Source: Actinacidiphila paucisporea
GTDB lineage: Bacteria > Actinomycetota > Actinomycetes > Streptomycetales > Streptomycetaceae
Assembly: GCF_900142575.1 (NCBI RefSeq)
Contig: NZ_FRBI01000002.1
Coordinates: 372,001 to 436,000, forward strand
Length of the DNA: 64,000 nucleotides
Direction of reading: 5' to 3'
A program made the position numbers and the translations under genes. The first letter of the stretch is position 1; every line of letters starts with the position of its first letter. This document shows, in pieces, positions 1-64,000 of this stretch. The notes beneath the pieces are model-generated. The model did not search any database. It had not been told where the DNA came from and saw only the letters and a list, made by a program, of their open reading frames with translations.

Positions 1-1
1 A

Positions 2-46
2 CGGGACCCGCACGGACGGGTCGTCAACGTGCTGTCCCACCTGTGA
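2..46 (+). CDS. C-terminal end of an unidentified protein (partial)
   Basis: An open frame enters from the left edge and ends at TGA 44-46. The visible tail reads RDPHGRVVNVLSHL. A DPxGxVV-type ending is common at the C-terminus of glyoxalase/VOC-fold proteins, so that is a possible identity. Fourteen residues are too few to assign a family. It could also be a chance open frame. Confidence 0.35.
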   Translation, partial: RDPHGRVVNVLSHL

Positions 47-479
47 CGCCGGGCCCTGGGTCGATCGGTGCGGCGGCGGTCGTCGGGCGCCGGGCCGTAT
101 ACCACCGGGCCCTCCGTGACGAGGCGGTCGTCTCGTATGTCGCTCCGTGTCTGCCGCGACACGCGGCGGCTCACGCGGACCCGACGCCGTGTCAAATGAC
201 CCGTGATTCCTCGACCGAGGCCGGTGCGATTGCCCCACCGAGGCGGGATTTCTCCCCCTGTCGGGCCAAGTCCCGCGCTGCTAACGTCGATCTGCCCGGT
301 GATCAGGGGCGGTAGGGGAGGTGGTCATTCCTTGACCTGCTCTTGGGTGTTTCGTGCCCCTGACATGAACCGATCAGCGAAAGAGTATCGCTCTGCGGTA
401 CGGCGTGTACGCATAGCGGCGACACCGCAGTGTGCGACCAACGCGACTAACGCGACAACTCGCTTCGCATGGGGGTTAC
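47..479. other. Intergenic region upstream of the S53 protease
   Basis: This stretch has no convincing gene. Short frames here lack coding-like third-position bias and a recognisable product. The last 60 bases include a near-duplicate nonamer (aacgcgact, then aacgcgaca), and a GGGGGT run sits 4 nt before the protease ATG. A TTGACC hexamer lies near 333 but has no good -10 partner. The promoter of the protease must lie here, but I cannot place it. Confidence 0.5.
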
Positions 480-2438
480 ATGAGATTTGAGCGCAAAAGG
501 ACGCGCGTAGGACTGGTGGCCGCCGCAGCGCTGCCACTGGTCGCCAGCGCGCTCGCGCTTGGTACCCAGTCCGCGTCGGCCGACCCGTCCGCCGGACGGC
601 AGACCCTGTCCGGCACCAAGCCGCAGTGGGCCACCGCCCAGGCGGACAAGGGCGCCACGGCCGACTCCGCCAAGGTGACGGTCCGGGTCTACCTGGCCGG
701 CAGGGACGCCAAGGGCCTCGCGGCCTACGCGAAGTCCGTGTCGGACCCGAACTCGGCCACCTACGGCCACTACCTGACGGCCGCCCAGACGCAGGCCGCC
801 TACGGCGCGACCAAGGAGCAGGTCTCCGAGGTCACCGCCTGGCTGCGCTCCGCGGGCCTGAAGGTGACCGGCGCCAACCAGCACTACCTCACCGTCACCG
901 GTGACGTGGCCGCGGCGGAGAAGGCGTTCGGCACCCAGCTGCACAACTTCAGCAAGTCGGGGCACACCTACCGCGCCCCGACCGGCAATGCCACCGCTCC
1001 CGCCTCGCTGCACGGCGCGGTGCTCACCGTCACGGGCCTGGACACGGCACCCAAGAAGTCAAGCCACGACGAGGAGCTGCCGCCTCCCGGAGACGTCTTC
1101 AAGAACTCCGGGCCTTTCTCCACGTATTTCGGTTCGAACACCGACCCGAAGTTCCCGGACGCCTACGGCGGCAAGGCCCCTTACGCGATCAAGGGCTACA
1201 CCGGCGACCAGCTGCGTGCCGCGTACGGCGCGGGCAAGTACACCGGTAAGGGCGTGACGGTGGCCATTACCGACGCCTACGCCTCGCCGTACATTGCGCA
1301 GGACGCGGCACGTTACGCCAAGGACACGGGCGGCCAGAAGTACAAGAGCGGCCAGCTCTCCCAGGTCCTGCCGGCGGACTACAACAGCACGGTCGACTGC
1401 GACGCCGGCGGTTGGTACGGCGAGGAGACCCTCGACGTCGAGGCGGTGCACGCGGTCGCCCCCGACGCGGACATCGTCTACGTCGGCGGTGCCTCCTGCT
1501 TCGACAACGACCTGCTCGACGCGCTGAACAAGGTCGTCGACAACCACCTCGCCGACATCGTGTCCAACTCGTGGGGCGACGTCGAGGCCAACGAGACGCC
1601 GGACATCGCGGCGGCTTACGACCAGGTCTTCCAGCAGGGCGCTGTCGAGGGCATCGGCTTCTACTTCTCCTCCGGCGACGCGGGCGACAACGTCGCGTCC
1701 ACCGGTGTGAAGCAGGCCGACACCCCCGGGAACTCCCCATGGGCCACCTCCGTCGGCGGCACCTCGCTGGCGGTCGGCAAGAACGACAAGTACGAGTGGG
1801 AGACCGGCTGGGGCACCAAGAAAGCCCCGCTGTCCGCCGACGGAAAGTCCTGGACCGGTTTCCCCGGCCCTTACACCTCCGGCGCGGGCGGCGGCACCAG
1901 CAAGTTCTACGACCAGCCGTTCTACCAGCGCGGTGTGGTCCCTGACTCGCTGGCGCTCGCCAACGGCGGCACCGTCAAGCAGCGTGTCGAGCCCGACATC
2001 GCGGCGGTCGCCGACCCGAACACCGGCTTCCTGGTCGGCCAGACCCAGTCGTACCCCGACGGGTCGCTGCAGTACAGCACGTACCGCATCGGCGGCACGT
2101 CGCTGGCCGCACCGGTCATCGCCGGCGTCCAGGCCCTCGCACAGCAGGCCAGGCACGGTATCGCGATCGGCTTCGCGAACCCGCTGATCTACGACAAGTA
2201 CGGGACGCCGGTCTACCACGACGTCACCGACCACCCGCTGGGTCAGGGCCAGGGCATCGCCGAGGTCCGGGTGGACTACGCGAACGCGTTCGACGCCTCG
2301 GAGGGCACCATCGTGTCCCTGCGTACGCTCGGCGCCGACGCCTCGCTGCATGCCACCCCCGGATACGACGACGTCACCGGAGTGGGCACGCCCGCCAAGG
2401 GCTACGTCACCTCCTCGCTGCCCAACCGCACGCGCTAG
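480..2438 (+). CDS. Secreted S53 family (sedolisin/kumamolisin-type) serine-carboxyl protease
   Basis: This is a predicted exported acid-type endopeptidase of 652 aa. ATG 480 is preferred over the in-frame upstream start at 432 because it gives a clean signal peptide: basic MRFERKRTR, a hydrophobic stretch, then SASA. Residues 45-190 match the pro-kumamolisin activation domain, including a Y-GHYLT segment. The catalytic Glu/Asp pair fits E315 and D319 in EETLD. The nucleophile is S541 in GGTSLAAP. A VYHDVTD motif and a later GYDDVTG segment match the C-terminal calcium site. Length is typical for the family with propeptide. A strong terminator follows, so the gene is probably monocistronic. 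Confidence 0.93.
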   Translation: MRFERKRTRVGLVAAAALPLVASALALGTQSASADPSAGRQTLSGTKPQWATAQADKGATADSAKVTVRVYLAGRDAKGLAAYAKSVSDPNSATYGHYLTAAQTQAAYGATKEQVSEVTAWLRSAGLKVTGANQHYLTVTGDVAAAEKAFGTQLHNFSKSGHTYRAPTGNATAPASLHGAVLTVTGLDTAPKKSSHDEELPPPGDVFKNSGPFSTYFGSNTDPKFPDAYGGKAPYAIKGYTGDQLRAAYGAGKYTGKGVTVAITDAYASPYIAQDAARYAKDTGGQKYKSGQLSQVLPADYNSTVDCDAGGWYGEETLDVEAVHAVAPDADIVYVGGASCFDNDLLDALNKVVDNHLADIVSNSWGDVEANETPDIAAAYDQVFQQGAVEGIGFYFSSGDAGDNVASTGVKQADTPGNSPWATSVGGTSLAVGKNDKYEWETGWGTKKAPLSADGKSWTGFPGPYTSGAGGGTSKFYDQPFYQRGVVPDSLALANGGTVKQRVEPDIAAVADPNTGFLVGQTQSYPDGSLQYSTYRIGGTSLAAPVIAGVQALAQQARHGIAIGFANPLIYDKYGTPVYHDVTDHPLGQGQGIAEVRVDYANAFDASEGTIVSLRTLGADASLHATPGYDDVTGVGTPAKGYVTSSLPNRTR

Positions 2439-2457
2439 GGACAGCTCCGCGAGTCAC

Positions 2458-2491
2458 GCGGCCCCCGCACCGTGAAAGGTGCGGGGGCCGC
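2458..2491 (+). terminator. Hairpin terminator after the S53 protease
   Basis: A perfect 14-bp GC-rich inverted repeat (2458-2471 and 2478-2491) encloses a GTGAAA loop, 19 nt after the protease stop codon. There is no U-tract, as is usual for high-GC actinobacterial terminators. Confidence 0.85.
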
Positions 2492-2559
2492 ACTCATGTG
2501 CCGGGGGCCGCGCCGAGGGGACGGCGCGTTCGGCGGTGCGGGGGCCGTACCCGCTGCGG

Positions 2560-2565
2560 TAACCT
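2560..2565 (+). promoter_or_regulatory. Likely -10 element of the leuS leader transcript
   Basis: TAACCT lies exactly 6 nt before the ATG of the leucine-rich leader peptide. Transcription would then start at or next to that ATG, giving a leaderless leader peptide. I see no clear -35. The placement is inferred from spacing. Confidence 0.45.
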
Positions 2566-2571
2566 GACCGC

Positions 2572-2610
2572 ATGCGAGCCATGAGCCTCCTGCTTAGCGA
2601 GCCGCGCTGA
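2572..2610 (+). CDS. Leucine-codon leader peptide of leuS (attenuator)
   Basis: This 12-residue frame, MRAMSLLLSEPR, has three consecutive leucine codons (CTC CTG CTT, 2587-2595), one of them the rare CTT. It lies 125 nt upstream of leuS and just before an intrinsic terminator. A stalled ribosome at the Leu run would cover the left side of the stem at 2602-2631, whose left arm contains the leader stop codon. This is the layout of a classical ribosome-mediated attenuator sensing charged tRNA-Leu. Comparative work on Actinobacteria has described such attenuators upstream of leuS in some Streptomyces. Confidence 0.8.
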   Translation: MRAMSLLLSEPR

Positions 2611-2651
2611 CAACGGACCACGTCGGTGCGGCACCCCTCCTGCGTGAGGGG
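2602..2651 (+). promoter_or_regulatory. leuS attenuator stems
   Basis: A 10-bp stem with two G-U pairs forms between 2602-2611 and 2622-2631 (loop 2612-2621). It overlaps the leader-peptide stop. A 6-bp terminator stem follows at 2634-2639/2646-2651. A third option, GGTG 2625-2628 with CACC 2632-2635, would compete with both. Which pairing acts as the antiterminator was read by eye and not computed. Confidence 0.55.
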
Positions 2652-2659
2652 CTTTTTTG
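2634..2659 (+). terminator. Intrinsic terminator of the leuS attenuator
   Basis: CCCCTC (2634-2639) pairs with GAGGGG (2646-2651), followed by C and six T residues at 2653-2658. A U-tract is rare in this genome. Here it sits before, not after, a gene, which argues for attenuation upstream of leuS. Confidence 0.85.
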
Positions 2660-2734
2660 TTTCCACCGCAGGCAGGACCACAGGCAGAGACGGGCCGCAG
2701 CAGCCGTCATGACATCGATGGAGTACCGAGGACG

Positions 2735-5611
<2,877 letters not shown>

Positions 5612-5620
<9 letters not shown>

Positions 5621-5674
5621 GTCATCTGAGTCATGTGCGTCATGTGCGTCATGGGCGTTGTGCGCGTCATCTGA
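5612..5674 (+). repeat. 9-bp tandem repeat at the leuS 3' end (7 units)
   Basis: Seven nonamers run head to tail: GTCATCTGA twice, GTCATGTGC twice, GTCATGGGC, GTTGTGCGC, then GTCATCTGA. The first unit contains the leuS stop codon. Extra in-frame TGA codons follow in the second and seventh units. It looks like local slippage expansion of the gene terminus. Confidence 0.9.
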
Positions 5675-5707
5675 GGGCCGCCGGGCTCCAGACGCCGCGC
5701 CCCCTAA

Positions 5708-5747
5708 GGGCAGGCCGGGGGATCCACCGGATTCCACCGGCCTGCCC
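5708..5747 (+). terminator. Hairpin terminator after leuS
   Basis: A perfect 11-bp GC-rich inverted repeat (5708-5718 with 5737-5747) with an 18-nt loop lies about 90 nt after leuS. Confidence 0.7.
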
Positions 5748-5815
5748 CGTGCGGTTACCGTGGAGGAGCAGCCCGTCGCGCCCGTCGCGCTGAGGATCCT
5801 CAGGAGGAGCCGCCC

Positions 5816-6397
5816 GTGGAAATCGTCGGCATCATCACCCTCCTGCTCGTGCTGGTCTTCGCGACGCTGGCCACGGTCGCGACGGTACGCACCGTCCGCT
5901 CGGTCAAGCGCGGAGTCGCCCGCGGCGCCGCCCAGGCCCGCAGGGCCGTCGAGGACGCCCAGCTCAAGGCCCGCCGCTACACGACACCGGGCATCGGCGG
6001 CCAGGTCGCCCAACTGCGCATCGACCTGCGCACCGCCATCGACGCCACCTTCGCCGCCCTGGACGAGCGCCATCCCGACGACGCCGCCCTCGCCGAGGCC
6101 GCCGGCCTGCTGGCCCGCCTCAACGACCACGCCCGCGCCCTCGACGGCGAACTCAAACTCCTGGAACGCGAGCCCGACAAGTCCCGCGTCGCGGCCCGTC
6201 TCCCGGACCTCGCCACCCGCGTCCACGACGTCACCCACTCCGCCGACACCCTCCGCTGGGCGGCCCAGGACCGCGCCCACCACGCCACCACCGACGACCT
6301 GTCCTCCCTGACCTCCCAGATCGCCCTGGAGTCCGCCGCCCTCCGCCACTGGACCCCGACGGAGCCCCCCACCAAGCCGAGCCTGCCCGGCGATTGA
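5816..6397 (+). CDS. Small conserved membrane-anchored protein of unknown function
   Basis: A 193-aa protein with one N-terminal transmembrane helix (about residues 3-25) and a cytoplasmic, Ala/Arg-rich, mainly helical body. GTG 5816 has an AGGAGG box 9 nt upstream. I recognise no enzyme motif. Proteins of this layout sit next to leuS and degV in related genomes, but no role is known to me. The C-terminus KPSLPGD and the stop codon lie in the first copy of a CCCGGCGATTGAGG-type dispersed repeat, so the end of the protein may have been set by repeat insertion. Confidence 0.75.
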   Translation: MEIVGIITLLLVLVFATLATVATVRTVRSVKRGVARGAAQARRAVEDAQLKARRYTTPGIGGQVAQLRIDLRTAIDATFAALDERHPDDAALAEAAGLLARLNDHARALDGELKLLEREPDKSRVAARLPDLATRVHDVTHSADTLRWAAQDRAHHATTDDLSSLTSQIALESAALRHWTPTEPPTKPSLPGD

Positions 6398-6501
6398 GGA
6401 CCCGCGGGGGGCCGTGCCACAACCAAGCCCGCCCGGCGACTGAGGGCCCGCGCAAACCAAGCCCGCCCGGCGACTGAGGACCAGCCCCGCCGGCAATGAG
6501 G
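6371..6501 (+). repeat. Four copies of a dispersed CCCGGCGAYTGAGG-type repeat
   Basis: Copies lie at about 6371-6400, 6421-6446, 6455-6480 and 6481-6501 (the last diverged). The core is CAAGCCCGCCCGGCGACTGAGG. Similar short elements are very abundant in Streptomyces intergenic DNA (family knowledge). The first copy supplies the stop codon of the upstream gene. Confidence 0.8.
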
Positions 6502-6545
6502 CGCCCCGCCCAGGCCCAAGCTGTCGCCCCGACGCGCACCCCGGG

Positions 6546-6551
6546 TAATCT
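6546..6551 (+). promoter_or_regulatory. Probable -10 element of degV (leaderless start)
   Basis: TAATCT ends 7 nt before ATG 6559 and there is no ribosome binding site. This is the arrangement of leaderless actinobacterial transcripts and supports that start codon. Confidence 0.5.
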
Positions 6552-6558
6552 CCCGGAC

Positions 6559-7404
6559 ATGCCCCCGCACGTCGCCATCGTCACGGACTCCACGGCCTAC
6601 CTCGGCCGTGACGCCCTGATCCGCCACCACATCACGATCGTGCCCCTCACCGTGGTGATCGGCGACGAGGCCCTGGAAGAGGGCACCGAAATCTCCGCCC
6701 CCGCCGTCGCCCGCGCACTCCAGCGCCGCCGCCCGGTCACCACCTCCCGCCCCGCCCCCCTCGAATTCACCGCCGCCTACGAGGCCGCCGCCGCGTCCGG
6801 CGCGGAGGCGATCGTCTCGCTCCACCTGTCCGCCGACTTCTCCGGCACCTACGACGCCGCGCTGATCGCGGCGAAGGACGCCCCGGTCCCGGTCCGGGTC
6901 GTGGACACCGGCATGGTCGCCATGGCCTTGGGCTTCACCGTCCTCGCGGCCGCGCAGACCGCGGAAGCGGGCGGCACCGCCGACGAGGTGGTCGCCGCCG
7001 CGGAGAAGCGCGCCGCGGACACCTCCACGTACTTCTACGTCGACACGCTCGACTATCTGCGCAGAGGCGGCCGGATCGGTGCCGCCCAGGCACTGTTCGG
7101 CTCCGCCCTCGCGGTGAAACCGCTGCTGCGGCTCGTCGACGGGCGCATCGAACCGATGGAGAAGGTCCGTACGGCCTCGAAGGCGATCACCCGCCTCGAG
7201 GAGATCGTGGTCGAGCGTGCGGGCACCCGCAGAGTCGCCCTCGCGGTCCACCACCTCGCCGCCGCGGACCGCGCCGCGATCCTCGCGGACCGGCTGCGCG
7301 AGCGCGTGCCCGGCCTCGACGACCTGGTGGTCAGCGAGGTGGGCGCGGTGATCGGCGCGCACGCCGGGCCGGGGCTGCTGGGTGTGGTGATCTCCCCGCA
7401 CTGA
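6559..7404 (+). CDS. DegV family fatty-acid-binding protein
   Basis: A 281-aa protein of the DegV (EDD fold) family. These cytoplasmic proteins bind a fatty acid and, in Firmicutes, hand it to fatty-acid kinase FakA. Family signatures seen: VTDSTAYL at the N-terminus, TSRPAPLEF about residue 60, SLHLSADFSGTY about residue 90, VVDTGMVAM, and DTLDYLRRGGRIG. The start at 6559 is chosen over the open frame from 6496 because upstream residues fall in repeat DNA and the -10 element is placed for a leaderless start. No fakA partner is visible nearby. Confidence 0.9.
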   Translation: MPPHVAIVTDSTAYLGRDALIRHHITIVPLTVVIGDEALEEGTEISAPAVARALQRRRPVTTSRPAPLEFTAAYEAAAASGAEAIVSLHLSADFSGTYDAALIAAKDAPVPVRVVDTGMVAMALGFTVLAAAQTAEAGGTADEVVAAAEKRAADTSTYFYVDTLDYLRRGGRIGAAQALFGSALAVKPLLRLVDGRIEPMEKVRTASKAITRLEEIVVERAGTRRVALAVHHLAAADRAAILADRLRERVPGLDDLVVSEVGAVIGAHAGPGLLGVVISPH

Positions 7405-7410
7405 CCGCGG

Positions 7411-7437
7411 TCGTCCACAGGCGGTGAGTTATCCACA
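7411..7437 (+). promoter_or_regulatory. Pair of DnaA-box-like sequences
   Basis: TCGTCCACA at 7411-7419 (one mismatch to the Streptomyces box TTGTCCACA) and TTATCCACA at 7429-7437 (the classical consensus) lie in the same orientation, 18 bp apart, between degV and comEA. They could bind DnaA for regulation or titration. No origin features surround them. Confidence 0.45.
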
Positions 7438-7466
7438 GGCTGCGGACCAAGATCATCGCGGGGCGG

Positions 7467-8315
7467 GTGGGCCGGTCCACGATGATCGGTATGAACGCGA
7501 CGAACCCGCTGGGCCCGGCCGGCCCGATCACCGTCATCCGCCTGCGCCACAAGGCCGCCGCCGCGCAGGCCAGGTCCGCCCTCACCCGTGAGCGCGCCTC
7601 CGCGATCTTCGGCGCGCCTCCGCTTGAGCCCGCACCTCCGCCCGAGCCACCCGCGCCTGAGCCCCCACCGCCGCCCGAGCCGTCCGGCGGCCGGCTCGAC
7701 ACCCTGCGCACCTGGCTCCTGCTGCGCTGCGGCCTGGAATTCCGCACGGTGCTAGCGCTGGCGGTCGTCCTGCTGGCCGGCACGGGCCTCGCGGTCCAGC
7801 ACTACGTGTCGGGCCGCCCGCACACGGTCCGCGTCCCCCCTCCGGTACCGGCGGCCGCGGCCGCACCGCCCGCGTCCACCTCCCCCCGCTCCGGCCTGAC
7901 GATCGACATCGCCGGCAAGGTCGCACACCCGGGCCTGCGCCGACTCCCCGCCGGCTCCCGCGTCGCCGACGCCCTGACCGCGGCCGGTGGCTCCCTCCCC
8001 GGCACCGACACGACCTCCCTCAACCTCGCCCGCCCCCTCGCCGACGGCGAACAGCTCCTGGTCGGCCTCTCCCCACCCCCCGACGCCACCACCTCCACGG
8101 CCACCGGCGCCCAAGCCCCGACCGCCCCCCTCAGCCTCAACTCGGCAACGGCCCCCCAACTCGACGCGCTCCCCGGCGTGGGCCCCGTCCTGGCTCAGCA
8201 CATCCTCGACTTCCGCACCCAGCACGGCGGCTTCACGACCCTCCAGCAACTCCGCCAGGTCCCCGGCATCGGCGACCACAAATTCACCACCCTCAAACCC
8301 CTGGTCCACCCATGA
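7467..8315 (+). CDS. comEA: ComEA family helix-hairpin-helix DNA-binding protein
   Basis: A 282-aa membrane-anchored protein related to the DNA receptor of natural competence. Its role in Streptomyces is unproven. In order: a cytoplasmic leader with a Pro/Glu-rich stretch (about residues 50-72), one transmembrane helix (about 92-112), an SLBB-type domain ([19 protein letters not shown]), and a C-terminal double helix-hairpin-helix with LPGVGPVLA and VPGIGDHK. The start is uncertain: GTG 7467, ATG 7482 and ATG 7491 are in frame and none has a strong ribosome binding site. The stop overlaps the comEC start by ATGA, so the two are translationally coupled. Confidence 0.88.
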   Translation: MGRSTMIGMNATNPLGPAGPITVIRLRHKAAAAQARSALTRERASAIFGAPPLEPAPPPEPPAPEPPPPPEPSGGRLDTLRTWLLLRCGLEFRTVLALAVVLLAGTGLAVQHYVSGRPHTVRVPPPVPAAAAAPPASTSPRSGLTIDIAGKVAHPGLRRLPAGSRVADALTAAGGSLPGTDTTSLNLARPLADGEQLLVGLSPPPDATTSTATGAQAPTAPLSLNSATAPQLDALPGVGPVLAQHILDFRTQHGGFTTLQQLRQVPGIGDHKFTTLKPLVHP

Positions 8316-11119
8316 CCCCCCGCCGCCGAAACATCCCCCGCCCCACCGGCCCGCCTCCGGGCCCCGGCAGGCGCACGCCCAGCCGCGACGTGCCGCCCGT
8401 GCCGGCACGGGGGCGAGCCGTTGGCGGGGACGCGCCGCGAGTGTCGGGTCGGGGGCCGGCCCCCAGCAGGGGCGCGGGGAACGGCGCGCCCAGCCCGGAC
8501 GAGCCGTCACCTGGGGATCGGACCCGGGCCGCGGGGGTCGCGGCCCGGGAGGGCCGCGCCGCAGTTCACGCAGCGGCGGCGTCGCGGCTGGGCGCGTCGG
8601 ACCCCCACCAGGAGGGTCCGCCGGACCTCCGGCTGGTGGCGCCCGCCCTGGCGGCCTGGGCAGCGGCGGCCCTGACGCCGACGGTCGGCGCGACGGCCAT
8701 GTGCACGGCCGTGGCGATCATGGCAGCCGCCATGATCGCCACGGCAGCGGCAGCCCGCAGGGCCGCCCCAGGCAGCCCAGGCCACCCGCTCGACAAGCCG
8801 GTCACGCGGACCGGGCGCGACAAACGGGCCCGGTGGTCCAAGAGGGCCGAGGGGCCCGAGCCCCCGACTCCCTCCTCCCGGCAAGGGCCTGGCAGGCCCA
8901 AGCTCGCCGCCACGGCAGTGGCGACCTTGCTGACCGTCGCGACGGCGACCGCCGTCGCGGCGATGGCGGACGCCGACCGCCACCGCGGCCCCATCCCCCG
9001 ACTGGCCGCCCGCAATGCATCGGTGGCGGTCGAGCTACGGGTCACCGCCGACCCGTTCACGGCCCGTTCGCCGACGCCGGGCCTGCCCGGCACCGTCGTG
9101 GTGGCGGCGGAGGTCGTCCGGGTGGGCGGGACCCGCACCCGCACACCCGTCGTCGTGATGGCGACCCGCCACCAAGCGGAGTGGCTCCGGCTGCTGCCGT
9201 CGACCGAGGTGGCGGTGCGTGCCCGCCTGGCCCCACCGACCCGCGGCGCGGGCGACCCCACCGCGGCTGTGGTGCGCACGACGGGGCCGCCCGCGATCGT
9301 GACCCCGCCCGATAGGCCGCAACGCGTCGCGGCCCGGCTGCGCGCCGGCCTGCGCAGGGCGAGCGCCGGGCTGCCGGCCGATGCCCGCGCGCTGCTCCCG
9401 GGACTGGTGATCGGCGACACCAGCGGCCTGCCGCCGGATCTGAAGGACGCCTTCCGGGTAACGGACCTCGCCCATTTGACCGCGGTGTCAGGCGCGAACC
9501 TGACCATCGTCCTGCTCCTGCTGATCGGGCCGCCCGCCCGCGCGATCCGGGCCGAACGCCGTGGCCTGGCGGCCGCGCTGGGCATCCCGCTGCGCCTGAC
9601 AGCGGTGCTCGGCGTGGGCTTGACCGCCGCGTTCGTCCTGGTCAGCCGCCCGAGCCCGAGCGTGTTGCGGGCCGCGGCATGCGGGTTGATCACGTTGCTT
9701 GCGATCGGCACGGGGCGTCGCCGTTCGCTTCTGCCCGCCCTGTGCGGCGCCGTCCTGCTGCTGGTGCTCTACGACCCGACCGTGGCGCGGTCGTACGGCT
9801 TCGCGCTGTCCGTGCTGGCCACCGGCTCGCTGTTGACGCTGGCCCCGCGCTGGAGCGCGGCCCTGCGCCGCCGCGGTGTGCCGCCCAGGGCCGCCGAGGC
9901 GCTGGCGGCGGCGGGCGCGGCGCAGGCGGCCTGCGGGCCGCTGATCGTGGTGCTGTCGGCGCGGCTCAGCCTGGTCGCGGTGCCGTGCAACCTGCTGGCG
10001 GAGCCGGCGGTGGCATCGGCGACGGTGCTGGGCTTCTGCGCACTGGCGGCCGCGCCCTTCGCCCCGCCCGCCGCGGCGGTTCTGGCCTGGCTCGCGGGCT
10101 GGCCGACCCGGTGGATCGTGGCGGTCGCGCGGCATGGCGCGGCGCTGCCGGGGGCGGAGATCGGCTGGCCGGGCGGCTGGCCGGGTGCGGCGCTGCTGAG
10201 CGTCGTGACGGTCGGGCTGGCGGTGGGCGGCAGGGCGCTGGCCGGCAGACCGTGGCCCGCCGCCGCGGGAGCCCTGCTCCTGCTCCTGGCACTGGTCCGC
10301 CCGGTGCCGCTCCCGTTGCCGGGTCTCAGGACGGCGTGGCCGCCGGACGACTGGCGGTTCGCGATGTGCGACGTCGGCCAGGGCGACGCGCTGGCCCTCG
10401 CGGCGGGGCCGGGCAGCGCCGTCGTGGTGGACACCGGGCCCGATCCGGCCCTGGCCGACCGCTGCCTGCGCGATCTGCGGGTCACCACGATCCCGCTGCT
10501 GATCCTGACCCACTTCCACGCCGACCACGCGGACGGTCTCCCCGGTGTGCTGCGCGGCCGCAGCGTGGGCGCGATCGAGACGACAGTGCTGGACGAGCCG
10601 GCGGGCGAGGCGGCCAGGGTGCGCCGGCAGGCAGCGGCTGCGGGGGTGCCGATACTGCGGGCGGGCGCGGGGGAGCGGCGCGCTGTCGGCCCGCTGAGCT
10701 GGCGCGTCCTGTGGCCGCCGCCGACCGCTGACGCGCTCTCGGACGACGACCCGAACGACGCGAGCGTGGCGCTGCTGGTCCGCACCGGCGGCCTGACGCT
10801 GCTGCTCGCGGGGGACCTCGGGCCGGTGGCCCAGCAGGAGGTGCTGGACGCCGTGCCGGATCTGCCGCGGGTCGACGTCCTCAAGGTCGCCCACCACGGC
10901 AGCGGTTACCAGGACCCGGCGCTGCTCGCGCGTACGAGACCGCGCCTCGCGCTGATCTCGGTGGGCGCGCACAACCGCTACGGCCACCCGGCCGCCCGTA
11001 CGGTCGCCATGCTGCGGGCGCTGGGTGCGACGGTGCTGCGGACCGACACGGACGGGCCGATCGCGGTGGCCGGCGACGGGCCGGCGGGCCTGCGGACGGT
11101 CCTGGCGGGGACGCCGTGA
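8312..11119 (+). CDS. comEC: ComEC/Rec2 family DNA-uptake channel protein
   Basis: A polytopic membrane protein of 935 aa. N-terminal transmembrane helices and an OB-like segment (about residues 100-250) precede the competence domain with LTAVSGANLTIV (about 390) and many helices. A C-terminal metallo-beta-lactamase domain carries HFHADHADG (about 733). Known family role: passage and processing of single-stranded DNA across the membrane. Odd points: the first ~95 residues are Pro/Arg/Gly-rich, and codons at 8468-8489 overlap a dispersed GCGCGGGGAAC-type repeat. A charged segment of about 45 residues (about 150-195) separates early helices. The true start could lie downstream of 8312, although the ATGA overlap with comEA supports it. 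Confidence 0.9.
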   Translation: MTPRRRNIPRPTGPPPGPGRRTPSRDVPPVPARGRAVGGDAPRVSGRGPAPSRGAGNGAPSPDEPSPGDRTRAAGVAAREGRAAVHAAAASRLGASDPHQEGPPDLRLVAPALAAWAAAALTPTVGATAMCTAVAIMAAAMIATAAAARRAAPGSPGHPLDKPVTRTGRDKRARWSKRAEGPEPPTPSSRQGPGRPKLAATAVATLLTVATATAVAAMADADRHRGPIPRLAARNASVAVELRVTADPFTARSPTPGLPGTVVVAAEVVRVGGTRTRTPVVVMATRHQAEWLRLLPSTEVAVRARLAPPTRGAGDPTAAVVRTTGPPAIVTPPDRPQRVAARLRAGLRRASAGLPADARALLPGLVIGDTSGLPPDLKDAFRVTDLAHLTAVSGANLTIVLLLLIGPPARAIRAERRGLAAALGIPLRLTAVLGVGLTAAFVLVSRPSPSVLRAAACGLITLLAIGTGRRRSLLPALCGAVLLLVLYDPTVARSYGFALSVLATGSLLTLAPRWSAALRRRGVPPRAAEALAAAGAAQAACGPLIVVLSARLSLVAVPCNLLAEPAVASATVLGFCALAAAPFAPPAAAVLAWLAGWPTRWIVAVARHGAALPGAEIGWPGGWPGAALLSVVTVGLAVGGRALAGRPWPAAAGALLLLLALVRPVPLPLPGLRTAWPPDDWRFAMCDVGQGDALALAAGPGSAVVVDTGPDPALADRCLRDLRVTTIPLLILTHFHADHADGLPGVLRGRSVGAIETTVLDEPAGEAARVRRQAAAAGVPILRAGAGERRAVGPLSWRVLWPPPTADALSDDDPNDASVALLVRTGGLTLLLAGDLGPVAQQEVLDAVPDLPRVDVLKVAHHGSGYQDPALLARTRPRLALISVGAHNRYGHPAARTVAMLRALGATVLRTDTDGPIAVAGDGPAGLRTVLAGTP
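8468..8489 (+). repeat. GCGCGGGGAAC-type dispersed repeat within comEC
   Basis: This segment differs by one base from the 22-bp arms of the inverted repeat at 25875-26002. It lies inside the variable N-terminal part of comEC, suggesting repeat DNA was absorbed into the reading frame. Confidence 0.55.
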
Positions 11120-11171
11120 AAGGGGCGCCCGGCACGGGCCTGCGGCCTCGCCCTGGAGGGCGGCTTCTTCT

Positions 11172-11255
11172 AAAGGACTACTTAGAAAGGAGTGCTTGCC
11201 AAGGGAAGTTTGTAAAGGAAGCCTTGTAAAGAGGCCTTTAGAAAGCTAGCTTTAG
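11172..11255 (+). repeat. Six-unit 14-bp tandem operator-like array
   Basis: Units begin at 11172, 11186, 11200, 11214, 11228 and 11242, exactly 14 bp apart, with consensus AAAGGARNNCTTNN. Each unit has AAAG on the left and CTT(T) on the right. The last unit holds a perfect 12-bp palindrome AAAGCTAGCTTT (11242-11253). The array is AT-rich against its surroundings and ends 4 nt before the start codon of the regulator gene. It is best read as a multi-site operator for that regulator. Confidence 0.85.
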
Positions 11256-11259
11256 GTAC

Positions 11260-11877
11260 ATGACGGAGAAGCCATGGGATCACCAGGTAAGCCTCACCGA
11301 CCCGCGCGCCCTGCGTGCGTACGCTCATCCCACCCGTATGAGCCTGGTCGGCCTGCTCCGGATGGAGGGGCCCTTCACCGCGACGCGGGCCGCCGAACTG
11401 ACCGGCGAGTCCGTCGCGAGCTGCTCGTACCACCTGCGGATACTGGCCAAGTACGGCCTGGTCGAGGAGGCCGACCCGGGCGGCCCGGGCCGGGAGAAGC
11501 CGTGGCGGGCCACCGCCGCGTTCACGGAGTGGCCGAACTACTCACCGGACCCCGCGGTCGCCTCCGCGGCCGATGCGCTGAACGCTGCGGTCGCCGAGAA
11601 CCAGTTCCACCGCCTGATGCGGGCCCTGGAGACCCGGCACAACCTGCCCGAGCAGTGGCAGCGCGCCGAGCGCCACACCGACGTGATGCTCTACCTCACG
11701 CCGGAGGAGCTGACCGCGCTGGGCGAGCGGTTCGACGCGATGGTCGAGGAGTTCGCCGACCGTGCCTACGACCCGGCGCTGCGGCCGGAGGGCGCCCGCC
11801 GCGTCGCCTACCTCCAGGTGGCCTACGTCGCCCCGGACCGGGCCGCGGACACCGAGCGGCCGGGGGAGGAGGCGTGA
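11260..11877 (+). CDS. ArsR/HTH_20-type winged-helix transcriptional regulator
   Basis: A 205-aa protein with an N-terminal winged helix (about residues 12-85: RALRAYAHPTRMSLVGLL, then AAELTGESVASCSYHLRILAKYGLV) and a helical C-terminal half. The domain is the ArsR-like type that commonly represses an adjacent transporter. There is no visible metal-binding cysteine pair, so the ligand is unlikely to be a classic thiophilic metal. The gene sits directly behind the 14-bp repeat array and overlaps the downstream MFS gene by GTGA, so it is probably autoregulated and controls that exporter. Ligand unknown. Confidence 0.85.
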   Translation: MTEKPWDHQVSLTDPRALRAYAHPTRMSLVGLLRMEGPFTATRAAELTGESVASCSYHLRILAKYGLVEEADPGGPGREKPWRATAAFTEWPNYSPDPAVASAADALNAAVAENQFHRLMRALETRHNLPEQWQRAERHTDVMLYLTPEELTALGERFDAMVEEFADRAYDPALRPEGARRVAYLQVAYVAPDRAADTERPGEEA

Positions 11878-13136
11878 GCACGGCCACCGCGCTGCGCGGA
11901 CTCGCCGACCGCACCCCCGCGCTGCTGCGCGAACGGCAGTTCCGCAGCTACTGGACCGGCCAGACGGTCTCGCTCTTCGGCGACGAGATCAGCTATCTCG
12001 CGGTCCCGCTGGCAGCCGTCTTCGTGCTGCACGTCGGACCCACCGCGATGGGCTGGCTGCGGTTCGCCGGGCTGCTGCCCGCGCTCCTGTTCTCGCTGCC
12101 CGCCGGGGCATGGGCGGACCGGCGCGGGCGCCGCAGGCAGACGATGATCGTCGCGGACCTGGCCCGCGCCGGGCTGATGGCCTCGCTGCCCCTCGGCTAC
12201 GCGCTCGGGGTGCTCACCTTCGCCCAGATGTGCGTCGTCGTCTTCGCGGTCGGCACGCTCGCGGTCGTCTTCGACGTGTGCAATGCCGCGCTGTTCGTGT
12301 CGCTGGTCCCTCCTACGCAATACGTGGAGGGCAATTCGCTGACCAGCGGCAGCCGCGCCTTCTCCTTCGTGGCAGGGCCCAGCGCCGGCGGCCTGCTCGT
12401 CCAGGTGCTCGCCGCGCCCCTCGCCCTGCTCGCCGACGCCGGGTCCTATCTGGCGTCGGCCTGGCAGCTGGCCCGGATAGCCCCGGTCGAACCCCCCGCC
12501 GCCGAGCGCGGCAAGGGCCAGCTGACGGCGGGTCTGCGCTTCCTGGCCCGCTCCCCGCTGCTGTGGCCCATGCTCGCCTGCGTCGCGACCATCAGTTTCT
12601 TCACCTTCGCCTTCAGCACCCTGGTGGTCCTCTACGCGGTAGGCGAACTCGGCCTGAGCGCCGGGACACTGGGCGCGGTCATCGGCGCGGGTGCCTTCGG
12701 CAGCCTGCTGGGCGCCGTGGTCAGCGGCCGGATAATCCGCGCGATCGGTGTCGGCCCCGCGATCACGCTCGGCGCGCTGGCCTTCCCGGCGCCCCTCGTC
12801 CTCGTCCCGCTGGCAGGCGGGCCGACCCCGCTGGTCCTGAGCGCCTTCTTCTTCGCGGAGTTCGCCTCCGGCCTGGGTGTGATGCTGCTCGACATAGCCG
12901 CCGGCTCCCTCCAGGCCGCTGTCATCCCCGGCGTCCTGCGCTCCCGCGTGACCGGCGCCTTCCGCACCGTCAACTACGGCGTGCGCCCGCTCGGCGCCCT
13001 CACCGGCGGCTTCCTCGGCTCCACGATCGGCCTCCGCCCGGCGCTCTGGACGATCACCCTCGGCGGTACCCTCGGCGTCCTGTGGCTCCTCCCCTCCCGC
13101 CTGCTCCGCACCCGCGACCTCCCCACGCAGCAGTAG
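11874..13136 (+). CDS. Major facilitator superfamily exporter (EntS/DHA3-like)
   Basis: A 420-aa integral membrane protein with about 12 predicted helices, starting at GTG 11874 behind GGGGGAGGAGG and overlapping the regulator stop by GTGA. N-terminal FRSYWTGQTVSLFGDEISYLAVPL and the loop GAWADRRGRRRQ are typical of the MFS_3/EntS group, which export siderophores or drugs by proton antiport. The substrate cannot be read from sequence. It forms a two-gene operon with the ArsR-type regulator. Confidence 0.88.
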   Translation: MSTATALRGLADRTPALLRERQFRSYWTGQTVSLFGDEISYLAVPLAAVFVLHVGPTAMGWLRFAGLLPALLFSLPAGAWADRRGRRRQTMIVADLARAGLMASLPLGYALGVLTFAQMCVVVFAVGTLAVVFDVCNAALFVSLVPPTQYVEGNSLTSGSRAFSFVAGPSAGGLLVQVLAAPLALLADAGSYLASAWQLARIAPVEPPAAERGKGQLTAGLRFLARSPLLWPMLACVATISFFTFAFSTLVVLYAVGELGLSAGTLGAVIGAGAFGSLLGAVVSGRIIRAIGVGPAITLGALAFPAPLVLVPLAGGPTPLVLSAFFFAEFASGLGVMLLDIAAGSLQAAVIPGVLRSRVTGAFRTVNYGVRPLGALTGGFLGSTIGLRPALWTITLGGTLGVLWLLPSRLLRTRDLPTQQ

Positions 13137-13266
13137 GCGCACTCCCAGGACCGCGGGTGCTCGGGACCGCTTGTCGCGGGTGCGGGGTCGCGCGGGCGTC
13201 GGCCGCCGCGGGCTTCGCGGTCCGCACCGCGGGCTTGCGCGCCTCGGGAAGAGGGACGCGACGGCG

Positions 13267-13506
13267 CTATTCCAGCCAGCCTTGGTGCGAGGCCGCGAGC
13301 GCGTCGAGCTCCGCGGTGTCCAGCCGGGCTCCGGGGTCCTCGATGACGACCAGCCACTGGGCGTCCTCCGCGTCGTCCTCGCCGGCGAGCGCGTCGCGTA
13401 CCAGCCGGGGCTCTTCCGGGAGGGAGAAGCGTTCGGCGAGGTCGGCGGCGACCTCCTCCGCGGCATCGCGGTCGGGAAGCACCAGGACATGGCGTACGTC
13501 GGTCAC
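13267..13506 (-). CDS. Small conserved acidic protein of unknown function
   Basis: A 79-aa protein beginning VTDVRHVLVLPDRDAAEEV at GTG 13506 and ending QGWLE. The longer open frame that runs on to 14040 is antisense to holA and is not supported. Residues are acidic (EEEP-like, GEDDAEDAQW). Proteins of this type are conserved next to holA in streptomycetes (recognised pattern). No function is known to me. Confidence 0.65.
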   Translation of the reverse strand: MTDVRHVLVLPDRDAAEEVAADLAERFSLPEEPRLVRDALAGEDDAEDAQWLVVIEDPGARLDTAELDALAASHQGWLE

Positions 13507-13572
13507 CGGGACATTGTGCCGTGGGGGAGCGGGGGCATCACCTGACGGCCCACCCGCCGACCTCCTCGCCGA

Positions 13573-13642
13573 TCTCCGCGAACCGGCCTCCGCGAACCGG
13601 CCTCCGCGAACCGGCCTCCGCGAACCGGCCTCCGCGAACCGG
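13573..13642 (+). repeat. 14-bp tandem repeat, five units, upstream of holA
   Basis: Five copies of CCTCCGCGAACCGG (the first with T instead of C at position 1) lie in the divergent spacer between the 79-aa gene and holA. The copies are otherwise identical, so the array is probably recent and may vary in copy number between strains. Confidence 0.92.
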
Positions 13643-13719
13643 CCTCCTCCACAGGCCCGACCATGTGGCCGGACACCGAGGGGCCGGGATGTCACAGCGG
13701 CGTGGGATGCTGGGGCGCG

Positions 13720-14709
13720 ATGGCAAGGAAGACCGCTCAAGACGACGACCCGCTCGCTGCGCTCACGCTGGCCGTGGGGCAGGAGGACCTGCTGCTCGAC
13801 CGTGCCGTGCGGGAGGTGGTGGTGGCCGCGCGGGCGGTGGACGCGGACACCGATGTGCGGGACCTGACGCCCGAGGCGCTGCAGCCGGGGACGTTGGCCG
13901 AGCTGACCAGCCCGTCGCTCTTCGCCGAGCGCAAGGTCATCGTCGTGCGCAATGCGCAGGACCTGTCGGCCGATGCGGTCAAGGACCTCAAGGCGTATCT
14001 GACCGCGCCGTACGAGGAGATCACCCTGGTGCTGCTGCATGCCGGCGGCGCCAAGGGCAAGGCGCTGCTGGACGCGGCCCGCAAGGCGGGTGCGCGCGAG
14101 GTGGCGTGCCCGAAGATGACCAAGCCCGCCGACCGGCTGGCCTTCGTACGGAGCGAGTTCCGTACGCTCGGCAGGTCTGTGACGCCCGAGGCGGCGCAGG
14201 CGCTGGTCGACGCGATCGGCAGCGACCTGCGGGAGCTGGCCAGCGCGTGCGCGCAGCTGGTCGCGGACACCGAGGGCACGGTCGACGTGGCGGTGGTCGC
14301 CCGGTATTACACGGGACGTGCCGAGGCGACGGGCTTCGAGGTGGCCGACCTCGCGGTGACCGGGCGGACGGCCGAGGCGCTGGAGCGGCTGCGCTGGGCG
14401 CTGTCGGTCGGGCAGCCGCTGCCCGGTATCACCTTCGCGCTGGCCTCGGGTGTGCGCGCGATCGGCAAGCTCGCGTCGGCCCCGCGCGGCGCGAATCCAG
14501 GTCAGCTGGCCCGGGACCTCGGCATGCCGCCGTGGAAGATCGACCGGGTGCGGCAGCAGATCCGCGGCTGGAGCGCCGAGGGCGTCTCGGTCGCCCTGCG
14601 CGCGGTCGCGGAGGCCGACGCGGCCGTCAAGGGCGCCGCGGCCGACCCGGCCTACGCCCTGGAGAAGGCCGTGGTCACCATCGCCCAGGCCGCCCGCTCC
14701 CGCGCCTGA
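13720..14709 (+). CDS. holA: DNA polymerase III subunit delta
   Basis: The 329-aa delta subunit of the clamp loader, which opens the beta clamp for replication. The N-terminal half has the delta-type AAA fold without a working P-loop (GQEDLLLDRAVREVV about residue 18; SLFAERKVIVVRN about 68). The C-terminal half is helical with the collar region. ATG 13720 gives MARKTAQDDDP; upstream in-frame codons are non-conserved. Convergent with the gene on the other strand. Confidence 0.93.
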   Translation: MARKTAQDDDPLAALTLAVGQEDLLLDRAVREVVVAARAVDADTDVRDLTPEALQPGTLAELTSPSLFAERKVIVVRNAQDLSADAVKDLKAYLTAPYEEITLVLLHAGGAKGKALLDAARKAGAREVACPKMTKPADRLAFVRSEFRTLGRSVTPEAAQALVDAIGSDLRELASACAQLVADTEGTVDVAVVARYYTGRAEATGFEVADLAVTGRTAEALERLRWALSVGQPLPGITFALASGVRAIGKLASAPRGANPGQLARDLGMPPWKIDRVRQQIRGWSAEGVSVALRAVAEADAAVKGAAADPAYALEKAVVTIAQAARSRA

Positions 14710-14745
14710 CCGCCCCCGGAACGCACCCGCGGCTGACCGACCGGT

Positions 14746-14761
14746 CCGCCCCGGGGGGCGG
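14746..14761. terminator. Short GC hairpin between convergent genes
   Basis: CCGCCCC-GG-GGGGCGG forms a 7-bp stem in the 69-nt gap between holA and the convergent membrane-protein gene. It could serve both strands. Confidence 0.45.
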
Positions 14762-14778
14762 CGCTCCGGACCCGGGGG

Positions 14779-15678
14779 CTACTTGAGCTTCGCCATGGTC
14801 GCCTTGGCGGCCGTCTTGACCCACGCCGTGGCCTGGTCCAGCGTGGCGACCTTGTCGGTGCCCTTGTCGAGCGTCGAGGCGTAGCCGTTCCACGACAGGG
14901 TGAAGGTCATCCATCCGTCGCGTACGGCGAGCACCGACTCGCGGCTGCCGCTCTCCTCACCGTCGGAGCCGGTGCTGACGGTGTCCTGCGTCACCAGGTA
15001 CGCCTCGTCCCCGAAGCCGTCCACTGCCGTGACCTTGTACTGGTTCGTGGAGCCCGAGCCGTGGTCCTCGAAGCTCTTCCAGTGGTCGCCGAACTCCTCC
15101 GTCGGGTCTGACTTGCGGTGCAGGTCGGCCTCGATCGACACGTAGGCGTACGAGTACGAGGTGGTGTCCGAGGTGTCCTTGTCCAGGCTCTCGCTGCAGA
15201 ACATCTGCACCAGGGTGGGCCGGTCGCTGGTGTACGAGGTCGGGTCCGCGTCGGGCTTCGGGTACTCGGTCTTGAAGGCGCTCAGGTCCGCGGTGTCGCA
15301 CAGGTTCTTCTTGGACGAGTAGCCGCGCAGGTCGGCCTTGCCCGAGTCCTTGCCGAGCAGCAGCACCCCGCCGCCCCAGGCCATGGACGCCACGACGGCC
15401 CCGACGACCGCCCACAGCACCGCCTTGCCCACCCCGCCGCCGGAGCCGCCCGCGGGAAGGGCGCCGGGCTGCTGCGGGGGACCGTAGTAGGCCGGCTGCG
15501 GGGAGCCGTAGGGGCTCGGGGCCTGCGCGTACGGGTTGTGCTGCGGCGGCACCGGCGCACCGAAGCCGCCGGCCGGCGGCTGGCCGGGTATCTGCCCGGG
15601 CGGCGGTCCGGGCGGCCCGGACGGCTGGGGGTTCTGGTACGGATTTGAGCCCGGCTGGTCAGGCGGCGGCATCGACAT
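14779..15678 (-). CDS. Proline/glycine-rich single-pass membrane protein, unknown function
   Basis: A 299-aa protein. Residues 1-75 are a Pro/Gly/Gln/Tyr-rich cytoplasmic tail (PPGQIPGQPPAGG, YGSPQPAYYGPPQ). One transmembrane helix follows (about 82-106, AVLWAVVGAVVASMAWGGGVLLL), then an extracytoplasmic domain of about 190 residues with two cysteines. This plan is common among actinobacterial surface proteins. A TATCCT box on the minus strand (15685-15690) lies 6 nt before ATG 15678, suggesting a leaderless start. No specific family recognised. Confidence 0.8.
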   Translation of the reverse strand: MSMPPPDQPGSNPYQNPQPSGPPGPPPGQIPGQPPAGGFGAPVPPQHNPYAQAPSPYGSPQPAYYGPPQQPGALPAGGSGGGVGKAVLWAVVGAVVASMAWGGGVLLLGKDSGKADLRGYSSKKNLCDTADLSAFKTEYPKPDADPTSYTSDRPTLVQMFCSESLDKDTSDTTSYSYAYVSIEADLHRKSDPTEEFGDHWKSFEDHGSGSTNQYKVTAVDGFGDEAYLVTQDTVSTGSDGEESGSRESVLAVRDGWMTFTLSWNGYASTLDKGTDKVATLDQATAWVKTAAKATMAKLK

Positions 15679-15723
15679 ACGGTGAGGATATCGACGCCGT
15701 ACGTCAGAAGTACCGAGAAAAGA

Positions 15724-15755
15724 ACCGCCCGCCCGGGAAACCCCGGACGGGCGGT
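15724..15755 (-). terminator. Hairpin downstream of rpsT
   Basis: ACCGCCCG (15724-15731) pairs with CGGGCGGT (15748-15755), with an inner CCGGG/CCCGG extension. It lies between rpsT and the promoter of the next minus-strand gene, so it probably ends the rpsT transcript. Confidence 0.65.
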
Positions 15756-15885
15756 GAAGCTGTGTCAGTGCGCCGCAGGCACGTGGCGAACGTCCGCGTG
15801 CGGCGCGGGTCTTGGGCGGTGCGGGTCCGGGCGGTAGAGGGGCCGCTGAGTCCGGTTGCCCGCCGTGCCGGCGGACCCTGGGTGA

Positions 15886-16152
15886 TCAGCCCTGGAGCGC
15901 GGCGACCGACTGCGCGATGGCCGACTTCTTGTTGGCGGCCTGGTTCTTGTGGATGACGCCCTTGCTCACGGCCTTGTCGAGCTTCTTGGACGCGGTACGC
16001 GCGGCGGCCTCGGCCTTGGCGGCGTCGCCGGACGCGACGGCCTCACGGGTGCGGCGGACCGCGGTCTTGAGCTCGGACTTGACCGCCTTGTTGCGCAGCC
16101 GTGCCTTCTCGTTGGTCTTGTTGCGCTTGATCTGGGACTTGATGTTCGCCAC
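15886..16152 (-). CDS. rpsT: 30S ribosomal protein S20
   Basis: An 88-aa basic protein, [21 protein letters not shown] onward, matching S20, which binds 16S rRNA helices 9 and 44 early in small-subunit assembly. The start is GTG with GAAGG upstream. It is divergent from lepA, an arrangement conserved in many actinobacteria. Length is normal for the family. Confidence 0.97.
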
Positions 16153-16397
16153 GAAGGAGCCTTCTCAGGTTCGTTTACCGAAAGGATCAGCGCCCCGGGT
16201 CCGTGGTCCAGCGGGTGCGACCGACGGGGGTCACGAGGCACAGCGCTCCAGGTTACCAGCAGCGCCGGGCCGCTCCCAAACCGCACGGCGGCCGCCGGCC
16301 ATGGGACCATGGAGGCTACGTATCGATCCGCCCAGCCAGCAGAGACCGAGTCCCGCGCCGAGCGCGGCGGTGAGCGTCTCGAGAAAATGGACCCTGC

Positions 16398-18275
<1,878 letters not shown>

Positions 18276-18316
18276 GGCTCCGGGCGCGAACCCCCAGGCG
18301 GCGGCCCGGGGGGAGC

Positions 18317-18354
18317 GCGCGACGCGCTGGGCTTCACCCTCTTACGCGTCGCGC
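18317..18354 (+). terminator. Hairpin after lepA
   Basis: GCGCGACGCG (18317-18326) and CGCGTCGCGC (18345-18354) form a perfect 10-bp stem with an 18-nt loop, 41 nt after lepA. Confidence 0.6.
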
Positions 18355-18385
18355 GTCGGCCCTCTACTCTGATCCGACGGATAGG

Positions 18386-18399
18386 TTACTGGTGAGTTA
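18386..18399 (+). promoter_or_regulatory. Candidate operator upstream of the acyl-CoA synthetase
   Basis: TTACTGGTGAGTTA resembles a degenerate TTACT-N4-AGTAA palindrome of the kind bound by TetR-type regulators of fatty-acid degradation in actinobacteria. It lies 30 nt before the start codon. The right arm has an extra base, so the match is weak. Confidence 0.3.
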
Positions 18400-18428
18400 A
18401 GAACGCCCGCGCGTGCCCGGAGGTTGCG

Positions 18429-20312
18429 GTGACCGATACACAGATGTTGCTAGAGAATCGGCCGCCCTCCGTGGCGACGCTCTTCCTGGACCGGGTGGCG
18501 GCCACGCCGGACGCGGAGGCCTACCGCTACCCGGTGCCGGCGGACAGCGGCGAGGGCCCCGACGACTGGAGGTCGCTCACCTGGGGCGAGTCCTCCCGCC
18601 GGGTGTTCGCGATCGCGGCAGGACTGATGGAACTGGGGGTACGCCCCGAGGAGCGCGTCGCCATCGCCTCCGACACCCGGGTCGAGTGGATCCTCGCCGA
18701 CCTCGGCATCCTGTGCGCCGGCGCGGCCACCACCACGGTCTACCCGAGCACCAATGCCGAGGAGACCGCGTTCATCCTGGCCGACTCCGGCAGCCGCGTG
18801 CTGATCGCCGCGGACGCCGCCCAGCTCGCCAAGGCCAGGCAGCGCAGGGCCGAGCTGCCCGAGCTGGAGCATGTGGTCGTCATCGACCCCGAGGGCGCCC
18901 TCGACGAGGAGGGCGACGGCTGGGTGCTGTCGCTCGCCGAGCTGGAGAAGCGCGGCGAGGCCTATCTGGCCCAGCACCCGGCCGCCGTCACCGACGCGGT
19001 CGCGGCGATCACCAAGGACCAGCTCGCCACGCTGATCTACACCTCGGGCACCACGGGACGCCCCAAGGGCGTCCGCCTGCCGCACGACTGCTGGTCGTAC
19101 ATGGCGCGGGCCATCCAGGCGATCGACCTGCTCGAAGCCGAGGACGTGCAGTACCTGTGGCTGCCGCTGGCGCACGTCTTCGGCAAGGTGCTGACCGCCG
19201 GGCAGATCTCCGTCGGGCACATCACGGCTGTCGACGGCCGCGTCGACAAGATCATCGAGAACCTGCCGGTCGTCCAGCCGACGTACATGGCGGCGGTTCC
19301 GCGCATCTTCGAGAAGGTCTACAACGGCGTCGCGGGCCGCGCCCGCGCGGGCGGTGCCGCCAAATACCGGATCTTCCAGTGGGCCGCGGGCGTGGCCCGC
19401 GACTATGCCAAGGCCACGCAGAACAGCATGCGCCTCACGGGGACGCCCTCGGCGCCGATGGGGCTGCGCACCAAGCACGCGCTGGCCGACAAGCTCGTCT
19501 ACTCCAAGCTGCGGGAGGCCTTCGGCGGCCGGCTGCGGGCCTGCGTGTCCGGCTCCGCCGCGCTCGCCCCGGACATCGGCTACTTCTTCGCCGGCGCCGG
19601 CATCCACATCCTGGAGGGCTACGGCCTCACCGAGTCCAGCGCCGCCAGCTTCGTCAACCCCGGTGAGAACTACCGGACCGGCACCGTCGGCAAGGCCCTG
19701 CCGGGCCTGGAGGTCCGCATTGCCGAGGACGGCGAGATCCTGCTGCGCGGCCCCGGCATCATGCAGGGTTACCACGGCCTGCCCGACAAGACCGCGGAGG
19801 TCCTCGAGCCGGACGGGTGGTTCCACACCGGGGACATCGGGGAACTGTCCCCCGACGGCTTCCTGAAGATCACCGACCGCAAGAAGGACCTCATCAAGAC
19901 CTCGGGCGGCAAGTACATCGCCCCCGCGGAGGTCGAGGGGCAGTTCAAGGCGGTGTGCCCCTTCGTCAGCAACGTGCTGGTCGTCGGTGGCGGGCGCAAC
20001 TTCTGCACGGCGCTGCTCGCCCTCGACGAGCCCACCATCCTCGGCTGGGCGGCCGAGCACGGCCTCGACGGCCGGCCGTATGCCGAGGTCGTCGCCACCG
20101 ACGAGGTCCGCGAGCTCATCGACGGCTACGTCCAGCGCCTCAACGAGGGCCTTCAGCGCTGGCAGCAGATCCGCCGGTTCCGCATCCTGCCCCGCGACCT
20201 CGACATCGAGCACGGCGACCTCACGCCGAGCCTGAAACTCAAGCGACCCGTCGTGGAGCGGGAATTCGCCCCGCTGATCGAGGAGATGTACGCCGGCTCC
20301 CGCGAGGCCTGA
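18429..20312 (+). CDS. Long-chain fatty-acid--CoA ligase (FadD15-like)
   Basis: A 627-aa AMP-forming acyl-CoA synthetase: activates fatty acids with ATP and joins them to CoA. Seen: the P-loop-like A3 motif YTSGTTGRPKGV (about residue 205), A5 EGYGLTESSA, A7 GWFHTGDIG, A8 DRKKDLIKTSGGKYIAP, and the C-terminal Lys region SLKLKRP. Sequence fits the bacterial FadD15/FAA1-like group. GTG 18429 start. The neighbour hemW is separated by a large inverted repeat, so the gene is probably monocistronic. Confidence 0.92.
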   Translation: MTDTQMLLENRPPSVATLFLDRVAATPDAEAYRYPVPADSGEGPDDWRSLTWGESSRRVFAIAAGLMELGVRPEERVAIASDTRVEWILADLGILCAGAATTTVYPSTNAEETAFILADSGSRVLIAADAAQLAKARQRRAELPELEHVVVIDPEGALDEEGDGWVLSLAELEKRGEAYLAQHPAAVTDAVAAITKDQLATLIYTSGTTGRPKGVRLPHDCWSYMARAIQAIDLLEAEDVQYLWLPLAHVFGKVLTAGQISVGHITAVDGRVDKIIENLPVVQPTYMAAVPRIFEKVYNGVAGRARAGGAAKYRIFQWAAGVARDYAKATQNSMRLTGTPSAPMGLRTKHALADKLVYSKLREAFGGRLRACVSGSAALAPDIGYFFAGAGIHILEGYGLTESSAASFVNPGENYRTGTVGKALPGLEVRIAEDGEILLRGPGIMQGYHGLPDKTAEVLEPDGWFHTGDIGELSPDGFLKITDRKKDLIKTSGGKYIAPAEVEGQFKAVCPFVSNVLVVGGGRNFCTALLALDEPTILGWAAEHGLDGRPYAEVVATDEVRELIDGYVQRLNEGLQRWQQIRRFRILPRDLDIEHGDLTPSLKLKRPVVEREFAPLIEEMYAGSREA

Positions 20313-20384
20313 CGCTTCCCACCCCCAGGGGTGCACCCCCTGGGGCAGGGTGCCCCTGCGGTGGCGTTGCCCGCCTGCGGCCCG

Positions 20385-20495
20385 GTGGGGGCTGGTCGCG
20401 CAGTTCACCGCGCCCCTTTCGGCCTGCGTCCTCCTGCGCCCGGCGTTCGCGCCTGGTTTCTGAGGGGCGCGGGGAACTGCGCGACAAGCCCCCAC
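20385..20495. repeat. Large inverted repeat (33-bp arms) of the GCGCGGGGAACTGCGCG family
   Basis: Arms 20385-20417 and 20463-20495 are inverted copies with two mismatches, around a 45-nt loop. They contain the core GGGGCGCGGGGAACTGCGCG, also found at 25875-26002 and in comEC. It may terminate the upstream transcript. Its structure resembles a small non-autonomous palindromic element. Confidence 0.88.
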
Positions 20496-20541
20496 GCAGC
20501 GGCACTGCGGAGTCCGTGACAGCACCCCGCAGGGAGTGGCG

Positions 20542-20547
20542 GATACT
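20542..20547 (+). promoter_or_regulatory. Probable -10 element of hemW (leaderless start)
   Basis: GATACT ends 6 nt before ATG 20554, with no ribosome binding site between. A GTGACA hexamer about 20 nt upstream is a possible -35. Confidence 0.45.
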
Positions 20548-20553
20548 GGGGGT

Positions 20554-21786
20554 ATGCCATCCGTACTGCCCGACGGCGAAGCCGTGCCCCAGGACGGCGC
20601 CCTGCCGCCGCAGGCGCTGGCCGGCGCCGCCCGGCGGCCGCTCGGCTTCTACCTGCACGTGCCCTACTGCGCCACCCGCTGCGGCTACTGCGACTTCAAC
20701 ACCTACACCGCGAGCGAGCTGCGCGGCTCCGGCGGCGCGCTGGCGTCCCGCGACAACTACGCCGACGTCCTGATCGACGAGATCCGGCTGGCCAGGAAGG
20801 TGCTCGGGGACGACCCGCGGCAGGCCGCGACGGTCTTCGTCGGCGGCGGCACCCCGACCCTGCTGCCCGCCGCCGACCTGGTGCGGATGCTCGGTGCGAT
20901 CCGGGACGAATTCGGGCTCGCCGCGGACGCGGAGATCACCACGGAGGCCAACCCGGAGTCCGTCGACCCGGCGTATCTGGCCGAGCTGCGGGACGGCGGC
21001 TTCACCCGGATGTCCTTCGGCATGCAGAGCGCGCGGCAGCACGTCCTGAAGATCCTGGACCGCACCCATACCCCGGGGCGCCCTGAGGCATGCGTCGCGG
21101 AAGCGCGTGCAGCGGGCTTCGAGCACGTCAACCTCGACCTGATCTACGGCACCCCCGGTGAGTCCGACGACGACTGGCGCGCCTCGCTCGACGCGGCAAT
21201 AGGCGCAGGGCCCGACCACGTGTCGGCCTACGCGCTGATCGTGGAGGAGGGTACGCAGCTGGCCCGCCGCATCCGCCGCGGCGAGGTGCCGATGACGGAC
21301 GACGACGAGCACGCCGACCGCTACCTCATCGCCGACGAGCGGCTCGCCGCGGCCGGCTTCGGCTGGTACGAGGTCTCCAACTGGGCCACCACCGAGGCGG
21401 CCAGGTGCCGCCACAACGAGCTGTACTGGACCGGCGCCGACTGGTGGGGCGCCGGACCCGGCGCGCACAGCCACGTCGGCGGGGTGCGGTGGTGGAACGT
21501 GAAGCACCCCGGCGCCTATGCGCAGGCCCTCGCCGAGTCCCGCACCCCCGGAGCGGGGCGCGAGGTCCTGGCCGCGGAGGACCGCAGGGTCGAGCGCATC
21601 CTGCTGGAGCTGCGGCTGTCGGCGGGCTGCCCGCTGGACCTGCTGACCGAGGCGGGTGCGAAGGCCGCGGCCCGCGCGGTCGGCGACGGCCTGCTGGAGC
21701 CCGACGCACACGCGGCCGGGCGCGCCGTGCTCACCCGGCGCGGGCGGCTGCTGGCCGACGCCGTGGTGCGCGACCTCACGGACTGA
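20554..21786 (+). CDS. hemW: Radical SAM heme chaperone HemW-like protein
   Basis: A 410-aa radical SAM protein of the HemW/HemN-like group, once annotated as oxygen-independent coproporphyrinogen oxidase. HemW binds heme and inserts it into respiratory enzymes. The [4Fe-4S] motif is [10 protein letters not shown] (about residues 38-47), followed by GGGTPTLL and [10 protein letters not shown] HemW-type C-terminal domain follows. ATG 20554 is preferred over GTG 20536 because MPSVLPDGE fits the family and a -10 element is positioned for a leaderless start. Confidence 0.9.
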
Positions 21787-21799
21787 CGGCCGCGCCCGC

Positions 21800-22624
21800 T
21801 CAGGGCGCCGTCACGAAGTCGATCAGGTGCTCCACCGAGCCCAGCAGCTCGGGTTGCAGGTCCTTGTACGTCCGCACCGACGCCAGGATGCGCTGCCAGG
21901 CCTCGCCCGTGGACATGTCCCAGCCCAGCGCCCGGCACACCCCCGTCTTCCAGTCCTCGCCGCGCGGCACCCGCGGCCACGCGCGGATGCCCACCGAGGC
22001 GGGCTTCACCGCCTCCCACACGTCGATGTACGGGTGCCCGACGACCAGCACGTCCTCGCCGCTCACCGACGCGGCGATACGCGACTCCTTGGAGCCGGGC
22101 ACCAGGTGGTCGACCAGCACGCCGAGCCGGGCGTCCGGGGCCGGGGCGAAGCCGGCCACGATCGCCGGCAGGTCGTCGACACCCTCCAGGTACTCCACGA
22201 CCACGCCCTCGACCCGCAGGTCGTGGCCCCACACCCGTTCGACCAGCTCCGCGTCGTGCCGCCCCTCGACGTAGATCCGCCCGGCCCGCGCCACCCTCGC
22301 TTTCGCGCCCTGCACCGCGACCGACCCCGACGCGGACAGCAGCGGCCCCCGCGGCGCGGGCACGGCCTGCGGGCGTACCAGCGTGACCGTCCGGCCATCG
22401 AGCAGGAAGCCGCGGGGCGTCATCGGGAAGACCCGGTGCCTGCCGAACCTGTCCTCCAGCGTGACCGTGAGCCCCTCCGCGGTCTTCTCGCAGCGCACGA
22501 CCGCCCCGCAGAAGCCCGTCGTGGCCTCCTCGACCACCAGGTCGACCTCCGCCGCCACCTCGGGCGCCGGGCCGCTCTTCTTCCACGGCGGGGTCAGGTC
22601 CGGGTCGTAACTCCTGCTGCGCAT
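21800..22624 (-). CDS. DUF3097 family protein
   Basis: A 274-aa actinobacterial protein recognised as DUF3097. Typical segments are an N-terminal [12 protein letters not shown], the central [20 protein letters not shown] (about residues 118-137), and [15 protein letters not shown] near the C-terminal third. The EGRHDAEL segment recalls the Toprim glutamate region, so a nucleic-acid role is possible but unproven. Convergent with hemW, 13 nt apart. Confidence 0.85.
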
Positions 22625-22699
22625 GGGGGTGATCGTAGCCAGCCGCCCCTCGCGGAGCCCAGGAAACGCGGCGGAGCAGTCCCCGCGGGTCTCAGGGGG

Positions 22700-23455
22700 C
22701 TACGACACGGTCCCGAAGCGCTCCGCCAGCGCGTCCCGCTGCGCCCGCAGGAAGCGCGCGTCGACCACGGCGCCGTGTCCGGGCACGTAGCGGCCTGTCT
22801 CGCCGCCGAGGGCGAGCAGCGCGTCCACGGTGGCGGGCCAGTGCGCCGGGTCCGCGTCGCCGCCCGCCTGCGGCTCGCCGGACTCCTCGACCAGGTCGCC
22901 GCAGAAGACCACCGTCGGGTCGCTCGGGGTGGCGCCCGGCACGACCACCACGAGGTCGTGGTCGGTGTGCCCGGTGCCCGGGTGCACCAGCCGCACCTGC
23001 CGCTCGCCCAGGTCGACGTCCACCTCCCCGGCCACCTGCCGGGTCGGCAGCACCAGCTCCCGCTCCGCCCGCTCGGCCTCGGCGGAGTCCGTGCCGTACC
23101 TGACCGCGGTCTCCCGCAGCGCCTCCCGCTCCCGGCGCAGATAGCCGTCGAGGGCGCGCTCGCCGTAGACCTCGGCGCCCGGGAAGGCGGCGGTGCCGAA
23201 GACATGGTCGAAGTGGCCGTGGGTGAGCACGATGTGCGTGACCGCCCGCCCGGTCAGCGCCTCGACCTGGCCGCGCAGCTCCTCGCCCTCCCGCAGGGTC
23301 GAGGCCGTGTCCACCAGCAGGACGCCGCCGGAGCCGACCACGAGGCCGATCGTCACGTCGAGATGGGGCATCCTGCGTCGGGCGACGCCGGGAGCCAGCT
23401 GCTCCCAGACAGAACCGCCCGTATCCGGACTCTCCGTGCTCTCCACCGATTCCAC
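22700..23455 (-). CDS. Metallo-beta-lactamase-fold hydrolase
   Basis: A 251-aa protein with the zinc motif HGHFDH in [12 protein letters not shown] (about residues 77-88), a [11 protein letters not shown] motif, FCGDLVEE and a [10 protein letters not shown] segment. This is the glyoxalase II-like/quinoprotein relay MBL class, so it probably hydrolyses a thioester or ester. The substrate is unknown. GTG 23455 is chosen; GTG 23446 is also in frame. The long open frame continuing to 27157 is antisense to hrcA, dnaJ and others and is not a gene. It is divergent from hrcA. Confidence 0.85.
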
Positions 23456-23522
23456 GGGGGTGACGCTATCCCCGACGGGGCGCCGCCCGGCGCCGCCGCC
23501 CCGTACCCGGTGTGCCGCACCC

Positions 23523-23553
23523 TTGCCGAGCCCTTGCCGCCTCGCCGTACACT
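23523..23553 (+). promoter_or_regulatory. Candidate hrcA-dnaJ promoter
   Basis: TTGCCG (23523-23528) and TACACT (23548-23553) with 19-nt spacing lie just upstream of the CIRCE element, so HrcA bound at CIRCE would cover the transcription start. The spacing is slightly long. Confidence 0.4.
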
Positions 23554-23566
23554 TGCTGCGGGAAAG

Positions 23567-23593
23567 CTGGCACTCGAAACGGCGGAGTGCCAG
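23567..23593 (+). promoter_or_regulatory. CIRCE element (HrcA operator)
   Basis: CTGGCACTC-N9-GAGTGCCAG is a perfect inverted repeat with the 9-nt spacer of CIRCE (consensus TTAGCACTC-N9-GAGTGCTAA). It lies 30 nt before the hrcA start, implying autoregulation of hrcA-dnaJ. Confidence 0.92.
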
Positions 23594-23623
23594 GCCAGGA
23601 ACGTCACGGCTGGAGGTGCGCGA

Positions 23624-24640
23624 ATGCTGAGCGAACGCAGACTCGAAGTCCTGCGTGCCATCGTCCAGGACTACGTCGGCACCGAGGAGCCGGTCGGTTC
23701 CAAGGCGCTCACCGAACGTCACTCCCTCGGCGTGTCCCCGGCCACCGTGCGCAACGACATGGCCGTACTCGAGGACGAGGGCTACATCGCCCAGCCGCAC
23801 ACCAGCGCGGGGCGTATCCCCACCGACAAGGGCTACCGGCTCTTCGTGGACAAGATGGCCGGCGTCAAGCCGCTGTCGTCCGCCGAGCGCCGGGCGATCC
23901 AGAACTTCCTGGACGGCGCCGTCGACCTCGACGACGTCGTCGCCAGGACGGTACGGCTGCTCGCCCAGCTCACCCGGCAGGTCGCCGTCGTGCAGTACCC
24001 GTCGCTGACCCGGTCCTCGGTGCGCCACGTGGAGCTGCTGGCACTCGCTCCCGCCCGCATCATGCTGGTGCTGATCACCGACACCGGACGGGTCGAGCAG
24101 CGGCTCATCGACTGCCAGGCCCCGGTCGGCGAGACAGTCCTCGCCGACCTGCGCGCCCGGCTCAACAGCCGGGTCGTCGGCCGCCGCTTCGCCGACGTGC
24201 CGCCGCTGGTCCAGGACCTGCCGGAGAGCTTCGACCCCGACGACCGACCCGCGGTCGCCGGAGTGCTCGCCACCCTGCTGGAGACGCTGGTGGAGCAGAC
24301 GGAAGAGCGCATCATGCTGGGCGGCGCGGCGAACCTCACCAGGTTCAACCACGACTTCCCCCTGACGATCCGACCGGTCCTCGAAGCGCTGGAGGAGCAG
24401 ATGGTCCTCCTGAAACTGCTCGGCGAGGCCACGGACTCGGCCATGACCGTGCGGATCGGGCATGAGAATTTTCACGAGGGCCTGAACTCCACCTCGGTGG
24501 TGGCCGTCGGCTACGGTTCGGGCGACGAGGCAGTCGCCAAACTCGGCGTGGTCGGACCGACCCGCATGGACTACCCCGGAACGATGGGAGCGGTACGCGC
24601 AGTGGCACGTTACGTCGGACAGATCCTGGCGGAGTCGTAA
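23624..24640 (+). CDS. hrcA: Heat-inducible transcription repressor HrcA
   Basis: The 338-aa repressor of chaperone genes, binding CIRCE and responding to GroEL availability. The N-terminal winged helix ([18 protein letters not shown], then [18 protein letters not shown]) is followed by the HrcA dimerisation/insert domains, ending [12 protein letters not shown] 23624 has GGAGG nearby. Its stop codon directly abuts the dnaJ start, so the two form an operon under the upstream CIRCE. Confidence 0.96.
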
Positions 24641-25774
24641 GTGGCCACGGACTACTACGCCGTCTTGGGCGTACGCCGCGACGCAGGTCCGGACGAGATC
24701 AAGAAGGCATTCCGCCGTCTCGCCCGGGAACTGCACCCTGACGTCAATCCCGACCCCAAGACGCAGGAGCGGTTCAAGGAGATCAACGCCGCCTACGAGG
24801 TGCTCTCCGACCCGCAGAAGAAGCAGGTCTACGACCTCGGCGGCGACCCGCTGTCCGCCGCGGGCGGTGGCGCGGGCGCCGGCTTCGGCCAGGGCTTCGG
24901 GAATTTCAGCGACATCATGGACGCCTTCTTCGGGCAGTCGCAGCAGCGCGGACCGCGCTCGCGCACCCGGCGCGGGCAGGACGCGATGATCCGGCTGGAG
25001 ATCGACCTCGAAGAGGCCGCCTTCGGCACCACCAAGGACATCCAGGTCGACACCGCGGTCACCTGCGGCACGTGCAACGGCGAAGGGGCCGCGCCCGGCA
25101 CCGCCGCGCAGACCTGCGACATGTGCCGCGGCCGCGGCGAGGTGTCCCAGGTCACCCGGTCCTTCCTCGGCCAGGTCATGACATCGAGGCCCTGCCCCCA
25201 GTGCCAGGGCTTCGGCACGGTCGTGCCCACGCCGTGCCCGGAGTGCGCCGGCGACGGGCGCGTGCGGTCCCGCCGCACGCTGACCGTCAAGATCCCCGCG
25301 GGCGTCGACAACGGCACCCGCATCCAGCTCGCCGGCGAGGGCGAGGTCGGCCCCGGCGGCGGCCCCGCGGGCGACCTCTACGTCGAGATCCGCGAGGTCC
25401 CGCACCAGGTCTTCCAGCGCCGCGGCGACGACCTGCACTGCACCGTCACCATCCCGATGACGGCCGCCGCGCTCGGCACGAAGTGCCCGCTGGAGACGCT
25501 CGACGGCCTGGAGGAGATCGACATCCGGCCGGGCACGCAGTCCGGCCAGTCGATCCCCCTCCACCAGCGCGGCATCACCCACCTGCGCGGCGGGGGCCGC
25601 GGCGACCTCGTCGTCCACGTCGAGGTCGTGACCCCGCACAAGCTCGACGCGGACCAGGAGGACCTTGTCCGCCGCCTCGCCAAACTCCGCGGTGAAGAAC
25701 GCCCGACGGGGCAGTTCGCCCCGGGCCAGCAGGGCCTCTTCTCGCGCCTGAAGGACGCCTTCAACGGCCGCTGA
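24641..25774 (+). CDS. dnaJ: Chaperone protein DnaJ (DnaJ2-type)
   Basis: A 377-aa Hsp40 co-chaperone of DnaK. The J domain has HPD in ELHPDVNPD (about residues 32-34), then a Gly/Phe-rich linker. Four zinc repeats follow: CGTCNGEG, CDMCRGRG, CPQCQGFG and CPECAGDG. The rest is the substrate-binding C-terminal domains. GTG start immediately after the hrcA stop. The hrcA linkage fits the second dnaJ of streptomycetes rather than the dnaK-operon copy. Confidence 0.95.
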   Translation: MATDYYAVLGVRRDAGPDEIKKAFRRLARELHPDVNPDPKTQERFKEINAAYEVLSDPQKKQVYDLGGDPLSAAGGGAGAGFGQGFGNFSDIMDAFFGQSQQRGPRSRTRRGQDAMIRLEIDLEEAAFGTTKDIQVDTAVTCGTCNGEGAAPGTAAQTCDMCRGRGEVSQVTRSFLGQVMTSRPCPQCQGFGTVVPTPCPECAGDGRVRSRRTLTVKIPAGVDNGTRIQLAGEGEVGPGGGPAGDLYVEIREVPHQVFQRRGDDLHCTVTIPMTAAALGTKCPLETLDGLEEIDIRPGTQSGQSIPLHQRGITHLRGGGRGDLVVHVEVVTPHKLDADQEDLVRRLAKLRGEERPTGQFAPGQQGLFSRLKDAFNGR

Positions 25775-26119
25775 CCCGCGGCCGTGCTCCCTCCCCGCCC
25801 CCCGCTCGGCGGCGCCCCCTCCGTGCAGGGCGGCGGCACCCTCCAGGCCCCCTGTGCGCAGGGCGGCGCCCTCCAGGGGCGCGGGGAACTGCGCGCTGAG
25901 CCGGTCACCGGCCGGTGGCCCGGTCCGGACCGAACAGCCCCTTCGGGTCGGTGACGACCCGCGCCCCGGTGCAGGGTCGGGCGCGCAGTTCCCCGCGCCC
26001 CTGAGGGGCGTCCGCCGTCGCAGCAGTGGGGCCGGCGCCGCGGCAGCGGCGGGATCGGGGGCCGCGGCCCGGCGGGGGCGGGCTGAGCCCGCGTGGCGAG
26101 CGCATGGCAGGCTAGGCGC
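25775..26119. other. Repeat-rich intergenic region after dnaJ
   Basis: This 345-nt region has no credible gene. It holds an imperfect direct duplication of a GCAGGGCGGCG-CCCTCCAGG unit (about 25820-25876), then the 22-bp inverted repeat at 25875-26002. The promoter of the following flavoprotein gene must lie in the last 100 nt. CAGGCT at 26108-26113, 6 nt before its ATG, could be the -10. Confidence 0.55.
25875..26002. repeat. Inverted repeat (22-bp perfect arms) of the GCGCGGGGAACTGCGCG family
   Basis: Arms 25875-25896 and 25981-26002 are exact inverted copies enclosing 84 nt. They share the core with the element at 20385-20495. A smaller self-complementary segment lies inside (GGTCACCGGCCGGTGGCC). 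Confidence 0.88.
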
Positions 26120-27181
26120 ATGTCCGCGCCCAGTCTGACGTCCTTCTCGGCGTATCCGATCGTGCAGGCCCCGATGGCCGGCGGCGCAGCCAACCCGCGG
26201 CTGGCGACGGCGGTCGCGGCGGCCGGTGGGCTGGGGTTCCTGGCCGCCGGGTACAAGACACCGGAGGCGATGTACGAGGAGATCCGGCAGCTCCGCGACC
26301 AGAGCACGCACCCTTTCGGGGTGAATCTGTTCATGCCGCAGCCCCGGGCCACCGACCCGTCCGCCGTGGCGGTGTACGCCGAGCAACTGGCCGGCGAGGA
26401 GGCCTGGTACGGGACGCCGCTCGGCGACCCGGAGGCCGGCGCGGACGACGCGTACGACGCCAAGGTCGCGATCCTGCTGGAAGACCCCGTGCCGATGGTG
26501 AGCTTCACCTTCGGCTGCCCGTCGCAGAAGGTGCTGGAAGCCTTCCGCAAGGCGGGTACGTACACGGTGGTCACCGCGACCTCGGTGCCTGAGGCGCTGG
26601 CCGCGCAATGGGCCGGCGCCGACGCGGTGTGCGTGCAGGGCGTGGAGGCCGGCGGCCACCAGGGCACGCACCGGGACGACCCGCAGCTCGACAACGCCGG
26701 CACCGGCCTGCTCGCGCTGCTGCCGCAGGTGCGCGAGCAGGTCGGCCTGCCGCTGATCGCGGCGGGCGGGCTCATGCGCGGCGGGCAGATCGCCGCGGTG
26801 CTCGCGGCGGGCGCGGACGCCGCGCAGCTCGGCACGGCCTTCCTGGTCTGCCCCGAGTCCGGCGCGGACCCGCTGCACAAGCGGGCGCTCACCGACCCGG
26901 TCTTCACCCGTACCGAGCTGACCCGGGCCTTCTCCGGGAGGCCGGCCCGTACGCTGGTCAACCGCTTCGTGCGCGAGCACGGCCCGTACGCGCCGCCCGG
27001 CTATCCGCAGGTCCACCACCTGACGGCGCCGCTGCGCAAGGCCGCCGCCGCCGGGGGCGACCCGCAGGGCATGGCGCTGTGGGCGGGGCAGGGGCACCGG
27101 CTGGCCCGCGAGGTCTCCGCGGGGCGCCTGATGGAACTGCTCATCGAGGAACTGCACGCGGCAAGGGAGGCCGGCGCATGA
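26120..27181 (+). CDS. Nitronate monooxygenase family flavoprotein
   Basis: A 353-aa TIM-barrel FMN enzyme of the nitronate monooxygenase/2-nitropropane dioxygenase family, which oxidises alkyl nitronates. Seen: the N-terminal YPIVQAPMAGG, the flavin-binding GGLGFLAAG, VEAGGHQGTH with the catalytic-type His, LIAAGGL and GADAAQLGTAFL. ATG 26120 gives the canonical start. Its stop overlaps rsmE by ATGA, so they are co-transcribed. Confidence 0.9.
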   Translation: MSAPSLTSFSAYPIVQAPMAGGAANPRLATAVAAAGGLGFLAAGYKTPEAMYEEIRQLRDQSTHPFGVNLFMPQPRATDPSAVAVYAEQLAGEEAWYGTPLGDPEAGADDAYDAKVAILLEDPVPMVSFTFGCPSQKVLEAFRKAGTYTVVTATSVPEALAAQWAGADAVCVQGVEAGGHQGTHRDDPQLDNAGTGLLALLPQVREQVGLPLIAAGGLMRGGQIAAVLAAGADAAQLGTAFLVCPESGADPLHKRALTDPVFTRTELTRAFSGRPARTLVNRFVREHGPYAPPGYPQVHHLTAPLRKAAAAGGDPQGMALWAGQGHRLAREVSAGRLMELLIEELHAAREAGA

Positions 27182-27921
27182 CGGCCCCGGTCTTCCTGGT
27201 CGAGCCCGCGGCGCTGGACGGCTCGCCGTCCCTGGTCACCCTGGACGGCCCCGAGGGGCGCCACGCGGTGTCCGTACGGCGGCTGCAGCCCGGCGAGGAG
27301 GTCGTCCTGACGGACGGGGCCGGGCGGGGCGCGTACGGCGTCGTGGCGGCCGCCCGCGGCAAGGACGAGCTGGACGTGGACGTCCACGGTGTGAGGGAGG
27401 AGGACGAGCCCTCCCCGAGGATCACCGTCGTGCAGGCGCTGCCCAAGGGCGACCGCGGCGAACTCGCCGTCGAGACGATGACCGAGGCCGGGGTCGACGC
27501 CATCGTGCCGTGGGCGGCGGGGCGGTGCGTCACGCAGTGGCGGGGGGAGCGGGGTGCCAAATCCCTGGCGAAGTGGCGCGCCACCGCGCGGGAGGCGGCC
27601 AAGCAGGCGCGGCGCCTGCGGTTCCCCTCGGTCGGCGAGCTGATGACGACGCGTCAGGTCGCGCATCTCCTCGGCGCCGCGGATTTCGCCGGCGTCCTGC
27701 ACGAGGAGGGCGCCGCGGCGCTGGCCGCGGCCGCGCTGCCCGCTTCCGGGTCCCTCGTCCTGGTCGTCGGGCCCGAGGGCGGTGTGGCCCCCGAGGAGCT
27801 CGCGGCCTTCGCCGACGCGGGCGCCGGCGCCTACCGTCTCGGACCGACGGTCCTGCGCACCTCCACCGCGGGCGTCGCGGCCGCCGCCCTCCTCCTCACC
27901 CGCACCGGCCGCTGGTCCTGA
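27178..27921 (+). CDS. rsmE: 16S rRNA (uracil(1498)-N(3))-methyltransferase
   Basis: A 247-aa SPOUT-class methyltransferase that modifies U1498 of 16S rRNA. The N-terminal PUA-like part (EGRHAVSVRRLQPGEEV) precedes the knotted C-terminal domain with VVGPEGGVAPEEL and YRLGPTVLRTSTAGVAA. Length is typical. The start overlaps the preceding flavoprotein by ATGA. Confidence 0.95.
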   Translation: MTAPVFLVEPAALDGSPSLVTLDGPEGRHAVSVRRLQPGEEVVLTDGAGRGAYGVVAAARGKDELDVDVHGVREEDEPSPRITVVQALPKGDRGELAVETMTEAGVDAIVPWAAGRCVTQWRGERGAKSLAKWRATAREAAKQARRLRFPSVGELMTTRQVAHLLGAADFAGVLHEEGAAALAAAALPASGSLVLVVGPEGGVAPEELAAFADAGAGAYRLGPTVLRTSTAGVAAAALLLTRTGRWS

Positions 27922-27940
27922 CCTCACCACCGGCCACCGC

Positions 27941-27998
27941 GCCGGGAAAGCCCGCTCGCGCACCGCGGCCGGGTAAGCCCGCTCGCGCACCGCGGCCG
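27941..27998 (+). repeat. 27-bp direct duplication after rsmE
   Basis: Two near-identical 27-mers (27941-27967 and 27968-27994, one difference) begin GCCGGGAAAGCCCGC, and a third partial copy starts at 27995. They fill the gap between rsmE and the convergent hydrolase. Confidence 0.85.
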
Positions 27999-28013
27999 GA
28001 TAGGGGGCCGCGG

Positions 28014-28847
28014 CTATTCCGCCAGGAATTGGGTGAAGGCCGAGTTCAGCTCGTGCGGGTGGGTCCAGCCGATGTTGTGGGGGCCCGCTTCGATCTCCAC
28101 GAAGCGGCAGTCCCTGAGCAGCGCCGGCAGCCGCCGGCCGGTCGAGGCGATGGGAAGGATGCGGTCCTCCGTCCCCTGCACCACGAGCGTGGGTACGTCA
28201 TTGCGCGGGAGGTCGCGGCGGAAATCGGTGAGCCATGCGGACACGCAGGTCAGCGTGGCGATGGGCGACGCGCCGACCGCGACGTTCCACTGCGCCTGCC
28301 AGGCCTGCTCGCTGATGCGCGCGCCGCCCAGCTTGTCGACGTTGTTGAAGTCGTCGAGGAAGGCCTTCAGGAAGGCGGGGCGGTCGGCGACGATCGCCTC
28401 CTTGATGCCGTCGAAGACGGACTGCTCGACGCCGTCGGGGTTGTCGTCGGTGCGGAGCAGGAAGGGCGGTACGGGTCCGAAGAGCGCGGCCTTGGCGACC
28501 CGGTCGGAGCCGTAGCTGCCGAGGTAGCGGGTGACCTCGCCGCTGCCCATGGAGAAGCCGGCCAGGACCGCGTCGCGCAGGTCGAGGCCGTCCATCAGGG
28601 CCTTCAGGTCGGCTGCGAAGGTGTCGTAGTCGTAGCCGGCGGAGGGCCGGCTCGACCTGCCGAAGCCGCGGCGGTCGTAGGTGATCACGCGGTGTCCGGC
28701 CTTGAGCAGGACGGGGATCTGGCGTTCCCAGGAGGCCCCGTCGAGGGGGAAGCCGTGGATCAGGACGACGGGCTGCCCTTCGCCGTGGTCCTCGTAGTAC
28801 AGCTCGACCGTGGTCGAGTTCTCGCTGCCGACGGTGATGCGGCCCAT
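28014..28847 (-). CDS. Alpha/beta hydrolase (non-heme chloroperoxidase-like)
   Basis: A 277-aa hydrolase. Oxyanion region HGFPLDGASW (about residue 29), nucleophile elbow GFSMGSGE with Ser about residue 99, an acid-containing VQGTEDRILP, and the catalytic His in GPHNIGWTH. These match the cofactor-free haloperoxidase/esterase group. The physiological substrate is unknown. ATG 28847 is preferred because GGAGG precedes it by 6 nt; the longer frame to 28940 lacks a site. Confidence 0.88.
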   Translation of the reverse strand: MGRITVGSENSTTVELYYEDHGEGQPVVLIHGFPLDGASWERQIPVLLKAGHRVITYDRRGFGRSSRPSAGYDYDTFAADLKALMDGLDLRDAVLAGFSMGSGEVTRYLGSYGSDRVAKAALFGPVPPFLLRTDDNPDGVEQSVFDGIKEAIVADRPAFLKAFLDDFNNVDKLGGARISEQAWQAQWNVAVGASPIATLTCVSAWLTDFRRDLPRNDVPTLVVQGTEDRILPIASTGRRLPALLRDCRFVEIEAGPHNIGWTHPHELNSAFTQFLAE

Positions 28848-29050
28848 GTGTGCCTCCGTACGAAAAGGCCGGCAAGGTCCCTTCCACCGGAACCCGCGGC
28901 CGCGGTGATCGCATCTCGTGCGGACCACTGGGTGAGACACCGCACCAGCCCGTGGGACGGGCTGCTAGCCGACGCGGCGGCGTCCCGTAAGGGTGCGAAT
29001 CGGCCGTGTGGGGGATGGACCGGCGGGCGGGTCCGCAGGACCGTGGGGGG

Positions 29051-29440
29051 ATGGGGAAATCCAGGAGGAATCGGGTGGTCGGGGCACTGCTGGCGGCCGC
29101 GGCCGCGACGGTGGCGGTGGCCGGGTGCGACCCGGCGGACGGACTCGGCAGCAGCGCGGTGTCCACGACGACGGACCAGCTGGCCACGCACGCGCTGAAG
29201 GCGGACGGCGTCAAGGTGCAGTGGCTCTCGTGCAGCGCCTCGACGGGCAGGAAGCAGGCGTCGGTGGACTGCGTGGGGCGTACGGACGACCGGCAGAAGA
29301 TCTCGGTGAAGGGCAAGGTGACCGAGCAGCTGGACAACACCTGTGTGCGCGGCCGTCTGACCGCGACCGTCGGCACCCGCCAGGTCTTCGACGTCCAGGG
29401 GCTCGGGAACTGCGGAAAGCGGACTCCGGCCACGAGTTGA
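29051..29440 (+). CDS. Small lipoprotein, unknown function
   Basis: A 129-aa protein with a lipoprotein signal: KSRRNR, a hydrophobic Ala/Val stretch, and the lipobox VAGC with the acceptor Cys about residue 26. The mature part has about 100 residues, four further cysteines (WLSC, VDC, NTC, GNC) that could form two disulfides, and no family I recognise. ATG 29051 follows GGGGGG. It ends 19 nt before the tricorn-type protease gene, which seems to have its own leaderless promoter. Confidence 0.8.
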   Translation: MGKSRRNRVVGALLAAAAATVAVAGCDPADGLGSSAVSTTTDQLATHALKADGVKVQWLSCSASTGRKQASVDCVGRTDDRQKISVKGKVTEQLDNTCVRGRLTATVGTRQVFDVQGLGNCGKRTPATS

Positions 29441-29447
29441 TCGAAGT

Positions 29448-29453
29448 TAGGGT
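29448..29453 (+). promoter_or_regulatory. Probable -10 element of the tricorn-type protease gene
   Basis: TAGGGT ends 6 nt before GTG 29460 with no Shine-Dalgarno sequence between, consistent with a leaderless transcript. Confidence 0.45.
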
Positions 29454-29459
29454 GGCCTG

Positions 29460-32400
29460 GTGACGCACCCGACACCGAAGCAGCCGAGCGCGAACCGCCA
29501 GGCGCCGCAGCCCTCGTATCTCAGGCACCCGCACCCGCACGGCGACGTGATCGCCTTCACCGCCGAGGACGACGTGTGGGTCGCGCCGCTGGACGGCGGC
29601 CGGGCCTGGCGGGTCAGCGCCGACAACATGCCGGTCGGGCGGCCGCGGGTCGCGCCCGGCGGCGACGTGGTCGCGTGGACGTCGACCAGGGACGGGGCGC
29701 CCGAGGTGCATGTGGCGCCGCTGGACGGCGGCCCGTCGCGGCGGCTGACGTACTGGGGCGACGGGCGTACCGCGGTGCGTGCCTGGACGCCGGACGGCGC
29801 GCTGGTGGCGACCACCGGCCACGGCGCGGTGTCCGCGCGCCGCCCCTGGGCGCGTACGGTCCCGCTGGACGGCGGGCAGGGGGCCAGGCTGCCCTACGGC
29901 CCGGTCGGCGACCTGGCGTACGGTCCCGGCGGCGCGGTGCTGCTGGTGTCGGTGCCGATGGGGCGCGAGGCGGCGTACTGGAAGCGCTACCGCGGCGGCA
30001 CCACGGGCAAGCTGTGGCTCGACGCGGACGGCAGCGGCGAGTTCGACCGGGTGCACACCGGCCTGGACGGCAATCTGGAGTGCCCCATGTGGGTCGGCGA
30101 CCGGATCGCCTTCCTGTCCGACCACGAGGGCGCCGGCGCGCTCTACTCCAGCCTTCCCGACGGTACGGACCTGCGCCGGCACAGCGGTCTCGACGGTTTC
30201 TACGCCCGGCAGGCGGGTACGGACGGCGTCCGGGTGGCCTGGACCTCGGGCGGGCGGCTGTTCCTGCTGGACGACCTGGTGGACGCCGAGCCGCGCCCGC
30301 TGGAGATCGCCCTCGGCGGCCAGCGCGCCGACCTCCAGCCGCACCCCGTGCGCGCCGCCCACCACCTCGGGGACGCCCGGCCCGACCACACCGGGCGGGG
30401 CAGCGCGGTGGAGATCCGCGGCACCACGCACTGGGTCACCCACCGCGGCGGCCCGGCCCGCGCGCTGGCCGCGCAGCCCGGGGTGCGCACCCGGCTGCCG
30501 CGGGTCTTCGCGCCCGGCGGCTCGGACGGCGAGCAGCACGTGGTGTGGGTGACCGACGCGGACGGCGGCGAGGACGCGCTGGAGCTGGCCCCCGCGGTCG
30601 GCGTGCCGGCCGGCGCCGCGCCGCGGCGGATGGCGGCCGGGCGGCTCGGCAGGGTGCTGGAGATGGAGGTCTCGCCGGACGGGCACCGCATCGCGGTCGC
30701 CTCCCACGACGGCCGGGTGCTGCTGGTGGAGACGCAGACCGGTGAGGTCCGCGAGGTCGCCGCGAGCGACGCGGGTGACGCCACCGGGCTGGCCTTCTCG
30801 CCGGACTCCGCGTGGCTGGCCTGGTCGGCGCCGGGCCCCGGCAGCCTGCGGCAGCTGAAGCTGGCCGCCACCGCCGACCTCGCGGTCATCGACGCGACCC
30901 CGCTGCGTTTCAACGACTACGCGCCGGCCTTCACCGCCGACGGCCGCCATCTGGCGTTCCTGTCCGAGCGGGCCTTCGACCCGGTCTACGACGCGCACGT
31001 CTTCGACCTGTCCTTCGCCAACGCCGGCCGCCCCTACCTGATCACCCTGGCCGCGACGACCCCGTCGCCGTTCGGCCCGCAGCGGCACGGCAGGCCGTAC
31101 GAGCCGGACGACGACGAGCAGGACGGCGGCGGGAAGGGCGAGGACGACAGGAACCGCGACAAGGGCGACGGCGACGCGAAGGGCGAGGGCCCGCGTACCC
31201 CCGCCACCCGGGTCGACGCCGAGGGGCTGGCCGACCGGATCGTGCCCTTCCCGGTCGAGGCGGGCCGCTACTCGGGGCTGCGCGCGGCCAAGGGGGGCGT
31301 GCTGTGGCTGCGCCACCCGCTGGTCGGCACGCTCGGCTCGGCCCTTGCCACGCCCGAGGCGCAGCCGCCCGGCACCCTGCTCGAACGCTACGACCTGGTG
31401 CAGCTGCGCAAGGAGGAGCTGGCCGAGGACGCCGACGACTTCGCGGTCACCGGCGACGGCACGAAGGTGCTGCTGACCGACGGCAGCCGGCTGCGGGTGG
31501 TGCCCGCCGACAGCAAGGCCGACGCGGACGACGAGTCCGGCAGCTCGGTCACCGTGGACCTGTCGCGGATCCGGCTGACCGTGCGGCCGCAGGACGAGTG
31601 GCGGCAGATGTTCGCCGAGACCCACCGGCTGGCCAGGGACAACTTCTGGCGGGCCGACATGGGCGGCGTCGACTGGGACGGCGTCGCCGAGCGCTACCGC
31701 CCGCTGCTCGACCGGATCGCCACCCACGACGACCTGGTCGACCTGCTGTGGGAGCTGCACGGCGAGCTGGGCACCTCGCACGCCTACGTGGTGCCGCCCG
31801 GCGGCTACCGCGACCCGCTGCACCGGCAGGGCCTGCTCGGCGCGGACCTGTCGCGCACCGGCGACGGGCGCTGGCGGGTCGACCGGGTGCTGCCCGGCGA
31901 GTCCTCCGACCCGCAGGCCCGCTCGCCGCTGTCGGCGCCGGGTGTGGCCGTACGCGCCGGGGACGTGCTGCTGGCCGTCGACGGGCGTCCGGTGGACCCG
32001 GTGACGGGCCCCGGGCCGCTGCTGGTGGGCACCGCGGGCAAGCCGGTCGAGCTGTCGGTGGCCGCCGAGTCGGGCGGCCCCGTCCGGCACGTGGTGGCGG
32101 TGCCGCTCGACGACGAGGAGGCGCTGCGCTACCACGACTGGGTCGCGGGGCGCCGCGCCCACGTGCACGAGGTGTCCGGCGGGCGGCTGGGCTATCTGCA
32201 CGTGCCCGACATGGTCGGCAGCGGCTGGGCGCAGCTGCACCGCGACCTGCGGGTCGAGGTGGCGCGCGAGGGCCTGGTGGTGGACCTGCGGGAGAACCGC
32301 GGCGGCCACACCTCGCAGCTGGTGGTCGAGAAGCTGGCCCGCCGGATCGTCGGCTGGGACCTGCCGCGCGGCGGTCACCCGGTCAGCTACCCGCAGGACG

Positions 32401-32777
32401 CCCCGCGCGGCCCGGTCGTCGCCGTGGCCGACGAGCTGTCCGGCTCCGACGGCGACGTGGTCAACGCGGCGATCCGCGCACTGGGCATCGGCCCGGTCGT
32501 CGGCACCCGCACCTGGGGCGGCGTGATCGGCATCGACAGCCGCTACCAGCTGGTCGACGGCACCGCGGTCACCCAGCCCAAGTACGCCTTCTGGCTGGAG
32601 GGCTACGGCTGGGAGGTGGAGAACCACGGCGTCGACCCGGACGTGGAAGTGGTCTGCGCCCCCCAGCAATGGGCCGCGGGGGAGGACCCCCAGCTGGACA
32701 CGGCCGTCTCCCTGGCGCTGACCGCCCTGGAGACCTCACCCGCCAAGACGCCACCGGCCCTGCCGCCGCTGCCGTAG
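29460..32777 (+). CDS. Tricorn-type protease (S41 family)
   Basis: A 1105-aa cytosolic peptidase resembling tricorn core protease, which trims oligopeptides released by the proteasome; actinobacteria also have 20S proteasomes. The N-terminal half has repeated beta-propeller blades ([30 protein letters not shown]). An acidic low-complexity linker (about residues 548-577) follows. A C1/helical region, a PDZ domain ([15 protein letters not shown], about 823-837) and the S41 core come next. The likely nucleophile is the Ser in SGSDGD, about residue 995. Starts at GTG 29460. Confidence 0.9.
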
Positions 32778-32785
32778 GTCCGAGG

Positions 32786-32811
32786 CGCGCCCGCGCCCCT
32801 GCGGGGGTGCG
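32786..32811 (+). terminator. Hairpin after the tricorn-type protease
   Basis: GCCCGCGCCCC (32786-32796) pairs with GGGGG-T-GCGGGC (32800-32811) around a TGC loop, 9 nt after the stop codon. Confidence 0.6.
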
Positions 32812-32867
32812 GGCGGCCGGCCGGTAGCATGCGAAGCCCCGTACGCCCCCGAGAAGGGAGCCCCGCG

Positions 32868-33224
32868 ATGGCGGGAGAGCCCCAGGCCGACTGCCTGTTC
32901 TGCAAGATCGCCGCGGGGGAGATCCCCGCGACGATCGTCCGCGAGACGCCGACCACGCTCGCCTTCCGCGACATCAACCCGCAGGCGCCGACCCACGTGC
33001 TGGTCATCCCGCGGGTGCACTACCCCGATGCCGCGACCCTGGCGGCGGGCGACCCCGGCGCGGTCGTGGACGTGCTGCGGGAGGCCGGCGAGGTGGCGGC
33101 GCAGGAGAAGGTCGACGGCACTGGCTACCGGGTCGTCTTCAACACCGGCCCTGGCGCCGGCCAGACCGTCTTCCACGCCCACGCCCATGTGCTGGGCGGC
33201 CGCGACCTCCAGCGGCTGGTCTGA
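32868..33224 (+). CDS. HIT-family nucleotide-binding protein
   Basis: A 118-aa histidine-triad protein of the HINT type: purine nucleoside phosphoramidase or a related nucleotide hydrolase. Zinc-type CLFCKI at the N-terminus, [16 protein letters not shown], and the triad [10 protein letters not shown] near the C-terminus. ATG 32868 is preferred (GAAGGGAG upstream) over the in-frame start at 32829. The RNase Z-like gene follows 19 nt downstream. Confidence 0.93.
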
Positions 33225-33243
33225 GGCGGCCGGCCGGCCACCG

Positions 33244-34149
33244 ATGCCCGCACGCGAACTCGTCGTCCTCGGCACCGCCAGCCAGGTCCCGACCCGGCAG
33301 CGCAACCACAACGGCTACGTGCTGCGCTGGGACGGCGAGGGCATCCTCTTCGACCCCGGCGAGGGCAGCCAGCGCCAGATGCTGCACGCGGGGGTGTCCG
33401 CGCACGACCTGACGCGGATCTGCGTCACACATTTCCACGGCGACCACTCCCTCGGCCTCGCCGGGGTGATCCAGCGGATCAACCTCGACCGGGTGCCGCA
33501 CCCCATCTCCGCCCACTACCCGGCGAGCGGGCAGCGCTACTTCGACCGGCTGCGGCACGCCACCGCCTACCGGGAGACGGTCGACCTGCGCGAGCAGCCG
33601 GTCACGGGCGACGGGGTACTGGCCGTGACCGCGGACTTCACCCTCGAAGCGCGCCGGCTGTCCCACCCGGTCGAGTCGTACGGCTACCGGCTCACCGAAC
33701 CCGACGGCCGCCGGATGCTGCCCGCCCGGCTGGCCGAGCACGGCATCGCGGGACCCGACATCGGCCGCCTCCAGCGCGAGGGCGTGCTGGACGGCGTCAC
33801 CCTTGCCGAGGTCAGCGAGCCGCGCCGGGGGCAGCGCTTCGCCTTCGTCATGGACACCCGGCTCTGCGAGGCCGTGCCGCAACTGGCCGACGGCTGCGAC
33901 CTGCTGGTGATCGAGTCGACCTTCCAGGACCAGGACGCGGCAATTGCCGAGGAATACGGCCACCTGACCGCGGGTCAGGCCGCGGCGGTGGCCCGCGACG
34001 CGGGCGTACGCCACCTGGTGCTGACGCACTTCTCGCAGCGCTATCCGGAGCCCGAGGGCTTCGCGGCGCAGGCCAGGGCCGCGGGCTTCACCGGCGACCT
34101 GACCATTGCCGAGGATCTGACCCGGGTCCCGGTGCCCCGCCGCCGCTGA
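33244..34149 (+). CDS. Ribonuclease Z-like metallo-beta-lactamase protein
   Basis: A 301-aa protein of the RNase Z (tRNA 3'-endonuclease) group: [16 protein letters not shown] start, [12 protein letters not shown], the zinc motif [11 protein letters not shown] (about residues 62-72), MDTRLCEAV and a C-terminal LTHFSQRY. RNase Z cleaves 3' trailers from precursor tRNAs. The characteristic exosite arm is short or altered, so a related MBL nuclease is possible. Follows the HIT gene in the same operon. Confidence 0.87.
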
Positions 34150-34170
34150 GCCCGGGACCCGCCCGCACGG

Positions 34171-34965
34171 CTACGGCAGGAAGTACATCGGGTTGGGCAG
34201 CTTGAAGGACTTGTCCGCGTAACCGCCCGACAGGTCGCTGTACTGGTCGCCGAAGTTGCCGATGATGTCGTAGCCCAGCGACTCGATGTGCGCCCTGGTG
34301 CCGGACTTGTACTGGATGGTGGTGCAGGTCGAGCCGCAGGTCAGGTAGGCCGGCGGGTTCGCCTTGTTCTTCAGGTAGAGGTGGTCGGTGTCGGGCGCGG
34401 ACTTGTAGCCGACCGCGGTCAGGTTGCGTACGGTGTCGGCGCGCTGGGCCTCCGGGCGGCCGGTGATCCAGAAGACGGTGACGCCCTGGTCCGCGGCCCA
34501 GTTGGCGAGGGTCTCCATGCCGAAGACCGCCGGCATGTCCTTGCTGTCCAGGTAGGCCTGGTTGCTGGCGGGGCTGTAGGCGAAGCCCACTTCCAGCTCG
34601 TAGTTGTAGGTCAGCACGCTGGTGTCGTCGACGTCGAGCACGATCGCGGGCTTGCCGTCGTCGCCGTGCCCGCCGTGGCCGCGCAGTGCGTGCGCCAGGT
34701 CGGCCTTGGCCTTGGCCTCGATACCGGCCACCTGGTGGGCGTAGCTGCTGTCCGCCGACGCGAAGTGCTCGCCCGAGGCGTCGACGGTGTCGCCGTAGTA
34801 GGCCTTGATCTCGTTCACCACGTCGGTGAGGTTGGGGATCTCCTTGTCGCTGCGCGGCACCGAGTTGTCCGCGGTGGCGGCGCCTACGCCGTAGAAGGTG
34901 GCTCCCAGGGTGGCCGCGGCGGCGGCAAGTGCCAGCGAACGGCGGGACAGACGGGCACGGGGCAT
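34171..34965 (-). CDS. Secreted HAD-superfamily acid phosphatase (class B type), Tat signal
   Basis: A 264-aa exported phosphatase. The signal peptide has the twin-arginine motif SRRSLALA and a hydrophobic run cleaved near ATADN. The HAD catalytic motif is LDVDDTSVL (about residues 108-116). Motif II is WITGRPE and the later GDQYSDL carries the acidic motif. It probably releases phosphate from organic phosphates outside the cell, folded before export. I see no convincing PhoP box upstream; a sigma-70-like promoter is placed at 35000-35029. Confidence 0.88.
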   Translation of the reverse strand: MPRARLSRRSLALAAAAATLGATFYGVGAATADNSVPRSDKEIPNLTDVVNEIKAYYGDTVDASGEHFASADSSYAHQVAGIEAKAKADLAHALRGHGGHGDDGKPAIVLDVDDTSVLTYNYELEVGFAYSPASNQAYLDSKDMPAVFGMETLANWAADQGVTVFWITGRPEAQRADTVRNLTAVGYKSAPDTDHLYLKNKANPPAYLTCGSTCTTIQYKSGTRAHIESLGYDIIGNFGDQYSDLSGGYADKSFKLPNPMYFLP

Positions 34966-34999
34966 GACGGTGCTCCTTCAACGCTGGTTGGTGCGGCGA

Positions 35000-35029
35000 A
35001 AGTTAGACCCCCTGATCCAGGCAGGTCAA
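35000..35029 (-). promoter_or_regulatory. Sigma-70-like promoter of the acid phosphatase
   Basis: On the minus strand, TTGACC (35024-35029) and TAACTT (35000-35005) are separated by 18 nt and lie 35 nt upstream of the start codon. Confidence 0.55.
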
Positions 35030-35106
35030 GCAAGGTCTACGCGCGTATCGTCACATCGCAGGTCAGAAGCTGTTTCCCCGATGTTTCACCGGAGTTCGGT
35101 CCGGCG

Positions 35107-36408
35107 TCACCAGCCGGCCGCGTCGAGGATACGGGAGGCGACCGCCGGCGAGTCCACCAGCGGGTGCAGCGCCAGCGCCCGCAGCGCGGCCCGCCGCGAC
35201 CCCGTCGCCGCCGCCTCGATCGCGGCCCGCTCCACCGACTTGACCGCCAGCATCAGCCCCGCCTGGTGCTCGTCGGGCGCCGCCTGCGCCAGGGGCCGCA
35301 CCCCCGACGCGCCCACCTCGCACGGCACTTCCACCACGGCATCCGCGTCCAGGAAGGGCAGCGCCCCGCCGGACGGCACGTTGAGGATCAGCACCGTCCG
35401 CTCGTCCCGCGCGATGGCCCGCATCAGCGCCAGCGCCACCCGGTCGTAACCGCCGCCGTCCAGGTCGTGCGGGTCGCGCTGCCAACCGCCGCTCGCCGCA
35501 CGGCTGTCGGCCCCGTAGGTCTCCTCGCGCTCCTGCCTGGCGCCCCGCCACAGCTCGTACGCCCGTGCCGGCTCGCGGTCGGCCGCCGCGAAGAAGGCGC
35601 CCTGCTGGCGGTCGAGGAACTCGCCCCTGGTGGCCTCCGCCGCCCGCACCGCGGCCAGCGTCTCGCGGCGGAAGTAGTAGTAGTGCAGATACTCGTTCGG
35701 CAGGCAGCCGAGTGCCGCGAGCCATTCCGCGCCGAACAGCCGGCCCTCCTCGAAGGTGCCCAGCGCCGCCGGATCCGCCAGCAGCCCCGGCAGCAGGTCG
35801 CGCCCGGCCACCGTGAGGCGGCGCAGCCAGCCCAGGTGGTTCAGGCCCACGTAGTCGTAGCCGAAGTCCGGCGCGTCCGGGTCGGCGCCCGCCGCCCGCG
35901 CCGCCCGCCGCACCAGGCCCACCGGCGAGTCGCAGATGCCGATCACCCGCGGGCCCAGCACCCGGGACATCGCCTCGGTGACCATGCCCGCCGGATTGGT
36001 GAAGTTGATCACCCAGGCGTCCGGCGCCAGCGCCCGCACCCGCTCGGCGACCCGCACCGCGACCGGCAGTGTGCGCAGCCCGTAGAGCACCCCGCCGGCG
36101 CCCACCGTCTCCTGCCCGAGCACCCCCTCGGCCAGCGGCAGCCGCTCGTCGCGCACCCGGCCCGCCGTGCCGCCGACCCTGATCGCGGAGAACACGAAGT
36201 CCGCGCCCCGCACCGCGTCGTCCAGGCCGTCCGCGAGCCGTACCGCGGGTCCACCCGCTCCCGACCCCGCCAGCACGGCGGCCACCACCCGCAGCCGCAG
36301 CGGGTCCTCGTCGTACAGGACCACCTCGGTGATCAGCGGGTCGCCGGCCAGCGCCCGGTGCACCAGCGGCACCCGGAAGCCGCCGCCGCCGAGAATCGTG
36401 AGCTTCAC
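35107..36408 (-). CDS. 6-phospho-beta-glucosidase/alpha-glycosidase, glycoside hydrolase family 4
   Basis: A 433-aa NAD- and metal-dependent GH4 enzyme. The Rossmann N-terminus is TILGGGGFRVPLV. GICDSP holds the metal-binding Cys, INFTNPAGM and GLNHLGW supply the Asn and His ligands, and YLHYYYFRR follows. GH4 enzymes cleave phosphorylated or free glycosides by a redox-elimination mechanism. GTG 36408 is chosen because GGAG lies 5 nt upstream; GTG 36414 overlaps that site. Divergent from a PfkB kinase, with a palindrome between. Confidence 0.88.
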   Translation of the reverse strand: MKLTILGGGGFRVPLVHRALAGDPLITEVVLYDEDPLRLRVVAAVLAGSGAGGPAVRLADGLDDAVRGADFVFSAIRVGGTAGRVRDERLPLAEGVLGQETVGAGGVLYGLRTLPVAVRVAERVRALAPDAWVINFTNPAGMVTEAMSRVLGPRVIGICDSPVGLVRRAARAAGADPDAPDFGYDYVGLNHLGWLRRLTVAGRDLLPGLLADPAALGTFEEGRLFGAEWLAALGCLPNEYLHYYYFRRETLAAVRAAEATRGEFLDRQQGAFFAAADREPARAYELWRGARQEREETYGADSRAASGGWQRDPHDLDGGGYDRVALALMRAIARDERTVLILNVPSGGALPFLDADAVVEVPCEVGASGVRPLAQAAPDEHQAGLMLAVKSVERAAIEAAATGSRRAALRALALHPLVDSPAVASRILDAAGW

Positions 36409-36484
36409 CCGCACTCCGTCCCCAGGGCCCCCCGCCTCGCGGCTGTGCGACGCCGTTTGTCGGACAGGCCCCGGCGGTCCTCGT

Positions 36485-36510
36485 CACTGTCAGTGCTGTC
36501 GTGCACAGTG
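36485..36510. promoter_or_regulatory. Candidate operator between the GH4 and PfkB genes
   Basis: CACTGTCAGTG (36485-36495) is a perfect 11-bp palindrome. CACTGT also pairs with ACAGTG at 36505-36510. It lies in the 108-nt divergent spacer, where a sugar-responsive repressor could control both genes. No regulator gene is adjacent. Confidence 0.4.
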
Positions 36511-36516
36511 TGTCCC

Positions 36517-37635
36517 ATGGACGACCAGCCCGTTCTCGACCCGCTCGGCGCGGTGCGCGCCACGGGGGACCCGGCGACCGACGTGTATCTCACCGGCACC
36601 GTCTTCCTCGACATCATCTTCACCGGCCTGGACAGCGCACCCGTGCGCGGTACCGAGTCCTGGGCGCGGGGCATGGGGTCGAGCCCCGGCGGGGTGGCCA
36701 ACATGGCGACCGCCCTGGCCCGCCTCGGCCTGCACACCACCCTGGCCGCGGCCTTCGGTGACGACATGTACGGCGACTACTGCTGGGACAGCCTCTCCGC
36801 GGGCGAGGGCATCGACCTCGGGCCCTCCCGCCGCATCCCCGGCTGGCACTCCCCGGTGACCGTCTCGATGGCCTACGAGGGCGAGCGGACCATGGTCAGC
36901 CACGGCCACCGGGCGCCGCCGCCGGAGGAGGCCGTGCCGGCCTGCCCGCCGCCCGCGCGGGCCGCCGTCGCCTCGCTCGGCCAGCGCGACCGGGCCTCGG
37001 ACGAGAAGCCGGCGCCCGACCCCGACCGGGAGTGGATCGCGTGGGCCGCCGCGACCGGCACCAAGGTCTTCGCCGACGTCGGCTGGGACGACACCGGCCG
37101 CTGGGACCCGGCCGACCTCGACGGCCTCGCCCACTGCGCGGCCTTCCTGCCCAACGCGGCGGAGGCCATGCGGTACACCCGCACCGCCACCCCGGCCGCC
37201 GCCGCCCGCCGGCTCGCCGAGCTGGTCCCGCTGGCGGTGGTCACCCTCGGCGCCGAGGGCGCCGTCGCGGTGGACTCGGGCAGCGGAGAGACCGCCGAGG
37301 TGCCCGCGCTGATCGTGGACGCCCTGGACCCCACCGGCGCCGGGGACGTCTTCGTCGCCGGCTTCGTCACCGGCACCCTGGCCGGCTGGCCGCTCACCGA
37401 CCGGCTCGCCTTCGGCTCGCTGTGCGCGGCACTGTCCGTGCAGGAGTTCGGCGGCTCGCTGTCCGCGCCCGGCTGGATCGAGGTCGCCGCCTGGTGGACG
37501 CGGGCCAAGGCCGCGGCCGGCACCCCGCCCGAGGCCCTGCGCAGATACGCCTTCCTCGACGACCTGATCCCCCCGGCCCCGCGCCGCTGGCCGCTGCCGC
37601 GCGCCGTGCCCACCATCGGCTTCCGCCGCCCGTGA
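36517..37635 (+). CDS. PfkB-family carbohydrate kinase
   Basis: A 372-aa ribokinase-superfamily kinase. The N-terminal GG region is SSPGGVANMATALARLGL (about residues 50-67) and the catalytic/anion-hole motif is DPTGAGDVFVAGF (about 271). It probably phosphorylates a sugar or a nucleoside. Its divergent pairing with a GH4 glycosidase suggests that it handles the released sugar, but the substrate is not visible in the sequence. ATG 36517; the much longer upstream open frame is antisense to the GH4 gene. Confidence 0.87.
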   Translation: MDDQPVLDPLGAVRATGDPATDVYLTGTVFLDIIFTGLDSAPVRGTESWARGMGSSPGGVANMATALARLGLHTTLAAAFGDDMYGDYCWDSLSAGEGIDLGPSRRIPGWHSPVTVSMAYEGERTMVSHGHRAPPPEEAVPACPPPARAAVASLGQRDRASDEKPAPDPDREWIAWAAATGTKVFADVGWDDTGRWDPADLDGLAHCAAFLPNAAEAMRYTRTATPAAAARRLAELVPLAVVTLGAEGAVAVDSGSGETAEVPALIVDALDPTGAGDVFVAGFVTGTLAGWPLTDRLAFGSLCAALSVQEFGGSLSAPGWIEVAAWWTRAKAAAGTPPEALRRYAFLDDLIPPAPRRWPLPRAVPTIGFRRP

Positions 37636-37741
37636 GGCGGGTGCGGGGCCGCCCGTGCGGCGGCGCGGGACCGACCGCGCGGCGGGCGCGGGACCCCTCG
37701 CGCGGTGGCGCCCGGCGACAACGGCAAATCCCCTCGGCCGC

Positions 37742-37762
37742 CGACGTCCCACGTCGTAGGCT
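37742..37762 (+). promoter_or_regulatory. Palindrome and -10-like box upstream of phoH
   Basis: CGACGT-CCC-ACGTCG (37742-37756) abuts TAGGCT (37757-37762). It could be an operator overlapping the promoter of the phoH-ybeY operon. It lies about 70 nt upstream of the start. Confidence 0.3.
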
Positions 37763-37832
37763 TGGTAATCCAAGGCCCGATCGGGCTCCTCGATCAGCAG
37801 AAAGCGGGATGAGCAGGCCCTAGCGCCGGCCC

Positions 37833-38897
37833 ATGACACAGACACCGACAAAGCAGCAGCCGCAGCCGCCACAGGCGCGCGCCCACTTCGTCGTACCGGC
37901 GAAGCACCCCATGGTGACCGTCCTGGGGTCTGGCGACGCTCTCCTCCGCGTGATCGAGCAGGCCTTCCCGGCCGTCGACATCCACGTACGGGGCAACGAG
38001 GTCAGTGCGGTCGGCGAGGCCCACGAGGTGGCACTCGTCCAGCGGCTGTTCGACGAGATGATGCTGGTGCTCCGCACCGGCCAGCCCATGTCGGAGGACG
38101 CCGTCGAGCGTTCCATCGCCATGCTCAGGGCGAACGGCAGCGCCGCGGACCAGGACGCCGAGACACCCGCCCAGGTGCTCACGCAGAACATCCTGTCCAG
38201 CCGCGGCCGCACCATCCGCCCCAAGACGCTCAACCAGAAGCGGTACGTCGACGCGATCGACCGCCACACCATCGTCTTCGGCATCGGCCCCGCCGGTACC
38301 GGCAAGACGTACCTGGCCATGGCCAAGGCGGTCCAGGCCCTGCAGTCCAAGCAGGTCAACCGGATCATCCTGACCCGCCCGGCGGTCGAGGCCGGCGAGC
38401 GCCTGGGCTTCCTGCCCGGCACCCTCTACGAGAAGATCGACCCGTATCTGCGCCCGCTCTACGACGCGCTGCACGACATGCTGGACCCGGACTCGATCCC
38501 CCGCCTGATGGCGGCCGGCACCATCGAGGTCGCCCCGCTGGCGTACATGCGCGGCCGTACGCTCAACGACGCCTTCATCATCCTGGACGAGGCGCAGAAC
38601 ACCAGCGCCGAGCAGATGAAGATGTTCCTGACCAGGCTCGGCTTCGACTCGAAGATCGTCATCACCGGTGACGTGACGCAGGTGGACCTGCCGTCCGGCA
38701 CCAAGAGCGGGCTTCGGCAGGTGCAGGAGATCCTCGACGGGGTGGAGGACGTGCACTTCTCCCGGCTCACCAGCACCGACGTGGTGCGCCATAAGCTGGT
38801 CGGACGCATCGTGGACGCCTACGAGCGGTATGACAGCGCGGTCGCCGAGGAAGAAGGCGGCAACAGCCGCGGCGGCGCACGGCCCAAGAGAAAGTAA
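37833..38897 (+). CDS. PhoH family ATPase
   Basis: A 354-aa P-loop protein of the PhoH/YbeZ group, linked to ribosome and RNA metabolism with YbeY. N-terminal KH-like region, Walker A GPAGTGKT (about residues 152-159), [17 protein letters not shown], and Walker [14 protein letters not shown] 37833. A 14-nt gap to ybeY and the conserved phoH-ybeY-CBS-era order indicate an operon concerned with rRNA maturation. Confidence 0.94.
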
Positions 38898-38911
38898 CCG
38901 GCTTCAACATC

Positions 38912-39406
38912 ATGGCGATCGACGTCAACAACGAGTCCGGCTGGGATATCGACGAGCGGGCGGTCCTCGACGCCGCCCGCTACGCGCTCCAGCGCATGCG
39001 CATCCATCCGCTGTCCGAGCTGTCGGTGATCGCCGTGGACGCCGACGCGATGGAGCAGCTGCACGTGCAGTGGATGGACCTGCCGGGCCCCACCGATGTC
39101 ATGTCCTTCCCGATGGACGAGCTGCGGCCCGGCAAGGAGGACGAGGAGCCCGCGCAGGGGCTGCTCGGTGACATCGTGCTGTGCCCCGAGGTCGCCAAAC
39201 GGCAGGGGGAGGAGGCGCCGACCGGGCACTCCATGGACGAGGAGCTGCAGCTGCTCACCGTGCACGGCGTCCTCCACCTGCTCGGCTACGACCACGAGGA
39301 GCCGGACGAGAAGGCCGAGATGTTCGGCCTGCAGAAGGCCATCCTGGACGGGTGGCGGGCCGAGCGCGGCGTCGAGGGGCCCTCGCCCGCGCCCACCACC
39401 CACTGA
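38912..39406 (+). CDS. ybeY: Endoribonuclease YbeY
   Basis: A 164-aa zinc endoribonuclease for 16S rRNA 3'-end maturation and ribosome quality control. The metal motif is [16 protein letters not shown] (H-x3-H-x5-H, about residues 117-130), preceded by [10 protein letters not shown]. Length is normal. Lies between phoH and the CBS-domain transporter gene. Confidence 0.95.
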
Positions 39407-39422
39407 CGGCGGCGCGCACCGC

Positions 39423-40748
39423 ATGATCGTCTCCGCAGTTCTGCTGGTCATCGTCGCCTGGCTGGCCGCGTGCGCCGAGGCCGGCATCGCCAGGATCTCC
39501 CGCTTCCGCGCCGAGGACGCGCTGCGCTCGGGCCGCAAGGGCGCCGCGAACCTGCTGGCGGTGGCGTCCGACCCCACCCGCTATCTCAATGTCGCGCTGC
39601 TGGTCAGGGTCGGCTGCGAGACCGCGGCCGCCGTGCTGATCAGCGTGGTCTGCGACCGGAGCTTCGACCGTACGTGGCAGGTGCTCGCCGTCGCGATCGG
39701 CGTGATGGTGCTGGTGTCGTACGTGGCCGTGGGCGTCTCGCCGCGCACCATCGGCCGCCAGCACCCGATGAACACGGCGACGGCGGCCTCGTACGTCCTG
39801 CTGCCGCTGGCCCGGGTGATGGGCCCGGTGCCCGGGCTGCTGATCCTGCTCGGCAATGCGCTGACGCCGGGCAAGGGCTTCAAGCGCGGCCCGTTCGCGA
39901 GCGAGGCGGAGCTGCGGGCGATGGTCGACCTCGCCGAGTCCGAGTCGCTGATCGAGGACGACGAGCGCCGTATGGTGCACTCGGTCTTCGAGCTGGGCGA
40001 CACCATCGTGCGCGAGGTGATGGTGCCGCGGCCGGAGCTGGTGATGATCGAGCGCTTCAAGACGATCCGCCAGGCCACCACGCTGGCGCTGCGCAGCGGC
40101 TTCTCGCGCATCCCGGTGACCGGCGAGAGCGAGGACGACGTCGTCGGCTTCGTCTACCTCAAGGACCTGGCCCGGCGCACCCACATCAGCCGGGAGGCGG
40201 AGAGCGACCTGGTCTCCACGCTGATCCGGCCGGCCGCCTTCGTGCCGGACACCAAGAACGCCGGTGACCTGCTGCGGGAGATGCAGCGCGACCGCAACCA
40301 CGTCGCGGTCGTGGTCGACGAGTACGGCGGCACCGCGGGCATCGTCACGATCGAGGACATCCTGGAGGAGATCGTCGGCGAGATCACCGACGAGTACGAC
40401 CGGGAGACCCCGCCGGTGGAGGAGCTGGGCGGCGGGCGCCACCGGGTCACCGCCCGGCTCGACATCGGCGACCTCGGCGAGCTCTACGGCGTGCTGCTGG
40501 ACGACGACGACGTCGAGACGGTCGGCGGGCTGCTCGCCAAGTCGCTGGGCCGGGTGCCGATCCCGGGCGCGACCGTGGTGGTGCCGCTGCCCGAGGACGG
40601 CTCGGGCGAGCGCGCCACCGTGGCGCTGCGGCTGACCGCGGAGACGCAGGCCGGCCGCCGCAACCGGATCGGCACCGTGCTGGTCGAGCCGCTGGACGCC
40701 GCGCAGGCCGCCCTCGACGGCCGGCCCTCGGTGGACGACGAGCTGTAG
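39423..40748 (+). CDS. Hemolysin C/CorC-like CNNM-CBS membrane protein
   Basis: A 441-aa protein with an N-terminal DUF21/CNNM membrane domain (helices within about residues 1-145), a tandem CBS pair (VMVPRPELVMI; VVDEYGGTAGIVTIEDILEEIVGEI) and a C-terminal CorC_HlyC domain. Relatives export or sense Mg2+/Co2+. ATG 39423 lies 14 nt after the ybeY stop. Part of the phoH-ybeY operon. Confidence 0.9.
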   Translation: MIVSAVLLVIVAWLAACAEAGIARISRFRAEDALRSGRKGAANLLAVASDPTRYLNVALLVRVGCETAAAVLISVVCDRSFDRTWQVLAVAIGVMVLVSYVAVGVSPRTIGRQHPMNTATAASYVLLPLARVMGPVPGLLILLGNALTPGKGFKRGPFASEAELRAMVDLAESESLIEDDERRMVHSVFELGDTIVREVMVPRPELVMIERFKTIRQATTLALRSGFSRIPVTGESEDDVVGFVYLKDLARRTHISREAESDLVSTLIRPAAFVPDTKNAGDLLREMQRDRNHVAVVVDEYGGTAGIVTIEDILEEIVGEITDEYDRETPPVEELGGGRHRVTARLDIGDLGELYGVLLDDDDVETVGGLLAKSLGRVPIPGATVVVPLPEDGSGERATVALRLTAETQAGRRNRIGTVLVEPLDAAQAALDGRPSVDDEL

Positions 40749-40766
40749 CGCGCGGCCCTGGGGACG

Positions 40767-40961
40767 TCAGGGCCCGAAGCTGCCGACCATGCCGAGCAGG
40801 TTGGCACTGGCCGAGTGGATCGAGCCGGCCAGGCTGCTGTCGGCCAGGTAGAAGCCGAGGGCACCGCAGGCGAAGGCGTGACTGGTTTTCAGGGCGCTCG
40901 TGCGTCTCAGGAAGACCAGGACGGCCGCGAGCGCGATGACGAAGGGCATGTGAAGGAGCAT
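40767..40961 (-). CDS. Small membrane protein, unknown function
   Basis: A 64-aa protein with two hydrophobic segments (MPFVIALAAVLVFL; FACGALGFYLADSSL) around RRTSALKTSHA. The start at 40961 has GAGGTGG 6 nt upstream; an in-frame start at 40994 does not. Small proteins with the RxSALK-x-HA and GFYLA pattern recur in streptomycetes, often near plasmid-type conjugation genes (family impression only). Convergent with the CBS protein. Confidence 0.65.
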   Translation of the reverse strand: MLLHMPFVIALAAVLVFLRRTSALKTSHAFACGALGFYLADSSLAGSIHSASANLLGMVGSFGP

Positions 40962-41061
40962 GTGTGACCACCTCTGACGGAACACCCTGCTCACTCAGGC
41001 TAGGTGTCGGTCGCTGATCGCGCATGTCCGGATACGGAGAGGTGCGCCCGGCGGTACGCCC

Positions 41062-41067
41062 TATGAT
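41062..41067 (+). promoter_or_regulatory. Probable -10 element of the deaminase-like gene
   Basis: TATGAT ends 7 nt before ATG 41075, matching a leaderless start and favouring that codon over ATG 41063, which lies inside the hexamer. Confidence 0.5.
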
Positions 41068-41074
41068 CGCGCGT

Positions 41075-41440
41075 ATGAGCGATCAGCAGCCGGCCACCGA
41101 CCTGCCGGACCCGGAAGACCGCAAGCTCGTCACCCTGGCCCGCTCGGCCCGGGCACGCAACGGGGTGCCCGAGGGCGCCGCCGTGCGCGACGAGACCGGC
41201 AGGACGTACGTGGCCGGCACGGTCGCGCTGGAGTCGCTGCGGCTCAGCGCGCTGCAGACCGCGGTGGCCATGGCGGTGGCCAGCGGCGCCAGGTCGCTGG
41301 AGGCGGCCGCGGTGGTCACGGCCGCCGAGACCGCCGCCGACGCCGACCGGGCCGCGGTGCGCGACCTGGGCGGCGCCGGGGTGCCGGTGGTGCTGGCCGG
41401 TCCCGACGGGTCCGTCCGCGCCGTCGTCACCGCCGGCTGA
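41075..41440 (+). CDS. Cytidine deaminase-like protein lacking zinc ligands
   Basis: A 121-aa protein with a cytidine-deaminase-like plan: LARSARARNGVPEGAAVRDETGRTYVAGTVALESLRLSALQ-type N-terminal half, then alternating helices and strands. The C/H-A-E metal/proton-shuttle motif is replaced by VALESL and no PCxxC follows, so zinc catalysis is not expected. Its place before era matches the cytidine deaminase gene of other Gram-positives. It is therefore probably a degenerate, non-catalytic paralogue conserved in streptomycetes. Confidence 0.7.
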   Translation: MSDQQPATDLPDPEDRKLVTLARSARARNGVPEGAAVRDETGRTYVAGTVALESLRLSALQTAVAMAVASGARSLEAAAVVTAAETAADADRAAVRDLGGAGVPVVLAGPDGSVRAVVTAG

Positions 41441-41464
41441 GTCCCAACGGGCGGGCCGGCCGGC

Positions 41465-43180
<1,716 letters not shown>

Positions 43181-43303
43181 TTACCGGACGTGGGCAGGCG
43201 TGTTTCCATGGTGTTTCGTGTTGCGTGTGCGTTTCGACACCCTCACCGGGGTGCGGCTCGCACGCCGTATCGCCCGCCGTCCTCGCGGACCTCCTTCATC
43301 GGG

Positions 43304-43309
43304 GAGAAT
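43304..43309 (+). promoter_or_regulatory. Probable -10 element of era
   Basis: GAGAAT ends 7 nt before ATG 43317 with no ribosome binding site, again the leaderless arrangement. Confidence 0.45.
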
Positions 43310-43316
43310 GAGGCAC

Positions 43317-44261
43317 ATGAGCGCTCGTACCCCCTCCGCCGCCGGCCCCACGCACCGGTCCGGCTTCGCCTGCTTCGTCGGCCGCCCCAACGCCGGCAAG
43401 TCCACCCTCACGAACGCTCTGGTCGGCCAGAAGGTGGCGATCACCTCCAACCGGCCGCAGACGACCCGGCACACCGTACGGGGCATCGTGCACCGCCCGG
43501 AGGCCCAGCTCGTGCTGGTCGACACCCCCGGGCTGCACAAGCCCCGCACGCTGCTCGGCGAACGCCTCAACGACGTGGTGCGCAGCACCTGGGCCGAGGT
43601 CGACGTGATCGGCTTCTGCCTGCCCGCCGACCAGAAGCTCGGGCCCGGCGACACCTTCATCGCGCGCGAGCTGGCCGGGGTCCGCAAGACCCCGAAGGTC
43701 GCGGTCGTCACCAAGACCGACCTGGTCGACTCCAAGACCCTCGCCCACCAGCTGCTGGCGGTCGACAAGCTCGGCCGCGACCTGGGCTTCGAATGGGCCG
43801 AGATCGTGCCGGTCTCCGCGGTCGCCGGCGAGCAGGTCGGCCTGCTCGCCGACCTCCTCGTCCCGCTGCTCCCCGAGGGCCCCGCCCTCTACCCCGAGGG
43901 CGACCTCACCGACGAGCCCGAGCAGATCATGGTCGCCGAGCTGATCCGCGAGGCGGCGCTGGAAGGCGTACGCGACGAGCTGCCGCACTCCATCGCGGTC
44001 GTCGTCGAGGAGATGCTCCCCCGGGAGGGCCGCCCGGCCGACCGCCCGCTGCTCGACATCCACGCCAACCTCTACATCGAGCGCCCTTCGCAGAAGGGCA
44101 TCATCATCGGCCCCAAGGGCGCCCGCCTGAAGGAGGTCGGCGTGAAGTCCCGCCACCAGATCGAGGCCCTCCTCGGCACGCCCGTCTTCCTCGACCTGCA
44201 CGTGAAGGTCGCCAAGGACTGGCAGCGCGACCCGAAGCAGCTCAGGAAGCTCGGTTTCTAG
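43317..44261 (+). CDS. era: GTPase Era
   Basis: A 314-aa ribosome-assembly GTPase that binds the 3' end of 16S rRNA. G1 GRPNAGKST (about residues 22-30), G2 with TTRHTVRG, G3 DTPG, G4 TKTD, and a C-terminal KH domain with IIIGPKGARLKEVG. The start at ATG 43317 fits family length; the frame extends to 43200 without support. Convergent with the Lrp-type regulator, 23 nt apart. Confidence 0.96.
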   Translation: MSARTPSAAGPTHRSGFACFVGRPNAGKSTLTNALVGQKVAITSNRPQTTRHTVRGIVHRPEAQLVLVDTPGLHKPRTLLGERLNDVVRSTWAEVDVIGFCLPADQKLGPGDTFIARELAGVRKTPKVAVVTKTDLVDSKTLAHQLLAVDKLGRDLGFEWAEIVPVSAVAGEQVGLLADLLVPLLPEGPALYPEGDLTDEPEQIMVAELIREAALEGVRDELPHSIAVVVEEMLPREGRPADRPLLDIHANLYIERPSQKGIIIGPKGARLKEVGVKSRHQIEALLGTPVFLDLHVKVAKDWQRDPKQLRKLGF

Positions 44262-44284
44262 CCGTTCCGTACGGGGCGGCGCGC

Positions 44285-45313
44285 TCAGCCCCGACCGGCA
44301 GGGCGGCCGCCCCGGGAGGGTGCGAGGTAGGGGCCCGGGCCCTTCAAGGTGCGGTGGATCGGCGCCGTCTCCGTCCGGCGGACGCCGGGGATGGCCGCCA
44401 CCGGGCCGGTGAGGTAGCGGTAGAGCGCCCGCGCGTCGCGGCACAGCAGCGACGCGTACACATTCGTCGCGCCCGTCGTGGCCGCGGCGAAAGCCACCTC
44501 CTCGTGCGTGGCCAGCGCCCGCCCCGCCGCCGCGAGGCTGGCCGGTTCGACCTCCATCAGCAGCCGCGCCCGCATCTCGGGCGCGATGACCCCGGGCCCG
44601 AAGTCGAGGTCGTAGTAGAGCGCCCCGCTCGCCCGCAGCTCGGCCATCCGCCGCCGTATCGTCGTCTGGGACCAGCCGGTGAGCGCGGCGAGCTCCGCCG
44701 CCGGGGTGCGCCCGTCGCGGGCGAGCGCGGCGAACAGCCGCCGGTCCTCCTCCCCGAGCACCACCGGCTCGCCGTCCTGCGCGGTGGGCGGCTGCCGCAG
44801 CGCGCGTACCTGCTCTGGTGACAGCGGCCCTGTCCTGCTCACCGGGCTCAGCTCGTGGCCGAAGAAGACGTGCAGCAGCGCGTGCGCGGTGACCTGCACC
44901 ACCCGCGGCGTCTGCGGCAGCTTCTGCAGCAGCAGCGCGTCGGCGTCCGTGTCGGGCCCCGACGCGTAGGTGAGGCAGCAGATCTCGGTGCCGCCGGACA
45001 GCAGGGTCACCCAGCGGGTGTCGGTCCGCCGGGCCAGCGCCTCGCCGATCGACGCGGCGGCGTCCGGCGTGCACTGCACCCGTACGAACCACGGCGTCAG
45101 CCCGATCCGCAGCGGGTCGCTGAGCCCGAGCACCCGCAGGCCCGAGGACTCGCGCAGCCGGGCGTAGCGGCGGGCGACGGTCTGGTCGGAGACGCCGAGG
45201 ACCTCGCCGATCCGCCGGAAGGGCGCCCGGCCGTCGAGCTGCAGTGCCTGCACGACCTGCTGGTCGAGCGGGTCGAGAAGAGCCAGCGGCATGATCGACG
45301 TGTCGGATCCCAT
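44285..45313 (-). CDS. Two-domain Lrp/AsnC-type transcriptional regulator
   Basis: A 342-aa tandem Lrp/AsnC protein. First HTH about residues 10-55 (LDPLDQQVVQALQLDGRAPFRRIGEVLGVSDQTVARRYARL), a first effector domain, then a second HTH (LGEEDRRLFAALARDGRTPAAELAALTGWSQTTIRRRM) and a second RAM-like domain. Both HTH units look intact. ATG 45313 preferred; GTG 45319 possible. It is divergent from a DHA2-type exporter that it may control. Confidence 0.87.
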   Translation of the reverse strand: MGSDTSIMPLALLDPLDQQVVQALQLDGRAPFRRIGEVLGVSDQTVARRYARLRESSGLRVLGLSDPLRIGLTPWFVRVQCTPDAAASIGEALARRTDTRWVTLLSGGTEICCLTYASGPDTDADALLLQKLPQTPRVVQVTAHALLHVFFGHELSPVSRTGPLSPEQVRALRQPPTAQDGEPVVLGEEDRRLFAALARDGRTPAAELAALTGWSQTTIRRRMAELRASGALYYDLDFGPGVIAPEMRARLLMEVEPASLAAAGRALATHEEVAFAAATTGATNVYASLLCRDARALYRYLTGPVAAIPGVRRTETAPIHRTLKGPGPYLAPSRGGRPAGRG

Positions 45314-45337
45314 CCCCACAGCCTAGGCTGTGTCGAA

Positions 45338-45350
45338 TTCCGCCGCGGAA
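45338..45350. promoter_or_regulatory. Candidate operator between lrp-type regulator and exporter
   Basis: TTCCG-CCG-CGGAA is a 5-bp inverted repeat with a 3-nt spacer in the 131-nt divergent spacer, a plausible Lrp-type site. Confidence 0.35.
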
Positions 45351-45444
45351 GTCCCATCGGCTGTGGGGTGGGCGTGCCGTGCCCCAGCCTGGAGCAGTCA
45401 TCGCCGCACCACCGCACCGCACCGCATGAAACGGAGTCCGCCCG

Positions 45445-46872
45445 ATGCGCAAATGGCTGCCCCTGGTGACGATCTGCCTGGGGGCCTTCATCCTCCTGGT
45501 CGACGTCACCATCGTGAACGTCGCCCTGCCGAGCATGGCGTCCGACCTCGACGCACCCTTCTCCGCCCTGCAATGGGTCATCGACGGCTACGCCCTCGCG
45601 CTGGCCGCGCTGCTGCTGGTCGCGGGCTCGCTCGGCGACCTGTTCGGCCACCGGCGACTGTACGTGGCCGGCCTCGCCGTCTTCGCGCTGGCCTCGCTGG
45701 GCGCGGCGCTGTCACCGAACGCCGCCGTGCTGATCACCGCCCGTGCGGTGCAGGGGGTCGGCGGGGCGGCGATGTTCGCCACCTCGGCCGCGCTGGTCGC
45801 GGCGACCTACCGGGGCCGCGACCGCGGGGTCGCCTTCGGCGTGTGGGGCGCGGTCAACGGCGCCGCCGCCGCGGCCGGGCCGATCGTGGGCGGTCTGCTC
45901 ACCGAGGGCTTCGGCTGGCAGGCCATCTTCCTGGTCAACCTGCCGATCGCCGCCGTAGCGATAGCGATCGCCATGCGCTCCCTGCCCGCCGCGGGCAAGC
46001 GCGGCACGGGCCGGCTCGACCTGCCGGGCGCCGCCGCCTTCACGCTGGCCGCCGGCGCGCTGACGTACGCCCTGATCCGCGGCGGCGACGCCGGCTGGAC
46101 GGACGGGCTGGCGCTGACCGCCTTCGGGACGGCCGCGGTCGCGGCGGTCGCCTTCGTGGTCATCGAGGCCCGCTCCGACCATCCGATGATCGAGCTGGCG
46201 CTGCTGCGCCGCCCGGTCTTCAGCGGCCTGCTCGGCGGCGCCCTGATCTACCAGGCGGCGGCCTTCAGCGGCCTGGTCTACTTCTCCCTCTGGCTGCAGG
46301 ACGTCCTCGACCTCAGCCCGATCCGCGGCGGCCTGGCCCTGATGCCGATGGCGGGCACCGCCTTCGTCGTCGCCGCGGCGGCCGGGCGGCACATGCACCG
46401 CTTCCCGGCGCGCGTGCCGATCGGCGGCGGCCTGTTCATCATCGGCCTGGGCTGCGGCCTGCTGGCGCTGACCGTGCACACCTCCTCGGGGCAGGCCTCG
46501 ATCTTCGCCGGCCTCGCGGTGATCGGCGTCGGCGTCGGCTTCACCACGCCCGTGCTGGTCTCGGCCGCCGTCGACGCCGTCCCGCCGGACCGGGCGGGCA
46601 TGGCGGGCGGCGCGGTCAACACGGCCCGTCAGCTCGGCATGACCCTCGGTATCGCGCTCTTCGGCGCCGTCTTCACTGCCCGGCTGCGCAGCGTCACCGC
46701 CCATGGCGGCAGCCCGCACGCGGCGTACGCGTCCGGTCTCGACCGCATCTCCCTCTACGCGGCCGCCGCGGGCCTGGCGGGAGCCATCGCCGTCGTCGCC
46801 CTGGTCCGCCCGCCCCGCAAGACGGCCCCCACCCCGGCCGACGACCCCACCCCGGCGCCAGCGACCCGCTGA
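45445..46872 (+). CDS. MFS drug exporter of the DHA2 (EmrB/QacA) family
   Basis: A 475-aa transporter with about 14 predicted helices. Motif D1/C LLVDVTIVNVALPSM at the N-terminus, motif A GSLGDLFGHRRLY (about residues 62-74), and the antiporter motif C GAAAAAGPIVGGLL about 139. Such proteins export drugs or toxic metabolites with proton antiport. ATG 45445 has GGAG upstream. Divergent from the two-domain Lrp regulator. Confidence 0.9.
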   Translation: MRKWLPLVTICLGAFILLVDVTIVNVALPSMASDLDAPFSALQWVIDGYALALAALLLVAGSLGDLFGHRRLYVAGLAVFALASLGAALSPNAAVLITARAVQGVGGAAMFATSAALVAATYRGRDRGVAFGVWGAVNGAAAAAGPIVGGLLTEGFGWQAIFLVNLPIAAVAIAIAMRSLPAAGKRGTGRLDLPGAAAFTLAAGALTYALIRGGDAGWTDGLALTAFGTAAVAAVAFVVIEARSDHPMIELALLRRPVFSGLLGGALIYQAAAFSGLVYFSLWLQDVLDLSPIRGGLALMPMAGTAFVVAAAAGRHMHRFPARVPIGGGLFIIGLGCGLLALTVHTSSGQASIFAGLAVIGVGVGFTTPVLVSAAVDAVPPDRAGMAGGAVNTARQLGMTLGIALFGAVFTARLRSVTAHGGSPHAAYASGLDRISLYAAAAGLAGAIAVVALVRPPRKTAPTPADDPTPAPATR

Positions 46873-46989
46873 CCCGCACCGCGACCGCTCCGCGCACGCT
46901 GCGGCCGCCGAGGCCGTCACGGGGTAGCTGACCGGAATCCTTTCGGGCGTTCTTCTGCCGATCTGTCCCGTTTCGGGCCCCCCGTTTCG

Positions 46990-47003
46990 GTGACCGGGGT
47001 CAC
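46990..47003. promoter_or_regulatory. GTGACC-GG-GGTCAC palindrome
   Basis: A perfect 6-bp inverted repeat with a 2-nt centre. It resembles a Crp/FNR-type half-site pair with altered spacing. The second GGGTCACATA copy at 47085 follows TTGTGATCC, so paired sites may flank the hairpin. Confidence 0.4.
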
Positions 47004-47021
47004 ATATTCTCCTCACATAAA

Positions 47022-47057
47022 GCGCCCCTCCCTTCACTCGCGGTGAATGGGGGGCGC
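47022..47057 (+). terminator. Strong hairpin after the DHA2 exporter / before the SLT gene
   Basis: GCGCCCCTCCCTTCAC pairs with GTGAATGGGGGGCGC around a short loop, with outer CACA/TGTG pairs. It lies 150 nt after the exporter and about 190 nt before the SLT gene. It could be a terminator or, if the promoter at 46990-47006 reads through it, an attenuator. Confidence 0.6.
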
Positions 47058-47169
47058 CCTCTTGTGATCCCCTCGATATAGCCTGGGTCACATACTAGGC
47101 CGCTTAGTGCACGGCAAGGCCGGTATCGCACGGAAAAACGCCTCCGTATGCGCCCACTACGAATGCGAT

Positions 47170-47239
47170 CCGTAGAGGGGGTCTTTGACCTGCCCTTCCG
47201 CCACCTCTAACAATTCAGGGGTCCCGCTACGGAAGAGGT
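47170..47239 (+). promoter_or_regulatory. Alternative hairpins sequestering the SLT ribosome binding site
   Basis: The segment 47227-47239 (CTACGGAAGAGGT), which carries the ribosome binding site, can pair with three upstream segments: CCGTAG 47170-47175, CTTCCG 47195-47200 and ACCTCT 47203-47208. The pairings overlap and exclude one another, the usual layout of an RNA switch. Pairing was found by eye only. Confidence 0.4.
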
Positions 47240-47248
47240 AAATCCCTA

Positions 47249-48142
47249 ATGCAGCTCCCCACGATCCCGAAGAAGCTCCCGACGTTCGCGAAGTTCAACC
47301 AGATGTCGAAGAAGCACAAGATCACCTCGGTCGGCGCAGCTGCCGCAACCGCGGTCGTGCTGACGGTCACCGGGCTGGCAGCGACCGCAGGAGCCGGTTC
47401 GGCGACCGCGGCGGGCGACCCCACCGGGTTCTCCGTCTCCACCGGTACGCACGCCAAGGAACTCGGCGCGCAGACCGGTATGGCGTCGCAGCACGCCATT
47501 CACGACGCCGCACCGAAGACGACGCAGAAGAAGACCGACCTCGCCGCGGCTGCCAAGCCGAGCACGGAGAAGAAGGTCGTGGCCGCCAAGCCGGTCACCG
47601 AGAAGAAGATCGCGGCCGCCAAGCCGGCGACCGAGAAGAAGGCCGCGGACGCGGCAGCGGCGAAGAAGGCGGCCGCGGCCGCCGCCGACCGCGCCAAGTC
47701 CAAGGCCGCGGCGAACCGCTCCACCCACCGCGCCCCGGTCTCCGTACCGAAGAAGACGCACACCGTCGCCACCCCGAAGAAGGCGGCTGCCGCCCCGAAG
47801 AAGGCGACCGTCAAGAAGTACGCGAACAACCTGGACGGCTGGATCAGGCAGTCGCTCGACATCATGCACAAGAAGGGGATTCCCGGTACGTACGAGGGAA
47901 TTCACCGGAACATCATCCGCGAGTCCAGCGGTAACCCGAAGGCGATCAACCTGTGGGACATCAACGCCCGCAACGGCATTCCCTCGAAGGGTCTGCTCCA
48001 GGTGATCAACCCGACCTTCGACCGCTACCACGTGTCGGGTACGTCCCACAACATCTACGACCCGGTCGCCAACATCACCGCCGCGTGCAACTACGCGGCC
48101 GACCGGTACGGCACGATGGACAACGTGAACTCGGCGTACTGA
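47249..48142 (+). CDS. Secreted SLT-type lytic transglycosylase
   Basis: A 297-aa exported cell-wall hydrolase. The N-terminus is basic, with a hydrophobic segment (about residues 30-50) ending GSATAAGD. A Lys/Ala-rich linker (about 85-190, AAKPxTEKK and PKKA repeats) follows, suited to anionic wall polymers. The C-terminal SLT domain has RESSGNPKAINLWD, with the catalytic Glu in RESSGNP (about residue 231), then GLLQVINPTF. Such enzymes cleave glycan strands for growth, germination or sporulation. The gene has a long structured 5' leader, common for streptomycete wall hydrolases. Confidence 0.9.
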   Translation: MQLPTIPKKLPTFAKFNQMSKKHKITSVGAAAATAVVLTVTGLAATAGAGSATAAGDPTGFSVSTGTHAKELGAQTGMASQHAIHDAAPKTTQKKTDLAAAAKPSTEKKVVAAKPVTEKKIAAAKPATEKKAADAAAAKKAAAAAADRAKSKAAANRSTHRAPVSVPKKTHTVATPKKAAAAPKKATVKKYANNLDGWIRQSLDIMHKKGIPGTYEGIHRNIIRESSGNPKAINLWDINARNGIPSKGLLQVINPTFDRYHVSGTSHNIYDPVANITAACNYAADRYGTMDNVNSAY

Positions 48143-48180
48143 TCCCCGCACCTGAAGCCCCTCCCCGGGGCAGGTGAGAA

Positions 48181-48222
48181 CGAAGGGCGGCACGGACCTG
48201 CAAAGGCCCGCGCCGCCCTTCG
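48181..48222. terminator. Bidirectional terminator between SLT and kinase genes
   Basis: CGAAGGGCGGC (48181-48191) and GCCGCCCTTCG (48212-48222) form a perfect 11-bp stem with a 20-nt loop, between two convergent genes. Confidence 0.8.
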
Positions 48223-48235
48223 GCGTGCCCGAGTC

Positions 48236-49156
48236 TTACCGCGCCTGGACTGTCCCGGCGAAGGTGACCATCTGCTGGTAGTACGTGGCGCGCTCGGGAT
48301 CGGGGAAACGGACGTTGTGCCGGTGGTAGCGGTGGAAGGCGATGATGACCGCCGCATGGACGATCTCGGTGGGCAGTTCCGCACGGTCCTCGGCGGAAAG
48401 CGGCCGCAGCGCGTCGTATCCACCCAGGAGGAGGCGGAAACGTTCGGGCGACAGGCAGCCTTCCGGGGTCTGGCAGAGGCCGACTGCTGCCATACCGAGG
48501 TCGAGCAGGGGGTCGTCCACGGACGCGGTTTCCCAGTCGATGACGGACAGGCCGCCGTCGGGCCGGACGATGAGGTTGTCGGCGAAGAGGTCGCCGTGGA
48601 TCGGGACGGCAGGCCGCTGACGGTCGGCTTCATGACGGCCGATCTCGGCCAACTGCTCATCGAGCCACGCAGCGAAAGAGCGGTCGTCGAAGGCTCGGGC
48701 AGCGGCGCGGTGTGCCGCGTTCAAGCGACGGGTGCCGACCGGTAGGTCGAGGGCTTCGGCCGGGAAGCCGTGCAGTTGCGCGAGGAGTTCCCCTGCCGCG
48801 GGCAGCAGCGCGTCGGGCAGCGGCTCCTCGACATGGCCGGGAATCAACTCTTTCAGCAGGTAGGGCTTGCCGTGCAGGACGGTGATGTCCTCGCCGTCGC
48901 TGTTGGCGACCACGTGGGCCGTGGGCAGGCCCAGATCCGCGAAGGCGCGGGTGATACGTGCCAGGTGCCGGGCACCGGCTTCGTCGTGATTGTCGAGCGC
49001 GGTCAGTACGTAGGCGCGGCCGCCGCCAGGGGTGTCCAGCCGGAAGCTGGAGTTCGCTGCCCCGCCTTTCAAGGGCTCGGCAACAGGCTCACGGAGCCCG
49101 TACCGATCGGCGAGGCTGGGCAGGTCGAGTGATTCCAGGCTGGTGTACGTGGCCAC
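48236..49156 (-). CDS. APH/choline-kinase-type phosphotransferase
   Basis: A 306-aa protein with the aminoglycoside/choline kinase fold. N-lobe PLKGGAANSSFRL (about residue 28), catalytic loop HGDLFADNLIV (about 191), and metal-binding VIDWETAS. The layout also fits homoserine kinase type II (ThrB-like). The substrate is undetermined and resistance is not implied. GTG 49156. It starts 48 nt after the STAND ATPase gene on the same strand, so the two may be co-transcribed. Confidence 0.85.
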   Translation of the reverse strand: MATYTSLESLDLPSLADRYGLREPVAEPLKGGAANSSFRLDTPGGGRAYVLTALDNHDEAGARHLARITRAFADLGLPTAHVVANSDGEDITVLHGKPYLLKELIPGHVEEPLPDALLPAAGELLAQLHGFPAEALDLPVGTRRLNAAHRAAARAFDDRSFAAWLDEQLAEIGRHEADRQRPAVPIHGDLFADNLIVRPDGGLSVIDWETASVDDPLLDLGMAAVGLCQTPEGCLSPERFRLLLGGYDALRPLSAEDRAELPTEIVHAAVIIAFHRYHRHNVRFPDPERATYYQQMVTFAGTVQAR

Positions 49157-49204
49157 GCTGCACCGTAGCGCCCGATCGGTGACTCGGGGAAGCTCGCGCC
49201 GGGG

Positions 49205-51841
49205 TCAGTGGGACGTGACGGCAGCCCGCCGATCGGCGGCGATCGCGGACCAGCGGGCGGCCGTGGCCGGGAAGCCGTCGATCCAGGTGGCGCGGGGGAG
49301 ATCGGAGGGGGGTTCCGAGCCGTCGAGGAGGTGGCTGATCTCCAGGAGGTAGGCGAACTCCGCGCCGTTGACGCAGGTGCGGAGCCGAGCGCGGGCTGTT
49401 TCGAGAGCGGGCTGGTCGGCCAGGACGGCGTGGTGGAAGCAGACGGCGAGCCTCGCGTAGGCCACCGATGAGGTGAGGCCGCTGGCTTCGGCATCCGCCT
49501 CGATGTCGGCCGCACGGGCCGGCACGGTGGGATCGGCGCCGGCGTCCCGCAGCAGGCCGGCGATGCGCGTCTGCACCCGGGCCCACCGGATATTCGCGCT
49601 CTGCAGCAGGTGCTCCGCGAGTTGGATCTGCTGGTCGGCGCGGGCCCGGTCCTGGAAGGCGGCGGCGAAGGCGAGGCAGGCTCGGCTCAGCGCGGCCTCA
49701 CCGGGGTTGGATTCGGCCACGGCTTCCCGGCAGGCGTCGTCGTAGGCGGAGCAGGCCAGCGCGATGCTCCCCTGCGTCCACCACAGGTCGCCGAGGGTGC
49801 GGTGGTAGCGGCTGCCGCCGCCGAGTTGCGCGGTGGCGGCCTGCACGGCGGGGAAGTCTCCGAGGCGACGGGCGAGGTGGATCAGGCCGCGGGCGGCGTC
49901 GGCGGCCAGCGGACCTGCCCCGGCGGCGACCTGACGCATTCCCGCGGCCGACTCCTCCGCGCGGCCGAGGTCCCGTTGGCATTCGGCGAGGTAATAGCGG
50001 GCGAGGTCCTGGGCGGACGGTGGCAGCAGCCCCTCCGCCAGCACGGCCGTGAGCTGGTCCACCGTCTCCTGCCGGTGGACGCGCTGGCGGCGCGCGACCG
50101 CACCGAGCGTCGTGGCGAGCGCGGCGGCGGGGGAGCCCGAGGGGCCGGGTGGCAGCTCGACGGGTTCCCAGATGAAGTCGGCGACGTAGCGGAAGGCGGC
50201 GTCCACGAGCCAGCCGAGTTCCAGCTCGTAGTCCTGGGAGAGCCGGAGCCCCTGGGTCAGGCAGGCAAGCAGACGGCGTCGGCCCTCGCCGACCGGCGGC
50301 AACTCTGCCCCGAGCGCGTCGAAGGCGCGCTGAGCCGCCCGGTGCCAGTCCGCGGGAGACCAGCGGTCCTCAGCGGTCTCGTCGGCGTCGCGGATCGCCT
50401 CGCGGATCAGATCGTGCAGGTGGTAAGGCCACGGTGCGGCGGGATCGGTGTCGATGAACGGACGCTCGACCAGTTGCAGGGTGGCGGCGTCCTGCGACGA
50501 GCCGGAAGCCGCCGTCGCCAGATCGATGGAGAAGGAGTCGAACAGGCTGACCGTGCGGAGCACGTGGCGCTCGGCGGCGGACAGGTCACGGAAGGTTCGG
50601 GCGACCAGCGCGGGGAAGTCGTAGTGGAACTCTCCCGCCGCGGGCTGATGTCCGGTCCGCTGGTACAGGTCGAGATAGCGCATGACGGACAGGTCCAGAT
50701 ACAGCGGCAGGCCATGAGAACGCCGGACGATCTGGTGACGGGTGTCCGGGGTCATCAGCGGCTGTCCGTCACGGGTGAGGCGCGCGCACAGATAGTGCTC
50801 GCAGTCCTGGGCGGAGAGGTAACCGACACGGTGCTGGCGGGGCTCGGCAATAGCCCCGGGGGTGAGCTGCGGCCAGGTGTGAGGTCCGGTCCAGTCGAGC
50901 TGCCCGTCGAGGCGTTCGTCGTCCCACTGAAGGCGGTTGCGCCCCGTGACGACGAACAGGACGTTGGGCATCAGCCACGCCATACGCTGGATCAGCCGCT
51001 CCAGGTCACGGTGGGTGCGATCGCCCACATCCTCGAAGGTGTCCAGCAGGACGACCGGGATTCCCGACTGGTCGGCGGGGAGCTGGGCGAGGTCCCAGGC
51101 CAGCAGGTGGGTGTAGTACGCCAGCGCCTCCATGTCGGCATCCGCCTCCAGGAGATCGGCGAGCCGCGTGCAACCGGCCAGCGCTCGTACACCCTGCCGG
51201 TGCTCCCGCAGCGAACCGATCACCGAGCGCAGGGTCTGGCCCACGAGTGCGCCGATCGTGCCGGGCAAGGCGACGGCTTGGGCGATGTCCCCCAGCACGG
51301 ACTGGACCTGCTCGGGCAGGGAGAGCGCGGTAGCGAAGCGGCGCAGATATCCGTTTCGGCGCAGATACGCCTCCAGCGGTTCGCCGGGATGGTTGAGGGC
51401 CCAATACCGGCTCAGCGCCAGATCGAAGGCGGGCATCGCCAATCCCAGTCGGCCCACGGTCAGGCGCAATGCCAGCACAACGTCCTCGAAGCCGAGGCCG
51501 GCCTGCCGGGAGAGGTCGATCCGTACCGGCAGTAAACCGCCCAGCCCCTCGGGCACCGGCGACCACTGCGCGGTGCTCGGCCGGTCGGCGGACAGATGCT
51601 CCTCCAGCCGCCGCGAGAACGTGGACTTGCCGATGCCGCCCACACCGTAGAAGACCAGCACATTGCGGCGTGGGCTCTCGAAGTCCTCGACGCTGAAGCC
51701 CGGTTCGCGGATGGCGGCGACGTGCGCGACGAGACTGCGGGCGACGGCACCCCACTCGTCCATACGGTCGGCGAAGACGTCCTCTGCCGTCAGATTCTGC
51801 TGGTTGGAGCGGAACAGCGAGCGGAGATCCGACCGAGGCAA
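49205..51841 (-). CDS. STAND-type P-loop ATPase with C-terminal helical repeats
   Basis: An 878-aa signalling ATPase. Walker A GVGGIGKS (residues 66-73), Walker B VVLLDTFEDVG (about 262-272), a VVTGRN sensor-like segment, and a GLPL motif (about 377), as in NB-ARC/NACHT proteins. A winged-helix region follows and then TPR-like helices (YYLAECQRDLGRAEES, about 610 onward). The N-terminal ~50 residues are too short to be a known effector. TTG 51841 is the start (GGAAGGGA upstream). Residue 103 is encoded by TTA, so translation should depend on bldA tRNA. Function is inferred only: sensing/regulation or phage defence. Confidence 0.82.
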   Translation of the reverse strand: MPRSDLRSLFRSNQQNLTAEDVFADRMDEWGAVARSLVAHVAAIREPGFSVEDFESPRRNVLVFYGVGGIGKSTFSRRLEEHLSADRPSTAQWSPVPEGLGGLLPVRIDLSRQAGLGFEDVVLALRLTVGRLGLAMPAFDLALSRYWALNHPGEPLEAYLRRNGYLRRFATALSLPEQVQSVLGDIAQAVALPGTIGALVGQTLRSVIGSLREHRQGVRALAGCTRLADLLEADADMEALAYYTHLLAWDLAQLPADQSGIPVVLLDTFEDVGDRTHRDLERLIQRMAWLMPNVLFVVTGRNRLQWDDERLDGQLDWTGPHTWPQLTPGAIAEPRQHRVGYLSAQDCEHYLCARLTRDGQPLMTPDTRHQIVRRSHGLPLYLDLSVMRYLDLYQRTGHQPAAGEFHYDFPALVARTFRDLSAAERHVLRTVSLFDSFSIDLATAASGSSQDAATLQLVERPFIDTDPAAPWPYHLHDLIREAIRDADETAEDRWSPADWHRAAQRAFDALGAELPPVGEGRRRLLACLTQGLRLSQDYELELGWLVDAAFRYVADFIWEPVELPPGPSGSPAAALATTLGAVARRQRVHRQETVDQLTAVLAEGLLPPSAQDLARYYLAECQRDLGRAEESAAGMRQVAAGAGPLAADAARGLIHLARRLGDFPAVQAATAQLGGGSRYHRTLGDLWWTQGSIALACSAYDDACREAVAESNPGEAALSRACLAFAAAFQDRARADQQIQLAEHLLQSANIRWARVQTRIAGLLRDAGADPTVPARAADIEADAEASGLTSSVAYARLAVCFHHAVLADQPALETARARLRTCVNGAEFAYLLEISHLLDGSEPPSDLPRATWIDGFPATAARWSAIAADRRAAVTSH

Positions 51842-51956
51842 CGGCAGTCCCTTCCGGCGTGGCGAGCTGAGAGTGCGGGGCTGTGCACTGTCAGTTTAGG
51901 AGGGCCGGTTATGCGGGCCGAGACTCTGACCGGCAGAAGGTGGCATTCAAGCCAAC

Positions 51957-51983
51957 GGCGGCTCCGCGCGTGGCGGAGCCGTC
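51957..51983 (-). terminator. Hairpin after the DUF397 gene
   Basis: GGCTCCGC (51960-51967) pairs with GCGGAGCC (51973-51980), with partial outer pairing. It lies about 15 nt downstream of the DUF397 stop on the minus strand, separating it from the STAND gene. Confidence 0.65.
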
Positions 51984-51997
51984 CTGCCGGGAGCGGG

Positions 51998-52195
51998 TCA
52001 CATGTGCCGGGCCGCGTACGCGACGAAGGCCGACCACTCGGCGGGGCCGAATGCGAGGTGCGGGCCCTCGGGGTTCTTGGAGTCGCGTACGTGGACGGTG
52101 CCGGGGGAGGCGGCGACCTCGACGCAGTCGGCGCTTTCGTTGCTGCTGTAGCTGCTCTTGAACCAGTGCAGCTCAGCAGAGGGCTCGATCGTCAT
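51998..52195 (-). CDS. DUF397 protein
   Basis: A 65-aa DUF397 protein: AELHWFKSSYSSNESADCVEVA, then VHVRDSKNPEGPHLAFGPAEWSAFV. DUF397 proteins are encoded next to XRE/DUF5753 regulators in streptomycetes and act as their partners or antagonists in development and, proposed, toxin-antitoxin-like modules. The start overlaps the regulator stop by ATGA. Confidence 0.92.
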   Translation of the reverse strand: MTIEPSAELHWFKSSYSSNESADCVEVAASPGTVHVRDSKNPEGPHLAFGPAEWSAFVAYAARHM

Positions 52196-53046
52196 GTCTC
52201 TCCCAGGACCTTCTCGATGAACGCCAGGGACTCCCGCGGGGTGAGAGCCTGCGCCCGGATAATCCCATACCGAGCTTCCAGCGTCATGATCTCGCTTCGA
52301 TCAGTGGTCAGGCGGTCGAAGTGCTGGACCGAGACGAGGCCAAAGGTCAGGCCGTTCTTTGTCGCCAGCAAGCGGATCTCTCCGCCCATCCCCGCGTGGT
52401 CCTCGCGGTCCGTCGGCATCACCTGGATCTCCACGTTCCGCAACTGGCCCAGCTCCAGCAGCCGTTCCAGCTGGCTTCGCATCACCGCTCTGCCGCCAAG
52501 GGGGCGCTTCAACGTCACCTCCTCCTGGACGAAGCTCAGGATCGGTGCGGGCCAGCGGGTGAAGATGGCCTGCCGTGCCACCCGGGCAGCGACGTACCGC
52601 TCGATCATCTCCTCGTCCAGCAGCGGGCGGCGCATACGGTAGAGGGAGCGGGCGTATTCCTCGGTTTGCAGGAGCCCCTGGATGTTGTGGTTGCTGTACG
52701 CGCCCAACGAAACGGCGTCGGCTTCCAGCTTCGCGAGGTCGCGGACCTTGCGCGGGTAACGTGCCTGCTCCACGTCGGACTTGAAGGCACTCAGCATGCC
52801 GCCCGCGTCCAGCACCTCGTCGGCCATGTCGAGGAGCGCGGGCTTGGGCGCCCGGCGGCCCCGCTCGACCGAGGAGACGTGCTCCTCGCTGTAGCTGATG
52901 GCCTGGCCCAGTTCCGCCTGGGTCAGCCCGGCCCGCTCACGCCAGAGTTTGACCTGCCTGCCGACCGTCCTGAGAATGTCGCCCTCGCCCTCCTCCCAGT
53001 CCTGGTCGTCCATGTCGCCGGCCGTCTGCGCTGGCACCGTCGTCAT
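52192..53046 (-). CDS. XRE-family regulator with DUF5753 domain
   Basis: A 284-aa DNA-binding protein of the WhiJ-like group. The HTH lies at about residues 30-75 (LWRERAGLTQAELGQAISYSEEHVSSVERGRR) and a DUF5753 domain follows (IQGLLQTEEYARSLYRMRR, FVQEEVTLKRPLGG, VQHFDRLTTDR). ATG 53046 has GGAGGTGAG 6 nt upstream, stronger than any alternative. Forms a two-gene unit with the DUF397 protein, and the STAND ATPase lies next on the same strand. Confidence 0.92.
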   Translation of the reverse strand: MTTVPAQTAGDMDDQDWEEGEGDILRTVGRQVKLWRERAGLTQAELGQAISYSEEHVSSVERGRRAPKPALLDMADEVLDAGGMLSAFKSDVEQARYPRKVRDLAKLEADAVSLGAYSNHNIQGLLQTEEYARSLYRMRRPLLDEEMIERYVAARVARQAIFTRWPAPILSFVQEEVTLKRPLGGRAVMRSQLERLLELGQLRNVEIQVMPTDREDHAGMGGEIRLLATKNGLTFGLVSVQHFDRLTTDRSEIMTLEARYGIIRAQALTPRESLAFIEKVLGET

Positions 53047-53175
53047 CGGGCTCACCTCCGCCGTTCGCGTGCACAGCCGGACGGCTCTCATGCGTCCGGC
53101 GCTGCGTAGTCCCAGCGTAGTAACGACCAGCGACGCTCTGTCACCTGAACAGGGAAATCTCCACCCGGACCGTGG

Positions 53176-53203
53176 CTGTGGGCTGTGGGCTGTGAGCTGT
53201 GGG
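53176..53203 (+). repeat. 7-bp tandem repeat (4 units) upstream of the XRE gene
   Basis: CTGTGGG, CTGTGGG, CTGTGAG, CTGTGGG lie in tandem in the spacer between the emfourin-like gene and the XRE regulator start. Confidence 0.85.
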
Positions 53204-53216
53204 CGGCGCGGTCGCC

Positions 53217-53492
53217 CTATCCGCCCTCGCCCAGCACCGTCCTGATCAGTTCGCGCTGGGCCGGGGTCAGGTCGCCGTCCGTGCAGTGGACCGTGCCGGC
53301 GTCCACCGTGATCGTGTACGAGTAGCCGTCCGGGTGCGGTTGGCGGTTCGCGCCGGAGGGGGCCAGGGCGTCGAGGGCCAGGGCGTGGAGGTGGCCCGCG
53401 TCGGGGTGGTCGGCGGTGTTCAGGGCGGCGTGCCTGGTGAGGCCTGCGAAGCCGCCGGAGCGGGTCACCTCGATACGCATCGGGCTGCTCAC
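53217..53492 (-). CDS. Emfourin-like inhibitor of the adjacent M4 peptidase
   Basis: A 91-aa acidic protein: MRIEVTRSGGFAGLTRHAAL, then HALALDAL, PDGYSYTITVDAG and LTPAQRELI. It matches the emfourin family, whose members are encoded next to protealysin-like M4 proteases and inhibit them inside the producing cell. GTG 53492 overlaps the protease stop by GTGA. ATG 53480 (MRIEV) is an alternative start. Confidence 0.82.
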   Translation of the reverse strand: MSSPMRIEVTRSGGFAGLTRHAALNTADHPDAGHLHALALDALAPSGANRQPHPDGYSYTITVDAGTVHCTDGDLTPAQRELIRTVLGEGG

Positions 53493-54598
53493 ACCTCCTG
53501 GGGCTGACCCGGCTGCTGGCGGGGGAGTCCCGCAGCGGGCGCCGGGGTGACGCCGACCTCGGTCCAGGCGGCGCGCACCGCGCGGCTCTGGACGTCCTCA
53601 CCGTAGCGGGCCACGGCCGCCGCGACGGTCGCCGCGGCGAAGTCGGCGAACTGTGCCTGCGCCGACAGGGTGCCGCCGGTGAGGGTGTCGTACCAGACCT
53701 GCCCGGCCTGCTCCCAGGCCTGGCCGCCGAGCGCGGCGGCGGTCAGGTAGAAGGCCCGGTTGGGGATGCCGGAGTTGATGTGGACCCCGCCGTTGTCCTG
53801 CGTCGTGGTGACGTAACCGGACATGGAGGCGGGCTGCGGGTCCTTGCCGAGCTGCGGGTCGTCGTAGGCCGTGCCCGGCTCCTTCATCGAGCGCAGCGCC
53901 TTGCCGTTGATGCCGGGGGCGAGCAGGCCCGCGCCGATCAGCCAGTCGGCCTGGTCGGCGGCCTGGCCGAGCGCGTACTGCTTGATCAGGCTGCCGAAGA
54001 CGTCGGAGACCGACTCGTTGAGCGCCCCTGACTGGCCCTGGTAGCCCAGGTTGGCGCTGTATTGGGTGACGCCGTGCGTCAACTCGTGGCCGATGACGTC
54101 CAGCGGGATGGTGAAGTCAAGGAAGATCCGGCCGTCACCGTCCCCGAAGACCATCTGCTCGCCGTTCCAGAAGGCGTTGTTGTAGCCCTTGAGGTAGTGC
54201 ACGGACGCCTTCAGCGGCAGGCCCGCGCCGTCGATCGAGTGCCGTTCGTACGCCTTCAGGTACGTCTCGAAGGTCGCGCCGAGCCCGTCGTAGGCGCGGT
54301 TGACGCTGCCGTCGGAGGACGGCTTGGCGCCCTCGGCGCGCACCTTGTGGCCGGGCAGCGTGTCGTGGTGGCGGGCGTCGTAGATCGTACGCACCGGGTG
54401 GTCGGCGACGCTGCCCGCGGCGGCCGCGACGGGGCCGAGGACGGCGTTCAGCTGGCGCCGGCTGCGCTCGCGCGCGTCGTGCTCCAGGGTGTGGCGGGCG
54501 GCGGCGGACACTGCCGCGTCACCCGTCCTGGCCAGCCGGTCCAGGACGTGCGGCGGCACGATCGTGCAGAAAACGGGGGTCGAGGCAAGGGAGTCCAT
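53489..54598 (-). CDS. Protealysin-like M4 (thermolysin family) metalloprotease
   Basis: A 369-aa zinc peptidase. The N-terminal propeptide is short (FCTIVPPHVLDRLA, protealysin type) and there is no signal peptide. Zinc motif HELTH about residue 170, third ligand in NESVSDVFG, and NGGVHINSGIPNRAF carrying the catalytic His region. M4 enzymes of this subgroup act inside or leave the cell by unusual routes. It is translationally coupled to an emfourin-type inhibitor. Confidence 0.92.
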   Translation of the reverse strand: MDSLASTPVFCTIVPPHVLDRLARTGDAAVSAAARHTLEHDARERSRRQLNAVLGPVAAAAGSVADHPVRTIYDARHHDTLPGHKVRAEGAKPSSDGSVNRAYDGLGATFETYLKAYERHSIDGAGLPLKASVHYLKGYNNAFWNGEQMVFGDGDGRIFLDFTIPLDVIGHELTHGVTQYSANLGYQGQSGALNESVSDVFGSLIKQYALGQAADQADWLIGAGLLAPGINGKALRSMKEPGTAYDDPQLGKDPQPASMSGYVTTTQDNGGVHINSGIPNRAFYLTAAALGGQAWEQAGQVWYDTLTGGTLSAQAQFADFAAATVAAAVARYGEDVQSRAVRAAWTEVGVTPAPAAGLPRQQPGQPQEV

Positions 54599-54767
54599 AC
54601 ACGCAATGTGGCACGGCGAGTACGCTGTGTCACTAAGTCGGGGGCGAAGTTGACGAGAAGGAGGGAAGGATGGGGATTTTGGTGGACAGATACGACCATC
54701 TTGAATGCTGAGAGGACCTACGCACCGGCTACGTGATTCGGCCGCCCTCGGCTAAGGTCGATCCATC
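54599..54767. other. Divergent spacer between the M4 protease and leuA leader
   Basis: This spacer is less GC-rich than its surroundings. It holds a 13-codon frame with a strong AAGGAGG box (54670-54711), a TTGACG hexamer near 54648, and, just upstream of the leuA leader peptide, TAAGGT at 54753-54758. The rest shows nothing I recognise. Confidence 0.45.
54670..54711 (+). CDS. Possible 13-residue peptide MGILVDRYDHLEC
   Basis: A short frame preceded by AAGGAGG at ideal distance (6 nt). It is upstream of the leuA leader. With a strong ribosome binding site and an atypically low GC content it may be translated, but it could also be chance. Confidence 0.3.
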   Translation: MGILVDRYDHLEC

Positions 54768-56665
<1,898 letters not shown>

Positions 56666-56853
56666 GCGGGCAAAACGGTACGAATCTCCCCACGCGTACG
56701 GGGGCGGTGGTGAATTGCCCCCGTACGCGGTACTGACTGCGCCTCCCTGATGTGGCTAACATCACGGCGTACGGCACCGTTGCCGGGGCGTCTTCGCGCG
56801 CGTACGGGCCGATGCGGGTACGTACCGGGACGAGGACGGCCGGAGGGTGCAGC

Positions 56854-57564
56854 GTGACGAAGCTGGGGCTGTGTATCTGGGGTGTGCGAACGTCCTGGCA
56901 CACCGAGGACGACGGTGAGTTCTTCTGCCCCGACTGCGGCGGCGACCGCAGCTACCACCGCAGAACGGGCACGCGCAGGCTCACCGTGCTCAATGTGCCG
57001 CTGCTCAACCGCGGCACCGCGGGCTCGGTGATCGAATGCGCCGCCTGCCACCGCCAGTACGGCTCGCAGGCGCTGCTCTGCCCCACCACCACGCGCTTCT
57101 CCGCGATGCTGCGCGACGCCGTCCACACCATCGCGCTGGCCGTGCTCACCGCGGGCGGCTCCACCGGCCGCCCGGCCCGCGAGGCGGCCGTCGGCGCGGT
57201 CCGCTCGGCCGGCTTCAGCGACTGCACCGAGGACCAGCTGCTGGGGCTGCTCGCCGCGATCGTCGCCGACGAGGGCCGCTACACCGCCTCCCAGGAGCTG
57301 GGCCACCACTCCTTCGCGGACTGCGTGGACGGCTGCGGCAGCTGGCTGTCGATCGAGCTGCACGAGGCGCTGGAACCGCTCGCCGACCACCTCGCCCCGC
57401 AGGGCCGCGAGCGGGTGCTGCTCCAGGGCGCCCACATCGCGCTCGCCGACGGCCCCTACCTGCCGGCCGAGCGCGAGGTCCTCGAAGCGGTGGGCCGCTG
57501 CCTGTCGCTGCACACCGACGACATCGACCGGCTGCTCGCCGCCGCCGCGGCCACCGCGAGCTGA
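56854..57564 (+). CDS. TerB-like protein with zinc ribbon
   Basis: A 236-aa protein. N-terminal zinc ribbon with FFCPDCGGD (about residue 24) and IECAACHRQYGSQALLC (about 60) gives two CxxC pairs. Then a helical TerB-like domain (LRDAVHTIALAVLTAGG, LAAIVADEGRYTA, LQGAHIALADGPYLPAEREVLEAVG). TerB-type proteins are linked to tellurite resistance or stress sensing. GTG 56854 has GGAGGGT upstream. Confidence 0.82.
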   Translation: MTKLGLCIWGVRTSWHTEDDGEFFCPDCGGDRSYHRRTGTRRLTVLNVPLLNRGTAGSVIECAACHRQYGSQALLCPTTTRFSAMLRDAVHTIALAVLTAGGSTGRPAREAAVGAVRSAGFSDCTEDQLLGLLAAIVADEGRYTASQELGHHSFADCVDGCGSWLSIELHEALEPLADHLAPQGRERVLLQGAHIALADGPYLPAEREVLEAVGRCLSLHTDDIDRLLAAAAATAS

Positions 57565-57746
57565 CCGCGGCGCCGCGGTTCCGTGGCGGGGGGCGAGCAC
57601 TCCGCACGGATACTCCCCGGGGAGTAGCGGACACCCTCGGCAGTCCCACGGAGTAGCGGCCGATTCGATCGTGAGTCCGACGTTTCGGGCCGTCCGCGCC
57701 GGGACGCTGGTGGAGTGAGACCAGCGAATCCCGAGGGGAAGCCACG
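57565..57746. other. Promoter region of the two-component system
   Basis: No gene. It holds a perfect 16-bp palindrome (57611-57626), a second GGAGTAGCGG half-site (57650-57659), and a 7-bp hairpin CGCTGGT-N8-ACCAGCG just upstream of the following short frame. Confidence 0.55.
57611..57626. promoter_or_regulatory. Perfect palindrome TACTCCCCGGGGAGTA
   Basis: A 16-bp perfect inverted repeat 260-280 nt upstream of the sensor kinase. GGAGTAGCGG recurs downstream at 57650-57659. Inverted repeats of this size are typical of NarL/FixJ regulator sites, so autoregulation by the downstream response regulator is possible. Confidence 0.5.
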
Positions 57747-57888
57747 ATGAGGACCACCGGCGCCACCGCGCGTACGAGCGCGAGCATCTTCCCCGCCCCC
57801 GCCGCCACGACCCTCCTGGCGGGAGCACCCGCGCGGGGGAAAGGGGCGGAAAGGCCCCGCCGGGCGGGACTTCGCGGAAAATGGAGCC

Positions 57889-57896
<8 letters not shown>
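57747..57896 (+). CDS. Possible 49-aa protein ahead of the sensor kinase
   Basis: This frame starts at ATG 57747 behind GAGGGGAAG and overlaps the kinase start by 8 nt. It reads MRTTGATARTSASIFPAPAATTLL onward, Arg/Ala-rich without a clear fold. Translation could couple to the kinase. It could equally be untranslated leader. Confidence 0.3.
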
Positions 57897-59252
<1,356 letters not shown>

Positions 59253-59256
<4 letters not shown>

Positions 59257-59948
59257 CCACACCCGAGCCGATCCGGGTGCTGCTCGCCGACGACCAGCGG
59301 CTCGTACGCGCCGCCTTCGCGATGCTGATCGAGTCGGCCCGCGACATGGCGGTGGTCGGCCAGGCGGGCAACGGCGTGGAGGCGGTCGAGGGGGCCCGCA
59401 GCGCCCGGGCCGACGTCATCGTCATGGACATCCGCATGCCGGAGATGGACGGTATCGAGGCCACTCGGCGGATCGCCGCGGACGACGACCTCGCCGGAGT
59501 GAGGGTCCTGGTGCTGAGCACCTATGACGACGACGAGCACGTGGTGGCGGCGCTGCGCGCGGGCGCGTCCGGCTTCATGGTCAAGGACACCAGGCCCGCG
59601 GAACTGCTGGACGCGATCCGCACGGTCGCGGCCGGCGACTCGCTGCTCTCGCCCGGGCCGACCGCCCGGCTGATCGCCCGGGTGCTGCGGCTGCCCGACC
59701 GCCCGCCGGTCAGCACCGCCCCCGGCGCGGGTCGGCTGGCCGGCCTGTCGGACCGGGAGCGGGAGGTGCTGACCCTGGTCGGCCGCGGGCTGAACAACGC
59801 GGAGGCGGGCGAGGCGCTGGGCCTGAGCCCGCTCACCGCCAAGACCCATGTGAGCCGGATCATGGGCAAGATCGGCGCCCGCGACCGGGCCCAACTGGTC
59901 ATCGCGGCCTACGAGTCAGGCCTGGTGGCGCCCGGCGCTGAGCGCTGA
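59253..59948 (+). CDS. NarL/FixJ-family response regulator
   Basis: A 231-aa regulator. Receiver domain with phosphoacceptor D59 in VIVMDIRMP, conserved Thr/Lys in STYDDDE and VKDT. C-terminal LuxR-type HTH SDREREVLTLVGRGLNNAEAGEALGLSPLTAKTHVSRIMGKIG. Partner of the preceding sensor kinase (ATGA overlap). Its own promoter region has a 16-bp palindrome it may bind. Target genes unknown. Confidence 0.93.
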
Positions 59949-60005
59949 GCCCGCGCGGGGACCGGCAGCGGCGGGGGACCGGCCCGCGGCGGCGCCGGCG
60001 TAGGC

Positions 60006-60011
60006 GAGAAT
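60006..60011 (+). promoter_or_regulatory. Probable -10 element of recO
   Basis: GAGAAT ends 7 nt before ATG 60019, which supports the leaderless start there over ATG 60010. Confidence 0.45.
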
Positions 60012-60018
60012 GGGCCGC

Positions 60019-60765
60019 ATGAGCCTGTTCCGCGACGACGGCATCGTGCTGCGCACCCAGAAGCTGGGTGAGGCGGACCGGATCATCACCCTGCTCACCC
60101 GGCGGCACGGCAGGGTCCGCGCGGTGGCCAGGGGGGTGCGGCGGACGAAGTCGAAGTTCGGCGCCCGCCTGGAGCCCTTCACCCACGTCGACGTGCAGTT
60201 CTTCGTCCGGGGCGGCGAGCTGGTCGGCCGCGGGCTGCCGCTGTGCACCCAGAGCGAGACGATCGCGCCCTACGGCAGCCCGATCGTGGCCGACTACGAC
60301 CGCTACACCGCGGGCACCGCGATGCTGGAGACCGCCGAGCGCTTCACCGACCACGAGGGCGAGCCGGCGGTGCAGCAGTATCTGCTGCTGGTCGGCGCCC
60401 TGCGCACGCTCGCCGCCGGCGACCACGACCCGCGGCTGGTCCTGGACGCCTTCCTGCTGCGCTCGCTGGCCGTCAACGGCTACGCGCCCAGCTTCGACGA
60501 CTGTGCGAAATGCGGGATGACCGGGCCGAACCGGTTCTTCTCGGTCGGCGCGGGAGGAGTCGTATGCGGCGAGTGCCGCGTACCGGGAAGCGTCGTACCC
60601 TCGCGGGAGGCACTGGAACTCCTCGGGGCGCTGCTCGGCGGCGACTGGGAGACCGCCGACGCCTGCGAGTCGCGGCACTGCCGCGAGGGCAGCGGGCTGG
60701 TCGCGGCCTACCTCCAGTGGCACCTGGAGCGCGGCCTGCGCTCCCTGCGGTTCGTCGAGAAATAA
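60019..60765 (+). CDS. recO: DNA repair protein RecO
   Basis: A 248-aa RecF-pathway mediator: OB-fold N-terminus ([20 protein letters not shown]), a helical middle, and a zinc finger CAKCG-N-CGEC (about residues 162-185). It helps load RecA at gaps coated with SSB. ATG 60019 gives the usual start; ATG 60010 adds only three residues. A 25-nt gap leads to uppS, so they are co-transcribed. Confidence 0.95.
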
Positions 60766-60790
60766 GTCGAGATGTAGGAGAAGTACGACC

Positions 60791-61606
60791 ATGGCACGTC
60801 GCGGGATTCTGGGCCGGAACCGGACCTCGTACCGCACGCCCGACCCGCACCCCTCGGGCGCGCAGCCGCCCAAGCTCCCCGCGGAGCTGGTGCCCAAGCA
60901 CGTCGCCGTGATCATGGACGGCAACGGCCGCTGGGCCAAGGAGCGCGGTCTGCCCCGCACCGAGGGCCACAAGGTCGGCGAGGGCGTCGTCCTCGACGTC
61001 CTCAAGGGCTGCCTGGAGATCGGCGTCAAGAACCTCTCGCTCTACGCCTTCTCCACCGAGAACTGGCGGCGCTCGCCGGACGAGGTGCGCTTCCTGATGA
61101 ATTTCAACCGGGACGTCATCCGCCGGCGCCGGGACGAGATGGACGAGCTGGGCATCCGCATCCGGTGGGTCGGGCGCATGCCGAAGATGTGGAAGTCGGT
61201 GGTCCAGGAGCTCCAGGTGGCCCAGGAGCAGACGGTCGGCAACGACGCCATGACGTTGTACTTCTGCCTGAACTACGGGGGGCGGGCGGAGATCGCGGAC
61301 GCCGCGCAGGCGATGGCGCGGGACGTGGCCGCGGGGCGGCTCGACCCCTCGAAGGTCAACGAGAAGACCTTCGCGCGCTACCTCTACTACCCGGACATGC
61401 CGGACGTGGATCTCTTCCTGCGGCCCAGCGGTGAGCAGCGCACGTCCAACTACCTGCTCTGGCAGAGCAGCTACGCCGAGCTGGTCTTCCAGGACGTCCT
61501 CTGGCCGGACTTCGACCGCCGCGACCTGTGGCGGGCCTGCCACGAATTCGCCAGCCGCGACCGCCGCTTCGGCGGCGCCCTCCCGAACGAGGACGCCACC
61601 CCCTGA
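60791..61606 (+). CDS. uppS: Isoprenyl (decaprenyl/undecaprenyl) diphosphate synthase
   Basis: A 271-aa cis-prenyltransferase that makes the polyprenyl carrier for wall polymers. MDGNGRWA (about residues 42-49) holds the catalytic Asp; EGHKVGEGV, the [12 protein letters not shown] segment and [15 protein letters not shown] follow. The start is ATG 60791 with GTAGGAGAA upstream. Length fits family members that precede zur in streptomycetes. Confidence 0.95.
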
Positions 61607-61615
61607 CCCGGGCCA

Positions 61616-61699
61616 CGCCCCCCGGACCCGCCCCCTGCGCAAGGCAGCACGCCCCCCAGGGGCGCACCGCCTTGCGCAGGCAGTCGGGTCCGGGGCGCG
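61616..61699. terminator. Nested cruciform terminator between uppS and zur
   Basis: Two perfect 11-bp stems are nested: an outer pair 61620-61630/61685-61695 and an inner pair 61635-61645/61669-61679, with GC-rich loops. It lies between convergent genes and can act on both. Confidence 0.75.
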
Positions 61700-61709
61700 C
61701 CCGGGTACC

Positions 61710-62144
61710 TCAAGCCCGCGCGGCAGCGCAGTCGGCGCAGGTGCCGAAGATCTCCATCGTGTGGGCCACGTCCACGAAACCGTGGTCGGCGGCCACGGCG
61801 TCGGCCCAGCGCTCGACGGCGGGGCCCTCGACCTCGACGGCCTTGCCGCAGGAGCGGCAGACGAGGTGGTGGTGGTGGCCGCCGCCGGAGCAGCGGCGGT
61901 AGACGGACTCGCCCTCGCCGGTGCGGAGCACGTCGATCTCGCCGGCGTCGGCGAGGGACTGCAGGGTGCGGTAGACGGTCGTCAGGCCGACCGAGTCACC
62001 CCGGTGCTTGAGGATGTCGTGCAGGTCCTGGGCGCTGCGGAATTCGTCGACCTCTTCCAGGGCGGCCGCCACGGCGGCACGCTGGCGGGTGGCCCGGCCC
62101 GCGACCGCGGGTGCGGACGGCACGGAGTGCTTCATCGTGGTCAC
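61710..62144 (-). CDS. zur: Fur-family regulator, probable Zur (zinc uptake regulator)
   Basis: A 144-aa Fur-family protein. Winged helix TRQRAAVAAALEEVDEFRSAQDLHDILKHRGDSVGLTTVYRTLQSL, then the metal-binding GGHHHHLVCRSCGK and a second CxxC in GTCADCAA. GTG 62144 is preferred because GGAGG lies 7 nt upstream; the frame to 62186 overlaps znuB. Placed last in the znu operon, it would shut the uptake system off when zinc is sufficient. Confidence 0.9.
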   Translation of the reverse strand: MTTMKHSVPSAPAVAGRATRQRAAVAAALEEVDEFRSAQDLHDILKHRGDSVGLTTVYRTLQSLADAGEIDVLRTGEGESVYRRCSGGGHHHHLVCRSCGKAVEVEGPAVERWADAVAADHGFVDVAHTMEIFGTCADCAAARA

Positions 62145-62154
62145 CGGTGCCTCC

Positions 62155-63003
62155 TCATGACGCCCTGCGCGCCCTGACGCCCCCATTGTGCCAGCCCGCG
62201 GCCCGCAGCCGGCCTGCCGCCGCGGTGAACAGCAGGAAGACCGCCATCGAGGCGAGCACGATGCTGGAGCCGGGCGGCACGTCGACGTAGTAGGAGAAGA
62301 CGGTGCCGGACAGGGCGACGGTCACGCCGATGGCCACCGACACCGCCAGCGTCCAGGCGAAACCGCGGGTGACCTGCTGGGCGGCGGCGACCGGGATGAC
62401 CATGAGCGCGCTGACCAGCAGCAGCCCGACGGCCCGCATGGCCACCGTCACGGTGACCGCGGCGGTCACCGCGAGCAGCAGGTTGAGCGCCCGCACGGGC
62501 AGCCCGCCGACGTGGGCGAACTCCTCGTCCTGGCAGACGGCGAAGAGCTGCCTGCGCAGGCCGAGCACGACCAGCAGGACGAAGGCGGCCAGCGCGATCA
62601 TCGGCGGGATGTCCTGCGGTGAGACCGTGCTGATGGAGCCGAAGAGATACGTCGTGAGGTTGGCGTTGGAGCCGTTCGGCGCCAGGTAGATGATCATCAC
62701 GCCGCCTGACATGCCGCCGTAGAAGAGCATCGCGAGCGCGATGTCGCCGCGGGCCCTGCCGTAGGAGCGGATCAGCTCCATGCCGATGGCGCCGGCCACC
62801 GCGACGGCGACCGCCGTCCACACCGGGCTGACCTGGAGCAGGAAGCCGAGCGCGACGCCGGTGAGGGCGACGTGGCCGATGCCGTCGCCCATGATCGCCT
62901 GCCGCCGCTGGACCAGGAAGATGCCGACCGCGGGGGCGGTGACGCCGACCAGCAGCGCGGCGAGCAGGGCGCGCTGCATGAAGGCGTAGGTCAGGAGGTC
63001 CAT
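62155..63003 (-). CDS. znuB: Zinc ABC transporter permease
   Basis: A 282-aa membrane permease of the ABC-3/ZnuB type with about 8-9 helices (LLAALLVGVTAPAVGIFLVQRRQAIMGDGIGHVALTGVALG near the N-terminus; GMSGGVMIIYLA; LLLVSALMVIPVAAAQ). ATG 63003. It overlaps znuC by 13 nt, and zur starts 10 nt after its stop. The partner ATPase and binding protein are upstream. Confidence 0.94.
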   Translation of the reverse strand: MDLLTYAFMQRALLAALLVGVTAPAVGIFLVQRRQAIMGDGIGHVALTGVALGFLLQVSPVWTAVAVAVAGAIGMELIRSYGRARGDIALAMLFYGGMSGGVMIIYLAPNGSNANLTTYLFGSISTVSPQDIPPMIALAAFVLLVVLGLRRQLFAVCQDEEFAHVGGLPVRALNLLLAVTAAVTVTVAMRAVGLLLVSALMVIPVAAAQQVTRGFAWTLAVSVAIGVTVALSGTVFSYYVDVPPGSSIVLASMAVFLLFTAAAGRLRAAGWHNGGVRARRAS

Positions 63004-63758
63004 CGGTCGAGGTGTCCCTTCACCGGGGCGGTCGCCGGGTCGGCGTGCGGGTGGACGTGGTCGGGCTCCAGGCCGCTCGGCGGCGGTCCGTCGTGGACGA
63101 CGCGGCCGTCGCGCAGCAGCACCGCCCGGTCGATCAGCGGCGCCAGCGGGCCCAGCTCGTGCAGCACCAGCAGCACGGTCACCCCGGCCGCGACCTGGGC
63201 GCGTACGGTCTCCGCGAGCACCTGCTGCGCGGCCAGGTCGACGCCCGCCATCGGCTCGTCCATGATCAGCAGGTCGGGTTCGGTGGCCAGGGCGCGGGCG
63301 ATCAGCACCCGCTGGTGCTGTCCGCCGGACAGCGCGTCCACCGCGTCGCGGGCCCGGTCCGCCATCCCGACCAGCTCGATCGCGCGGGCCACCGCCGCCC
63401 TGTCGGCCCGGCCCGGCGGACGCAGCCCGGTCCTGGCCAGCCGCCCGGCGGCGACCACTTCGCGTACGGTCGCGGGCACCCCGCCGGCCGCGGTGGTGCG
63501 CTGCGGTACGTAGCCGATCCTGGCCCACTGCCGGAAGCGGTCGCCGGGGGTGCCGAACAACTCCCACGTCCCGCCCGACAGGCGCACCCGGCCGACCACC
63601 GCCCGTACCGCCGTGGACTTGCCCGAACCGTTCGCGCCGAGCAGGGCCACCACCTCGCCGCGGGCCACGGCCAGGTCGATGCCGTGCAGCACCTGCCGGG
63701 CGCCCAGCGAGGCCGACGCGCCGCGCAGGCCCACCACCGTGTCCGTCGGCGCGCTCAT
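62991..63758 (-). CDS. znuC: Zinc ABC transporter ATP-binding protein
   Basis: A 255-aa ABC ATPase. Walker A GANGSGKST (about residues 41-49), Q-loop VPQR, signature LSGGQHQR, and Walker B LLIMDEP. Its C-terminus is His-rich (DHVHPHADP), as seen in some metal ABC transporters. Its ATG overlaps the znuA stop by ATGA. Powers uptake of Zn2+ (Mn2+ cannot be excluded). Confidence 0.95.
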   Translation of the reverse strand: MSAPTDTVVGLRGASASLGARQVLHGIDLAVARGEVVALLGANGSGKSTAVRAVVGRVRLSGGTWELFGTPGDRFRQWARIGYVPQRTTAAGGVPATVREVVAAGRLARTGLRPPGRADRAAVARAIELVGMADRARDAVDALSGGQHQRVLIARALATEPDLLIMDEPMAGVDLAAQQVLAETVRAQVAAGVTVLLVLHELGPLAPLIDRAVLLRDGRVVHDGPPPSGLEPDHVHPHADPATAPVKGHLDRWTS

Positions 63759-64000
63759 CAGCGACGCACCCCGAGCGCGGTCTGCAGCGCCGCGAGGTTG
63801 CTGCGCTGCACGGCGAAGTAGTCGGTGCCCCGCGACTTCGGGGTGATGCCCTCGATCGGGTCGAGCACGTCGGTGCGCAGGTGCAGGTCGCCGGCCACCG
63901 TTTTGGCGGTCTTGTCGCTGACCAGCGTCTCGAAGAAGACCGTGGTCACGTGCTCGCGCCCGGCGAGGTCGAGCAGCGCCTTCATCCGGGTGGCGCTCGG
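63758..64000 (-). CDS. znuA: Zinc ABC transporter substrate-binding protein, C-terminal part (partial)
   Basis: 81 codons run off the right edge: SATRMKALLDLAGREHVTT, FFETLVSDKTAKTVA and VLDPIEGITPKSRGTDYFAVQRSNL. They match the C-terminal lobe of ZnuA/TroA-type metal-binding proteins. It is the first gene of the znuA-znuC-znuB-zur operon. The N-terminus and any Zur box lie outside the window. Confidence 0.9.
   Translation of the reverse strand, partial: PSATRMKALLDLAGREHVTTVFFETLVSDKTAKTVAGDLHLRTDVLDPIEGITPKSRGTDYFAVQRSNLAALQTALGVRR

Follow-up and report, generated by a model that had tools for sequence, protein, structure and literature searches.

A probable ribosome-mediated leucine attenuator before leuS in Actinacidiphila paucisporea and its relatives

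Enterobacterial trp and leu attenuators combine control codons, a pause hairpin and a terminator, and their leaders have a ribosome binding site. In actinobacteria, classical attenuators before leuS were predicted in 2005 by Seliverstov and others for Streptomyces avermitilis and S. coelicolor (PMC1262725), in agreement with the initial annotation of the present locus, which referred to predictions of this type for some Streptomyces. In S. lividans TK24, the leader peptide LeuL2 (MRAVRLLLSEPR) is listed before leuS as a leaderless transcript with a hairpin and a uridine stretch downstream, and the leuA, ilv and trp leaders of this strain are likewise called leaderless (PMC8079986). For the ilvBNC operon of Corynebacterium glutamicum, a transcription start one nucleotide from the leader start codon is reported and CUU and GUA are named as conserved control codons (PMC11857589). 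That the leu attenuator employs rare Leu codons has long been known (PMC1183508); leuS is not mentioned in the excerpted text of Korolev 2016 (PMC4833913).

Layout of the element before leuS

The analysed stretch, referred to as the window, comprises 64,000 nt of A. paucisporea DNA (contig NZ_FRBI01000002.1, positions 372,001 to 436,000 of the forward strand). The following features, given in window coordinates, were assigned to the element and its surroundings.

2438 to 2735: gap of 296 bases from the end of the upstream ORF (2438) to the start of leuS (2735), holding TAACCT, the leader frame, hairpin A and the terminator
2560..2565, + strand: TAACCT, a -10-like hexamer (TAnnnT) whose position suits transcription starting at the leader ATG or beside it (sequence; spacing in relatives)
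2572..2610, + strand: leader peptide frame MRAMSLLLSEPR, 12 codons, ATG at 2572 and stop TGA at 2608-2610 (sequence)
2587..2595, + strand: Leu codons CTC CTG CTT (sequence)
2593..2595, + strand: CTT, first base 8 nt before hairpin A, proposed control codon (conservation in 166 leaders)
2601..2611, + strand: 5′ arm of hairpin A (region 1), overlapping the leader stop (fold, covariation, arm swap)
2622..2632, + strand: 3′ arm of hairpin A (region 2; fold, covariation, arm swap)
2626..2645, + strand: candidate antiterminator, 2626-2631 with 2639-2645 (U2641 bulged), putatively joining region 2 and the terminator loop
2634..2651, + strand: terminator stem-loop CCCCTC CTGCGT GAGGGG, stem 2634-2639 with 2646-2651 (terminator scan, fold)
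2653..2658, + strand: T6 tract of the terminator (sequence, terminator scan)
2728..2732, + strand: GAGGA, Shine-Dalgarno-like, before the leuS ATG (sequence)
2735..5620, + strand: leuS, leucine--tRNA ligase (TIGR00396, E 1.2e-266)

From the leader ATG to the end of the T tract, the window leader measures 87 nt. The frame of 12 codons with three consecutive Leu codons, the terminator with its six-T tract ahead of leuS, and the hexamer TAACCT 6 nt (2566-2571) ahead of the leader ATG had all been described in the initial annotation and were recovered at these positions. The stem over the leader stop was likewise present, its length being counted as 11 bp (2601-2611 with 2622-2632) and not as the 10 bp given there. 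A GC-rich inverted repeat at 2460-2489 (GGCCCCCGCACC...GGTGCGGGGGCC) follows the upstream ORF and may be the terminator of that ORF; leuS may thus well be transcribed from a promoter of its own.

Distribution in relatives and start of the leader

Using the LeuS protein, 110 loci were fetched (80 named and 30 of the same genus, including the window's own). A leader with at least two consecutive Leu codons was found in 108 of these, the window's included, and a terminator with a T tract followed in 107 of the 108. The leader of locus L103 is degenerate (MRAVSLPLSEPR), its Leu run being broken (CTT CCG CTG), and in locus L079 no leader was found.

A covariance model, R1, was built from 23 leaders; having been made with CTT leaders, its matches may favour CTT by a few bits. 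R1 matched 182 of 393 genomes of the class, belonging to 65 of 123 genera, under strict filters that may lose weak matches. Sixty matches in 59 genomes were fetched, hand-chosen for spread, and not at random, among the matches listed (E about 4e-9 or better); leuS follows 58 of these, and in 56 the leader contains a Leu run. Some of the weaker matches may be other leaders; the second R1 match in genome G048 is a leuA leader. In a sample of the phylum, R1 matched 16 of 197 genomes, three of them outside the class: G514 carries the leader MAAALLLSPPR (CTG CTT CTT) before leuS, G439 has a branched-chain leader before an apparent acetolactate synthase (by eye), and leuS was not found at the match in G490. 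Within this phylum draw, the five genomes sampled from family f6 gave no R1 match. Thirty further loci were chosen by LeuS protein alone; 11 had a leader and a terminator, 17 had neither and 2 had frames without a terminator. All 11 lie in R1-matched genomes, and 8 of them were already among the leaders counted below.

In total, 166 leaders were compared, made up of the 108, L103, the 56 and locus L228. Left out were L079 (no leader), L211 (contig end), and L231 and L238 (another leader, no leuS); L262 and L263 were fetched and not used in counts. The leader finders required at least two consecutive Leu codons and rewarded long runs and TAnnnT. Rows are related and the same species can recur across collections (L074 and L220 are alike), so counts are not independent. 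A first genome count of CTCCTCCTC was uninformative. The leucine-codon attenuator before leuS put forward in the initial annotation is borne out by these comparisons: Leu run and terminator are both conserved, so that missing conservation, named there as a refutation, is excluded. What was predicted in 2005 as a switch in two Streptomyces species is now found in many families of the class.

Several other leaders and leuS copies were encountered. In L231 and L238 (family f17), R1 matched the leader MPSQVLIIVRRAG, which has a hairpin and a terminator; a citramalate synthase gene (TIGR00977) follows it in L231, and the region downstream in L238 is without leuS. From its sequence, this leader is possibly a branched-chain attenuator of citramalate synthase. 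Genome G234 holds two types of leuS (L223 and L224), 39% and 70% identical to the window LeuS over the pieces compared, each with its own Leu leader. Genome G030 has a second leuS copy (L261), which shows 86% identity over residues 13-533; about 350 nt read upstream of it contain no leader of this kind, and the first copy (L086) has one.

The distance from the end of TAnnnT to the leader start was 6 nt in 140, 7 nt in 25 and 9 nt in 1 of the 166 leaders, the window's included; the agreement of 165 leaders is not fully independent, since the finders gave a bonus for TAnnnT. As background, of the 3297 ATG or GTG triplets counted over the two strands of the window, 4 had the motif ending exactly 6 nt ahead of them. 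A Shine-Dalgarno-like motif precedes 4 of the 166 leaders, compared with 11% at window ATG/GTG triplets and unlike the enterobacterial trp and leu leaders with their ribosome binding site. A scan of 2300-2800 by a two-hexamer rule gave no sigma-70-type promoter, and no clear -35 was seen. Hexamer spacing and scarcity of Shine-Dalgarno motifs fit a transcript that begins with the leader start codon or one or two bases from it. The earlier claim of a promoter-like hexamer in position for a leaderless leader peptide is thus retained, the spacing being kept in relatives; the novelty claimed for the leaderless start was not upheld, because LeuL2 before leuS of S. lividans was already in print as leaderless (PMC8079986).

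The codon preceding hairpin A

Codons were numbered by the distance of their first base from hairpin A. Among the 166 leaders, the -8 codon was CTT in 158, CTC in 7 and CTG in 1 (L103). The -11 codon was CTG in 106, CTC in 40, CTT in 18 and another codon in 2, and the -14 codon was CTT in 73, CTC in 40, CTG in 33, TTG in 7 and a non-Leu codon in 13. The hairpin anchor used for the -8 count preferred Leu at this place, and a Leu-blind anchor was run as a check. With the latter, the last Leu codon lay 8 nt from hairpin A in 143 of 160 leaders, 7 nt in 9, 6 nt in 5, and 5, 4 and 2 nt once each; six leaders (L240, L254, L255, L256, L257 and L259) were lost from this set when the terminator finder failed. 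In locus L228, the sole Leu codon left is the CTT at -8.

Over the 56 diverse loci, the last Leu codon of the run was CTT in 47 and CTC in 9. Away from the window's own family, the rule as seen in these sequences is one of CUY, with CUU commonest, and not of strict CUU, because the 11 loci found by LeuS alone end in CTT (7) or CTC (4). CTT made up 0.1-4% of the Leu codons in the genes counted: 17 of 1477 in 36 window ORFs, 9 of 7709 in leuS frames and 57 of 1528 in diverse leuS pieces. Relatives were also searched for leuA and ilvB leaders, 30 loci each, and the last Leu codon was CTT in all 27 leuA leaders and all 26 ilvB leaders found. In the 26 ilvB leaders (from L141-L170), GTA was kept alongside CTT. 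The window itself has a leader with CTG CTT CTC CTT before leuA (54768-54815); its 15-residue peptide is the same as LeuL1 of S. lividans (PMC8079986), and a TAAGGT ends 9 nt upstream.

Part of the conservation of the -8 codon may have a cause in the RNA itself. Over 160 sequences, the second and third bases of the codon were mostly unpaired (0.78 and 0.77), the first base being often paired (unpaired 0.38). Pairing of CUU with a fixed partner was judged unlikely, the third base being paired in 22 of the 160, its partner lying mostly at one of two sites (10 and 5 loci). Two further candidates were set aside by eye. A +1 frameshift at CUU-A is at odds with the variety of codons that follow (AGC 83, ACC 10, AGT 5, ATC 3, GGC 3, and GCG, AGG, ACG and GAC 1 each in 108 leaders) and with a shifted frame whose end point differs between leaders. 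The Leu codons could pair with the 3′ arm of the terminator in some leaders and not in those of the CUUCUGCUU type.

From the place and identity of this codon, we infer that a ribosome stalled at the CUY codon at -8 is the signal. A tRNA-Leu with anticodon GAG reads both CUU and CUC. A tentative, if plausible, extension is that actinobacterial leuS, leuA and ilvB attenuators would sense the charging of tRNA-Leu(GAG) by means of one rare codon, CUU or occasionally CUC; in leuS, on a leaderless mRNA with the 8-nt distance to the hairpin fixed, this one codon and not the Leu run would be the sensor. No description of such a codon rule for leuS leaders was found in searches of the open-licence PMC literature. 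If true, the proposal identifies the tRNA by which these bacteria gauge their leucine status and describes a compact leaderless attenuator in which single-codon stalling can be tested with few base changes.

Folding of the leader, the proposed switch and known systems

In the minimum-energy fold, hairpin A and the terminator stand side by side. For 2596-2664, the stability of the fold gave z -2.87 and was equalled by 2 of 200 shuffles; over the whole of 2572-2664, z was only -1.54 and 16 of 200 shuffles equalled it. A terminator scan of 2300-2800 returned one site, against a shuffle mean of 0.0 (sd 0.2). In 23 sequences, 3 of the 11 pairs of hairpin A had double changes and 95.3% of cells were paired; over both helices, the 8 double-change cells were reached by 1 of 500 shuffles and 3 such pairs by 54 of 500. 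Swapping the arms of hairpin A between families cost about 4 kcal/mol, and none of 200 permutations was as stable (53 sequences). Hairpin A is supported by covariation in these alignments.

The candidate helix between region 2 and the terminator loop (the region 2:3 helix) behaved differently from hairpin A. Its two strands can pair in 94.2% of cells, and no double changes were seen in the covariation test. Coevolution was absent from the arm-swap test, matched arms giving -6.93 and swapped arms -6.79 kcal/mol, with 684 of 2000 permutations as low (53 sequences). This test used 53 of 160 sequences, and 155 were used for folding with ribosome positions. A second candidate antiterminator, GGUG 2625-2628 with CACC 2632-2635, was rejected by eye as weak and shortened in relatives with GUCAGUGCGGC.

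When the full-length leader was folded with a ribosome at different positions, terminator probability was 0.94-0.99 at every position tested (155 sequences). The two competing folds of the leader proposed at the outset were therefore not demonstrated, and since the terminator prevails at equilibrium whatever the state, a switch would have to be kinetic. Nascent RNA ending before the terminator 3′ arm was folded in the same way. The region 2:3 index was 0.02 without a ribosome; with the -8 codon in the A site it was 0.59, 0.87 and 0.84 for footprints of A+10, A+12 and A+14, respectively, and with the -11 codon in the A site 0.00, 0.41 and 0.84. In this model, the -8 codon would be the first Leu codon at which a stall frees region 2 only with the A+10 footprint, a stall at -11 doing so partly at A+12 and fully at A+14. 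The helix also formed in the nascent calculation with the ribosome further downstream. As such ribosomes also free region 2, the off state would require them to be released rapidly on reaching the stop codon. Within the model, the kinetic switch and the quick release would both stand against a simple textbook scheme.

Sequence and comparison show the leader, a CUY codon of fixed position and identity, hairpin A, the terminator and the hexamer spacing, and a mechanism may be proposed on these. In short, transcription would begin at the leader ATG or beside it, and the 5′ end would be loaded with a ribosome. With ample leucyl-tRNA, the 12 codons would be read, the ribosome would leave, hairpin A would form and the terminator would stop RNA polymerase. 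With leucyl-tRNA short, the ribosome would stall with the last Leu codon, CUU, in its A site and its leading edge would cover the base of hairpin A, freeing region 2. The freed region 2 would then pair with the nascent terminator loop, so that the terminator is delayed and leuS is transcribed. As judged from the sequence, leader gene and stop signal very probably let the cell make more LeuRS when leucine-charged tRNA is short, and we consider it likely that the element is a ribosome-mediated leucine attenuator of leuS.

Leader translation might also control leuS without a classical antiterminator, the ribosome acting via hairpin A (as a pause or tandem-terminator device) or via mRNA stability. 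Covariation in hairpin A but not in the region 2:3 helix, and the dominance of the terminator at equilibrium in all states, agree with this, as does the position of the leader stop, which varies between families while the distance from the Leu codons to the hairpin hardly does. It is nevertheless unlikely, since the terminator loop is nearly constant in close relatives and region 2 pairs with this loop at 0.59-0.87 in nascent RNA when the -8 codon occupies the A site, compared with 0.02 without a ribosome. Less probable again is a constitutive short leader and terminator that set only a basal level of leuS and give no leucine response. L103 would suit such a device, the -8 CTT and the middle Leu being lost and hairpin and terminator intact (by eye), and may be a natural variant that has lost leucine sensing; however, CUY at one register in 165 of the 166 leaders is unexpected of a mere basal device, and leuA and ilvB leaders share the same codon choice. 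A T-box or other riboswitch binding tRNA or a metabolite is very improbable: T-boxes are in print before actinobacterial ileS (PMC1262725), but no Rfam family reached its gathering score in the window and the leader is short and codes for a Leu run.

With ribosome-mediated attenuation as the preferred reading, the locus can be set beside described systems. The leuS attenuators of S. avermitilis and S. coelicolor share with it a leader frame, an antiterminator and a terminator predicted before leuS, and a leaderless start is not discussed in the text on leuS (PMC1262725). Closest is LeuL2 of S. lividans, described in 2021 before the same gene, with 12 codons, the end LLLSEPR, a leaderless start, and a hairpin and uridines; two residues differ from the window peptide (MRAVR against MRAMS; PMC8079986). 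The window element is plainly a relative of LeuL2. From leader stop to terminator, the window has 23 nt, compared with 43-44 nt in three Streptomyces loci (L001, L003 and L010). The C. glutamicum ilvBNC attenuator concerns another operon and another amino-acid set, and its three-hairpin model includes an antiterminator tested by mutation, whereas the candidate before leuS comes from sequence (PMC11857589). The ilvB1 leader of Mycobacterium tuberculosis is, like the leuS leader, an actinobacterial uORF that has control codons for branched-chain amino acids and is followed by an intrinsic terminator; it belongs to another operon, and the excerpted text neither describes it as leaderless nor mentions leuS (PMC13236596). 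Compared with these systems, the probable leuS attenuator described here belongs to a known kind and is ordinary, though well conserved; its codon-position rule can easily be tested.
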